Assembly (NCBI GenBank): GCA_003551845.1 | Contig: PUNQ01000056.1 | Coordinates: 1 to 54,069 of the forward strand | DNA from: Candidatus Nealsoniibacteriota bacterium | Lineage (GTDB): Bacteria; Patescibacteriota; Minisyncoccia; Minisyncoccales; PWPS01 | Direction: 5' to 3' | DNA: 54,069 nt | Shown: positions 1-54,069 of the stretch, in pieces | Position numbering within the stretch: position 1 is the first letter of the stretch | How the letters are laid out: every line of letters starts with the position of its first letter | Notes under the pieces: model-generated | Databases searched by the model: none | What the model saw: the letters and a program-made list of their open reading frames with translations, nothing else | What the model was told of the DNA's origin: nothing | Translations under genes and position numbers: made by a program

Positions 1-119
1 ATGAAAAGACTGAGGATAGCTACGTTTATCCCCAACTCAACTATGTCTTCCTTGCTCATCTTTCCCTCTTCTTCCTTTAGAAAATCGGTGATTGATTTTT
101 TAATTCTAAATTCTTTCAC
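1..119 (-). CDS. 5' part of a small hypothetical protein (GTG start, runs off window edge)
   Basis: Minus-strand frame reads (GTG)KEFRIKKSITDFLKEEEGKMSKEDIVELGINVAILSLF... without a stop to the window edge. Confidence 0.4.
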   Translation of the reverse strand, partial: MKEFRIKKSITDFLKEEEGKMSKEDIVELGINVAILSLF

Positions 120-267
120 TTGGCTTTTAAGTTTATCGTATCTTCATTGATTATAAACCGTATAAAAAATAGTGCAAATTTTTAATGGTCACCCACTTGT
201 CCACAAGGATTTCTTTTGTTAAAATTGTTGGAGTAACCATCCTATTATTAGTTATTCACTAAATCAG

Positions 268-1971
268 ATGAACAATACCGAAAACAGAGGAAAAATAGCC
301 TACTTCAGCATGGAGATAGCTATAAAAAACAGTATCAAAAGCTACAGTGGAGGTTTGGGAGTTTTGGCCGGAGATACCCTGAAGGCGGCTGCGGACTTGA
401 AGATGCCAATGGTCGGAGTAACTCTTTTGAATAACCAAGGATACTTTAAGCAGATAATTAATAAAAACGGAGAACAAGAGGAAGAGCCCGATAATTATGA
501 TTACTCAAAATTAAAAAAAACGGATGCCGAGGCGATCGTATCAATAGAAGGAAACGAAGTAAAAGTAGGTGCTTGGAAATATGAGATAAAGGGAGAAAAA
601 GACTATTTTGTTCCGGTCTATTTTTTGGATACCGATATCGAAGGAAATAATGAGGAGTACAGAAACCTTACCGGAAATCTTTACGGTGGTGATGATCGAT
701 ATCGCTTTATGCAAGAGATAATCCTGGGAAGGGGTGGAGTAAAAATATTATCTTCTTTGGGATATGAAGATATCCAAAAATATCATCTTAATGAAGGTCA
801 TGCAGCCCTGGCGGTGATAGAAATTTTTTCCCAATTCAAGCCGAGACCACTAACCTTAACTTCCAAAAGAGCGGAAGAGATAATCGAAAAAATAAGAGAA
901 AAATGTATCTTTACCACCCACACTCCGGTAGAAGCCGGGCATGATATTTTTCCCTTGGATTTGGTTGAAAATTTACAACCGGAAATGCCCTATCGATTTC
1001 CCGGCTTGATAAAGAAAGACTTTCTCAACATGAGTCATTTGGCGGCTTATTTCAGCTTTTACATCAACGGCGTTTCCAGAAAACACCAAAAGGTTTCCAC
1101 GGAGATACTTCCCGATTATAAAATTTCATCGATTACCAACGGAGTGCATTCCAAAACCTGGACATCTCCGGAATTCAAAGAGCTATTCGATAAATACATT
1201 CCCGGCTGGCGAAGCTGTAGCCTTTCTCTGAGAAACGCTTTCAATATTTCACCGAAAGAAATTTGGGATGCTCACCAAAAAACCAAGAAAAGATTGCTTG
1301 ATTATGTTGAAGAAAAAACGGGAAAAAACTTATCGGAAGATATCTTTACCATAGGTTTCGCTCGTCGTTTCGCAACCTATAAACGCCCGACTCTCCTTTT
1401 TAACGATATGGACGAGTTGATTAGAATCCACAAAGAGGTAGGAAGAATGCAGATAATTATTGCCGGAAAAGCTCATCCTAAAGATTCGGCGGGTAAGCAA
1501 AAGATAAAGGAGGTTCATGAAATAATGAAAAATTATGAAAACGATATCGATATCGTCTTTTTGCCCGACTACGACATGCGGGTTGCGAAGCTACTTATTC
1601 CCGGTGTTGACATATGGCTGAATACTCCCCTTCCACCGAATGAAGGATCGGGAACCAGTGGGATGAAAGCGGCTCATAACGGCGTTCCTCATTTCAGCAC
1701 GCTGGACGGCTGGTGGCTGGAGGGATTCATAGACAGAAAAACCGGGTGGTCAATAGGAAAAAAAGAAGGCTCCTCTTCCCCGGAAGAGCTGACCGAAGAA
1801 GATTCAGCCGATCTTTACTATCGGTTGGAAGATAGAATATTGCCCAGATATTACAACACTCCCGACAGATGGCGGGAGACGATGAGACATACCATTGCAA
1901 TCAACGCTTCCTTTTTCAATTCGGAAAGGATGCTCAGGCAATACGCTCAAGAAGCCTATCTCCAAAAATAG
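268..1971 (+). CDS. glgP: alpha-glucan (glycogen) phosphorylase family protein, short form
   Basis: YFSMEIAI, SYSGGLGVLAGDTLKAAADL, HLNEGHAAL, TTHTPVEAGHD, NGVHSKTW, GIDIWLNTP-like and GTSGMKAAHNGVPHFSTLDGWW motifs. Confidence 0.9.
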   Translation: MNNTENRGKIAYFSMEIAIKNSIKSYSGGLGVLAGDTLKAAADLKMPMVGVTLLNNQGYFKQIINKNGEQEEEPDNYDYSKLKKTDAEAIVSIEGNEVKVGAWKYEIKGEKDYFVPVYFLDTDIEGNNEEYRNLTGNLYGGDDRYRFMQEIILGRGGVKILSSLGYEDIQKYHLNEGHAALAVIEIFSQFKPRPLTLTSKRAEEIIEKIREKCIFTTHTPVEAGHDIFPLDLVENLQPEMPYRFPGLIKKDFLNMSHLAAYFSFYINGVSRKHQKVSTEILPDYKISSITNGVHSKTWTSPEFKELFDKYIPGWRSCSLSLRNAFNISPKEIWDAHQKTKKRLLDYVEEKTGKNLSEDIFTIGFARRFATYKRPTLLFNDMDELIRIHKEVGRMQIIIAGKAHPKDSAGKQKIKEVHEIMKNYENDIDIVFLPDYDMRVAKLLIPGVDIWLNTPLPPNEGSGTSGMKAAHNGVPHFSTLDGWWLEGFIDRKTGWSIGKKEGSSSPEELTEEDSADLYYRLEDRILPRYYNTPDRWRETMRHTIAINASFFNSERMLRQYAQEAYLQK

Positions 1972-1972
1972 A

Positions 1973-2707
1973 TTATTCCCGAGTCAATATTTCCGGATTA
2001 CCGTCAACTATCGCTACGGTATGCTCGAAATGAGCGGATGGATTTTTAGTTTTTATGCCGCTTTTCGTATGCTTTATTCCCGGTTTTTTCAGGGTAACCA
2101 TCGGTTCTATACAAAAAACGAACCCTTCTTCTATCTTCATCCCTTTCCCCGGTTTACCGGTATTTAAAATTTGAGGAGCTTGATGAACTTCCCTTCCGAT
2201 ACCGTGACCACAAAGCCCTTCAACCACCACAAATCCACGGCTTCGCACATAGCTTTCAATCGCGTACCCTATATCTCCCAGCCTATTTCCCCGTTTTGCT
2301 TTTGCAATTCCCTTTTTTAGAGCTTTTTCGGTAACCGATAGCAATTTTTTCTTTTTCTCATCAATTTCTCCTATCGGAAAAGTTACAGCCATGTCGGTAT
2401 GATACCCTTTCCACTCAATTCCCAAATCTATGGACAAAATGTCCCCTTTTTTTAATTTTCTTTCGGAGGGAATTCCGTGAACTACGGTTTCATTGACGGA
2501 AGTACATATGGCGGCCGGAAAACCCTTGTAACCCAAAAAAGAGGGTTCGGCCCCCTCCTTAAAAATCAGATCTTTGGCCAATTCTTCCAGCTTACCGGTG
2601 GTTATTCCCGGTTCGGCTCTTTTTTTAACTATTTCGGTGATTGAAAAGAGCTTCCTTCCACCTTCTCTCATCAGTTCAATCTCTTTTTTATTTTTAAGCT
2701 CAATCAT
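1973..2707 (-). CDS. map: type I methionine aminopeptidase
   Basis: EIELMREGGRK, SVNETVVHGIPS, GDILSIDLG, GHGIGREVHQ; follows adk-secY. Confidence 0.95.
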   Translation of the reverse strand: MIELKNKKEIELMREGGRKLFSITEIVKKRAEPGITTGKLEELAKDLIFKEGAEPSFLGYKGFPAAICTSVNETVVHGIPSERKLKKGDILSIDLGIEWKGYHTDMAVTFPIGEIDEKKKKLLSVTEKALKKGIAKAKRGNRLGDIGYAIESYVRSRGFVVVEGLCGHGIGREVHQAPQILNTGKPGKGMKIEEGFVFCIEPMVTLKKPGIKHTKSGIKTKNPSAHFEHTVAIVDGNPEILTRE

Positions 2708-3269
2708 CGATTCCCAATAAATTAATTATATCCTTTTGAACTTTTTTAATCGATTGCTCTCCGTTTATCGTTTTCAAGATTCCCTTCTCCTTATAAAAAT
2801 CGAGTACCGGCTCGACATCGGTCTCAAACCAGCCCAAACGTCTTTCAATTTCTTCTTCATGGTCATCAGCCCGCCCACGCTTCAAAAGCCTTCTCTTGGA
2901 CTCTTCCCGGCTTATGTCGATGTGAATGGGGATAAAATCATTCCACTCGAACATTTGAAAAACTTCTTCCAACATTTTAGCCTCGTAAAGCTTTCTGGGA
3001 TTGCCGTCAAAAAGAACTCCGTCCACATTTCCGGCTTGCCTGAATTCAATCAACTTGGGCATCCAAATATTAAAAACCACGGGAGTCGGTATCAACCTGC
3101 CCTCGGAAAGCGCTTTCTCAATCTTGTTACCCATAAAGTCATCCTTTTTTGCCCTTTCTCTTAAAAGCTTTCCGGTGTAGATCGGCTCCCAGTCGGTTTT
3201 TTCAATTATTCTTTCCGCCTGAGTTCCTTTTCCGCAACCGGGTCGCCCTATCAGTGATATTATTCTCAT
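2700..3269 (-). CDS. adk: adenylate kinase
   Basis: P-loop GRPGCGKGTQ, DGNPRK, GRADD; secY-adk-map order. Confidence 0.9.
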   Translation of the reverse strand: MRIISLIGRPGCGKGTQAERIIEKTDWEPIYTGKLLRERAKKDDFMGNKIEKALSEGRLIPTPVVFNIWMPKLIEFRQAGNVDGVLFDGNPRKLYEAKMLEEVFQMFEWNDFIPIHIDISREESKRRLLKRGRADDHEEEIERRLGWFETDVEPVLDFYKEKGILKTINGEQSIKKVQKDIINLLGIDD

Positions 3270-3332
3270 ATATTTTTCCCTTTAAAATTTATTAACTTGG
3301 TTATTATAGCATTAGTAAAACTTTTCTCCAAT

Positions 3333-3353
3333 CAAAAAACGGTCCGAAGACCG
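3333..3353 (-). terminator. intrinsic terminator downstream of secY
   Basis: Minus strand GCGGTC-TTCG-GACCGT followed by TTTTT. Confidence 0.8.
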
Positions 3354-3400
3354 CTTCAAGGCTTGTCAGCGAATTAGCCGACATCATATGACAAAGCCAC

Positions 3401-4675
3401 CTAAATTTCTTCGTATTCTCTCATTTGAAGTTGAGCATTTATCTGTTGAGTGGTGTCCAGCACAACCGAAACTATAATCAAAATGGAGGCACCACCGATT
3501 AAAAATTGAAAGGTTCCCACTCCGGTTATTCCGGCAATAATGGAAGGCATCACCGCAATGGTAGCCAAATAGAGGGCACCGACCGTAAGAACACGATTCA
3601 ATATGTATCTGATATGATTTTCAGTCGATTTTCCGGGCCTTATTCCGGGAACGAAGCCTCCCATCTTTTTTAAATTATCGGCAACGTTTTCCGGGTCGAA
3701 GGTAACCGCCGTATAGAAAAAGGTGAAAAGAAAAACCAAGACGAAATAAGCCGTCCCCTGGACCCAGGGATTTTCCAAAAATGACCCCACACTTGCCGCA
3801 ATGGGAGCAATCGCTCCCTCCGTTTCAGCTAAAAATTGAGCAACCATAGGAGGCATGGCCATCAGGGAAAGAGCAAATATAATCGGAATAACTCCGGCCG
3901 GATTTATATTTAGCGGAATGTAAGTTGAAGATCCTCCATAAACTTTTCTGCCCTTCACCCTTTTTGCATAGGAAACCGGAATATTTCTCCTCGCCTCGTT
4001 AACCAAAACTACGGCAGCAACTATAAATATCGCTAAAAAGATGAATAAAATATAAGACGGTAATTGAGTATAATCCCAAGTAACTATCGCTTCATATATT
4101 TGAGCGGGAACATTGGCTATAATACCGGCAAAAATCAGTAAAGAAACCCCGTTACCGATCCCCTTTTCACTTATAAGCTCACCTATCCACATCAAAAATA
4201 CCGTTCCGGCGGTGACCGTAAGTATCGTGGCAATCAAATCAACCGGCCCAAGGGGGTCTATAACTCCCTGATTCTGAAAAAGAGTCAACATTCCGAAGGA
4301 TTGAAGAGTGGCAAACGGAACGGTCAAAAGTCTTCCGTATTGATTTATCTTTTGCCGTCCTTGCTCTCCTTCTTCCTTGTAAAGTTTTTCCAGGCGAGGA
4401 AAAACCATGGTTAAAAGCTGCATAACAATTACCGCCGTAATGTAAGGTCCCAAGCCCAGCATGGCAATTGAAAACCTGTCCATGGTTCCACCGGTAAAAA
4501 CATTGGCGAACTCAAACATCTGAAATTGAGCAAAAAACTCTTCCAATCTCTCCGGATCCATTCCCGGCATCGGAATATTGGCCATCACTCTGAATATTGC
4601 CAACATTCCCAAAACGAAAAGTATCCGATTTTTCAGGTCTTCAATCTTAAATATTTGAGCTATCTTTTTGAACAT
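3401..4675 (-). CDS. secY: preprotein translocase subunit SecY
   Basis: Multi-TM; RILFVLGMLAIFRVMANIPMPG, YGRLLT, NGVSLLIFAGI, VYGGSSTYIPLNINPAGVIPIIFA, GGFVPGIRPGK. Confidence 0.97.
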   Translation of the reverse strand: MFKKIAQIFKIEDLKNRILFVLGMLAIFRVMANIPMPGMDPERLEEFFAQFQMFEFANVFTGGTMDRFSIAMLGLGPYITAVIVMQLLTMVFPRLEKLYKEEGEQGRQKINQYGRLLTVPFATLQSFGMLTLFQNQGVIDPLGPVDLIATILTVTAGTVFLMWIGELISEKGIGNGVSLLIFAGIIANVPAQIYEAIVTWDYTQLPSYILFIFLAIFIVAAVVLVNEARRNIPVSYAKRVKGRKVYGGSSTYIPLNINPAGVIPIIFALSLMAMPPMVAQFLAETEGAIAPIAASVGSFLENPWVQGTAYFVLVFLFTFFYTAVTFDPENVADNLKKMGGFVPGIRPGKSTENHIRYILNRVLTVGALYLATIAVMPSIIAGITGVGTFQFLIGGASILIIVSVVLDTTQQINAQLQMREYEEI

Positions 4676-4709
4676 GGATTGAGTTCTTTTTAGGTTATCC
4701 TAAAATATT

Positions 4710-5135
4710 TTATTCGACAGTTCCTCCCGCCTCGGAAATCTTCTTCTTTGCACTCTTCGAAAATTTACAGCTTTTGACGGTTAATGATTTTTCAATTTTT
4801 CCTTCTCCTAAAATTTTAACTTGCGGAACTTTTCCCTTTACTCTTCTCACCAGCCCTTTTTCTGCCAATACGAAAGGCTTAACGGTGTCTCCGTCATCAA
4901 AAGCGGCTTGAAGGTCCTTGACGTTAACCACGGCGAATTTTTTTCCGGAAGAGGTGTTGTACCCTCTCAACTTGGGATATCTTTTAATTAACCCTCTTAT
5001 TATCGGTTCTCCTCCGGTTCCGGCTCTCTTTTTTTGTCCCTTGGTTCCTTTACCGGAAAAAGAGCCACGAGCACCGCCGCGACCGATTCTTTTTTTCTTC
5101 TTCTTATCTTTTGATTTTAAATCGTGAAGTTGCAT
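4710..5135 (-). CDS. rplO: 50S ribosomal protein L15
   Basis: RIGRGGARGSFSGKGTKGQKKRAG. Confidence 0.95.
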   Translation of the reverse strand: MQLHDLKSKDKKKKKRIGRGGARGSFSGKGTKGQKKRAGTGGEPIIRGLIKRYPKLRGYNTSSGKKFAVVNVKDLQAAFDDGDTVKPFVLAEKGLVRRVKGKVPQVKILGEGKIEKSLTVKSCKFSKSAKKKISEAGGTVE

Positions 5136-5590
5136 TATTCCTTTAAATTATCCAAAGCTTTTATAGTCGCCCTGGCGTTGTTCAACTTGTTTCTCGTATT
5201 GCCCAATATTTTGGAAGATATGTCTTGCACTCCGGCCATCGAGCATATCGATCTGACCGTTCCACCGGCTACCAAGCCCCTTCCTTTGGCTTGAGGCTTT
5301 AAAAGCACTTCCGCCGCACCGTGTTTTCCCATTATTTCATGAGCGATGGTTCCTTCTTTCAAATTAACCTCTATAACATTTTTTTTGGCCTTTTTGGTCG
5401 CCTTGTCTATCGCCTTTCCGACATCGTTACCTTTTGCCAAGCCGACACCCACTTTTCCATTTTGGTTTCCGACCACGACCAAAGCCCTGAACCTTAATCT
5501 TCTTCCGCCGGCAGTCATCCTTTCCACTCTGTCTATGTGTAAAACATCCGATTTGAATTCCTTGTCTTTTTGTTGCTTTTTTCTTTCCAT
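5135..5590 (-). CDS. rpsE: 30S ribosomal protein S5
   Basis: RVERMTAGGRRLRFRALVVVGNQNGKVGVGLAKGNDV. Confidence 0.97.
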   Translation of the reverse strand: MERKKQQKDKEFKSDVLHIDRVERMTAGGRRLRFRALVVVGNQNGKVGVGLAKGNDVGKAIDKATKKAKKNVIEVNLKEGTIAHEIMGKHGAAEVLLKPQAKGRGLVAGGTVRSICSMAGVQDISSKILGNTRNKLNNARATIKALDNLKE

Positions 5591-5617
5591 AGTAATGTCG
5601 GTGAGTATTATTAAAAA

Positions 5618-5971
5618 TTAAAATTCAAGTCCCGCTTCTCGCGCTCCTTCGGCCAAAGCCTTGACTCTTCCGTGATATTTATAGCCACCCCTGTCGAAAA
5701 CAGCTTTTTTTATTCCTTCTTTTTTCGCCTTTTTCCCCAAAAGTTTACCAGTCTCAAAAGCCAACTTCACCTTCCTGTTATCTTCTTTTATCTCTTTTTC
5801 AATATCTTTGTCCTTGGCGGAAGCCAATACGTTTCCGGTAGTGTCATCAACAAGCTGTCCATAGATATGCTTTGAAGACCTGTAGACATTTAACCGGGGC
5901 TTGCTTTTTGTTCCTCTTATTTCGGACCTGATTCTCTTGTGTCTTTTTTTTCTTGCTTTTTCTTTTGACAT
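5618..5971 (-). CDS. rplR: 50S ribosomal protein L18
   Basis: [58 protein letters not shown]. Confidence 0.95.
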
Positions 5972-5991
5972 TTTTATTTTCTTGATCCTTT

Positions 5992-6534
5992 TTATTCCGT
6001 ACCGACCGCCTTTTTACCCTCTTTTCTTATTATCTCTTCTCCTTCATATCGAATTCCTTTTCCCTTGTAGGGTTCGGGGGGTCTGACCGCTCTTATCTTG
6101 GCGGCGACTTCTCCCACCTTCGCCTTTTCTATTCCGGAAACTTTTATCTTTCCTTTTTCAACCTCAACGGAGACATCTTCCGGGGGATCCATTTTAACCG
6201 GATGAGAAAACCCGACTTCTATTACCAGGGTTCTCCCTTCCGTTCTTGCTCTGTATCCGACTCCGTGAAGCTCCAATTTTTTTTCAAATCCTTCCGTTAC
6301 TCCATGAACCATATTAGCCACTAAGCTTCTTTCCAATCCCAAAAAGGCTTTTGATTTCTTGGTTTCCTTTTCTATCGTAAGCTGTAATGATTCTCCTTCT
6401 TTTTTTATTCCTATTTCCGGTCGTATTTTTCTTTCAAGCTCGCCCTTGGGTCCTTTCACCCGTACCAATCTCCCGTTTATTTCAACATCCGCCGTCGAAG
6501 GTATATTTATCGGTTTTTTTCCTATTCTGGACAT
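5992..6534 (-). CDS. rplF: 50S ribosomal protein L6 (start set at MSRIGKKPI)
   Basis: [33 protein letters not shown]. Confidence 0.95.
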
Positions 6535-6538
6535 GGTT

Positions 6539-6928
6539 TTAATGCACTTTACATAAAATTTCTCCACCCAAGCCGGCTGTTTTCGCTTCCTTGTTGGTCA
6601 TTACTCCTTTGGGGGTCGATATTATCGATATCCCGTAACCTCCCTTAACCGGCTTTATGTCTTTTAGGGAAGTATAAACTCTTCTTCCCGGCTTGGAAAC
6701 CCTTTCCGTTTCGGTTATCGCCGGTTTTCCGTTTTCGTATTTCAAATTGACCCTGATTACTCTCTTCGGGTTTTTTCCTTTCTTTTCAGCGGCATCGATA
6801 AATCCTTCCGCTTCCAAAACTTTGGCAATCTTGTATTTGATTTTGGAAAAAGGAATATCGACCGTCTTTTTGTTTACGGCCTGTCCGTTTTCCAATCTAT
6901 TTAACATGTCCGTTATTGGGTCAGTCAT
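6539..6928 (-). CDS. rpsH: 30S ribosomal protein S8
   Basis: DPITDMLNRLENG, RVSKPGRRVY, GYGISIISTPKGVMTNKEA. Confidence 0.95.
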   Translation of the reverse strand: MTDPITDMLNRLENGQAVNKKTVDIPFSKIKYKIAKVLEAEGFIDAAEKKGKNPKRVIRVNLKYENGKPAITETERVSKPGRRVYTSLKDIKPVKGGYGISIISTPKGVMTNKEAKTAGLGGEILCKVH

Positions 6929-6944
6929 AATTCTGATATAAATT

Positions 6945-7130
6945 TTACCAACTTGATTTTCTTATTCCGGGTATTTCTCCCTCATTTGCCTTTTCTCTGA
7001 AGCAAATCCTGCAGAGTCCGAAGTCTCTCATATATCCCCTGGTTCTGCCACACCTGAAGCAGCGACGAACTTTTCTCGTCTTGTATTTCGGTTCTTTTTT
7101 GGCTTTTTCTTTTTGTGCTCTTGTTGCCAT
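6945..7130 (-). CDS. rpsN: 30S ribosomal protein S14, zinc-binding type
   Basis: [25 protein letters not shown], CxxC..CxxC; 61 aa. Confidence 0.95.
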
Positions 7131-7137
7131 ACTTTTT

Positions 7138-7701
7138 TTAATTATCTTTTTTGAAAGGAAATCCCATTTTTTTGAAAAGCTCCAATCCTTCTTTTTCGGT
7201 TTCGGCGGTGTTGGTTATCGTTATCTGCATACTGAATATATCATCCCTTTCATCGGCAGGTATTTCCGGAAAAGAGATCTGTTCATCTATTCCCAGAGTC
7301 AAATTTCCGGAACTGTCCACCGAATTCGGGTTAAGTCCCCTAAAATCTCTCAACCCGGGAAATACGACATTTATCAATTTTTCTAAAAAATTATTCATCC
7401 TTCCACCCCTCAAAGTAACCATGATACCCACCGGATCTCCTTCTCTTATGTCAAATCCCGAAATTGATTTTTTTGCTTTGGTTACCACCGGTTTTTGTCC
7501 GGCGATAAGTCCGATATCTTTGGATACGTATTCTATTATTTCTTCTTTTTTATCGGTTGATTTTCCTTTCAGCTTTTCTCCTATTCCCGTATTCAAAACC
7601 ACTTTTTCCAATCGGGGGACGGCCATTCGGCTACCGTACCCGAATTCATTTTTCATCTCGTCAACCACCTTTTCATTAAATTGTTTCTTCAAATCTTCCA
7701 T
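7138..7701 (-). CDS. rplE: 50S ribosomal protein L5
   Basis: [56 protein letters not shown]. Confidence 0.96.
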
Positions 7702-7702
7702 A

Positions 7703-8011
7703 TCAATTAAACTCTTTTTTACATTTTTTACAAACTCTTTTTTTATCTTTATCGGATCTTTTTATACCCGTTCTCACTGCATCACCGCATTTCGGGCAAA
7801 CCAATTTTACATTGGATACGTCCATCGGAGCGGGAAATTCAACAATCTGCCCCGATTCTCCCTGTTTTTTGGGTCTTACATGCTTTTTCATTAAATTCAA
7901 TCCTTCCACGATAACTTGCCCGTCTTGAGGAAAAGCATGCATCACTTCGCCCGTTTTTCCCCGATCCTTGCCCGCAATTATTAAAACTTTGTCACCTTTT
8001 TTTATTTTCAT
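7703..8011 (-). CDS. rplX: 50S ribosomal protein L24
   Basis: [34 protein letters not shown]-terminal ribbon. Confidence 0.95.
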
Positions 8012-8379
8012 ACTATCTCCTTTGCTAAAGTGGTAATCTTTTTGAATCCCTTGTCGGCCAGCTCTCTCGGAATCGGACCGAAGATTCTACCTCCCTTGGG
8101 CTCGTTGGAGTCACCGTCCAAAACCACGGCCGCATTTTCATCAAACCTGACATAGGATCCGTCTTTTCTTCTGAATTCTTTCTTTTGCCTGACTATCACC
8201 GCCCTGACCACATCATGCTTTTTAACTTCTTTTCTGGGTTCCGCCTCTTTTACGGCAGCCACTATCACATCACCGATTTGAGCATACCTTTTTTTGGAAC
8301 CACCCAAAACCTTGAAGCATTGAATCTTTTTAGCTCCCGCATTATCGGCCACTTTCAATTTTGTTTCCGGCTGAATCAT
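8008..8379 (-). CDS. rplN: 50S ribosomal protein L14 (start set at MIQPETKL)
   Basis: [33 protein letters not shown]. Confidence 0.95.
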
Positions 8380-8383
8380 GAAG

Positions 8384-8623
8384 TCAACTCTTTTTAAGCT
8401 TTTTAACGACTTTCCATCTTTTTCTTCTTGAGATCGGTTTCGCTTCTTCAATCAGAACTCGATCCCCCTCGACGCAATCTTCATTCTCATCATGTGCTTT
8501 ATATTTTTTGTGTACTTCGTATCTTTTTTCGTAACGAGGATGTTTTTTGACCCTTGAAACCTCGACAACTACCGTTTTGTCTTGCTTTGTGGAAATAACT
8601 TTTCCTTCCAATTTACTTTTCAT
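8384..8623 (-). CDS. rpsQ: 30S ribosomal protein S17
   Basis: [39 protein letters not shown]. Confidence 0.93.
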
Positions 8624-8810
8624 AAGAACCCTCGTTTAAAATGGTTAATATTCTGGCAATCTCTTTTTTTAAACCTCGAGCTTCTTTTATATTTTTTACT
8701 TTTCCTGAAGAAAGTCCGTATCTCGTCTCTCTGAGCTTTTCTCTTTTTTGATCAAGAAGCTTTCTCAACTCTTCTTCACTTTTTTTTCTTAATTGATTCG
8801 CTTTCATCAT
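8613..8810 (-). CDS. rpmC: 50S ribosomal protein L29
   Basis: Small helical protein in canonical rplP-rpmC-rpsQ position; [33 protein letters not shown]. Confidence 0.93.
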
Positions 8811-9220
8811 TTTTTTCTTACGAATTTGGTTCTGACCGGTAATTTGTCCGAAGCTCGGGAAAAAGCTTCCTTGGCTTTCTCTTCACTTATTCCGTCGAGC
8901 TCGAAAATGATGCGACCCGGTTTTATGGGTGCTACATATCTGTCAACACTTCCCTTTCCTCCTCCCATGGGAACTTCCAATCCTTTTTTGGTCACCGGTT
9001 TGTCCGGAAATATCCTTATCCACATCTTTCCTCCTTTTCTGAGATGCCTGATTATCGCCCTGCGAGCCGCCTCCAGCTGCCTGGAAGTAATCCATTTGGC
9101 ATCAAGGGTTTTGAGTCCGTAGGTTCCGAATTCAACCTTGGTTCCGGAGGAGGCTACACCTTTGAGCCTCTTCATCTCCTTGTGCCTTTTTCTGTGTTTT
9201 ACTTTTTTCGGTACTAACAT
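8807..9220 (-). CDS. rplP: 50S ribosomal protein L16
   Basis: [49 protein letters not shown]. Confidence 0.97.
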
Positions 9221-9221
9221 G

Positions 9222-9872
9222 TTAATCGAATTTTTCTCCTTTATAAATCATTACCTTTATTCCGATCGTTCCGAATTTACAATAAGCTTCTTCAAAAGCA
9301 TAATCCAAGTCGGCTCTCAAGGTTTCTCGGGGCAGATTTCCTTCCGAAATATGCTCCGTTCTGGCGATCTCACTACCGTTAAGTCTTCCGGCAACCTGGA
9401 TTCTGGCTCCTTGAACGCTTCTGTTGGCCGTAATTTTTCCCATGGCGTGCTTTATAACCCTTCTGTAATGCATCCTTTTTTCCAATTGCTTGGCTATCTC
9501 CTTGGCGGCTACGGAAGCCCGAGACCAGGGATCTTTTACTTCTTTGACTTCTATTCTGACATTTTTTTCCGGAGTTAATCTTTCTTTCTCCAAAACCTCA
9601 TCCAGTCCGGCCTTCAAGCTTTTGACTCCTTCTCCTCCTCTACCGATGACAAGACCCGGCCTGGAAGAATGAATTACTATATTCAATTGAGAAGGTGTTC
9701 TTCTTATTTCTATTTCAGCCAACCCGACATCATGCAATCTGTTATTTATATATTCCCTTATGATGTGGTCCTCTTCCAGGTACTCGGGATATTTTTCATC
9801 ATAAAATCCCTTCGACTTCCAGTCGGTCGTAGTGGTTATTCTTTTAATTCTCGGATGAGATCTCTGGGACAT
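9222..9872 (-). CDS. rpsC: 30S ribosomal protein S3
   Basis: KH domain [35 protein letters not shown]. Confidence 0.96.
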
Positions 9873-9877
9873 GTTTT

Positions 9878-10393
9878 TTATATTGATTTTCTTCTAAAAA
9901 TACTTTCACCTTTACCTTTTTGCTCTTTTTTTGTTTTATCTTCTTTTCTCGGAGGCTTCGAATCCTTATCTCTTTTATCTTTTGCTTCTTCTTTGGGCTT
10001 CTCTTTGCTCTTTACTTTCTTTATCTTTCCTTTTTTTCCGGTCTTCAATTCTTCTCCGGGATTGACTTCATCCAAAACCAAAGTGATGTGTGATGTCTTC
10101 TTTTGAATTTGGTTGGTCGCTCCCCGCGCTCTGGGTCGCCATCTTTTCAGTGTCGGGCCTTCATCAACTCTTATTTCGGCAACGTATAAATCTTTCTCAC
10201 TCAATTCAAAATTGTGTTCAGCGTTGGCAACAGCCGATTTTAAAAGCTTCTCGACCGGTTCAGCCGCTTTATTGGGAACAAATTGTAACTTAACCTTCGC
10301 TTCGGAAACTTTTCTACCCCTGATCAAATCCGCAACCAAGCGAACCTTGCGGGGAGACATTCTCAGATAATTCAATTTTGCATCAACTTTCAT
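9878..10393 (-). CDS. rplV: 50S ribosomal protein L22 with long basic C-terminal extension
   Basis: LRMSPRKVRLVADLIRGRKV, WRPRARGATNQIQKKTSHITLVL; then a ~60-aa K/E-rich tail. Confidence 0.93.
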   Translation of the reverse strand: MKVDAKLNYLRMSPRKVRLVADLIRGRKVSEAKVKLQFVPNKAAEPVEKLLKSAVANAEHNFELSEKDLYVAEIRVDEGPTLKRWRPRARGATNQIQKKTSHITLVLDEVNPGEELKTGKKGKIKKVKSKEKPKEEAKDKRDKDSKPPRKEDKTKKEQKGKGESIFRRKSI

Positions 10394-10421
10394 AAATTTT
10401 TACACCACTTTAATCGTTTTT

Positions 10422-10718
10422 TCAACTCTTTTTTTCTTTTCCGCCTTTTTCAATCTCCCGCTGCATACGTCCACCGTGCCTTATGAATTTTTTCGTCGGC
10501 GAAAATTCTCCCAACTTATGCCCGACCATATCTTCGGTAACCGAAACCTCCACATGCTCTTTTCCGTTATAGACACCGAAAGTAAAGCCGATCATTTCGG
10601 GTGTAATTACCGCATCTCGAGCCCAAGTCTTTATCATCCCGTCTCCCGGTTTCCTGTCGGCTACCTTCTTTATCAATCGCTCATTTATGTTGGGGCCTTT
10701 TTTTAAACTTCTTGCCAT
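10422..10718 (-). CDS. rpsS: 30S ribosomal protein S19
   Basis: [54 protein letters not shown]. Confidence 0.97.
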
Positions 10719-10751
10719 ACTTTTAACTGAATATTAATTAACCTGAATTGA

Positions 10752-11540
10752 TTATTTTTTTCTCTTTTTTCCACCTCTTCTCCTGATTATGTATTTATCG
10801 GTATGTTTTCTCTTTCTGGTTTTTACTCCCTTGGCCGGCTTTCCGGTCGGTGTTTTCGGGTGTTTTAATCCGATGGTTGAGCCACCTTCTCCTCCACCGT
10901 GAGGGTGATCAACGGCATTTTTCGCCTTTCCTCTCACTTTGGGGCGTCTTCCTTTTCTTCTGGTCGTACCCGCTTTTTTCTGATCGACATATTGATGTTC
11001 GGGATTGGAAAGCTCACCTATTGAAGCAAAACATTTTCGGTTCACTTTTCTTACCTCCTTGGACGGCATTTTCAAATGAGTATACTTTCCTTCTTGTGCT
11101 AAAACTACCGCCGAAGCACCTGCTGCTCTAACCATTTTTCCTTCTCCGTCCGGATTCAAGGAGATATTGTGAACCTGAGTTCCTACGGGAATGTTTTTAA
11201 GCCTCATCCTGTTGCCCGGCTTGATGTCAGTCTCCTCGTCAACAACAACTTCGCTACCTTTTTCGACTCCCTGAGGGGCCAAAATATAAGCCAAATCACC
11301 ATCTTCATAACTCACAAGAGCCAAATAAGCCGTCCTGTTGGGGTCATAATCGATTCGCTCAATCTTTCCCGAAACGCCCATCTTCTCTTGTCCGTAATTC
11401 ACCTTTCGCCAAATCTTTCTGGCTCCACCTCCACGGGTTCTGACAGTCATTTTTCCGGTATTATTTCTTCCCCCCGATTTTTTTAAGCTGACCGTCAGCG
11501 ATTTCGGAGGGCGACTGTTTTTTTCTGGTTTTTGACTCAT
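10752..11540 (-). CDS. rplB: 50S ribosomal protein L2
   Basis: GRNNTGKMTVRTRGGGARK, VDHPHGGGEGG. Confidence 0.97.
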   Translation of the reverse strand: MSQKPEKNSRPPKSLTVSLKKSGGRNNTGKMTVRTRGGGARKIWRKVNYGQEKMGVSGKIERIDYDPNRTAYLALVSYEDGDLAYILAPQGVEKGSEVVVDEETDIKPGNRMRLKNIPVGTQVHNISLNPDGEGKMVRAAGASAVVLAQEGKYTHLKMPSKEVRKVNRKCFASIGELSNPEHQYVDQKKAGTTRRKGRRPKVRGKAKNAVDHPHGGGEGGSTIGLKHPKTPTGKPAKGVKTRKRKHTDKYIIRRRGGKKRKK

Positions 11541-11575
11541 TACCGTTTACTATTAAATCATATTTATTTCTTATG

Positions 11576-11854
11576 TCAAGAAGATAAAATCTCAATCTTA
11601 TCCCCTTCCGCCAATCTGACCATCGCTTTTTTATATCCTTTCTTTTTTCCTTCGATCATGCCCAATCTTCTTTTTTTTGAAGGTATGGAAACGATAGTCA
11701 CTTTTTCAACCGTAACATCATACATTTTTTCTATCTCTTCGGCAATCTCAATCTTGTTCGCCTTCTTTCCCACTATGAAAGTATAAATATTATCTTTTTG
11801 GATCAATTCTGTCGTTTTCTCACTGATATGCGGTTTTTTTATTATCTTTTTCAT
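11576..11854 (-). CDS. rplW: 50S ribosomal protein L23
   Basis: KKPHISEKTTELIQKDNIYTFIVGKKANKIEIAEEIEKMYDV. Confidence 0.94.
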   Translation of the reverse strand: MKKIIKKPHISEKTTELIQKDNIYTFIVGKKANKIEIAEEIEKMYDVTVEKVTIVSIPSKKRRLGMIEGKKKGYKKAMVRLAEGDKIEILSS

Positions 11855-12474
11855 AAAAAGGTTTCTTTTAAAACTTTCAAAGAATTCTCCGGTAAAACAA
11901 GATACTCGTAAGTCAATACGTCCAAAGCATTCAAGTTTCTGGCTTCCATGACATGCAGATCGGGGATGTTGCCGGCTGCCAAAACCAGATTTTCATCAGC
12001 CTTTTCGGCGGCAATCAGTGTCGATCCGTCATTACAAGGTAGATTTTTTAAAAAAGAAAGGTTTTTGGTTTTCGGGCCGTCAATATTCAAATCATCGACC
12101 AAAATCAAAAGTTCATTTTCCAATTTGCCCGCCAGGGACATAAAAAGTGCTTTTCTTTTCTCCTTTTTATTTACCTTTTTTTTGTAATTTCTTTCATTTC
12201 TGGGGCCGAAAGTCACTCCTCCTCCTCTCCATATCGGCGATCTTATCGATCCGTGCCTGGCTCTACCGGTTCCTTTCTGCCTCCACGGCTTTCTTCCTCC
12301 ACCTCTCTTTTCCGATCTGTCCTTGGTGTGTGCACTGTTTTGCCTTCTTGCAGCCTGCTGGCAAGTTACCACTTGATATATCAAATCCGAATTGATATCG
12401 GTTTCAAATATTTCTTTCGGAAGATTTGCCTTTTTTTCCGATTTTCCTTCTTTATTGTAAACGGGAATCTTCAT
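11851..12474 (-). CDS. rplD: 50S ribosomal protein L4
   Basis: GGGRKPWRQKGTGRARHGSIRSPIWRGGGVTFGP. Confidence 0.96.
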   Translation of the reverse strand: MKIPVYNKEGKSEKKANLPKEIFETDINSDLIYQVVTCQQAARRQNSAHTKDRSEKRGGGRKPWRQKGTGRARHGSIRSPIWRGGGVTFGPRNERNYKKKVNKKEKRKALFMSLAGKLENELLILVDDLNIDGPKTKNLSFLKNLPCNDGSTLIAAEKADENLVLAAGNIPDLHVMEARNLNALDVLTYEYLVLPENSLKVLKETFL

Positions 12475-13064
12475 ATTTCTTTTATTTCTAACAAATTACC
12501 TTTTCCTCCGGGTACGGCTCCCTTAATCGCCAATGTATTTTCTTTCGTGTCAATATTTACTATCTCCAGATTTTTAACCGTTACCCTGTCGGCGCCCATT
12601 CTTCCGGGCATCTTTTTCCCTTTAAAAACTCTTTGCGGGTAAGCCGACCCTATCGAGCCACCCCTTCTTTCATCATGCTTGGTTCCGTGAGTTCTCGACT
12701 GACCCGAAAAACCGTGTCTTTTAACCACACCCTGAAAACCTTTTCCTTTGGATATTCCCGCTATTTTAACCTGATCCCCTTTCTCAAAAAGAGAAACGTC
12801 TATCTCTTGCCCTTTTTCAAATCCTTCGGTCTCGGTTCTGAACTCGCAAAGATATCGGAAGGGTTTTTCTTTCTGTGGTTTTTTAACTTTTTTTTCCGGC
12901 AATTTCTCAAATCCGATCTGCACCGCTTCATAGCCGTCTTTATCTTCATTTTTCAATTGAGTAATAACACACGGACCGGCCTTAACCAAAGTAACGGGGA
13001 TAACTTTTCCCTCATCGTCAAAAAACTGTGTCATTCCCAATTTTTTTCCCAATATGAATTTCAT
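12471..13064 (-). CDS. rplC: 50S ribosomal protein L3 (start set at [10 protein letters not shown])
   Basis: [58 protein letters not shown]. Confidence 0.96.
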
Positions 13065-13198
13065 AATTTTAATTGCATCTACATTCTTTTCAACCTTTTC
13101 AAACAAAAAGGCGGGGCTTCCCCCCGACTCGGTGAAGTCGGAAAAATTTTACTATAACCCTATGCGTTACTTATTGTAATCATCTAATTCAAAAAAGC

Positions 13199-13221
13199 AA
13201 AGCTCGGATGGTTCGAGCTTT
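13199..13221 (-). terminator. putative intrinsic terminator/attenuator at the end of rpsJ
   Basis: Minus strand AAAGCTCG-N7-CGAGCTTT then GCTTTTTT. Confidence 0.6.
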
Positions 13222-13537
13222 ACATCTTAACTTCAATATTGACCCCGTTGGGTAAAGTAAGGTTTCTGAGGGCATCCAAAACTTTCGGATTGGCGTCAAG
13301 TACGTCAATAAGTCTTTTGTGCACCCTTACCTCGTATTGTTCCTTCGATTTGTTGTTTACGAACGTTGATCGATTAACGGTATACTTTTTAATCTCGGTA
13401 GGTAAGGGAGTGGGACCCGAAATCTCACTCCCGTACCTGGTTGCAGTTTCTACAATTTGTTCCGCGCTACTGTCAATCACTTTATGATCGTAACCGCGAA
13501 GCTTAATCCTGATTCTGTTAATATCGTCCTTGGCCAT
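13220..13537 (-). CDS. rpsJ: 30S ribosomal protein S10
   Basis: RIRIKLRGYDHKVIDSSAEQIVETATR, HKRLIDVLDA. Confidence 0.96.
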   Translation of the reverse strand: MAKDDINRIRIKLRGYDHKVIDSSAEQIVETATRYGSEISGPTPLPTEIKKYTVNRSTFVNNKSKEQYEVRVHKRLIDVLDANPKVLDALRNLTLPNGVNIEVKM

Positions 13538-13543
13538 AAGTCA

Positions 13544-14740
13544 TTACTTGATTATCTTGGTCACCACCCCGGCACCTACGGTTTTACCACCTTCTCTGAT
13601 GGCGAACCTTTGCTCTTCTTCAAGTGCGATGGGGGCGATTAATTTTATTTTCAATTCGGCCGTATCACCGGGCATAACCATTTCGGTTCCTTCCTTGAGC
13701 TCCACTTCTCCGGTTACGTCGGTTGTTCTGAAATAAAATTGCGGTTTGTAACCGTTAAAAAACGGAGTATGTCTTCCACCTTCGTCCTTATCCAGGATAT
13801 AAACCTCCGCTTCGAATTCGGTGTGAGGCTCCACACTTCCCGGTTTAGCCAAAACTTGTCCTCTTTCTATTTCATCCTTTTTGGTTCCCCTGAGAAGAAG
13901 TCCGGCATTATCTCCGGCTTCACCTCTGTCCAGGCTCTTGTTGAACATCTCAATACTTACAACGGTAGTCTTGTCGATATCTTCCTTGAGTCCGATAATA
14001 TCAACTTCATCCTTGGCGTTTATGACTCCTCTTTCAATTCTTCCGGTTGCAACCGTTCCTCTTCCTTCAATTGAAAAGATGTCTTCAATGGCCATAAGGA
14101 AAGGTTTGTCGACATCTCTTTCCGGTTCGGGAATGTAATCGTCCAAGGCATCCATCAATTCCAAAATCGGCTCAACCGCATCGTCATCCGCACTTTCGGC
14201 TTCAAAAGCCTTCAGGGCGGATCCTTTGATTACCGGTACGTTGTCACCGTCATATTCATATTTATTAAGAAGCTCTCTTACTTCCGATTCGACAAGCTCG
14301 ATCATTTCCGGATCATCAACCATGTCGGTCTTGTTCAAAAAGACAACCAAAGAAGGAAGTCCCACCTGTCTGGCCAAGAGAATGTGTTCTCTGGTTTGAG
14401 GCATCGGACCGTCCGCGGCGGAAACAACCAAAATCGCTCCGTCCATTTGAGCTGCTCCGGTGATCATGTTTTTTACGTAATCGGCGTGTCCGGGACAATC
14501 GATATGTGCGTAGTGCCTTTTCTCGGTTTCATATTCTTGGTGAGAAACGGCAATCGTAATTCCTCTTGCCTTTTCTTCCGGTGCGGAATCGATGTCTTCG
14601 ATACTCGCCGTCATCCCGGAGAGTCCTTTCATATTCAAAGTCTTCAGAATCGCAGCGGTAAGAGTGGTCTTACCGTGGTCTACGTGACCAATGGTTCCGA
14701 TGTTAAGATGTGGTTTTGATCTTTCGAATTTTTCAGCCAT
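13544..14740 (-). CDS. tuf: translation elongation factor Tu
   Basis: [43 protein letters not shown]. Confidence 0.98.
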
Positions 14741-14867
14741 ATTATTATTTTAATTAATTAAACGAAATAACTCGTTTAATACTTTTAATTTTTATTTGGA
14801 AATCAACTGATTTTAAATTGATTTCAGTGTCTTTTATATTACAATAATTTTTCTCAAAAGTCCAGAC

Positions 14868-16994
14868 CTATCTACCGGCTTTTATTTCTTCGGCAACATT
14901 GGCGGGAACCTTCTTATATTCCAAAAATTCCATCGTGAAATTACCTCTTCCTTCGGTAAGTGACCTGAGGGTGGTTACGTAGCCGAACATTTCAGCCAAC
15001 GGAACGTTGGCTCTTATCACTTTCATATCCATCTTTCCCTTGGTATTTTCCGTATTTTGAACTTCTCCTCTCCTGGAAGAAAGATCTCCGACGATGTCAC
15101 CGAAAAACTCGGACGGAACTACCACTTCGACTTTCATAAACGGCTCCAGAAGAACCGGTCTCGCTTTTTTGCATGCATCCTTAAAAGCCATCGACCCCGC
15201 AATCTTGAAAGCCATCTTGGAAGAATCCACCTCATGGTAAGACCCGTCAACAAGTCGAGCCCTTATTCCGACCATAGGATAGCCGGCAACGACTCCTTCA
15301 TCCATCACTTCGGCTATACCTTTTTCCACTGCGGGAATATATTCTTGCGGAATAACTCCACCGGTAATTTCATCTAAAAATTCCAGCCGATCTTCCTTTT
15401 CCTGGCTGTCGTACTCGGACGGCTCTATCTCTATTTTTACATGACCGTATTGACCCCTGCCTCCGGTTTGCTTTACGTATTCGGACTCCGCCTCGGATTC
15501 TTTTGTTACGGTTTCCCGATAAGCCACTTGCGGTTTGCCGACTTCCGCTTCAACTCCGAACTCTCTTTTAAGCCTGTTGATTATGATATCCAGATGAAGC
15601 TCTCCCATACCGGAAATAATCGTCTCTCCGGTTTCTATATCTCCCTTGACTTTAAAAGTCGGATCTTCCTGGCCCAGTTTTCTCAAGGCGAGTCCCATCT
15701 TTTCTTGATCTTCCCTGCTTTTTGGTTCTACTCTTATCGAAACAACCGGATCGGGAAAAGTTATATTCTCCAGAATGACCGGGTCCTTGGGATCACAAAG
15801 CGTGTCTCCCGTGGCGGTCTCATCCAAGCCGACGAGAGCAACTATGTCCCCCGTGTAAATTTCTTTGACCTCTTCTCTTTCATTGGCATGCATCCTCAAA
15901 ATTCTGTTTATCCTTTCTTTTTTTCCGGTCGTCGAATTGACAACGTTGGACCCACCGGTCAATTTTCCGGAATAAACCCTGACAAAAGTAAGACTTCCGA
16001 CATAAGGATCGGTAGCCAATTTGAAAGCCAGAGCGGAAAACGGCTCATCATCATCCGCATTTCTGATCATCTCGGTTTCTCCGTCTTCGGGATCAACCCC
16101 CTTTACCGGTGGTAAATCGGTAGGAGCGGGGAAAAAATCACAAATCGCATCGATAACCGGTTGAACCCCCTTGTTTTTAAGGGCCGTTCCACAATAAACG
16201 GGAACCAAATTATAGTTCAAAACGGCTTCTCTGAGAACACTTTTAAGTTCTTCAACCGAAACTTCTTCACCTTCCATGTATTTTTCAAAAAGCTCCTCAT
16301 CTTCGGTAACTATTCTTTCAATCATCTCTTCTCTTTTCTCTTTCGCTTCGGCTTTCAGTTCTTCGGGGATTTCTTCTTTTACGACTTCTTCACCCATCTC
16401 TCCCTCGAATCTCCAAGCCTTCATCGTTAAAAGATCAACCACTCCTTTGAAATCCTTTTCCGAGCCGATCGGTATTTGCATCGGAACCACGTTGGGGGTC
16501 AATTTTTCAACTATAGTCTCCACGGCCCCTTCATAAGTAGCACCGACCCTGTCCATTTTATTTATAAAGCAGATCCTGGGAACTTGATACTTGTTGGCTT
16601 GTCTCCAAACCGTTTCCGATTGGGATTCGACTCCGGAAACTCCGTCAAAAACAACGACCGCTCCGTCCAAAACTCTGAGCGATCTTTGTACTTCTGCCGT
16701 AAAATCGATGTGTCCCGGAGTATCTATTATGTTTATTCTGTATTCACCTTTCCCTTTCTTCTTTTTATAAGTAGGCGTCCAAAAACAAGTGGTTGCCGCA
16801 GAGGTGATGGTAATGCCCCTTTCTCTCTCCTGATCCATCCAGTCCATTACGGAGTCACCATCGTGAGTTTCTCCTATTTTATGGGAAATTCCGGTATAAA
16901 AAAGAACTCTTTCCGTCATCGTGGTCTTGCCCGCATCGATGTGGGCTATGATTCCTATATTTCTGTATTTTTCCAATTTATATTCTCTTGGCAT
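14868..16994 (-). CDS. fusA: translation elongation factor G
   Basis: [33 protein letters not shown]; 708 aa. Confidence 0.98.
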
Positions 16995-17043
16995 AATTTT
17001 TCAAATAAAAAACGCTTTCCGAAAGCACTTTAAAAACTTAAGT

Positions 17044-17520
17044 TTATTTTGCTAAAAAGGCAAAGGCTCTATTTGCTTCAGCCATCCTTTCCATATTCTC
17101 TCTCTTTTTGATTGCCGACCCCTGACCTTGAGAAGCGTCCAAAAGCTCGTCGGCCAATCTCTTTTCCATCGCCGATCCCGACTTTGATCGAGCAGCCTCC
17201 AATATCCATCTCATGGCCAAGCTCATTCCTCTTTTCTTTCCGACGTCATAAGGAACTTGATAAGTCGCTCCTCCGACACGCTTTGATCTCACTTCCTTGG
17301 ACGGAGTGGTATTTTGCAGCGCTTTTTCAAAAACTTCTATCGGATCACCTCCCGTCTTTTCTTTAATGATATCGAAAGAATCATAAAGAATCCTTCTGGC
17401 CAAAGATTTTTTTCCGTCCTTCATTATGTGGTTTACGAATTTTGCGACTACCACATTTTTATATTTCGGATCGGGATCTATCGGATGAGTCTTATATTTT
17501 TTTCCTTTCTCTTCAAACAT
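17044..17520 (-). CDS. rpsG: 30S ribosomal protein S7
   Basis: VRSKRVGGATYQVPYDVGKKRGMSLAMRWI. Confidence 0.97.
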   Translation of the reverse strand: MFEEKGKKYKTHPIDPDPKYKNVVVAKFVNHIMKDGKKSLARRILYDSFDIIKEKTGGDPIEVFEKALQNTTPSKEVRSKRVGGATYQVPYDVGKKRGMSLAMRWILEAARSKSGSAMEKRLADELLDASQGQGSAIKKRENMERMAEANRAFAFLAK

Positions 17521-17530
17521 ATTTCAGATT

Positions 17531-17941
17531 TTAACTCTGCTTTTTTGTTCCGTATTTACTCCTGGATTGTTTTTTGCCTTCAACTCCTTCGGAATCAAGT
17601 GCACCCCTCACCACCGTGTAACGAACTCCGGGAAGGTCCTTGACTCTTCCTCCTCTCACTAAAACGACCGAGTGCTCCTGTAAGCTGTGTCCTTCACCGG
17701 GAATATAAGCGGTAACTTCCATTCCGTTGCTCAGACGAACTCTGGCCACTTTCCTGAGAGCCGAATTCGGTTTTTTGGGAGTGGTCGTCGAAACCTTCAG
17801 GCAAACTCCTTTTTTAAAGGGAGACGGATAATAAGATTTTTCATTCTTCAAATTATTAAAACCATAAGACAAAGCAGGTGATTTCTGCTTCTTTTTGGGC
17901 TTCTTTCTTCCTTTTCTGACTAATTGATTTATTGTCGGCAT
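17531..17941 (-). CDS. rpsL: 30S ribosomal protein S12
   Basis: [58 protein letters not shown]. Confidence 0.98.
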
Positions 17942-18003
17942 CTTACAACGGGCATTCTAATTACGAATGCCATTTTCTTTAACTTTTAATCCGTCATGTG
18001 GCA

Positions 18004-18032
18004 ATATTACAAAAAAGATCTCTTTTTGTCAA
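18004..18032 (-). promoter_or_regulatory. sigma70-type promoter for the rpsL-rpsG-fusA operon
   Basis: Minus strand TTGACA-N17-TAATAT. Confidence 0.75.
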
Positions 18033-18046
18033 GAACGAAATGATAT

Positions 18047-18658
18047 TTACAAAATTAGACCCGGCGGTATCCCGGTGAAAAGCTCAAATACGAAACCGGC
18101 GACAATCGGTAAAAAGATAAAAGCGACCATCAGCGCTATCAAGATTCCGAGTATGCTTCGCCCCGGAGAAAAATTGAGGGGAGTAAAAATCCTGAGCAGC
18201 TTTGAGCCGTCCAAAGGGGGAACCGGAATCAAGTTGAAGAGCGCTAAAATAATATTTATATAGATTATGAGCGCTACCGAGAACGTCCAAAAGGGAGCCA
18301 AGTCGACATATCTGATCACTATTGAAAATATTAAAGCGATGATCAAATTGGAAGCCGGCCCGGCGGCGGCAACTTTGGCCGATCCGTATTTTTGATCTCT
18401 CAAATTATAAGGGTTAAAGGGAACCGGTTTAGCATAACCTATGAAAAATCCTCCCGTAAGCATTAAAAAAAGCGGTAGAATAATCGTTCCGAAAGTATCT
18501 ATGTGAGCCAAGGGATTCAAGGTGAGTCTCCCCTGATGCTTGGCGGTGGGATCGCCCAAATAAAGAGCCATCCACGCGTGAGCGTACTCGTGAAATATGG
18601 CCGACATTATTATTATCACATATATAAATAGCGCCATTTGTAAATCCATGTTTCCCAT
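18047..18658 (-). CDS. site-2 protease (M50) family integral membrane metalloprotease
   Basis: HEYAHAWMA zinc motif, multi-TM, N-x2-P-x2-PLDGS-like NLIPVPPLDGSKLL. Confidence 0.93.
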   Translation of the reverse strand: MGNMDLQMALFIYVIIIMSAIFHEYAHAWMALYLGDPTAKHQGRLTLNPLAHIDTFGTIILPLFLMLTGGFFIGYAKPVPFNPYNLRDQKYGSAKVAAAGPASNLIIALIFSIVIRYVDLAPFWTFSVALIIYINIILALFNLIPVPPLDGSKLLRIFTPLNFSPGRSILGILIALMVAFIFLPIVAGFVFELFTGIPPGLIL

Positions 18659-18699
18659 ATACCACTTATTTTAACAAAAAATAGGCAAATTAAAACCTT

Positions 18700-18727
18700 T
18701 TGACTTTGACTCTCTTTAATGTATAAT
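18700..18727 (+). promoter_or_regulatory. sigma70-type promoter for rpmB
   Basis: TTGACT-N16-TATAAT. Confidence 0.65.
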
Positions 18728-18796
18728 GAATTGCAACATTGATCAAGTCACAAAGTCACAATCGATAAAATTATTATTTAACTTCAAACCGATAAA

Positions 18797-19009
18797 ATGG
18801 CTAAGTGTAAAATTTGTAAAAAGAAATCGGAGCTGGCCGGTAATTACGCCAAAACCAGAGGACAATACAACCCGACCGGAAAACGGAGAAGAAAACCGAA
18901 TCTTCAAAGTGTCCATGTCCCCGAAGGAATTGAAAAGAAGGCTTACAAAGAATTCGCCGGAAAAAAGATTACCGCTTGCGCCAAGTGCATAAAAGCAATT
19001 TCCAAGTAA
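18797..19009 (+). CDS. rpmB: 50S ribosomal protein L28
   Basis: MAKCKICKKKSELAGNYAKTRGQYNPTGKRRRKPNLQSVHVPE. Confidence 0.88.
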   Translation: MAKCKICKKKSELAGNYAKTRGQYNPTGKRRRKPNLQSVHVPEGIEKKAYKEFAGKKITACAKCIKAISK

Positions 19010-19042
19010 TGCCCTATTTTGGTTTTTATTTTCAAGCGATTT

Positions 19043-19116
19043 CGGGCCGTGGCCTAGAGGCTTAGGGCGCGCCGCTGGGGGCGGTGAGATCGCCGGTTCG
19101 AATCCGGCCGGCCCGA
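19043..19116 (+). tRNA. tRNA-Pro, anticodon GGG (no encoded CCA)
   Basis: Folded by hand: acceptor CGGGCCG/CGGCCCG, anticodon stem CGCCG/CGGTG with loop CTGGGGG, T-arm GCCGG-TTCGAAT-CCGGC, discriminator A. Confidence 0.92.
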
Positions 19117-19123
19117 CAAAAAA

Positions 19124-19150
19124 ACTCCCCTTCTTGCATTGAAGGGGAGT
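19124..19150. terminator. bidirectional intrinsic terminator between tRNA-Pro and the YbaB gene
   Basis: ACTCCCCTTC-N7-GAAGGGGAGT flanked by A-tract and T-tract. Confidence 0.85.
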
Positions 19151-19167
19151 TTTGTATTTTGAAAGCT

Positions 19168-19419
19168 TTAAATTCCACCCATCTCTTGCATCTTTTGGGC
19201 CGCCTTCTTTTGCATCTTTTTTAAGGCTTTATTCACACAGTCCTTGACCAGCTCTCCGGCTCTTTCCGGCTCCACATTCTCATCAATTTCAACTTTTTCC
19301 ACCTTCATTTGTCCGTTAACGATCACTCTGACTCCTCCGTTTTCTACCGTTTCTTTCTCTTTTGAAAGACTGCTTTGTAAATCTTTCAATTTTTTAGCTT
19401 GTTTGAATTTATCGAACAT
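19168..19419 (-). CDS. YbaB/EbfC family DNA-binding protein
   Basis: MFDKFKQAKKLKDLQSSLSKE, VIVNGQMKVEKVEIDE. Confidence 0.85.
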   Translation of the reverse strand: MFDKFKQAKKLKDLQSSLSKEKETVENGGVRVIVNGQMKVEKVEIDENVEPERAGELVKDCVNKALKKMQKKAAQKMQEMGGI

Positions 19420-19508
19420 ATATTTTGTTTAAATTTTTACTCTAAAAACAACTATAGCAAATATCAAATTAAAAACAAATCGAAACGAATCCTTTAAAAG
19501 ATGAAAAA

Positions 19509-19533
19509 GACCACCTCGATTGAGAAGGTGGTC
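19509..19533. terminator. intrinsic terminator
   Basis: GACCACCT-N9-AGGTGGTC hairpin. Confidence 0.65.
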
Positions 19534-19550
19534 TAAAGTTTATAGCTCAT

Positions 19551-19997
19551 TTAAAATGGAGAGCTTCTTATCTTTCTTTTTTCCAAGATTATCCACTTTC
19601 CACTTTCTTCTATAGCGCTTATAATTTCTTTGAGTTCTTCTTCCTGAATGAAGGAGGGATATTCTCCTTTGCCCCTCCACATCATCTCTATCATTTCAGT
19701 GGGCTCTTCATCACTGAAATGAACTGCTTCAATTATGACCGTTTCGGTCTCTTTTCCCGTTCCCGAAAAAGAAACCATTTTGCTTCCTTGGATTTTTGTA
19801 CTCTGGTTTCTTTTTGCTATTATAATTTCTCCCCAAGAAATATCTTGGGAAATTTCAACCGAAAAAAAACTCATAAATGGAAGTGGAATAGGAGGTGCCT
19901 CTTCCCACTTGGTCCACTCGACTCCTTCAGCGTTACCCGGAAAAGTAAGCACTATTGTCATCGCGATCAACAAAATCACTAAAAAATTCTTAAGCAC
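19551..19997 (-). CDS. secreted hypothetical protein
   Basis: N-terminal signal-like segment MLKNFLVILLIAMTIVLTFPGNAEG; GTG start with GGAAGTG upstream. Confidence 0.6.
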   Translation of the reverse strand: MLKNFLVILLIAMTIVLTFPGNAEGVEWTKWEEAPPIPLPFMSFFSVEISQDISWGEIIIAKRNQSTKIQGSKMVSFSGTGKETETVIIEAVHFSDEEPTEMIEMMWRGKGEYPSFIQEEELKEIISAIEESGKWIILEKRKIRSSPF

Positions 19998-20047
19998 AAA
20001 ATCACTTCCTTTCTTTTATTTCATTATAAAATGAGCTACTTTTCTTT

Positions 20048-20076
20048 ATTATATAATATATATTATATATTGTCAA
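20048..20076 (-). promoter_or_regulatory. consensus promoter TTGACA-N17-TATAAT with a perfect 20-bp palindrome at 20050-20069
   Basis: -35 at 20071-20076, -10 at 20048-20053; TATATAATATATATTATATA is self-complementary. Confidence 0.7.
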
Positions 20077-22229
20077 TTCTTCAGCCTTAAAGAATTAAAC
20101 ACTACGGAAACGGAAGAAACCGTCATCGCCCCGGCGGCTACGGCCGGTCCCATGGGAGTGGCTAAAAATCCCAATGCGGCGAGTGGTAGCGCCAAAGAGT
20201 TGTAAAGATAAGCCCAAAACAAATTCTGTTTTATTACCTTAAAGGTTTTTCCGGACAAATCAATCGCTTCCGTCAACTTTTCCAACTCTCCCTTTATGAG
20301 GGTAATGTCTCCGGATTCTATGGCGATATCGGTTCCGGTTCCGATGGCGATCGACACATCCGCTTTGGTCAGGGCGGGAGCATCGTTTATCCCGTCACCG
20401 ACCATTGCGACCTTTTTTCCTTCTTCTTGCAAACCTTTTATCACTTCCGTTTTCTCATCGGGATATACTTCAGCTATCACTCTTTCAATCCCCAAATCAT
20501 CCGCCAAGCTCCGAGCTGTTTTTTGATTGTCTCCGGTAAGCATAACCAATTCGAATCCTTTGCCCTGTAAGCTTTTTATCGCCTCCTCGCTTGTCTCTTT
20601 TACGGTGTCGGCAAGAGCTATAAGGCCGAGTGAGTCCCGTCCGGCGACGATAACCGTCGTCTTTCCTTCATCTTCCAACTGCTTTTTCTTACTTAGAAGC
20701 TCTTCCGGTAAATCGAAGCCCTTTTTCTTAATCAAGTCCTCTCTCCCCACCACCGCCTCTTTCCCGTCCAATTTTCCGACGACTCCTTCTCCGAAAATGG
20801 CTTCGAAATCGGCCACCTTTTCCGGACTCAACTTTTCTTCTCTCGCCTTTTTTACAATCGCCTTGCCTAAGGGATGCTCCGATCCCGACTCGAGTGAGCC
20901 GGCAACCTTTAAAACCGAACTCTTTTCTCCCCGGAAAGAAAATATATCCGTTACCTGTGGTTTTCCCTCGGTTATTGTCCCGGTTTTATCAAAAACAATT
21001 GTGTCAACTTTCGAAATTATCTCTATGGCCGCACCTTTCCTAAAAAGAATCCCTTTCTTGGCTCCATTGCCGACCGCTACGGTAAGTGCGGTAGGAGTGG
21101 CAAGACCCAAAGCACATGGACAGGCAATAACCAAAACGGTCATGGCGGCCAAAACGGCCGTGAGCCACTCTCCAAATAAAAGCCCCCAAGCCAAAAAGGT
21201 TATCAAAGAAAGTACTAATACGACGGGAACGAAATAAGAGGTAACCTTGTCCGCCAAATTTTGAATCGGAACTTCCGATCCTTGCGCCTCTTTGACCAAC
21301 TCAATAACCTGTGAAAGAAAGGTTTCTTTTCCGATTTTGGTGGCTTTAACCTTTAAAACCCCTTCGATATTTATCGTCGCTCCGATAACCTCATCACCGA
21401 CCTCTTTGGCTACGGGAACCGATTCTCCGGTAGCCATCGACTCATCAACGCTTGATTTTCCTTCCATCACCTCCCCGTCGGTGGGAACCTTTTCTCCCGG
21501 CCTGACGACCATCACGTCTCCTTTTTTAAGCTCATCGACCCTGATTTGTTTTTCTTCACCATCAACAAGAATATTCGCCGTTTTAGCTTCCAGCTTTAAC
21601 AAGGACTTCAGAGCCTCGGAAGTTTTTCCTTTCGCCTTGACTTCCAAATACCTGCCCAAAAGATGAAAGGCCATAATAAAAGAGGCTACGGCAAAAAAGG
21701 CCGGAATGCCGGGAATGATAAAAGCGGCCAGCCCGAAAAGATAAGCGGCATTGTCACCTACGGAAATCAGTACATCCATATTGGCATAACCTTTCCTTAT
21801 CGACTTAAAAGCGGAAAGATGAGTCTCTTTTCCAAAATAATAAACCGGAAAAAAGGCCAATATTGCTTCAAGTGTCAGCTGGACGTAGTGAGGAGATAAT
21901 CCCAAAACGGAAAAGCCGAGAGCCGGTTCAAAAAAATATCTGAGACCCATGAGGCTCATTAAAAATACGGCGATCGCCAAAGATATAAAAGTTTTCTTTT
22001 TTGCCTTTTTGATTTCTTCATTATCACGCTTTTTTTCAGTCGAGTAACCCAGGTCGTTAACTATCTCACTTATCTTTTTTTCAGAAATCTCATCTCCCTC
22101 AACCTTTAATTTTTCATTGGTAAAATCAACCTCAGCTGAAAATACGCCGTCCAATTTGACGACTTCCTTTTCAATTGCATCCGCACAGCTAATGCAGTGC
22201 ATTCCCGATATATCGAACTCTTTTTTCAT
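20073..22229 (-). CDS. copA: copper-translocating P1B-type ATPase with N-terminal HMA domain
   Basis: [43 protein letters not shown]. Confidence 0.95.
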
Positions 22230-22259
22230 ACGATTTTTTTAAAAATAATTAAATTACGA

Positions 22260-22883
22260 TCACCTTTCGACAGTGGCCTTATATCTGTCAAAGACTTCCA
22301 AAGAAAGAATTTCTTCCAAGTCGACTTTCTCCTTATTGTAAAACACTTCAAAGTAATTGGGAGAAGAAAATTCAACATTCTCAACTCCGTTCACCTGATT
22401 CAATTCATTGTTGATTAAAAAAGAGTGGCCTTCACACGGAATATCAACCTGTAAGATCTTTCCGGAAGTGTCGGCTGACAGACTACCTACATCAACTCCG
22501 GAGTCGATTCCGGCTACGGCGGGAAAAATTACAAGAAAAAAGAGAAGATTTACAGCCAAAGTGGTTCCATAAAGAGCCGTAGCGTAACCTTTCTTCTCCA
22601 AAAGTCCGGAAAAAGAAAACTTATCAATTCTTTTAAGGTAAATCACCAACGAGAAGGTAGCAAGAATGAGTGAAAGTCCGATTAAGATGTGAAGCAGATA
22701 CGGGGTCATTAAGATGGATCTGAAAACGGTCGTCGCCACAGTAACTCCGAGAATGGAAAAAATTATAAAACCCAAGCATCCCAAATGCGGAATAATCCCG
22801 TAAAAAATTCCTTTACCGATCCCGTCTTTTTTGTCACGTTTTTTCTCGCTATTATCACAACAATCCATATTGCTTTGTTTCAA
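22260..22883 (-). CDS. membrane protein (MerT-like TM region) with C-terminal HMA-like domain
   Basis: TM helices, then ...VDIPCEGHSFLINNELNQVNGVENVEFSSPNYFEVFYNKEKVDLEEIL, resembling an HMA fold with only one Cys. Confidence 0.55.
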   Translation of the reverse strand: MKQSNMDCCDNSEKKRDKKDGIGKGIFYGIIPHLGCLGFIIFSILGVTVATTVFRSILMTPYLLHILIGLSLILATFSLVIYLKRIDKFSFSGLLEKKGYATALYGTTLAVNLLFFLVIFPAVAGIDSGVDVGSLSADTSGKILQVDIPCEGHSFLINNELNQVNGVENVEFSSPNYFEVFYNKEKVDLEEILSLEVFDRYKATVER

Positions 22884-22918
22884 ATTTTAATGAAATAAAA
22901 ATAGAAGCTTCCACCAAC

Positions 22919-23629
22919 CTACCGATTCAATTCCCTCTCGATAATCTCTTCGAATACTTCATAAGGCTGAGCTCCTCTTACGACCTCTCCGTTGATTACG
23001 AAGCCGGGTGTTCCCGTTATTCCCAACCCGATCGCTTCTTCCGTAGAGTTTTGAACTTTTTCAACGTATCGACCCTCTTCAAAGCAAGTAACCAGCTCCT
23101 CTTCATTCAGACCGAGCTCCCTGCTGTAGCTTGCATGAATATCCGGATCGGACCAATTTCCTCTGTCTTCTTCCAAATTTTCAAATAAAAGATCGTGATA
23201 TTCCCAAAAACTATCTTGTTCTCCGGCACAATGGGCCGCCTCCGCGGCTTTGTCGCCTCCGACGACGACCAAATCCTTGTAAACGAAGTGAACCTCTCCG
23301 GTATCGATGTAATTTTCCTTTATATCCGGCAAAGTTTCTTCAAAAAATCTTCCACAGAAAGGACAAGCGAAGTCGGAATACTCAACCATCACAACCGGAG
23401 CTTCGGAGTCACCCAAAGAGGGCCACCCGTCAAGTTCAATATTATCCATATCGACCCTTTCGGCTTCTTCAACAACCTCCTCCTCTTCCTCGATGACTTC
23501 CCGTTCCTGATCTTCTTCAACTATTTCCCGGTCAACGGAAAAATCATTTCCGGAGATTATAATCGCTCCCCCAATAATAAGTCCGGCGACAATTATAGCT
23601 ATGAATGTTAAATAGTTTTCGTTTTTCAT
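22919..23629 (-). CDS. DsbA family thioredoxin-fold protein, membrane anchored
   Basis: VEYSDFACPFCGRFFEETLPDIKENYIDTGEVHFVYKD, GITGTPGFVINGEVVRGAQPYEVF. Confidence 0.9.
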   Translation of the reverse strand: MKNENYLTFIAIIVAGLIIGGAIIISGNDFSVDREIVEEDQEREVIEEEEEVVEEAERVDMDNIELDGWPSLGDSEAPVVMVEYSDFACPFCGRFFEETLPDIKENYIDTGEVHFVYKDLVVVGGDKAAEAAHCAGEQDSFWEYHDLLFENLEEDRGNWSDPDIHASYSRELGLNEEELVTCFEEGRYVEKVQNSTEEAIGLGITGTPGFVINGEVVRGAQPYEVFEEIIERELNR

Positions 23630-23670
23630 ATTTTTTCAATTAGATGAATAAAGATTCCAGCGGATTGATT

Positions 23671-23943
23671 TTATTTATTTAAAAAACGCATCACTTTTAC
23701 GATCTCTTCAATCATCTCTTGCTTTTTCTTTTCGTCATCCGTTTCCATAGCTTGTTTAAAACAAGTATTCAAATGATTCCTCATAAGTTTTTCATGAGAA
23801 GACTTCAACATTCCGATAACCGCCAAGTTTTGCTGCATTATGTCAATACAATACTCATCATTTTCCATCATTTCGATCTGTTTTTGTAAAAGGCTGCGAG
23901 CTTTCTTTAAATTCGTTATCACTTTTTGCTTGTTTTTTTTCAT
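23671..23943 (-). CDS. csoR: CsoR-family metal-sensing transcriptional repressor
   Basis: DUF156-like helical protein with C (EYCIDI) and H-x3-C (NHLNTC) ligand positions; in operon with copA. Confidence 0.85.
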   Translation of the reverse strand: MKKNKQKVITNLKKARSLLQKQIEMMENDEYCIDIMQQNLAVIGMLKSSHEKLMRNHLNTCFKQAMETDDEKKKQEMIEEIVKVMRFLNK

Positions 23944-24497
23944 GATTTTATTTTACAATTATTTTTATGGATTAATCGGCTTGAAATTAATATCAAAGAG
24001 GTTCCCAAAAGCACAATGCCTGCAATCTCAAATTCAACACCACCCATGGGTAACAAGGCAACCAAAGACCCCAATCCGAAAAAAGAAAGAAAAGAGACGG
24101 CTAAAATTCCGCACGCCCCACATCCGGCTCCCAAAATACCGAAAAGCAATCCTCCGGCAATCGTTCCGGTTGTCTTTTTTTTCAATTTCTTACTGTTTTT
24201 TCGTAGATTTATAAAAAGAACCAGATTAAGCCCAAAAAGAACGGAAATCAAAACCGTACTCACCTGTGAAAAGGGAAGAAATCCGGCGAACGAGTGAATA
24301 ATTACATCCAAAAAGTTTACAACTGAATTCCTCGGACCACTCAAGACCGTCCCAACAACTGAAGTGTTGGGCAGGGCAACTAAAAGAAGCCAGAAAAGAG
24401 TTGTAAATATAAAAAATAAAAATACGTTTTTAAAAGAGCTGAAAACACTTAATAGTTCTCTCAATCCGCAGTTAACCTTTTTTATTTTTTCACCCAT
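23940..24497 (-). CDS. integral membrane protein with GCGACG motif, unknown function
   Basis: Multi-TM; LGAGCGACGILAVSFLSFFGLGSLVALLPMGGVEFE; 4-bp overlap with csoR. Confidence 0.6.
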   Translation of the reverse strand: MGEKIKKVNCGLRELLSVFSSFKNVFLFFIFTTLFWLLLVALPNTSVVGTVLSGPRNSVVNFLDVIIHSFAGFLPFSQVSTVLISVLFGLNLVLFINLRKNSKKLKKKTTGTIAGGLLFGILGAGCGACGILAVSFLSFFGLGSLVALLPMGGVEFEIAGIVLLGTSLILISSRLIHKNNCKIKS

Positions 24498-24551
24498 TTA
24501 TTTTGCTGACTTACTTTTGCCAATTATAGGGAAAATGAATCCAAAAACCAA

Positions 24552-25115
24552 CTACTCCCTGCAACAATCAACCAAGGAGGAAACTTTTTCCTTTAGCTTG
24601 AAAAGGAAAGTGTCTTCCTTATCCTCTTTCAAGGATTCTTCCTGGCTTTCCGTTCTTTTATCACTCTCTTTTCTGCCTTTTTCAACTCCTTGCTTCAACT
24701 CTTTCAAGTTAAAGGAGTCATCATTTACGACCCAAAACAAAGAGTATAGGCTGTAAGAATGATTGAACATCTCGTTGGCTTTTTTCTTATTTCCTCGATC
24801 CAGCTGCTTTGTGCCAACCTCCATAAGCCTCATCGATCCGGCTAAAAGGTGCTTTGAAATGCACCACACCTCTCCCTCGTAATCGGTAACGATTTCTTTT
24901 AAAAGCTCTTTTCTTATGCTTCTCACTTCATTCGCCAAATCATAATACTTGGCTTTTCCGGTTTTTGATCCGGTGAAGATGAAGTGCTCTTCAATACTTA
25001 TCAGATTCATAAGTGCCAATGATAAATCCTGGTCGGAAGAAAGATCCATCTTTTTTTCATCACTGATTTTATCCAACTTCTCTTTTACTTTTTTTGCTTT
25101 TTCAGAACTGTTCAT
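24552..25115 (-). CDS. hypothetical soluble helical protein
   Basis: ORF in the copper operon, no family recognised. Confidence 0.6.
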   Translation of the reverse strand: MNSSEKAKKVKEKLDKISDEKKMDLSSDQDLSLALMNLISIEEHFIFTGSKTGKAKYYDLANEVRSIRKELLKEIVTDYEGEVWCISKHLLAGSMRLMEVGTKQLDRGNKKKANEMFNHSYSLYSLFWVVNDDSFNLKELKQGVEKGRKESDKRTESQEESLKEDKEDTFLFKLKEKVSSLVDCCRE

Positions 25116-25118
25116 GGA

Positions 25119-25616
25119 TTAAAATATAAAGATTTCCGCAATAATGGAAGTTAAAATAAGCAAACCGAAGGTTATTAGCATTGTCTGAAATTGAAACGTC
25201 TTTCCTCTTATTTTTTTTACCTTTTCACTTATAAGGGGACTAAAAATCAAAATCAAAGCCCCCATAACAGAACCCAGTAAAAATTGATTTGCGGTTACAA
25301 TCTCTCCGTAATCACCCAAGAAGGGGATAAAGATTCCCTGAACATCTCTAAAAAGGGCGGCAACCGATAAAACCGTCAACACGAAAGTTAAAAGACCCAG
25401 TATGTGCTCCGGAATATTTTTAAATCTTTTTGCCATTACCAACCCAATGGCAAACCCGAAAGCTCCGATAAATATTCCAACGACTCCTTGAGAAACTCCC
25501 AGCCAAACCGCAAAACCGCCCGCCGCTCCGGCTCCTACCGTACAAAGCGGACAATGAGCAAGGCTAAGTTTGGGAATAAGTAAAAGTGACAGTGTTGCAA
25601 TTAATACTTTTTTCAT
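25119..25616 (-). CDS. membrane protein with AHCPLCTVGAGAAGG motif, unknown function
   Basis: Signal/TM, CPLC near N-terminus, multi-TM; 4-bp overlap with the DUF411 gene. Confidence 0.65.
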   Translation of the reverse strand: MKKVLIATLSLLLIPKLSLAHCPLCTVGAGAAGGFAVWLGVSQGVVGIFIGAFGFAIGLVMAKRFKNIPEHILGLLTFVLTVLSVAALFRDVQGIFIPFLGDYGEIVTANQFLLGSVMGALILIFSPLISEKVKKIRGKTFQFQTMLITFGLLILTSIIAEIFIF

Positions 25617-26068
25617 ATTTCCATAAATAAGTTACCTTTTTCACCTTCTTCCGGGATTTCATAAATCCTGAAAGCTTCCGTTTTAACTCCACCCATTCCG
25701 GGTGATCCGGCCGGCATTCCCGCCATTCCTATACCTTCGATATCTCTGCCCTCTTCTCTGAGCTCTTCTATCGCCTCCATCGGAATATGTCCCTCAACCA
25801 AATATCCATCGATTACCGATGTGTGACAACTGGCTAATTCTTGAGGAATTCCCCAATCCGTCTTCAATTCACCGTATTCGAAATTATCCAAAACCTTTTT
25901 TTCGACTTCGTAATTTCTGCTCATTATGTTCGCATACACGTCGCAACACTGACAATTCTCAGTCATGTAAACGGTCATTTCACCTTTCACCTCTCCGGGG
26001 TTTTGCAAAAATACAACTCCGATGATTAAAGCTATTAAGCTCCCCGCTATAATTATTTTTTTCTCCAT
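25613..26068 (-). CDS. DUF411 (CopG-like) copper-binding protein (start set at MEKKIIIAGS)
   Basis: MTVYMTENCQCCDVYANIM (CxCC), ELASCHTSVIDGYLVEGHIPMEAI, GMAGMPAGSPGMGG. Confidence 0.88.
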   Translation of the reverse strand: MEKKIIIAGSLIALIIGVVFLQNPGEVKGEMTVYMTENCQCCDVYANIMSRNYEVEKKVLDNFEYGELKTDWGIPQELASCHTSVIDGYLVEGHIPMEAIEELREEGRDIEGIGMAGMPAGSPGMGGVKTEAFRIYEIPEEGEKGNLFMEI

Positions 26069-26087
26069 TTTATTTGACCTTATTAAA

Positions 26088-26285
26088 TTAAAATTCACCG
26101 ACCAATCCTCCTCTAAGCTGAGAAGCTTGTCGGGTTTGAGCTGTTTCCGCAGTTTCAGCAACTTCGGATTCATTTCCGGAGCTCATAAATCTGGGACTGA
26201 CGGAAACATCGGCTACGGTTAAAAAGAGAACCAGAGCGATTAAAACGAAGCTAAACCCTTTCCAAAAATTTGTATCTTTTTTCAT
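26088..26285 (-). CDS. small secreted/anchored hypothetical protein, first gene of the copper operon
   Basis: 65-aa ORF with N-terminal TM, directly downstream of the promoter/operator. Confidence 0.6.
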   Translation of the reverse strand: MKKDTNFWKGFSFVLIALVLFLTVADVSVSPRFMSSGNESEVAETAETAQTRQASQLRGGLVGEF

Positions 26286-26309
26286 AACTATGTTAGTTAA
26301 AATTTTATA

Positions 26310-26336
26310 AATACCTATACCTGGGGTGTAGGTATT
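26310..26336. promoter_or_regulatory. putative CsoR operator
   Basis: AATACCTATACC-TGG-GGTGTAGGTATT: 11 of 12 positions complementary. Confidence 0.7.
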
Positions 26337-26365
26337 ATATTAATCCACAAAAAAGACTATGTCAA
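26337..26365 (-). promoter_or_regulatory. sigma70-type promoter of the copper operon
   Basis: Minus strand TTGACA (26360-26365)-N17-TAATAT (26337-26342), abutting the operator. Confidence 0.75.
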
Positions 26366-26408
26366 GAAACCTAAGCCTTTTAAAATTTGTTAGTAGAAAT
26401 CGAAAAGT

Positions 26409-27572
26409 TTATTCTTTGATGCAGCGAATTGAAACTCCGACCCTATCGGAAAATACAAAATCACCGACAGAAGTATGATCATGAGAGAAATATATTCCCT
26501 TTATTTCTATATCTCCATCTTCACTTTCAGGATCTATTGAGGAGCTCCACCAATGTCCGTGAGTCCCCACTCTATTCAACTTATAGGAAAAGTCAGACCA
26601 ATCAACTCCTTGATACCCGCCCGGTAGAGCTAAAAAATCAATCTCTCCACAAAATTCACTCCCCTCTTCCGTACACCAATCTTCCTGGGGATCTTTTAAT
26701 GCATTACTATACACTTCACCGGAGTCGTCGATTTCGTAACCATTATCAAGAAGCCAGCTTTTTAAATCCTCCCAATCTGAATCGGTTGGTATATACCAGT
26801 CATCCGGACACAGTCCTTGAACCCCTTCTTCAGGAGGATCTCCTTCATAATCCCATGCTACGGCCGCCGGCCATTGATAGAGAACATTGCCGTAATCGTT
26901 AGTTCCATCATTTGCATCAGAGCACATAGTAGGGTCTTCCTCTTCATCCCACCAACCTTCTGGTGACTCCGTACTATCCCCGGTATCAACATAATTTTCA
27001 CATTCATGCCTAAGATCTTCAGCCATCCAACATTGCTCTCCGATCATAACCGTGTCATAAGTTTCTCCGTCCCTACTGTCAACCAAAGCATCTCCACAGG
27101 CAAAATCATTCTCTCTCCTCTCAGTTTCACAAATTCCTACCTCTCTGGTTTCTGCCAGAGGAGCACAAACGGTAACATCATTTATCTCATTTATTGCTAT
27201 TTCATAACCCGTGCTAACCTCATTCTCTCCAACTGCCGGATCAATCGGTATATCATTCATGTAATCAGGGACTAAGGGGGAGAGATCAACTAAATCATTT
27301 TCTGCACAATCTTCAAAATCAAAATGATTCGTATTGCAAATCTCTTTGGGCTCGGAAGGTAAGTCTATATCCGGAAACCCTCCCGCTCGACTGACTCGAT
27401 ATGATAGAAGGCTTTGGTATATTGAACTTGTGTCCGAATCTCGAGCCGAATCTCTCGCTGCAGCAAACTGCCGCCCCGGATTTGTTGCTACAATCACGAT
27501 TGCTGACAATATTGCAATTATTCCTATTGTCATCAAAAATTCAATTAGAGTAAATCCTTTATTTTTATTCAT
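26409..27572 (-). CDS. prepilin-like protein with C-terminal FISUMP (Fibrobacter major paralogous) domain
   Basis: N-term NKGFTLIEFLMTIGIIAILSAIVIV; C-term CGDALVDSRDGETYDTVMIGEQCWMAEDLRH...GLCPDDWYIPTDSDWEDL...WWSSS...VSIRCIKE. Confidence 0.88.
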   Translation of the reverse strand: MNKNKGFTLIEFLMTIGIIAILSAIVIVATNPGRQFAAARDSARDSDTSSIYQSLLSYRVSRAGGFPDIDLPSEPKEICNTNHFDFEDCAENDLVDLSPLVPDYMNDIPIDPAVGENEVSTGYEIAINEINDVTVCAPLAETREVGICETERRENDFACGDALVDSRDGETYDTVMIGEQCWMAEDLRHECENYVDTGDSTESPEGWWDEEEDPTMCSDANDGTNDYGNVLYQWPAAVAWDYEGDPPEEGVQGLCPDDWYIPTDSDWEDLKSWLLDNGYEIDDSGEVYSNALKDPQEDWCTEEGSEFCGEIDFLALPGGYQGVDWSDFSYKLNRVGTHGHWWSSSIDPESEDGDIEIKGIYFSHDHTSVGDFVFSDRVGVSIRCIKE

Positions 27573-27645
27573 AAGATTAGATAAAATAATAATGATTACT
27601 ATTTAATTATATAAATCCAACTAAAGATGTAAAGTAAAATCTCGG

Positions 27646-27691
27646 GAGAGGTCAGGCCTCTCACAAGTTAGAGAGAGGTCAGGCCTCTCTC
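27646..27691. repeat. two tandem copies of a hairpin-forming element GAGAGGTCAGGCCTCTC
   Basis: 27646-27662 and 27673-27689, each GAGAGG-TCAGG-CCTCTC; the second is extended to 27671-27691. Confidence 0.85.
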
Positions 27692-27735
27692 ATACGATTT
27701 ATATTTTGTGGGTTTTGTGATGTATTGATTTGAAT

Positions 27736-27899
27736 ATAAAAACCACCTCCCTTCCGGGAGATGGTCTTTGGTGCACCTCGTCACTCATAAAAAATCTGAG
27801 AATTTTTCAAGTGGGTGCCTCAGCCTCAGCCCACGGGCTAAGGATCATTTGCGGCTCCCTTAAGTGTTGATGTATCAGACTTTATGCTAACGAGGTGCA
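27736..27899 (-). ncRNA. candidate stand-alone structured RNA, 6S-like rod architecture
   Basis: Closing helix 27890-27899/27772-27781 (10 bp), inner helices CATAAA/TTTATG and TCTGA/TCAGA, central bubble, GGGAGCC/GGCACCC, apical CCTTAGCC-CGTG-GGCTGAGG; own promoter and terminator. Confidence 0.7.
27742..27765 (-). terminator. intrinsic terminator of the candidate ncRNA
   Basis: ACCATCTCCC-GGAA-GGGAGGTGGT then TTTTTATA on the minus strand. Confidence 0.85.
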
Positions 27900-27904
27900 A
27901 TCTA

Positions 27905-27934
27905 ATTATATTACTTGTCCGATCGAAGTGTCAA
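27905..27934 (-). promoter_or_regulatory. promoter for the candidate ncRNA
   Basis: Minus strand TTGACA (27929-27934)-N18-TATAAT (27905-27910); predicted +1 near the first base of the closing stem. Confidence 0.75.
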
Positions 27935-27937
27935 CCG

Positions 27938-29011
27938 TCAAGATTTACGCAAAATGTCCGCAAGTTGACCGATGAATGAAACCACTGCCGGCGGTGCCAA
28001 CAGGCTGTAACTTTTTACCCCTTCGTCATCTTCGATAGTCCAAGGAATCTCCTCCGTTTCCACTTTCTCTTTTTTTGCATTCCAACTGTGTACGTATTCC
28101 GGAGTAAGTTCATAGTCGGAAACATAATTTTCAGCTTTGTCCACGGGAATCGCATTTCTAACCAAAACCTTGGGAATTCCGTGAAGCTGAAAGGCTTGTT
28201 TTATTAATTTTTCATCCAAATCGAGTCGCTCCCTGAGCGGCTTTATTCCTTTTTCGTCTCCTTCTTTTCTTACCATCCTCACCTCTTTACAGTCGGGGTT
28301 ATCACAAATCAAATGAAATTCATCATTTTCTTTGTCGTACTCCACTTTGGATGTCGGTAAAAGTTTCAAATTTCTGGAAGTGTTACATTCCGGGCAAATC
28401 CTTCTGTATTTTATCCTTTCGTCTATAATCGTTTCCGGAACGTCAATAAGCGCAAAAATGTCGACATCATCCCTGTAACCGATAAGATCCCTGAAAAAGA
28501 GCGAATAACTGATTTGATCCATATTTCTGGGAAAGCCGTCAATGAAAAGCACCTTTCTGCCTCTTTTGGCAATTTCTCTTTTTATCAGAGTTAAAATTAA
28601 CGGTGTGGGCAAAAGAGATTCGGTGCTTCTTCCTTCCAAGCGGGCGACAATTTCGTCAATCTCAATCCATCCTCTGTAATTTTCTTCCAGAAAATCAATA
28701 AGTTTTTCCCTTTTTTCTTCATCTTTTAACTCCTCATCCACTTCCCTGATCATGTCTCCCACTGAGAAATGCTCCACTTTATCCTTTCCGATCGCATCGG
28801 CAACCATCTTCGAGTAAGTTCCTTTGCCGGCACTCTTTTTACCCAATAGGTAGACTACGAAAGTGTTGTTTTTAAGGAATTCTCGTATATCTTCTATATC
28901 TTTTCCCGACTTGAATTCAAAATACTTTTTTCTTTCTTCAGGGTCGGAAAGATCGAACTTACGATCATCTTTAACTTTTGTTTTGTAAATCGGAAACTCT
29001 ATACCTTTCAT
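27938..29011 (-). CDS. adenylate/nucleoside monophosphate kinase-like protein with zinc-ribbon LID
   Basis: P-loop GKKSAGKGTYSKM, IDGFPRNMDQ, CPECN...CDNPDC. Confidence 0.85.
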   Translation of the reverse strand: MKGIEFPIYKTKVKDDRKFDLSDPEERKKYFEFKSGKDIEDIREFLKNNTFVVYLLGKKSAGKGTYSKMVADAIGKDKVEHFSVGDMIREVDEELKDEEKREKLIDFLEENYRGWIEIDEIVARLEGRSTESLLPTPLILTLIKREIAKRGRKVLFIDGFPRNMDQISYSLFFRDLIGYRDDVDIFALIDVPETIIDERIKYRRICPECNTSRNLKLLPTSKVEYDKENDEFHLICDNPDCKEVRMVRKEGDEKGIKPLRERLDLDEKLIKQAFQLHGIPKVLVRNAIPVDKAENYVSDYELTPEYVHSWNAKKEKVETEEIPWTIEDDEGVKSYSLLAPPAVVSFIGQLADILRKS

Positions 29012-29037
29012 ATCTTTTTTTGTTTATCTTATATTTT

Positions 29038-29736
29038 TTATCTTTTTAACGGCTCACCCTCTTTTATTATTTTCAGAGCCTCCTCCGGCGCATCGACCAC
29101 CTTGATCAAGTCCAAATCTTCTTGGCTTATTGTTTTATATTCTTCCAGAAGCGTATCTTTCATCCAATCGATTAACGGTTGCCAATAATCTTTTCCCACC
29201 GCCACCAGCGCAACCGGCTGGGGCAATTTTTCGGTTTGCATCAAGGTTAGCATTTCAAAAAGCTCATCCAAGGTTCCGAAACCACCGGGAAAAAACACGT
29301 AACCGTAAGAGGCATAAGAAAGCATCACTTTTCTGGTGAAAAAATAGTGAAATCCGACTGACTTTTTGAGATAATCATTGGCTTTTTCTCCTTCATTTCT
29401 AAGCTGGATATTTATACCCACCGACTCACCATCCTTCTCATAAGCTCCCCGGTTGGCCGCCTCCATTATTCCCGGACCACCTCCGGTAACCACCGCATAA
29501 TCATTTTCAACCAAAAGCTCGGCAAGCTTCCTGGCTTTCTCATAGTGCGGATTATCTTCATCGAATCTACTGGAGCCGAAAAAAGAAACCGACCTGTTAA
29601 AATCAGCCACGAATTGGAATCCTTCCACGAACTCGGCCATTATCCTGAAAATCCTCCATTGAAAGGTTTCTCTGAAATCTTTCTCCGGAAACGGAAAATA
29701 TTGGTCTTCAAAGTTTTCTTTTTCTTTATTTTTCAT
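29038..29736 (-). CDS. LOG family (TIGR00730-type) protein
   Basis: VSFFGSSR, VVTGGGPGIMEAANRGA, PGGFGTLDELFEMLTLMQT. Confidence 0.93.
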   Translation of the reverse strand: MKNKEKENFEDQYFPFPEKDFRETFQWRIFRIMAEFVEGFQFVADFNRSVSFFGSSRFDEDNPHYEKARKLAELLVENDYAVVTGGGPGIMEAANRGAYEKDGESVGINIQLRNEGEKANDYLKKSVGFHYFFTRKVMLSYASYGYVFFPGGFGTLDELFEMLTLMQTEKLPQPVALVAVGKDYWQPLIDWMKDTLLEEYKTISQEDLDLIKVVDAPEEALKIIKEGEPLKR

Positions 29737-29782
29737 AATTTTTTGGTTTTAATATTCTATCACTTTCAATCTCTTTTTCAAC

Positions 29783-29824
29783 TTTTTAATTTTATCATTA
29801 AAAGATAAAAGATAAAATTAAAAA
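29783..29824. repeat. AT-only perfect inverted repeat in the leader of the LOG gene
   Basis: TTTTTAATTTTATC-N14-GATAAAATTAAAAA, 14-bp perfect arms. Confidence 0.85.
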
Positions 29825-30017
29825 CCCTAAAAGCAACATCCACTCTTCGTGTGAAGCTCAACCTCACTCACATTCATACTCTCACTTGCTATCCCGGGCT
29901 TAGCACTTTAACTTGCATCTGCTTGTCAATAGATGATAAAACGGACAAAGAGACCGTTTTATCTTAAAAAGCAAGATTTTCTCACAAGAAAATCAATTAA
30001 GATATCGCTTGTTTCCC

Positions 30018-31538
30018 TTACTCATTAAATTGAAACCACAATTTGGGATAATCTTGAAGATTATCTATAAACCAAATGGCAGTATCTTCATTTCCGTCAT
30101 GATTACCCTCTTCAACCATGTCCCAATCCACATTATTTGTTGTATAGGTGTCTATATCCTGCATCTCCGCTGTAGTTTTACCCGTTCCCATTTCTGATTG
30201 GGTGGTTTCGGAAGCTTCCGTATCCCAGAAATTGTCTATGTCATCAGTATCACCCTCTTTGCGACCACAAAAACCTCCAATGTTCGATTCTCCAACAGGC
30301 TCCCCGATAGAGTAGGAATTTTCAATAGAGGCGTCCCAAGCAAGTCCTACAAAGCCCCCGACACTGTCATCTCCATCTACATCACCCATAGCGTAAGAAT
30401 TTATAATATGACCATCCGTGTATCCCGCAAGTCCACCAACATTATCTTCTCCACTTACATCAGCTGCAGCATAAGAATTGACGATACTACCACCCTGCAT
30501 CTGCCCTACAATCCCACCCACATCCCGATCTCCACCATCTCCGGTTACGGCTCCTATCATATAAGAGTTATTAATCGTGGCATCACCATTGAAACTATGA
30601 AGGTCTCCCACCAAACCACCCGTGCGAGTTTCTCCATTTACGGTTCCTATCATATAAGAGTTATCAATAGTTCCTCCATACATACCACCTACAAAACTTC
30701 CAATTGCAGACCCTTCACCATTTACCTCACCCGTCATACCGAGATTTTTTATCGTTCCCCCATTGTCCAGCACAGAAAATAATGCTATATACCAAGTTTC
30801 CGTTTCGTGTCCGATATTTATGTTCTGAATTTCATGTCCCGCTCCGTCGAGATCACCTTCAAAAGCAGGAAGAGACCACCAAGAACCACCTATGGGAGTA
30901 AAATAATCATTGTAATGCTCACTCCAATCAATATCGTTGGTTAAGACATAAGAGTCATCCATCTGCCAATCGTCATATTTATCCGTAGGATTGCCTTCAT
31001 CATCTTCACCCGTACCCCAGTTATCACCATCTTCGTGACCGTAACCTATATTTTGCAAGTCGGCAGGGGATGACACCCTCCAAGAGCATGCTCCCAGAAA
31101 TATATCTTTATCTTTCTCCGCATGAAGAACCTCTACACACAGATCTCCGGTTGTGGGGCTTTTCCTTATTTTATAACCGGTTCCATCTTCGCCCGTCCCC
31201 ACTTTCGGGTCAACCGGTATTCTGTCAATATAAGTGGGAACCAATGAAGAAAGATCAACCAAACCTTCACAATCGGGATTTTCCAAATTCGTGTTACATA
31301 TTTCCGTAAGTTCCGAAGGTAAATCAATATCACCCCAGCTTCCTCTGTTTGTCATTCGATAATAATCCAAAGAAGTATATAAGCTCTTTATATGAGAATC
31401 ACGAGCCGTGTTTCTTATAGCGGCAAATCGGCCTCCGGGATTTAGAGTTATGATAACGGCACCGGTTAAAACGGCAATTATCCCGATAACTATGAGAAGT
31501 TCAATAAAAGTGAATCCTTTTTTGTCGTTTGAAAACAT
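30018..31538 (-). CDS. prepilin-like protein with C-terminal GLUG-motif repeats
   Basis: N-term KKGFTFIELLIVIGIIAVLTGAVI; repeats NSYAMGDVDGDDSVGGFVG; C-term FWDTEASETTQSEMGTGKTTAEMQD. Confidence 0.9.
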   Translation of the reverse strand: MFSNDKKGFTFIELLIVIGIIAVLTGAVIITLNPGGRFAAIRNTARDSHIKSLYTSLDYYRMTNRGSWGDIDLPSELTEICNTNLENPDCEGLVDLSSLVPTYIDRIPVDPKVGTGEDGTGYKIRKSPTTGDLCVEVLHAEKDKDIFLGACSWRVSSPADLQNIGYGHEDGDNWGTGEDDEGNPTDKYDDWQMDDSYVLTNDIDWSEHYNDYFTPIGGSWWSLPAFEGDLDGAGHEIQNINIGHETETWYIALFSVLDNGGTIKNLGMTGEVNGEGSAIGSFVGGMYGGTIDNSYMIGTVNGETRTGGLVGDLHSFNGDATINNSYMIGAVTGDGGDRDVGGIVGQMQGGSIVNSYAAADVSGEDNVGGLAGYTDGHIINSYAMGDVDGDDSVGGFVGLAWDASIENSYSIGEPVGESNIGGFCGRKEGDTDDIDNFWDTEASETTQSEMGTGKTTAEMQDIDTYTTNNVDWDMVEEGNHDGNEDTAIWFIDNLQDYPKLWFQFNE

Positions 31539-31661
31539 CGATTATAAAAAATGTATATTGGTTAATTATAAATTAATTGCCTTTTAGCAGCAAATCCTTT
31601 AAGTTTCATAGCCCCATTTTAAGCCCAACGGGTGTAAAAAATTTGAAAGTATGTAAAAATT

Positions 31662-32513
31662 TTATTCGAATTGAATCCTCAAATTACCATCCCGAAAAGT
31701 CTTATGCAGATTTATCCCCAAATCTTCAAAAGTTTCCATCGTTTCTTCGTGAGGGTGTCCGTAACGGTTGTCTTTTCCCGCACTTATCAATGCAATTTCC
31801 GGAGAAACTTTTTTTATAAAATCATGATCCGAAGAAGTGGAAGAGCCGTGATGACCCACTTTCAGGACTTCCGAAGGAATCTCCATCACTCTGCACCATC
31901 CGTAATCCGCATCCCGACACTTTTTTTCCCATTCGAGTAATCTATTTTCCTGAGCTTTATAAGCGTCTCCCATAAAAAGAACCGCTCCGTCATCGTGAAT
32001 CAATCTGTTTATTACCGAGCTTTCATTAAGAGATTTTGAAAAATCATAATCTTCAACCGGATACAAGACATCCAGATAAGCGTTTCCCAGATCAACTCTC
32101 TGCCCTCTGTAAGCTTTCTTGCTTTTAACGCCTTCCAGGAGCATCTCCCACTCCCTGTAAAGCAGGCTGTCATGAGGCTGCTTATTCCATAGGACTTTTT
32201 CCACTTCATACTTTTCCAAAACGGCAACCAGTCCGGACAAGTGATCGGCGTGAGCATGGCTGAGAATCATCAAGTCAATCCTTCTGTCCCAAAAAGAAAG
32301 TTCCCGACTAAGGTGCGGAATTATCTTTTTCCCGGGCCCTCCGTCAATCAGGATGTTGTGTCCTTTTTCGGTTCTTATTAAGGCGGCATCTCCCTGGCCG
32401 ACGTCGAAAAAGACGACTTCCAGTTCTCTTTCTTTTCTCAAATCCAAAAAAATTGAAAGGGCAACTATATTGCAAAAAATCAAAAAGGCGATTAAGAGCT
32501 TTTTATTTTTCAT
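31662..32513 (-). CDS. ComEC-type stand-alone MBL-fold hydrolase, membrane anchored
   Basis: VVFFDVGQGDAALIRT, ILIDGGPG, LMILSHAHADHLSGL, VLKVGHHGSSTSS. Confidence 0.92.
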   Translation of the reverse strand: MKNKKLLIAFLIFCNIVALSIFLDLRKERELEVVFFDVGQGDAALIRTEKGHNILIDGGPGKKIIPHLSRELSFWDRRIDLMILSHAHADHLSGLVAVLEKYEVEKVLWNKQPHDSLLYREWEMLLEGVKSKKAYRGQRVDLGNAYLDVLYPVEDYDFSKSLNESSVINRLIHDDGAVLFMGDAYKAQENRLLEWEKKCRDADYGWCRVMEIPSEVLKVGHHGSSTSSDHDFIKKVSPEIALISAGKDNRYGHPHEETMETFEDLGINLHKTFRDGNLRIQFE

Positions 32514-32587
32514 CTCAATGTTTGCTTTTTATTCATATTACACCAAAAAAAGCTCTTTTCCAATTCGGATCCCTTAAACAACCAAAA

Positions 32588-32605
32588 ACCACCGTGGTCG
32601 GTGGT
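32588..32605 (-). terminator. intrinsic terminator downstream of the DUF5679-like gene
   Basis: Minus strand ACCACCG-ACCA-CGGTGGT then TTTTTGG. Confidence 0.75.
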
Positions 32606-32631
32606 CTTTGGAGGTAGAGAAACCTTTTAAA

Positions 32632-32793
32632 CTAATCGGCTTTCCCGAGGATCCTGAACATTTTAGTTCCACATTCAGGGCATTTTCCGGAAAGAGCTCT
32701 TCTTTTGGTTCCGCCCTTTCCTTTCATTACAACTTCTTTTTCGTCATCCATTTCTCTTTTCGCTTTACATTTTACACAATATGCTTCAGACAT
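32632..32793 (-). CDS. small zinc-ribbon protein (DUF5679-like), missing from the supplied ORF track
   Basis: MSEAYCVKCKAKREMDDEKEVVMKGKGGTKRRALSGKCPECGTKMFRILGKAD*, CxxC..CxxC. Confidence 0.88.
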   Translation of the reverse strand: MSEAYCVKCKAKREMDDEKEVVMKGKGGTKRRALSGKCPECGTKMFRILGKAD

Positions 32794-32910
32794 TATTTTT
32801 AGAAATTGATTTTTCCAAGCCGACCTTTATTGACTCGCACAAAAAATTCAAGTTCATTTGTACGAGATTTAACTTGACTTGAGGTTATTATATATAAAGC
32901 TAATAAAAAA

Positions 32911-34065
32911 TCAAGTTAAAACACGTTTATTTTCAATGGCTTGCCCCTTCAGGTCTTCGAGATCCAGCTCTTCATCCAGCTTCAAAACCTCTTCAAGGTC
33001 GGCATTGGTTTCCGGTCTGCGGGGATTAAAAAGAGTACAGCAATCCTGATCGGGGAGAATGGAAATATCATAAGTCCCTATCTCTTTGGCAATTGAAATT
33101 ATTTCTTCTTTGTTTTCCCCTACGAGGGGTCTGAGGACGGGCAATTCGGTGGCCTGCTCCGTTGCTCGCATGTTGAGAAGGGTTTGAGAGGAAACTTGCC
33201 CCAAACTCTCCCCGGTAACCAAAGCGGACGCAGATCGACTGTCAGCTATTTTCGTAGCAATCTCAAGCATTACTCTCCTATAAAATATTATCCTGAATTT
33301 TTCCGGAATCTCCAACTTTATCCTTTTTTGCACTTCCCCGAAAGGAATTAATAGCAGTTTCGATTCGGGAGAATATCTTTTCAAGACTTCAAATATTTTT
33401 TCACTTTTTTTTATCGAATCATCGGATAAAAGCGGGTAGGCGTGGAAATGGACGTAATCGAGCCCCAATCCCCGCTTCATCATTTTGAACCCGGCCACCG
33501 GAGAATCTATTCCTCCGGAAAGGAGCATTATCGCTTTTCCGCTCGAGTAAACCGGCAAGCCTCCGTAACCTTTTACTTTCTTAAAATATATGTAGCTTCC
33601 GTTACGAGTAATTTCCACGCTGATATTGAGGTCAAAATTCTCCAAATCAACATTCCATCCGAATCTTTCAACTATCGTCGCCCCGATTTTTCGACTTACT
33701 TCCGGAGAATCGAGGGGAAAACTCTTATCCGATCTTTTAGTGGTCACTCGAAAAGATTGAGGAGAAAAGCCTCCATCATCCAAAATCCGTATCACCTCTT
33801 TTTTTATTTTTTCCAGATCGGATTCCGTTTTTTGGGCGAATGAAAAATAAGCCAATCCAAAAACTTTTAAAAGTCTGTCTTCAATTTCACCTTTTTCAGC
33901 TTGATCGGTGAGTTTTGCCACCACCCTTCCTTCCGGCCTTTTTACCGACTCCAAAAAGCAATCCGGAAGAGCCGATTTTATATTGGAAACCAATCTTTTT
34001 TCAAAAAGACTTCTGTTTTTTCCTTTCAGCCCTATCTCAGAATAATGGCAAAGAAGATAATTCAT
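32911..34065 (-). CDS. thiI: tRNA 4-thiouridine synthetase ThiI-like, no C-terminal rhodanese domain
   Basis: MNYLLCHYSEIGLKGKNRSLFEKRL, LLSGGIDSPVAGFKMMKRG, LVTGESLGQVSSQTL, DQDCCTLFNPRRPET. Confidence 0.93.
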   Translation of the reverse strand: MNYLLCHYSEIGLKGKNRSLFEKRLVSNIKSALPDCFLESVKRPEGRVVAKLTDQAEKGEIEDRLLKVFGLAYFSFAQKTESDLEKIKKEVIRILDDGGFSPQSFRVTTKRSDKSFPLDSPEVSRKIGATIVERFGWNVDLENFDLNISVEITRNGSYIYFKKVKGYGGLPVYSSGKAIMLLSGGIDSPVAGFKMMKRGLGLDYVHFHAYPLLSDDSIKKSEKIFEVLKRYSPESKLLLIPFGEVQKRIKLEIPEKFRIIFYRRVMLEIATKIADSRSASALVTGESLGQVSSQTLLNMRATEQATELPVLRPLVGENKEEIISIAKEIGTYDISILPDQDCCTLFNPRRPETNADLEEVLKLDEELDLEDLKGQAIENKRVLT

Positions 34066-34265
34066 TCTGCATCTTGATTTAGCTCTTCCAAAATCTTTTC
34101 CAAGTCAAGGCCGTACTTTTGAGCAACGTCACCTATTTTCAGATATTGAATTTCCATTGAGGCCATTGCGCATCCCAAACAAGGAACTCCGTACTTGGCA
34201 AGAACCCTCCTTCCTTCCGGATGCTTTAAAATTTCTTCCAATGTAGAGTCTTGGTTTACTTTCAT
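34062..34265 (-). CDS. DUF1858 domain protein
   Basis: STLEEILKHPEGRRVLAKYGVPCLGCAMA. Confidence 0.85.
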   Translation of the reverse strand: MKVNQDSTLEEILKHPEGRRVLAKYGVPCLGCAMASMEIQYLKIGDVAQKYGLDLEKILEELNQDAE

Positions 34266-34278
34266 CTTAATTTTAAGC

Positions 34279-35292
34279 TTAATTAATAATTCCTCCTCCC
34301 AAAAGTTGATTCCCTTTATAAAAAACTATCGACTGTCCTCCGGCTATCGCCGTTTGAGGCGCGGAGAATTCAAACTTTTTTTGATTTAAAACTCCCCTCC
34401 CTCTCGGTGCATTATATCTTATCTTCGCCTCCGCCGACAAGGGAAAATCGATGTCTTCAAAAAAATTTTCTTCTCTGAAACAAACCTCTTTTTTTTCCAG
34501 TTCGGATCTATTTTTGGTAACCACCAAGACATTTCTTTTTATATCTTTTTCCAAAACGTAATAAGGGCCACCGGAAAGACCGATTCCCTTTCTTTGTCCG
34601 ATGGTATAAACGGGAAGACCTACGTGGGTCCCCAATTTTTTTCCCTCCGTATTCTCTATATCTCCCGGATAAAGGTTCAACCGCCCTTCCAGATAACTTT
34701 TCAAATTTCTATCCACAAAACAGACTTCCTGTGATTCCCGTACCGAAGCAGTCGGCAAATTAAGCTCATGAGCTTTTTCTCTAACCTCCATCTTGGTTAG
34801 CTCGGCAAGTGGAAAGAGCGATTTTTTCAGCAGTTTCTTCTCCAGTGCCCATAAAAAATAACTTTGATCTTTTTCTTCATCTTCGGCAACGAAAATCTTT
34901 CCGTCTTCGGTTTTTGCATAATGGCCCGTAGCTATGAACGAGGCATTAAAATCCCTCAATTTATCGAAAAGGACTTTGAATTTAACTCGCTTATTACAAA
35001 CTATGCACGGGTTGGGAGTTTCCCCTTGCTGATAACTTTTTAAAAAATATTCAATAACTATATTCCTGAATTTTTCCCTAACATCAATCAAATAAAAAGG
35101 GGTTTTTAATTTTTGGCAAACTTTTCGAGCCCTCCTTTCCGCCTCGGATCCGCAACAATCATTATTTCTTTTTTGAAATTTTAAAAAAACCGCAACGGGT
35201 GAAAATCCTCTTTCTTTCAAAAGAGCTAAAGACACGGAGGAATCGACCCCTCCGGAAACACCCACGACTACTTTTCTATTTTTTTGACTCAT
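34279..35292 (-). CDS. mnmA: tRNA 2-thiouridine(34) synthase
   Basis: VVVGVSGGVDSSVSLALLKERG, TPNPCIVCNKRVKF, ATGHYAK, GQRKGIGLSGGPYYV. Confidence 0.95.
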   Translation of the reverse strand: MSQKNRKVVVGVSGGVDSSVSLALLKERGFSPVAVFLKFQKRNNDCCGSEAERRARKVCQKLKTPFYLIDVREKFRNIVIEYFLKSYQQGETPNPCIVCNKRVKFKVLFDKLRDFNASFIATGHYAKTEDGKIFVAEDEEKDQSYFLWALEKKLLKKSLFPLAELTKMEVREKAHELNLPTASVRESQEVCFVDRNLKSYLEGRLNLYPGDIENTEGKKLGTHVGLPVYTIGQRKGIGLSGGPYYVLEKDIKRNVLVVTKNRSELEKKEVCFREENFFEDIDFPLSAEAKIRYNAPRGRGVLNQKKFEFSAPQTAIAGGQSIVFYKGNQLLGGGIIN

Positions 35293-35650
35293 AATCTTCA
35301 ACCGCCGCCTTCAGCCCTTTTTGAGCCAGATCGGCACAATGAACTTTGGTTTGCGGCAAAGAGCCCAGATTATCAACCAAATCTTGGAAGGTTATTTTTA
35401 AAGCATCTTCTATTTTTTTCCCTTGAGCCATTTCACAAATCATATCCGAAGTGGCAATAGCGGCAGCACAACCAAGAGTCTTAAAACGCATCTCCTTAAT
35501 AGTGTCGTCTTTCACTTTTATGTAAATGGTCATCAGGTCACCGCAACGGGGATTACCCACCTCTCCGACTCCGTCAGCATCCTCAATTTCTCCCATATTT
35601 TCCGGATTAAGAAAATGCTTCATCGCTTTATCAGAATAACTTTTCTTCAT
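35276..35650 (-). CDS. iscU: Fe-S cluster scaffold protein IscU/NifU-like
   Basis: NPENMGEIEDADGVGEVGNPRCGD, FKTLGCAAAIATSD, KVHCADLA. Confidence 0.95.
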   Translation of the reverse strand: MKKSYSDKAMKHFLNPENMGEIEDADGVGEVGNPRCGDLMTIYIKVKDDTIKEMRFKTLGCAAAIATSDMICEMAQGKKIEDALKITFQDLVDNLGSLPQTKVHCADLAQKGLKAAVEDYESKK

Positions 35651-35689
35651 AATTGTTTTTATTTTATATTTTTCATCGGAAATCGAAGC

Positions 35690-36838
35690 TTATCTTCCCG
35701 ATATCTTTCTTAACGAAGTTATAATTTTCGGTAAAAGCTCTAAAAAGAAATCGATATCTTTTTTGGTCGTATTTCTTCCCAAAGAAACTCTCAGAGAGCT
35801 ATGCGCTTCAAGATCTTTCAGCCCTATTGCCCTGAGTACATGTGAAGCTTCCAGATTGTTACTCGAGCAAGCTGAACCCGTTGAAACGGCAACACCCTCC
35901 TGATCAAACATCAATACGATCGATTCGCCTTCCGCTCCCTCAAAGCTGAAGTTGGCATTATTGGAGAGTCTTCTCTTTCTCGGTCCGTTGAGCGAGGTTC
36001 CTTTTAATTTTAAGACTTGATCAATCAGATAATCTCTCAGTTTTTCGGTTTTTTCTTTTTCCCTCTCCTTCTCAATAAGTTCCACCGCCTTGCCCATCCC
36101 TACAATTAAGGGAGTGTTGTAGGTTCCCGATCTGATACCCATTTCTTGTCCTCCTCCAAAGATTATGGGGTCGATATCCACCGAAGAATTTTTGTAGAGT
36201 GCACCAATGCCTTTGGGTCCGTAAATTTTGTGACCACTCAAGGTTAATCCGTCAACATTCAAGCTATCGACATCACAATTCAAATAACCCGCAGCTTGTG
36301 CCGCATCGGTATGAAAACGTATCTTTCTCTCTCTGTCTTTATTTTTTTTCGAGATCAGCTCACCCATCTTTTTTATCTCTTGTATAGCTCCAATTTCATT
36401 ATTGGCATACATTATGGAAACCAAAACCGTCTTTTCATTTATTGCTTCTTCCAAATCTTCAAGGCTTACAAAGCCGTTTTTGTCAACCGGCAAAACGGTG
36501 AAGTCGGCTCCGGATTCTTTTACGGTTTCCAAAACGGCATCATGCTCTATGGGAGAGGTTATTACATGAGAATCCTCATATGAGTTCAAGACTCCTAAAA
36601 TAAAAATATTATTGGCTTCAGTAGCCGAACCGGTAAATATAATTTCTTCGGCTTCACAATTTAAAAAATCGGCTACTTTTTGGCGTGCATCATCTATTCC
36701 GACCCTCGCTTCCTGACCGAACGAATGAATTGAAGAAGGGTTTCCGTATTTTTCGTTAAAATAAGGCTCCATCGCCTTCAAAACCTTTTCATCCACGGGA
36801 GTCGTGGAAGCGTTGTCCAGATATATTTTTTTATTCAT
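35690..36838 (-). CDS. iscS: cysteine desulfurase IscS/NifS
   Basis: IYLDNASTTPVD, HTDAAQAAG, LSGHKIYGPKGIGALY, STGSACSS. Confidence 0.96.
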   Translation of the reverse strand: MNKKIYLDNASTTPVDEKVLKAMEPYFNEKYGNPSSIHSFGQEARVGIDDARQKVADFLNCEAEEIIFTGSATEANNIFILGVLNSYEDSHVITSPIEHDAVLETVKESGADFTVLPVDKNGFVSLEDLEEAINEKTVLVSIMYANNEIGAIQEIKKMGELISKKNKDRERKIRFHTDAAQAAGYLNCDVDSLNVDGLTLSGHKIYGPKGIGALYKNSSVDIDPIIFGGGQEMGIRSGTYNTPLIVGMGKAVELIEKEREKEKTEKLRDYLIDQVLKLKGTSLNGPRKRRLSNNANFSFEGAEGESIVLMFDQEGVAVSTGSACSSNNLEASHVLRAIGLKDLEAHSSLRVSLGRNTTKKDIDFFLELLPKIITSLRKISGR

Positions 36839-36844
36839 AATGAC

Positions 36845-37240
36845 TTATTTGTTTTTATCAACTATGCTTTTTACGGTAATTAATTCCAGCTTACTTTTAA
36901 CTTCTTGATCCAATCTTTTCCAGGTCGGAGCAACGGGACAGTCGGTAATCCTTTTACAGCTTTCATCAATACACTCAACCAAAGAAAGATTGGCTTCCAA
37001 GCTTTCAAGAATCATTCTTAAATTTATCTTTTCCGGCTTCATGGCCAGGGCGTAGCCACCGGAAGGGCCTCTTTTGGATTTTACGAAACCGGCCTTTTCC
37101 AGCTCAGTAAAAATTTTCTCCAAATAGTCGGGTGAAATTTCCTCTTTTTCTGCAACTTCCTTCATTGTCAGATACTCATCGGATTCGGCTAACCTGAAAA
37201 GCCCCCTTAATCCGTATTGTGATTTTTTTGATATCTTCAT
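36845..37240 (-). CDS. iscR: Rrf2-family regulator, IscR-like (start set at MKISKKSQYG)
   Basis: MKISKKSQYGLRGLFRLAE, SKRGPSGGYALA, ECIDESCKRITDC three-Cys motif. Confidence 0.9.
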   Translation of the reverse strand: MKISKKSQYGLRGLFRLAESDEYLTMKEVAEKEEISPDYLEKIFTELEKAGFVKSKRGPSGGYALAMKPEKINLRMILESLEANLSLVECIDESCKRITDCPVAPTWKRLDQEVKSKLELITVKSIVDKNK

Positions 37241-37296
37241 AGATTGTAGATCATGGGGGGTAACAATTAAAAAAACCGACTGTAACACTCGGTATT

Positions 37297-37325
37297 ATGA
37301 TAGCAGACCGATTAGAGTTAGTCAA
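37297..37325 (-). promoter_or_regulatory. promoter of the iscRSU-mnmA-thiI cluster
   Basis: Minus strand TTGACT-N17-TATCAT; short inverted arms TCGGT/ACCGA flank the -10 region. Confidence 0.6.
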
Positions 37326-37347
37326 TCATCAATTTTATTCCTAAAAA

Positions 37348-38175
37348 TCAATCAATTCGAAAGCAATGCTTGCAAATTTCTCTTTCCGGTTTTCCGGAAA
37401 GAAGATCTTTTTTTACATTTTTAAAACTTTCATCTCTCCATATTTTTAAAAGATTTTTTTCTTTCACATTTCCGAATTTATTTTCAGAAAAATAATCATC
37501 AAAACAAAGAATTACATTTCCATCCACATCCACGGTAAGTTGCAAACTGGGGAATATGCAGCTGGTTTTAACTTCTTTATTTTCAACCTCCAAAAGCCCC
37601 CCTCTCGTGGAGAGTATCCTTTCCGTTATCTTTTTTTTAATAACGGTATTTTTACCACCGGTCATCTTTTTAATCTTTTGATATTTTTTATTCACATTCT
37701 CTCCATGAAGTGAAACAGCCAACAAAACATCATTTTCTTTTAATCTTTTATAAAGTTTTTCGGTCAGCATATCACCATTGGTATAAATAATTATTTTCGC
37801 CTTTTTCAATTTTTTTCGAACATAGCGAACATGCCTGACGATATCATCATCAAGCAGAGGCTCATAATACCCACTGAAGCAAACTTTTTCAGAATAATTG
37901 ATATTTTCCAATTCTCTTACTATTTTTTTAAAAATTTTGAAACTCATTTTTCTTTCATCATTCTTTTCGGGAAATTTCGATTTGGGGCAATAACTACATT
38001 TCCTGTTACATCTTCTTCCCAGCTCTATATTGATTTGATTAAAAATTCTTCCGTCTCCATATTTAATTTTGTTTTTAATTCGAATAAAAAAAAGGTATGC
38101 TTTTGCCAAAAAGCTTCTCAGTGCTCCGTTCACTCTTTTTGATTGGCGAATAATTATTTCATCTATAATTTTCAT
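37348..38175 (-). CDS. radical SAM protein, SPASM-like C-terminus
   Basis: GRRCNRKCSYCPK (CxxxCxxC), C-terminal CFDD..CKHC. Confidence 0.9.
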   Translation of the reverse strand: MKIIDEIIIRQSKRVNGALRSFLAKAYLFFIRIKNKIKYGDGRIFNQINIELGRRCNRKCSYCPKSKFPEKNDERKMSFKIFKKIVRELENINYSEKVCFSGYYEPLLDDDIVRHVRYVRKKLKKAKIIIYTNGDMLTEKLYKRLKENDVLLAVSLHGENVNKKYQKIKKMTGGKNTVIKKKITERILSTRGGLLEVENKEVKTSCIFPSLQLTVDVDGNVILCFDDYFSENKFGNVKEKNLLKIWRDESFKNVKKDLLSGKPEREICKHCFRID

Positions 38176-39359
38176 CTTGAAATTTTGTTTATCTTTTCAG
38201 CTATCTTTTTCACCTCTTTATTTTTAAGTCCGCAATAAAGAGGAAGCTGAATGATGCTGTCATAAACACTCTCCGCTTTTTTAAAATTTTTATCTTCAAC
38301 ACAAAGATCCATTATCTCATCTTCAATTGCTATGTCGACACCTTCGGAAAACATCTTTTTACTTATGATCTTACTGTCTTTGTCCGTTTTTAAAATTAAA
38401 AAATAGTTTGAATACTCCGAATTCATTCCCGATGGCCTTTCATCAAGAAGTTTTTTGCTAAGATTGACTTCATAGGTTTCAAGCTTATTTTTAATTTTTT
38501 GCTGTCTCTCTTCGAAAGATTTAAGTTCTGTGTTTCCGATAAAAGAAAGGAATGGGGATAATTTTTCTTTTTTCCAGTTTTTTTTATGAGAATTATGGAT
38601 TTTTTTTATTGTTTTCTTAATTTTTTTATTTTTCAGGAAAAACTTCAACAATCTGATAATGGGGGTTTTTAAAACTAATAACAAAAAATAATAATAAAAA
38701 ACCTTCTTTAAAGTCTCTCTTTTCTTCATTTCTTCATATCCGGAATAATCTTTTTCTATCTTTTTAAGATATTCTTTCTTCCCGACCAGCAAAGCGCCTC
38801 CTTCAAGTGTTTTTAGCGTCTTTATGTAGTTAAAGCTGAAAAGTGCAAAGTCGCCGAAAATTCCCAGGCTTTTGTTCTCGTACTCGGATCCGAAAGAGTG
38901 GGCGCAATCCTCTATTATTAAAATGTCTTCTTTCTTGTCTTTCACCTTTGCAATGAAATCATCGACATCCCCACATATTCCGAACATGTGCGATAAAATA
39001 ATAAAACGAGTATCTTCCGATATTTTTTCCAAAACATCTTCAAGGTCATTGGATAAATTGTTCTCATCTATATCGCAAAAGACGGGAACGAGCCCCTTTG
39101 ATTTGAAAATCGGAATTAGTACTTTTAAATAATAGTTGGGAACTATGATTTCCGAACCGGATTCATACGGAACATTATCAAAAATAAGATGAAAAGATTG
39201 TCTGCCGCCTCCCAGCAAAAAAATATTTTCACTCGAAAGATATTCCTGAAGACCGGCCCTGAATTTTTCCGGATAGACTTTCTTTTTTTTATCCTTAATC
39301 CAATCAACAATAATCGGGGCCAGGTTATTATACAAACTTATGTCTCTTCTCGGAATCAT
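38172..39359 (-). CDS. DegT/DnrJ/EryC1/StrS-type PLP-dependent aminotransferase
   Basis: LIIEDCAHSFGSEYENKSLGIFGDFALFSFNYIKTLKTLEGGALLV. Confidence 0.85.
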   Translation of the reverse strand: MIPRRDISLYNNLAPIIVDWIKDKKKKVYPEKFRAGLQEYLSSENIFLLGGGRQSFHLIFDNVPYESGSEIIVPNYYLKVLIPIFKSKGLVPVFCDIDENNLSNDLEDVLEKISEDTRFIILSHMFGICGDVDDFIAKVKDKKEDILIIEDCAHSFGSEYENKSLGIFGDFALFSFNYIKTLKTLEGGALLVGKKEYLKKIEKDYSGYEEMKKRETLKKVFYYYFLLLVLKTPIIRLLKFFLKNKKIKKTIKKIHNSHKKNWKKEKLSPFLSFIGNTELKSFEERQQKIKNKLETYEVNLSKKLLDERPSGMNSEYSNYFLILKTDKDSKIISKKMFSEGVDIAIEDEIMDLCVEDKNFKKAESVYDSIIQLPLYCGLKNKEVKKIAEKINKISR

Positions 39360-41047
39360 GGTCTTTTTACTAAAAAGTTATTTATCGCCAAATAATCGAG
39401 ATCGGAATCCAAGAAGCTTGCGATCGCTTGATCCGGTGTCATTACTATCGGCTCTCCGTGAGCATTAAAGCTCGTGTTTATTATTGCCGGAATTCCTGTT
39501 AACTCATAATAATTATCTAAAACTTCATAAAAACTCCGATTATCCTCTTCGGAAACAATTTGAGGCCGGGCGGTTTTGTCAACATGAACCGCTGCAGGAC
39601 ACTTATCGATCATATATTCGGTAACATTGAAAGATATGTTCATGAATTTCGAAGTAAATTCAGCGCCTGATAAATTTTTAACGCACTTGTCGGCAAATTT
39701 ATCAATTATGGCCGGAGCAAATGGCATAAATTCAGTTCTATTCAATTTTTTATTTAAAATATCATTTATTTTCGGGTTCGTCGCTTGAACCAAAATACTT
39801 CTATTTCCGAGAGCTCTGGGACCGTATTCCATCTTTCCGTTAAAACGGGCGACAATATTTCCTTCGGCAATAATTTCGGCAATTTCCATCTCTATGTTTT
39901 GGCATCGCTCATACTTCATGTCGGATTTTTGTAGAGCTTTTTCAACACTTTTATCATCATACCGAGGACCCTTGAATACATTTTTTAAAACATTTCCTTT
40001 CTCAGCCAAGCTCAATATTGCTCCGTGTGACAATCCGCTGTCACTCATAGCGGGATAAATATAAATTCTCCGAACCTCTTCGAGTTCATGAATCCTTTGA
40101 TTCAGCTTAACATTTGCGAAGACGCCACCGGCCAAACACACATTTTCATGTTTCGTTTCTTTCAAGTAGTGGGATATTATTCTGCATATGTATTTTTCCG
40201 TATTTTTTTGTAGCCATGCAGCTATATCTTCCACGGAGTGTAAAGACAACTTCTTTTTTAGCTTTTTCAGTCCTTTCGCGCCATGTGCTCCGGTATATTT
40301 CAATTTCATATCGGAAGTGAGTTTGAAAGGAAATTTTTCATCTACCATCTTCGAATCTCCAAAAGCGGCAAGTCCGGTAATTTTTCCTTCATGCCTATGC
40401 TTTTTATATCCGCAAAGCTCGGTGATCATCGAGTAAAACAATCCGAAAGAATCCAAACTGTCTGCAGAAAACAAGGTCTCGAATTTACCTTCCCGAACTG
40501 AAAATAATTTTCCGGAATATCCGTCCCCGAACCCGTCAAAAGTGGCCACTAAAGCCTCTGAGAATCCGGAACAATGAAAAGCCGTTCCGGCGTGAGCGGG
40601 ATGATGCTCTATAAAAGAAATCGGCTTATTCCCAAGCGGTTCGGGCAACCTCCTTCTGATTAATTTTTCCGACACTTTCTCAATTACCGATGCGACTTTT
40701 GAATTCGGCTTTATACGTGAATTTAATTTCAAACGATACTCGATAAAATCTATTAAAAAACGAGAAAAAGAGTCTTCCTTTTTTTCATATTTATCCATTT
40801 TTTCCAATTTGGAAGAAAAACGAGTGGCTAAAGTCGGAGTGAGTATTCCTGCAACAACTATACGATCAATATTTTTCGCTTCTTGCGGGAAATTATTTAC
40901 AAAATAGTCAATTGCTTTTTTCGGATGACCTCCCTGTGTTTTTTTTCTCGTTAATCTTTCCTCATTCAAGGCAAAAATTAATCGCCCGTTCTCCGAATAA
41001 GCAATTCCGGAATCGGTTATGGTATCTGTTATTCCGAGAATTTTCAT
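39356..41047 (-). CDS. carbamoyltransferase, NodU/CmcH family
   Basis: MKILGITDTITDSGIAYSENGRLIFALNEERLTRKK, EHHPAHAGTAF, FDGFGDG, LAGGVFANVKLNQRI, FNGKMEYGPRALGNRSIL, NTSFNAHGEPIV. Confidence 0.94.
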   Translation of the reverse strand: MKILGITDTITDSGIAYSENGRLIFALNEERLTRKKTQGGHPKKAIDYFVNNFPQEAKNIDRIVVAGILTPTLATRFSSKLEKMDKYEKKEDSFSRFLIDFIEYRLKLNSRIKPNSKVASVIEKVSEKLIRRRLPEPLGNKPISFIEHHPAHAGTAFHCSGFSEALVATFDGFGDGYSGKLFSVREGKFETLFSADSLDSFGLFYSMITELCGYKKHRHEGKITGLAAFGDSKMVDEKFPFKLTSDMKLKYTGAHGAKGLKKLKKKLSLHSVEDIAAWLQKNTEKYICRIISHYLKETKHENVCLAGGVFANVKLNQRIHELEEVRRIYIYPAMSDSGLSHGAILSLAEKGNVLKNVFKGPRYDDKSVEKALQKSDMKYERCQNIEMEIAEIIAEGNIVARFNGKMEYGPRALGNRSILVQATNPKINDILNKKLNRTEFMPFAPAIIDKFADKCVKNLSGAEFTSKFMNISFNVTEYMIDKCPAAVHVDKTARPQIVSEEDNRSFYEVLDNYYELTGIPAIINTSFNAHGEPIVMTPDQAIASFLDSDLDYLAINNFLVKRP

Positions 41048-41094
41048 GTTTTATCGAAATTAGTAACGCTGAATAATTCTATTTTTTCAGATGA

Positions 41095-42807
41095 TTATGA
41101 GTTGATATTTTGCAGTTTTTCTATCACTCTTTCATTGTTCTTATGGACCCAAACAAGATAAGCCACTCCTCTTTCTTGATCCTCTATCCGAATACTCCCG
41201 TATCCGTTTTCCGAAAGATATTCTTCGACAAAATCAATATTGAATACTCTCTCTTGAAAAAAAGATTGACCTTTTTCGTAATCGGAAACGAGTGCTTTTT
41301 CCGAATCAGTGACAATCAAATCAAAATAGACATTATTTTTATTCGCCGAACTTTCAATTACATCCTCAAATTTTATCGCCCTCAACTCTCTCCTTTCCCA
41401 TTCGGGATTACGAGCACTGAAATAAGCTTTATCTTCCGTTCTCAACGCTTCAAAAACATTTTTCTGCGGAACTCCTTCGGATAAAAAATAGAGGGAAATA
41501 CCGGCAACCCCGCAGACATCGCATGCCCAAGGATCAACAAAATTATAAATACTATCAAACCCCCCTACACTTAGCGACGATCCCAGGCGATAAAATGTAG
41601 AATATCTCCCGCTGGAGAAGTTCTCTTCAAGATATTTCACTTCAAATATATTAAATAAATTAAAAATTATAATAAATGTTATTAAAAGAGAAGGAGTAAC
41701 CCGGGTAACGATTTTGTTTTTAGAAATGCTCTCAAAAAATTCGAATGTTCCATGAACCAAAATGACTACAAAAAGCGGTATTAAAATCATCAGATGAAAT
41801 GTTAGCATCATTTGCATCTCAAAAGTACTGGCGGCAGTATATAGCAAAATCAATAAAATAAAAGTTCCACTTTTTTTATCTTTCTTCAAAAAAAGGAAAA
41901 AAGCGGAAAAAAGGAAAAGATAAAAACTGAAAAAGCCGACCATGGCGGAGAATCCTCCGGGATTTCCGTGTAATTGAGGAAAGGTGGTGAAAATATTTTC
42001 CATATCCCCGAATCTGTGAATTAATTTAGTTAAATAATCGGAGTGAGCCCCTTCCTTGAAGAGATTCAAAATATTTTCAGTAATTCCATAGTATTGAGAA
42101 TAAAATACCATGTAAAATTCCCATATGATAAGAGGTAGCGCCCCCATAACTGTTGCACCCAAAAGAACTAAGGACTTTTTAATTGACAAAAATCTCTTCT
42201 TGAATCGGCGAGGATTGATTAATACGTAAGAAAGAATTAAAAAAAGGCCGAAAGGGGCGAATATTATTTTTCTATATGTTCCGATTCCGATAAGAAGCCC
42301 CAAAATAAAGATATATTTATCGTTATCTTCTTTTTTTAAAATTAAAGAATAAAAAAATAGACAACCGGTGGTGATAAAAGCTAAAAATGAATATTCCGAA
42401 TAATATCTGTGAAGAATAAAGTAGGGAAAAGATATCAGCAACAAAGTGGATAAAAGAGCCTTCTTTCGGTCATTAAAATAATTTTTTGAAAAAAAGAAAA
42501 AAAGAACTATCGAGCCCGATAAAAAAAATGCCTGCATCAACCTGAGCGTGGAAATATCAAATTCAAAAAACATATAAAAAGGCAGGGCCGGAAACTCCAT
42601 CGAATTATGATGATCATTCATCAAATATCTGATATTGAAACTTTCAATAAATTTAATTACGGAATTACTGTCATAAAAATCCTCCATTCCGTGAATTTCC
42701 GACGCCCGATAGAAATTTATTGAGAAAGCGGATATAAAAAGAAAAAGAGGCAAAAGGGTGCTTCTTAAACGGCTTTTAAATTGTTGAAAAATATTTTTAG
42801 AATTCAA
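41095..42807 (-). CDS. GT39-like (ArnT/PMT type) membrane glycosyltransferase
   Basis: Multi-TM protein of 570 aa; first loop GMEDFYDSNSVIKF, RYLMNDHHNSMEFPALPFYM, family architecture only. Confidence 0.6.
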   Translation of the reverse strand: MNSKNIFQQFKSRLRSTLLPLFLFISAFSINFYRASEIHGMEDFYDSNSVIKFIESFNIRYLMNDHHNSMEFPALPFYMFFEFDISTLRLMQAFFLSGSIVLFFFFSKNYFNDRKKALLSTLLLISFPYFILHRYYSEYSFLAFITTGCLFFYSLILKKEDNDKYIFILGLLIGIGTYRKIIFAPFGLFLILSYVLINPRRFKKRFLSIKKSLVLLGATVMGALPLIIWEFYMVFYSQYYGITENILNLFKEGAHSDYLTKLIHRFGDMENIFTTFPQLHGNPGGFSAMVGFFSFYLFLFSAFFLFLKKDKKSGTFILLILLYTAASTFEMQMMLTFHLMILIPLFVVILVHGTFEFFESISKNKIVTRVTPSLLITFIIIFNLFNIFEVKYLEENFSSGRYSTFYRLGSSLSVGGFDSIYNFVDPWACDVCGVAGISLYFLSEGVPQKNVFEALRTEDKAYFSARNPEWERRELRAIKFEDVIESSANKNNVYFDLIVTDSEKALVSDYEKGQSFFQERVFNIDFVEEYLSENGYGSIRIEDQERGVAYLVWVHKNNERVIEKLQNINS

Positions 42808-42876
42808 CTTTCAGTTTCCGGTTTAAAATAATATATTTTCTTCTCCGATGAGCAACTACCGAGAAGGTTGCTAAAA

Positions 42877-44307
42877 TCATTTGAAAGGATTCATTAAGCT
42901 CAACAAGACCTTTAAACCGTTGAAATGCCTTTTAACTCCCTCCCAACTTCTTATTTTTGCCGCTCTTCGTAAAATGCGCTTCGGGCTTCTATAAAATCTA
43001 ATGTAAGATTTTTCATACATCTCTTTAACTTGATCCATGTCCCTGTAACCATCAGGAATAAAAACCAATTTATGTGTGGTATATTTATCATGATCATGAA
43101 TCAGCTCTCCATATTTCTCAGCCTCCCTGTGTAATTGAGTTCCGGGAAAAGGGGTTGTCGGAGCAAATTGTGCATAATCCGGATCCAGTTCTATCGCAAA
43201 ATCAACAGTTTTTTTAGTCATTTCGGGAGTTTCGCCCGGCATGAATAGCATGAAAGAGGCTCTAACCTCTATTCCCGCCTCTTTAGTCCATTTTACGGCT
43301 TTTTTATTTTGCTCTATTGTAGTTCCCTTGTTGACCTTGTCCAGAAGCTCCTGAACGCCGGATTCTATTCCGTAAAATATCTGCCAACAACCGGCCTCTT
43401 TCATCCTTTTTAAGATTTCAGGATCAACCGAATCAACCCTACAATAACAAGACCATCTGACATTTAAGTCTTCTTCAATCAATTTATCCGTTAATTCTTC
43501 CAACCACTCTCTGTCAGCCGATATCATTTCACTGCGGAATATTATCTCTTTGACTCCGTAATTTTCTATAACATGTTTCATTTCCGAAACGACCCTTCCC
43601 GGTGAGTGATAGCGCGCCTTCTTGCCCGAAACCTGGGTAAACGAACAAAAAGTACAATTATAGGGACAACCACGAGCAATAATCATGTGTGAGACGGGAA
43701 GCTCTTTGAAGTGATGTGGTGCCGGTTTATATTTTTCCATCGGCAATAAATGTCTTGCAGGAAAAGGAATTTTATCCAGCTCTTGAATGAGTTCCCGAGG
43801 TTTGTTTTTTATTATCTTTCCGGATTTATCCCTATATATCACTCCTTTGATTCCGGAAAGATCATCTCCGTTTAAAATTGCCCTCACCAACTCGGAAATA
43901 GTTTTTTCCCCCTCCCCGTAGACCACTATATCTATATTTTCATTTTCACGAAGCAGTTCTTCTTTTTTTATTGTCGGATAATGACCTCCCACCATTATCG
44001 TCTTTTCCGGAAATACTTCTTTTATCTTTTCAGCCGCCAAAACGACTCTTCTGAATGTGGGTGTCAAAACGGTAAATCCGATTATTTCCGGATTTATTTT
44101 TTCTATCTCCCGAATCATTTCATCAAGGTTCAAATCCAAAACCGGAGAATCTATTATATCAACAGAAATTTTCTCTTGTTCCAGAATGGCTGCCAAATAA
44201 GAAATTCCCAAAGGGGGCATATGATAGCCGACATCGGCAAACTGATATCGTTCTTCCGGAGTTATCGGGGGTATGGCGAACAACACCTTTTTTCTTTTCT
44301 TCTTCAT
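42877..44307 (-). CDS. B12-binding-domain radical SAM protein
   Basis: PPLGISYLAAILEQEKISVDIIDS, IMVGGHYPTI, YGEGEKTISEL, ARGCPYNCTFCSF. Confidence 0.94.
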   Translation of the reverse strand: MKKKRKKVLFAIPPITPEERYQFADVGYHMPPLGISYLAAILEQEKISVDIIDSPVLDLNLDEMIREIEKINPEIIGFTVLTPTFRRVVLAAEKIKEVFPEKTIMVGGHYPTIKKEELLRENENIDIVVYGEGEKTISELVRAILNGDDLSGIKGVIYRDKSGKIIKNKPRELIQELDKIPFPARHLLPMEKYKPAPHHFKELPVSHMIIARGCPYNCTFCSFTQVSGKKARYHSPGRVVSEMKHVIENYGVKEIIFRSEMISADREWLEELTDKLIEEDLNVRWSCYCRVDSVDPEILKRMKEAGCWQIFYGIESGVQELLDKVNKGTTIEQNKKAVKWTKEAGIEVRASFMLFMPGETPEMTKKTVDFAIELDPDYAQFAPTTPFPGTQLHREAEKYGELIHDHDKYTTHKLVFIPDGYRDMDQVKEMYEKSYIRFYRSPKRILRRAAKIRSWEGVKRHFNGLKVLLSLMNPFK

Positions 44308-44381
44308 GAAAATAAAATTAACACTTTATTTTTGTCATTATACATTAAAAAATAATTATTCACCAAATATCATTCAAAAAA

Positions 44382-45320
44382 TTAAGAAAATAAAATATTT
44401 CCGATATTATCCGTTTTCATCATTTCTTCCACATCTTCCTCTCCGAAAAGATCCAGTCCGAACTTCGAGAAACCCGAGCATTTATTCCGAAGACTGCAAT
44501 TGGGACAAAAAGAGTTTTTAATTTTATCTTCCGGATCGAGGCTGCTCGTCTCAGCCCCTTCATTATAGATAAGAGAATCGTCATTACTGGTGTAGCCGAT
44601 AAATTTCTTTTCATAGCCTCCTATATGAAACCATTTTTCAGGAAGACGAACCGGTAAAACGCATCTGGTAAAATTAAGAAGATAAAACTGATCGAAGTTA
44701 CTGAATAATTTCATATTGTCATATAAAAATTTTTTCTTTTCGGTATAAGGAATGGCAAATCTTTCGAAATCCGAACCGGACGATCTTCCTTGCGGAACAA
44801 GCTCCAGTAATGAATACGCCTCTATCTTCATCTTTTGCAGCTCTTCGCATAATTCGGTCAAATTTTCAATGTTCTGCCGAATAAGAACCGAGGCGACGGC
44901 AATCTTTACACCGTATTTTTGAAGATTTTTGATGCCCTCCATACTCTCTCTGAAGGCTCCTTTTTTTTGAACGATCTCATCATGATCTCTCTCAATTCCA
45001 TGAAGAGCTACATCGACACTTTTGAGACCCAAGTTAACCAATTTTTCAGTAAATTCTTCATCGGAAAAATTTCTCCCGTTGGTGCTCATCCTAATAACTT
45101 TATATCCCTCACTCCGCCCTTTTTGAAAAAAATCAATAATTCCGGGATGTTCCGTGGGCTCTCCTCCCGTAAATTCCAATACTTTTAATTGGTCGCTGTC
45201 CTTATGAAGTTGTTCAAAAATTTCTTTTTTATCAGCGATAAAATCGAGGCCCGAATATTTTTTTACACTACACATGACACAATCATTATTGCACATGTTT
45301 CCTAAAAATATGATCTTCAT
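44382..45320 (-). CDS. radical SAM protein with C-terminal auxiliary Cys motif
   Basis: GNMCNNDCVMCSVKKYSG, EFTGGEPTEHPGI, MSTNGR; C-terminal SFCPNCSLRNKCSGF. Confidence 0.9.
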   Translation of the reverse strand: MKIIFLGNMCNNDCVMCSVKKYSGLDFIADKKEIFEQLHKDSDQLKVLEFTGGEPTEHPGIIDFFQKGRSEGYKVIRMSTNGRNFSDEEFTEKLVNLGLKSVDVALHGIERDHDEIVQKKGAFRESMEGIKNLQKYGVKIAVASVLIRQNIENLTELCEELQKMKIEAYSLLELVPQGRSSGSDFERFAIPYTEKKKFLYDNMKLFSNFDQFYLLNFTRCVLPVRLPEKWFHIGGYEKKFIGYTSNDDSLIYNEGAETSSLDPEDKIKNSFCPNCSLRNKCSGFSKFGLDLFGEEDVEEMMKTDNIGNILFS

Positions 45321-45446
45321 CAGTCAAAAAAATTTATTAACTTCATAAATAATAAACGACCCTTTTCATCGGTCGAGGTATTTTTTGCGAATGATTCATT
45401 AAAAAAGCACCCCTCCCGAAAAAGAGCGCTTTTATTTTAAAATTTT

Positions 45447-45710
45447 TTATACTTTAAAAACCTGATAACCTTCTCTGACCTTTTCCTTCACTTTCACTCC
45501 CACTTCCATTCCTTTTTTTGCACTCTCAACTTCTTCATAATCAATCTCCATGGAGGATACTTCTTGAGTAAAATCGGTATCTTCTCCACCGGCTATCCGT
45601 ATCTTTTCACCGATCTTCAGGCTATCGGAAAGTTTTATTATCGCAACCTCTATTTCTCCGAAATAGTGAATTATTTCCCCTATTTTTTTGCCCTCTGCCA
45701 TGTTAGTCAT
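45447..45710 (-). CDS. translation elongation factor-like small protein (EF-Tu domain 2-like)
   Basis: GEIIHYFGEIEVAIIKLSDSLKIGEKIRIAG, QEVSSMEIDYEEVESAKKGMEVGVKV. Confidence 0.75.
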   Translation of the reverse strand: MTNMAEGKKIGEIIHYFGEIEVAIIKLSDSLKIGEKIRIAGGEDTDFTQEVSSMEIDYEEVESAKKGMEVGVKVKEKVREGYQVFKV

Positions 45711-45722
45711 GTTTTTTATAAT

Positions 45723-46217
45723 TTATAGTATTCTAACATTTACTTTCTGAGCATCTTCTCCTTCCTCGGTGGTGTGAATCAAAACGTATATATTGCCCCT
45801 GTATTCTTGTTCCAGTATTTCCGCGGAAAAATTAAGGTCGTGACTGTCCGCATCCGAATCGGTTCCTTCCAGCCGATAATCCCTTTCTTCCAAAAAACTT
45901 ATAATTTCAGGTATATCATCATCTTCAATCACCCTGTTTACGACATAAGAAAGAGCAAGAACATCGCCCGTTTCCACAAGTTTCGGTTCTTCTCCGAAAA
46001 TTTCTTCCAACACCGATGCGAAGTCCTCGTGCATAACGATATTACGTTCGGTTATCGGCTGCACTTCTTCTACCGCGTAATAAGGATTGTCTTCATCAAC
46101 GATTTCTTCTTCATTTTCAACTTCTGGATCTCCGATGTTTTCCGCTTGAAAGTAAAAATATAATCCTCCCACTACGAGAACGAGGAGGACTATTATGATT
46201 AATGCCGTTTTTTTCAT
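45723..46217 (-). CDS. membrane-anchored hypothetical protein
   Basis: N-terminal TM, acidic secreted region. Confidence 0.55.
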   Translation of the reverse strand: MKKTALIIIVLLVLVVGGLYFYFQAENIGDPEVENEEEIVDEDNPYYAVEEVQPITERNIVMHEDFASVLEEIFGEEPKLVETGDVLALSYVVNRVIEDDDIPEIISFLEERDYRLEGTDSDADSHDLNFSAEILEQEYRGNIYVLIHTTEEGEDAQKVNVRIL

Positions 46218-46347
46218 GAAAAATAATTAATTTATTTTTAAATTCAACCTTTCAATTTCATTTTATCATATCCGGACAATCAAAACAACGGCGATGGTAT
46301 AATCGCTTTCTTTTACAACAACTTAATGGGTTAAAAGCTTTTAACCT

Positions 46348-46746
46348 TTAAAGATTAAACTTTTTTGCAAATTTTCCAATAACGGGAAGTTCTTTCTTTT
46401 TTCCCTTTAACACATTGACAATTCCCATTATGAAGAAAACAAAAGCGGCTATGTAAGCTACAAGTATAACCAGCCATCCCAAAATCGGAATAATCAGCAA
46501 AGGTATGCTTGCAATCCAAATGGCCACCCAAAAAATAAACAGGACGAGTCCCTGTTTGGCATGAAATTGAGCGAATTCGTCATCCTTTGCCGCAAGCAGG
46601 GGAACTAAAAAAAGAATCCATAAATAGCTGAGGAGAGCTAACGCATTTATTCCTCCCGACTCCTCTTCCGGCTGATTATCTTCCTGTTGTTCTTCCGGTT
46701 GATTTTGATGTTGGCCCTCTTCTTGATTGAGATTTTCTTCAGACAT
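46348..46746 (-). CDS. DUF4870-like membrane protein
   Basis: LSYLWILFLVPLLAAKDDEFAQFHAKQGLVLFIFWV. Confidence 0.75.
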   Translation of the reverse strand: MSEENLNQEEGQHQNQPEEQQEDNQPEEESGGINALALLSYLWILFLVPLLAAKDDEFAQFHAKQGLVLFIFWVAIWIASIPLLIIPILGWLVILVAYIAAFVFFIMGIVNVLKGKKKELPVIGKFAKKFNL

Positions 46747-46910
46747 AGATATGTTTTTATTTTTTAATTAATAAATTTCATAACGACCTTTGTCTTAGGT
46801 AAGTATATCACAATTTACGACAAGAAAAAAGAATATCATTCTTGCAATATTTTATGGTTTTTAGATTGAATTAAACCTTGCTTTTTGAATGAAAATGCAA
46901 TTCAAGAAAA

Positions 46911-46932
46911 AATCCCGGTTCTACCCGGGATT
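46911..46932. terminator. intrinsic terminator downstream of dps
   Basis: AATCCCGG-N6-CCGGGATT followed by T-tract. Confidence 0.7.
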
Positions 46933-46953
46933 TTAAGATTTTAAATTTTTCAA

Positions 46954-47388
46954 TCAAGAGCGGATCGCTTCTATAAACCAGATCTTTTGGCTGTAGTCGG
47001 CGACGTGGTCTTCCATTTCGGCAACCACCTCGAAATCATTTTCCTCATCGGCTTTATTTCTGATCTCCGTAGCTAATTTTTTCATTTCCTTCAAGTCCTT
47101 TTCCACGATTTCAAGAGACTCCATGCATCCGAACGATCTACTCTTTTCTTCCTTTACGGTTGCGTTTTTTACATAATCCTCCATTTTGACGAGAGGCATT
47201 TCTCCCTTCATTTTCAGAATTTCAGCAATCTCATCGAACTTCTCGAAAAAATCCTCGTAAAGCTCTTCTGTAAATTTATGAATCTGCATAAACTCCTTAC
47301 CTTCCACATTCCAGTGAATGTTGTGGAGCTTGGTGTTTAGCACTGCGAGATTGGAGAGATATGTCTGCATGCTTTTATAGTTTTTCAT
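46954..47388 (-). CDS. dps: Dps/ferritin-like DNA-protection protein
   Basis: LNTKLHNIHWNVEGKEFMQIHKFTEELYEDFFEKFDEIAEILKMKGEMPL. Confidence 0.9.
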   Translation of the reverse strand: MKNYKSMQTYLSNLAVLNTKLHNIHWNVEGKEFMQIHKFTEELYEDFFEKFDEIAEILKMKGEMPLVKMEDYVKNATVKEEKSRSFGCMESLEIVEKDLKEMKKLATEIRNKADEENDFEVVAEMEDHVADYSQKIWFIEAIRS

Positions 47389-47416
47389 GGTTTTAAATAG
47401 GTAAAACTAATAATTA

Positions 47417-47439
47417 TTAATGATAATTACTATCATTAA
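47417..47439. promoter_or_regulatory. perfect inverted repeat in the dps leader (Fur/PerR-box-like)
   Basis: TTAATGATA-ATTAC-TATCATTAA. Confidence 0.7.
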
Positions 47440-47447
47440 CTATAAGT

Positions 47448-47475
47448 ATGTTATCAAATCTTAGATTTTTGTCAA
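47448..47475 (-). promoter_or_regulatory. dps promoter
   Basis: Minus strand TTGACA-N16-TAACAT, upstream of the palindrome. Confidence 0.6.
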
Positions 47476-47503
47476 GAAAAACATCCTTTTTTTATTTTTG
47501 GAA

Positions 47504-47722
47504 TCACTCTCCTTTCTCAGCCATCTTAGCTATCCAAACGGTAGCGGTTACGGCAATTATGGTAACGACCACTGCATATACCAGCATGGAAACCACACCT
47601 TCCGCGGTTCCGAAAACCTCCCTGAAAACAGCTTGAATAGCACCATTCCAGGCCAAAGCGGCAACCAGCCCGAAGGCGGAAATTATTAGTGAACTCATCT
47701 TGTCAATTACTTGATTTTTCAT
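47504..47722 (-). CDS. DUF5654-like small membrane protein
   Basis: SSLIISAFGLVAALAWNGAIQAVFREVFG. Confidence 0.75.
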   Translation of the reverse strand: MKNQVIDKMSSLIISAFGLVAALAWNGAIQAVFREVFGTAEGVVSMLVYAVVVTIIAVTATVWIAKMAEKGE

Positions 47723-47888
47723 AATTATTTTTATTTTAACTTATAATGGATAATGATTAATTACCCGATTCGGACCGATGCTTCCGGCAGGTTCAAGTAA
47801 CCGAATGACAAAAAACTGCAATAATCTTGAAGAATGTTTATTATCCGGAATTTTCATAATTTCACTTCAAGGATAAGAATATCCTCAC

Positions 47889-49004
47889 TCAATAACATAT
47901 TTCCGAATGCATTTTTTGACCATTTAAAACCTTCTTTATACATTCGGTTTCAAACCTCGTAAATCTATAAATTCCTCCATGCTGAACTTCGGGTAATTTC
48001 CAAACGACTTCACCACTTCTATTTATTTCAAATGCACGATTTTTCATTGATTCTGAAATTAAAATATTTCCATTCGGCAACTCTTGAGCACTTCCCATAA
48101 ATTCCGAATGGAAATTTTCTGTTCCCGCCTTATTATAGCTCCAAACTATTTCATTTTCCGGATTTATCTCCAATATTCGGCTGTAATCTCGTTTCTCCAG
48201 CCCGTTATCGAAAATCAAAATATTACCGCCTTCTGTCATTGTCGGATGGTGGGGTCTGTCCAGATCGACATCTGAAAACCAGACAATCTCTTCTTGATTA
48301 AAATCAAAAAGTATTATCATGTCAATATTTCTAAGAGATAACAGAATTCTGTCTTTTATAAAAATATCATCATAATCTTTATCCAAAACCGTTATTGAAT
48401 TCAGATGAAATAACTTAATCGCCTCATCGGAAGATAGGTAGATATCTTTCAGAGGTTCTTCTCGAAAAAGACTTTTTTCGGCTACTTCCTTCAGATTAAT
48501 TTCATTACTGCTTTCAAAAACTTCATAAAGAGAGACCTCTTTGTCGAAAACTTCTCCCGTATCAATTGCAACCCTCTTTAAGACTTCATCCTCAATGTGC
48601 TCTTCCAATAAGTCAGAGTAGCGACTTTTTCTTGATGAGGCAATTAAATTTTCTCTGAAAACTCCCGTGTCATGATGGCCCAGATCACGATTTTTCCAAA
48701 CCACATTGGATTTTTTATCAAAACGAACAATTACTTCACTGTTGTCCGTATAAATCAAATCACCATTTTCCCAGATTAAAGGATAATTAAATCTCATAAC
48801 GGAATCAAAGTTTTTGTCCACATCCCACTGATGCACAACCGATCCGGAATTTTCCATTAAAAAAACCTTTCTTTCCCTTCTGTCGTGAAAAAAATTCATT
48901 CCGGGATATACGTCTTTTGGATTTCTTTCAATAATCTCAAAACTTTCATAATCCGAAACCGATAATTTTCTGTTCCAAAAATCCAGTTGAAAAAAAATAA
49001 CCAA
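47889..49004 (-). CDS. arylsulfotransferase (ASST)-like beta-propeller protein; true start uncertain
   Basis: DRPHHPTMTEGGNILIFDNGLEKRDYSRILEINPENEIVWSY, AQELPNGNILISESMKNRAFEINRSGEVVWKLP. Confidence 0.75.
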   Translation of the reverse strand: MVIFFQLDFWNRKLSVSDYESFEIIERNPKDVYPGMNFFHDRRERKVFLMENSGSVVHQWDVDKNFDSVMRFNYPLIWENGDLIYTDNSEVIVRFDKKSNVVWKNRDLGHHDTGVFRENLIASSRKSRYSDLLEEHIEDEVLKRVAIDTGEVFDKEVSLYEVFESSNEINLKEVAEKSLFREEPLKDIYLSSDEAIKLFHLNSITVLDKDYDDIFIKDRILLSLRNIDMIILFDFNQEEIVWFSDVDLDRPHHPTMTEGGNILIFDNGLEKRDYSRILEINPENEIVWSYNKAGTENFHSEFMGSAQELPNGNILISESMKNRAFEINRSGEVVWKLPEVQHGGIYRFTRFETECIKKVLNGQKMHSEICY

Positions 49005-49243
49005 TATAGCTGCTGAGATCGAAAAAAAAATAGCGGCTCCCGAAATATATCTTGCTTTTTTCTTGAAGTTGATAGAACTGTAATTTGTTTATTTTATCTT
49101 GCTTAACTATACCATAAACAAAAAACAATGAAATGGATTTCAAAGCTGCAGCTTTATTTTGTGCCCGTTTGGAGTCTTCGACAAAACCGAAAAGATTATA
49201 TCACATCAGGCAGAATATTTATCCATCTTTTCGACCATCTCTA

Positions 49244-50794
49244 TCAAAGAATTAATTTTTCTTTAATTTCCTCGGTTCCTTCTTGTATTTCTTTTATAAT
49301 TTCTTCAGTTTCTTCTGCAAACATAGGGTTTTTGTATCGAGGAATAGGTCTTTGACCGGCTGATAACTTTGACAGTACTCCGTTTTGAGCCTTTTTCTCT
49401 TCTTCGGGCTCTATTACCCACAATAAAACGGGGTAATCCTCATTGATATATTTTTTTGCCCAAACCGAATCGAAGTCCCATTTGTCATACAGATCTTTCA
49501 AGGGTTCTTCCTCATATTCATAAAAATTTTCAATCTCATCCACAAGCAAACATTCCGTTTCCGTGCCATTTTCCTCTATTTTGCCTACACAATCTTTTTC
49601 ACCGTCTTGTTTGTAAGCGAACGAATTTTTTATAAATTCATTATTCCTACCACCGAAAACTCCGGCATAGTCAATATTTCCCACCACATTTCCGACAGAA
49701 TAAGAGTTCTTTATAACTCCTTCATCAAGATAGCCGACAAAGCCACCCACTTTGTTCCCATCATTATCGACTTCTCCCACATCTCCCGTAGCATATGAGT
49801 TTTTTACGGTTTTGAGATTGTATCCGACAAAGCCACCCGTCGTTCCCTCTTCCGCTTCTTCATCATAATTCCAATTTACATCACCTCCGGAATGAGAATT
49901 CTTTATAATTCCTTCATTAAAACCGACAAAACCACCTACTCCCCAATATCCTCCTTCCACATTTCCCCGGGAATAGGACTCTTCCACGGAAGCAGTCTCA
50001 TTTTCTCCGCTCACATTGTGGCCGATAAGACCTCCGACTTGATCATCCTCGCCTTGAACCTTTCCCTTGGCATAAGATCTTCTTATATCCGATTTTTCAT
50101 TTCTTCCGACAAGGCCTCCGAGGATTTTATTTCCCTCAACATTGCCCGTGGCATATGAATCTTTTATGGTCGCATCTTGATTCCATCCCACCAAGCCTCC
50201 GACAAGATCGTCTCCTTTCACTTCCACTTTTGCACCGGAATCGTTAATTGATCCCTTCCAATTGGTGGCTACAATTCCACCTACGTAATCATCTCCCTCC
50301 ACTATTCCTCCTTCCATATGCACATTTCGGATATTGCCGCTATTGTATCCGACGAGACCGCCGGTCTGCTCACCTCCCGAGATATCAACATTTTTCAATC
50401 TGAGATCAAAAATTTTTCCGCCACTGTCCACTTTGGAAAAGAGGCCGACTCTTTCTCTTGTACTCTCATCAATAGTCAGATTTTTTATCTCGTATCCGTT
50501 ACCATCGAAAATTCCTCCGAATGGACTCTCTTCATTTCCTATCGGTTGAAATTCTAAATTTTTGCAATCGATATCTTTTTTCAAAATATAATTACCATTC
50601 AACAAATAGTTGTCATCAATACCGATAAGTTGCATCTCCTCACAACTTTCAATCATTATTTTTTCTTGTCCCATAACTATTCCATTGGGTTTGGGAGTAA
50701 AAACTGACAAGATTAAAATTATTGTAATGAGAAAAAATTTATGGAAAATATTTTCTTTCCGCACTCCTCTTTTTCTTTTTTTTAACTTAATCAT
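49244..50794 (-). CDS. secreted GLUG-repeat protein
   Basis: Signal-like N-terminus; repeated VGGLVGWNQDATIKDSYATGNVEGN; C-term WDFDSVWAKKYINEDYPVLLWV. Confidence 0.88.
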   Translation of the reverse strand: MIKLKKRKRGVRKENIFHKFFLITIILILSVFTPKPNGIVMGQEKIMIESCEEMQLIGIDDNYLLNGNYILKKDIDCKNLEFQPIGNEESPFGGIFDGNGYEIKNLTIDESTRERVGLFSKVDSGGKIFDLRLKNVDISGGEQTGGLVGYNSGNIRNVHMEGGIVEGDDYVGGIVATNWKGSINDSGAKVEVKGDDLVGGLVGWNQDATIKDSYATGNVEGNKILGGLVGRNEKSDIRRSYAKGKVQGEDDQVGGLIGHNVSGENETASVEESYSRGNVEGGYWGVGGFVGFNEGIIKNSHSGGDVNWNYDEEAEEGTTGGFVGYNLKTVKNSYATGDVGEVDNDGNKVGGFVGYLDEGVIKNSYSVGNVVGNIDYAGVFGGRNNEFIKNSFAYKQDGEKDCVGKIEENGTETECLLVDEIENFYEYEEEPLKDLYDKWDFDSVWAKKYINEDYPVLLWVIEPEEEKKAQNGVLSKLSAGQRPIPRYKNPMFAEETEEIIKEIQEGTEEIKEKLIL

Positions 50795-50810
50795 ATTTAC
50801 AGCTTAAACT

Positions 50811-50926
50811 AAAAAACCGACTTAAAAGTCGGAGAGGGTTTTCTTGGTGATCGGTTACGCCACCGGCTCCTCGCAATTCAGGCGTCCAAATAAAACAATT
50901 GCGAATCAAGGCCCCCACCAAACTTT
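50811..50926 (-). ncRNA. candidate structured RNA (three-way-junction-like) with terminator, upstream of the GLUG gene
   Basis: TTGGTG/CACCAA closing stem, TCGCAATT/AATTGCGA hairpin, CGGT-GGCGTA-ACCG hairpin, then CCGACT-TTTA-AGTCGG-TTTTTT terminator; promoter TTGATT-N17-TATAAA at 50932-50960. Confidence 0.6.
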
Positions 50927-50974
50927 TTAAATTTATACCATTCTTTTAACTTCAAATCAAGAATGAATAAAAAA

Positions 50975-51811
50975 TCAATAAAAAATTATCGTTCGGCAAC
51001 AGCTTAGCCTTTTGCTCTTATCCGTAAGCACGCTTTGTTTCTCTAATTTTATCCAATCTGCATTCTTTACTTTTCTTAACTTCTCTTCATCCGCAATTGG
51101 AGTCTTGACAACATTGCTTATCTTTATTCGTTTTTTTCTTTTTTCATAATCAAAAATAATGTAGTCCAAAAAATCAAAAATGATAAATCCTCTTCTTAGT
51201 GCTCTTTCGGTTTTCTTATTTTCTTCCGGTAGATATTTTTTAATTACATTTTGAGTCTTTTTTGCCATTTCAAAAGATTCACCACATCCAACCGAACAAG
51301 GTATGTGTGACAGATAATAATATTCATTACCGAAGTATTCTTTTATTCGTGAACCTATTTTTTCCAACCCCTCGGTTCCTATGCTTTGTATATTGAGTAG
51401 AGTGTTTATCCTATAATCGAGCTCCATGTTATCACCCTCGTTAAAAATAGTCGACTCTTCTCTGGAAAAAGACTTATTACCACGCTTCCCCAAATGATGC
51501 TTCACGCAACACTTCGGATAACCGAGCATGAGTCCGAGCTTATAAAAATCACCCTTTTTTCTTATTTTTTTAACCTCTTTGCAAATTTCTTTCTTTTTTC
51601 CGATTGCTATTGATATATCAGCCGGATCTTCATCGGATGACCACATTTCTACTTCGAGTCCGAAGTTATTCAACGTCTTTTCAATAAGGTTTCTGTCATG
51701 GTGCCAATACAAACCATCAAAAAGAACATCCTTTTCTCCTTCATAAACCATGCACAGCTCTTGATAGGACCCCGGCCATGTATCTATTAATTTTGATATT
51801 TTTTCCGACAT
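50975..51811 (-). CDS. DUF483-like Cys-containing protein
   Basis: LGLMLGYPKCCVKHHL, LSHIPCSVGCGESFEMAKK. Confidence 0.6.
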   Translation of the reverse strand: MSEKISKLIDTWPGSYQELCMVYEGEKDVLFDGLYWHHDRNLIEKTLNNFGLEVEMWSSDEDPADISIAIGKKKEICKEVKKIRKKGDFYKLGLMLGYPKCCVKHHLGKRGNKSFSREESTIFNEGDNMELDYRINTLLNIQSIGTEGLEKIGSRIKEYFGNEYYYLSHIPCSVGCGESFEMAKKTQNVIKKYLPEENKKTERALRRGFIIFDFLDYIIFDYEKRKKRIKISNVVKTPIADEEKLRKVKNADWIKLEKQSVLTDKSKRLSCCRTIIFY

Positions 51812-51987
51812 TTTTAAATATGTAACGATAATTATATAAAACCTAAATAATTATTTCGAAGGCTTTAAGGTCCGTATGCCGATTTTATGAAAGGAAAATT
51901 TTGATTACAAAGAAGAATAAGGCTATTCAATTCGTGCTCGTAATTCATTTATTTTTTCTTCTATGTCCTCAGCAATGCGTTGAGCGA

Positions 51988-52302
51988 TTATTCGGTTACC
52001 TTTCTTATTTTTTTATTATTGGAAAAATCGCCGACCATTTTCACTATTTTTTTACAAGTATCGTCATTTCGTTTGGGGATGTAAAAAATCGTCAGATCAT
52101 CATCCGGATTCAATTCTTTGTAGTTTATCTCTTTTTCTGAAACAACCTTTTTCTCATCACCAATTCTTATTTTTTTCTCTTTAAAAACGGTTTTACTGTC
52201 AAATTTTATCGTAATAACTCTTCCCGTTTTTTTATCGATTCCCGTAATCAATCCTGCTTCAATTTTATTCACCATTATATCTGCTGTCTTTTCCTCCATC
52301 AT
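51988..52302 (-). CDS. hypothetical protein
   Basis: 104-aa ORF; ends near an A7 run, see findings. Confidence 0.5.
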   Translation of the reverse strand: MMEEKTADIMVNKIEAGLITGIDKKTGRVITIKFDSKTVFKEKKIRIGDEKKVVSEKEINYKELNPDDDLTIFYIPKRNDDTCKKIVKMVGDFSNNKKIRKVTE

Positions 52303-52425
52303 ATCTTTATATCTTTATAAAATATTATCTTAATTGTTTTCGGGTCTTTGAATCAGTATAGATAATTTTTAAAAAAACAAAAAGCGGAAACATTCCGCCT
52401 TTTGTTTTATTTGTATTTTTATTTT

Positions 52426-52836
52426 TTATTCCACTATCAAGCTCCCGTACATTCCCTCTTCTCTATGATTTTCCACACTGCAATAATACTCGAATTCACC
52501 GACTTGATCAGCAATAAAATCAATTGTTTGGATTTCTCCTTCCGAAAGAACTTCCGTAGCTACGCCGAATTCATCTATAACAAAATCATGCGTTCCTCCC
52601 GTCACGATAAATTCAATCACCACCTCATCACCTTGATTGACCACTATATTCGGATTTTCTTCTCCGTTAACGTAATATTCCCTACCTTCCGCTTCTATTT
52701 GCAAAGCAACATCCCTCGATTCAATTCGTATATCTTCTCTATTTAATTCATCATTAATTTCACCCATCTGAAAAGCAAGAATGATTCCAACAAGAGCCAG
52801 AGCGATAACGAGCGGAGCAATTATTTTTTTACTCAT
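52426..52836 (-). CDS. cupredoxin-domain protein, membrane anchored
   Basis: VNQGDEVVIEFIVTGGTHDFVIDEFGV, DQVGEFEYYCSVENHREEGMYGSLIVE. Confidence 0.88.
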   Translation of the reverse strand: MSKKIIAPLVIALALVGIILAFQMGEINDELNREDIRIESRDVALQIEAEGREYYVNGEENPNIVVNQGDEVVIEFIVTGGTHDFVIDEFGVATEVLSEGEIQTIDFIADQVGEFEYYCSVENHREEGMYGSLIVE

Positions 52837-52951
52837 ATATAAGCTTTATTTAATAATTCGACCTTTGTTAATTTTATCACGACAAAACCATTTGGACAAT
52901 TTTTTAAAATGGGCTTTTTTGTTGTCCGTTTCTTTGAGTTGCGGAATCTAA

Positions 52952-53617
52952 CTACGGACACAACCGGTCCGCCGACTGCCAAAATTCTTGATCGGGTCTC
53001 CTGCAAAACGTTCTTTCACCCATCCATACCAAAATCCAGCTCCCTTCCTCCGAAACGATAAAATCATACCGGGTTTCGTTTCCACCGATCGAATCATCCG
53101 GAAAATTCATTGCCTGAACGTAGGCCGACAACCCTTCTTCGGCCGGCCCCGCATCTTCATAGTCAGCAATAGGATATTCGGCTACGACACTTTCATCCAA
53201 TGAGTGGAAGGATGCGTAGTACTGAAACATGTCTTCGGAATATGCATCCAACTCTTCTTGAGACGGCACCTTTTCTTCCAGTATTCGCTCGATGAAATCA
53301 ATTGGAGTTTCTCCCGATTCAAGATTGAATTCCGTCTCTACCAGCCTTGTTTCTTCGTCCGTTATTTCAATTTCATACGGAAGTTCGGCATATTCTTCAC
53401 GTGACTTTTGGTCTATCGAATCGCGATCAAGTGTAATTCGGCGATCTCTAACTTCCGTTTCCCGAGGAAGTCTACCGAGCTCCATTTCGACTTCCGTCAA
53501 CTCTATATCATTATCGTTTACAATCAGCTCCTCTTCAAAATTACCGATCCAAAGAATAAATCCCGCAGCCAATACGGCTAAAGCAATAATGATTTTTAAT
53601 CCCGTTTTTGTCTTCAT
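52952..53617 (-). CDS. membrane-anchored hypothetical protein
   Basis: N-terminal TM; no family recognised. Confidence 0.55.
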   Translation of the reverse strand: MKTKTGLKIIIALAVLAAGFILWIGNFEEELIVNDNDIELTEVEMELGRLPRETEVRDRRITLDRDSIDQKSREEYAELPYEIEITDEETRLVETEFNLESGETPIDFIERILEEKVPSQEELDAYSEDMFQYYASFHSLDESVVAEYPIADYEDAGPAEEGLSAYVQAMNFPDDSIGGNETRYDFIVSEEGSWILVWMGERTFCRRPDQEFWQSADRLCP

Positions 53618-53641
53618 ATTATGACTGTGATTAGTTGATAA

Positions 53642-53869
53642 TTATTGAAAAAAGTTGATCCAAATTGCAAGTATTCCGTGAGCCAAACTGACAATTACGG
53701 CTATTACGGCCACCCTTGAGTGCCATTTAAAAGGAATTACCCGAATTTTGAATTTCATATTCAGGGTGGCGATAAGAGCGGCAAAAAGTATTAACAATAA
53801 TGATAAAAGTCCCAGCCAAAGAACTAACGGTCTTCCGAATATCATGTAATAAGCGATGTTTGATAGCAT
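53642..53869 (-). CDS. small two-TM membrane protein with conserved-looking His (possible haem-b type)
   Basis: FKWHSRVAVIAVIVSLAHGILAIW. Confidence 0.5.
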   Translation of the reverse strand: MLSNIAYYMIFGRPLVLWLGLLSLLLILFAALIATLNMKFKIRVIPFKWHSRVAVIAVIVSLAHGILAIWINFFQ

Positions 53870-53937
53870 ATGTTTTTACTAAAATCCTTATTTAACGATA
53901 CCACAAATTAAAGTTCAATTAAAATAACAAAGGCTCG

Positions 53938-53951
53938 GATTAGATCTAATC
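53938..53951. repeat. perfect 14-bp palindrome
   Basis: GATTAGATCTAATC. Confidence 0.8.
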
Positions 53952-53995
53952 ACTCTTACATCCTGCATTATAAAGCTTTGAAAGTGTTAATCCAA

Positions 53996-54069
53996 TCAGG
54001 GCTGTAAAACTTCTTCCGTTTCACCCTCTATCGATATAACCACATCATCTATATCCTCGAATTGGAGTA
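53996..54069 (-). CDS. C-terminal fragment of a CDS entering from the right edge
   Basis: Minus-strand frame ...LQFEDIDDVVISIEGETEEVLQP*. Confidence 0.45.
   Translation of the reverse strand, partial: LQFEDIDDVVISIEGETEEVLQP

Follow-up and report, generated by a model that had tools for sequence, protein, structure and literature searches.

A conserved, covarying RNA gene of a Nealsonbacteria-type CPR bacterium, probably a diverged and shortened 6S RNA

A minus-strand RNA gene in the 54,069-nucleotide stretch of DNA analysed here (the window) is very probably the 6S RNA (ssrS) gene of an ultra-small, Nealsonbacteria-type CPR bacterium, in a diverged and shortened form. The gene is conserved, shows covariation, occurs almost always in single copy and carries a promoter sequence of its own; its product is homologous to RNAs of the phylum that the Rfam 6S model (RF00013) recognizes. 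Judged from the sequence models, its homology to recognized 6S RNAs runs via a chain of models rather than a direct match, and throughout the searched part of the order the RNA lies below the Rfam cut-off. The initial annotation of this locus offered a diverged 6S RNA or a new CPR family. We favour the former because RF00013 and a model built only from the order meet on the same loci.

The RNA gene and its fold

The features of the locus are as follows (all on the minus strand).

27938–29011 (−), adenylate-kinase-like gene (Pfam ADK), the directly upstream neighbour, outside the RNA
27905–27934 (−), sigma-70 promoter TTGACA-N18-TATAAT, 12/12 consensus, kept in homologues
27772–27899 (−), 6S-like RNA body (rod) with closing stem, central bubble and apical arm, from fold, model match and covariation
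27875–27899 (−), 5′ half of the closing stem, UGCACCUCGU ... UCUGA, pairing with 27772–27799; putative pRNA template
27860–27874 (−), 5′ strand of the central bubble, UACAUCAACACUUAA, 15 nt, from the fold; aligns to the RF00013 bubble in relatives
27853–27859 (−), GGGAGCC, 5′ side of the bubble-proximal upstream stem; conserved and in the RF00013 consensus
27824–27843 (−), apical hairpin CCUUAGCC-CGUG-GGCUGAGG, 8 covarying pairs
27813–27819 (−), GGCACCC, 3′ side of the bubble-proximal upstream stem, from covariation and RF00013 alignment
27800–27812 (−), 3′ strand of the central bubble, ACUUGAAAAAUUC, 13 nt; aligns to CCCACCUggaA of RF00013
27772–27799 (−), 3′ half of the closing stem, from covariation
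27738–27765 (−), intrinsic terminator ACCAUCUCCC-GGAA-GGGAGGUGGU-UUUUU, from sequence; hairpin also in the computed fold

The promoter and terminator named in the initial annotation are both present. TTGACA (27934–27929) and TATAAT (27910–27905) are separated by an 18-nt spacer, and no other perfect 12/12 match occurs within 5 kb. Of 69 homologues, 56 match the promoter consensus at 10/12 or better where the promoter is expected (compared with 1.4% of control positions), and 15 match it perfectly (0.04% of control positions). The upstream ORF stops at 27938, a few nucleotides ahead of the −35 hexamer, so the RNA has a promoter of its own and need not be the 3′ UTR of the adenylate-kinase-like gene. 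The terminator was found at 27765–27738, and most homologues have one downstream of the RNA. Stand-alone transcription is supported at the level of these sequence signals.

The expected +1 falls at about 27898–27901. Six nucleotides past the −10 hexamer, UGCACCUCGU (27899–27890) pairs with ACGAGGUGCA (27781–27772). This partner had been described as lying about 120 nt downstream; the pairing stands, and the spacing is corrected to about 118 nt, with a rod of about 128 nt and a transcript of about 162 nt. The remaining proposed elements were all located on the minus strand, including the inner stem UCUGA/UCAGA (27879–27875/27799–27795), the 15/13-nt bubble, the GGGAGCC/GGCACCC stem with its single A-A mismatch and the apical hairpin. 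The rod and terminator together fold at −73.2 kcal/mol, compared with −42.5 ± 4.1 for shuffled sequences (z = −7.55; 0 of 200 shuffles as stable), and covariance models match the RNA body at 123.9–155.4 bits.

Covariation, distribution and gene neighbourhood

We built one covariance model from four congeners (R1) and a second from 67 members of the order (R2). In the model-fitted alignment of the 67 members, which is biased towards the structure, having been fitted to it, 92.8% of cells are standard pairs and 38 of 40 base pairs show double (compensatory) changes; when partners are slid as a control, pairing falls to 37–52%. Compensatory changes occur at 24/24 pairs of helices 1–6. The GGGAGCC/GGCACCC stem is invariant or covarying, with 100% of cells paired, and its variants change in step (GGGAGCC/GGCACCC, GGGAGUC/GACACCC and GGGAAUC/GAUUCCC). 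In the apical hairpin, all 8 pairs have changed on both sides and 98% of cells are paired. A plain MAFFT alignment of 15 members, with double changes at 8 of 17 apical-arm pairs, recovered the apical arm only, and the model-fitted alignment was therefore used for the stems; RNAalifold on the latter returned an identical fold. Covariation in relatives thus favours the exact fold first proposed, and supports a rod with a closing stem, a large central bubble and an apical arm. One member of the family (locus L031, 1440–1500) has a GC-rich hairpin inserted in the 3′ side of the closing stem.

BLASTN retrieved homologues from each of the three congeners, from the greater part of the family and from some members of the order, with the inner part (bubble and apical arm) the most conserved region. 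R1 found the RNA in 109 of 196 genomes of the order. Of the 184 order genomes with a completeness of 90% or more, R2 found it in 156 (85%), with one copy in nearly every case; the family is conserved across the order. Across the phylum, R2 matched 74 of 287 genomes, most outside the order used for building it. Relatives that carry the RNA include Candidatus Nealsonbacteria MAGs from sediments. Two genomes have two R2 matches each (G191, C6:3334–3457 and C8:1830–1966; G096, C5:19127–19246 and C2:9399–9535), possibly 6S paralogues as in B. subtilis or a duplication in the assembly.

The gene for the same adenylate-kinase-like protein lies directly upstream, in the orientation of the RNA, at 51 of 69 homologous loci; this synteny played no part in the homologue search. 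Around the loci that RF00013 detects in other orders no such neighbour was found, and synteny therefore provides no bridge to them.

The surroundings of the gene have features of their own. Between the terminator and a pilin-like gene, the palindrome GAGAGGTCAGGCCTCTC occurs in two copies (27646–27662 and 27673–27689). In two genes (26409–27572 and 30018–31538, −), N-terminal methylation motifs of type IV pilin-like character are combined with a Fib_succ_major domain and with GLUG repeats, and their products are likely to be surface proteins. A c-di-GMP-II riboswitch (50840–50925, −; 58.7 bits, above the Rfam gathering score) lies directly upstream of a 516-amino-acid ORF (49244–50794, −) with GLUG-like repeats. 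A riboswitch of this class seems unusual in a CPR genome.

Relationship to 6S RNA and competing explanations

The comparison with Rfam that the initial annotation suggested identified neither 6S RNA nor any other family in the window RNA. RF00013 did not match the window sequence, even at E ≤ 10; a scan of the RNA region returned chance microRNA-type matches only, and a gathering-level scan of the whole window returned matches only away from the RNA. The tmRNA was detected normally in the same genome, so the failure does not stem from poor assembly. At its gathering cut-off of 46.4 bits, used here as the operational threshold, RF00013 detected 6S RNA in 0 of 196 order genomes (best score, 42.4 bits).

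Below that threshold, every RF00013 match of at least 26 bits in the order genomes falls on a member of the family of the window RNA (L102, 42.4 bits, E = 7.7e-8 per genome; L031, 28.2; L103, 27; L051, 26.3). Weaker matches also coincide with members (L006, 24 bits; L013, 20.3; L010, 16.3). The 18.6-bit match at L104, which R2 does not match, was judged to be chance, and for this reason a match below about 20 bits was not taken as evidence by itself. A cmscan of 20 fetched members matched RF00013 to one only, which makes this model alone a poor detector in the order.

Elsewhere in the phylum, RF00013 matched 24 genomes, four of them above the cut-off. R2, which was built without any of the 20 RF00013 loci fetched from the phylum, re-finds all 20 at the identical place and strand (E-values of 3e-10 to 0.02; four above the cut-off), and the loci linked in this way score up to 55–60 bits with RF00013. 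R2 did not match E. coli ssrS directly. The core common to both models, UAGGGAGCC…GGCACCCACYUGGA, flanks the 13–15-nt bubble, and the two consensus sequences are colinear through the inner closing stem, the U-rich 5′ bubble, UAGGGAGCC, the apical arm and GGCACCCACCUgga. The relatives conserve an ACYUGGA motif in the 3′ bubble strand. These results contradict the earlier statement that no diagnostic 6S sequence was recognizable, as UAGGGAGCC...GGCACCCACYU occurs in the Rfam 6S consensus.

An alternative is that the RNA belongs to a new structured family specific to CPR bacteria, with no kinship to 6S RNA and a rod and bubble that resemble it through convergence. Such a family would account for the lack of an Rfam match in the window RNA, of scores above the 6S cut-off among the 196 order genomes and of an R2 match to E. 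coli ssrS. We consider it improbable: RF00013 and R2, built independently of each other, pick out the same loci (20/20 in the phylum, plus the strong matches in the order), their common sequence occupies corresponding positions in the fold, and a single-copy gene with a strong promoter fits the expectation for 6S RNA. Less probable again is a 6S relative like Ms1, an RNA that is structurally related to 6S RNA and binds core RNA polymerase instead of the sigma holoenzyme (PMC9130861). The structural kinship of Ms1 and its mode of binding speak for such a relative, as does the GG hallmark of the pRNA, mostly absent in the family, but the relatives are recognized by RF00013, the 6S family itself, no cmscan returned a match of Ms1 type, and Ms1 has been described from Actinobacteria.

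The region also contains a Shine–Dalgarno-like AGGGAG followed, at a suitable spacing of 6 nt, by an ATG that opens a frame of 13 codons (MILSPWAEAEAPT and a stop), and close relatives have similar 13-amino-acid peptides. That the locus is a short translated ORF or leader peptide is nevertheless the least credible of the explanations. The ATG is absent in 17 of 69 members, and the frame and its length vary (5 to 80 amino acids) while base pairs are kept by double changes. With neither reading frame, length nor presence conserved across the 69 members, a short ORF is refuted as the general function. We therefore retain a diverged 6S RNA as the identity of the gene.

Proposed function and comparison with known systems

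The bubble strands, at 15 and 13 nt, are about the size of a melted promoter, and a primary-type sigma factor gene is present in the genome. Known 6S RNA imitates an open promoter and occupies the housekeeping holoenzyme, from which it is released by the synthesis of a pRNA from its own bubble (PMC8414754). The rod of the window RNA may likewise mimic an open promoter, with the closing stem standing in for downstream DNA, the GGGAGCC/GGCACCC arm for upstream DNA and the 13–15-nt bubble for the melted region. Binding to RNA polymerase is likely on these grounds. By occupying the primary-sigma holoenzyme, the RNA would reduce transcription from ordinary promoters under nutrient scarcity. We infer that the polymerase could then use the 5′ strand of bubble and stem as the template for a short pRNA, which is predicted to read 5′-AUCAGACUUUAUGC... 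from a putative start opposite U27874, and that the RNA would thereby be released.

The pRNAs of known 6S RNAs have an A next to the start and GG at pRNA position 4/5 or 5/6 (PMC8414754). A27873, which follows U27874, fits the first feature. The window lacks the CC template for the GG, as do 56 of 67 members; it is present in the other 11. A refolding hairpin in the 3′ bubble strand can form in 26 of 67 members (13.5 in shuffles), without enrichment over a swap control (23.4). With the GG mostly absent and the release hairpin not clearly backed, release is less supported than polymerase binding. We tentatively raise a further idea, which we consider doubtful, that 6S RNA in a large CPR order normally takes a minimal form, its apical arm truncated and its pRNA start atypical. 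Such an RNA might dispense with the pRNA-driven refolding typical of 6S RNA and act, for instance, as a longer-lasting brake on the polymerase, in keeping with a host-dependent life.

If the RNA functions as 6S RNA, its occurrence in 85% of the near-complete genomes of the order suggests that reduced genomes keep a global transcription brake. Standard 6S detection by the Rfam threshold yields no 6S RNA in any of the 196 searched order genomes; with the family model, 6S genes can be annotated in a region of the bacterial tree where annotation is poor. Our literature search found no paper that mentions both 6S RNA and ‘candidate phyla radiation’. As a short natural variant, the RNA also offers a test of which parts of 6S RNA are needed.

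Among known systems, Ms1 of Actinobacteria is a 6S-like RNA that binds RNA polymerase (PMC9130861), as the window RNA probably does, but Ms1 binds the core enzyme and we saw no sequence match between the two. The window RNA resembles 6S RNA (RF00013) in being a stand-alone gene with a strong promoter, in a rod made up of a closing stem, a large central bubble and an apical arm, in the core UAGGGAGCC...GGCACCCACYUGGA adjoining the bubble, and in model matches at the same loci. It differs in the length of the rod (about 128 nt, compared with about 183–187), in its apical arm, a single 8-bp hairpin much shorter than that of the 187-position RF00013, and in the sequence at the pRNA start. Its neighbour is an adenylate-kinase-like gene, whereas 6S RNA of E. 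coli lies beside zapA/fau.
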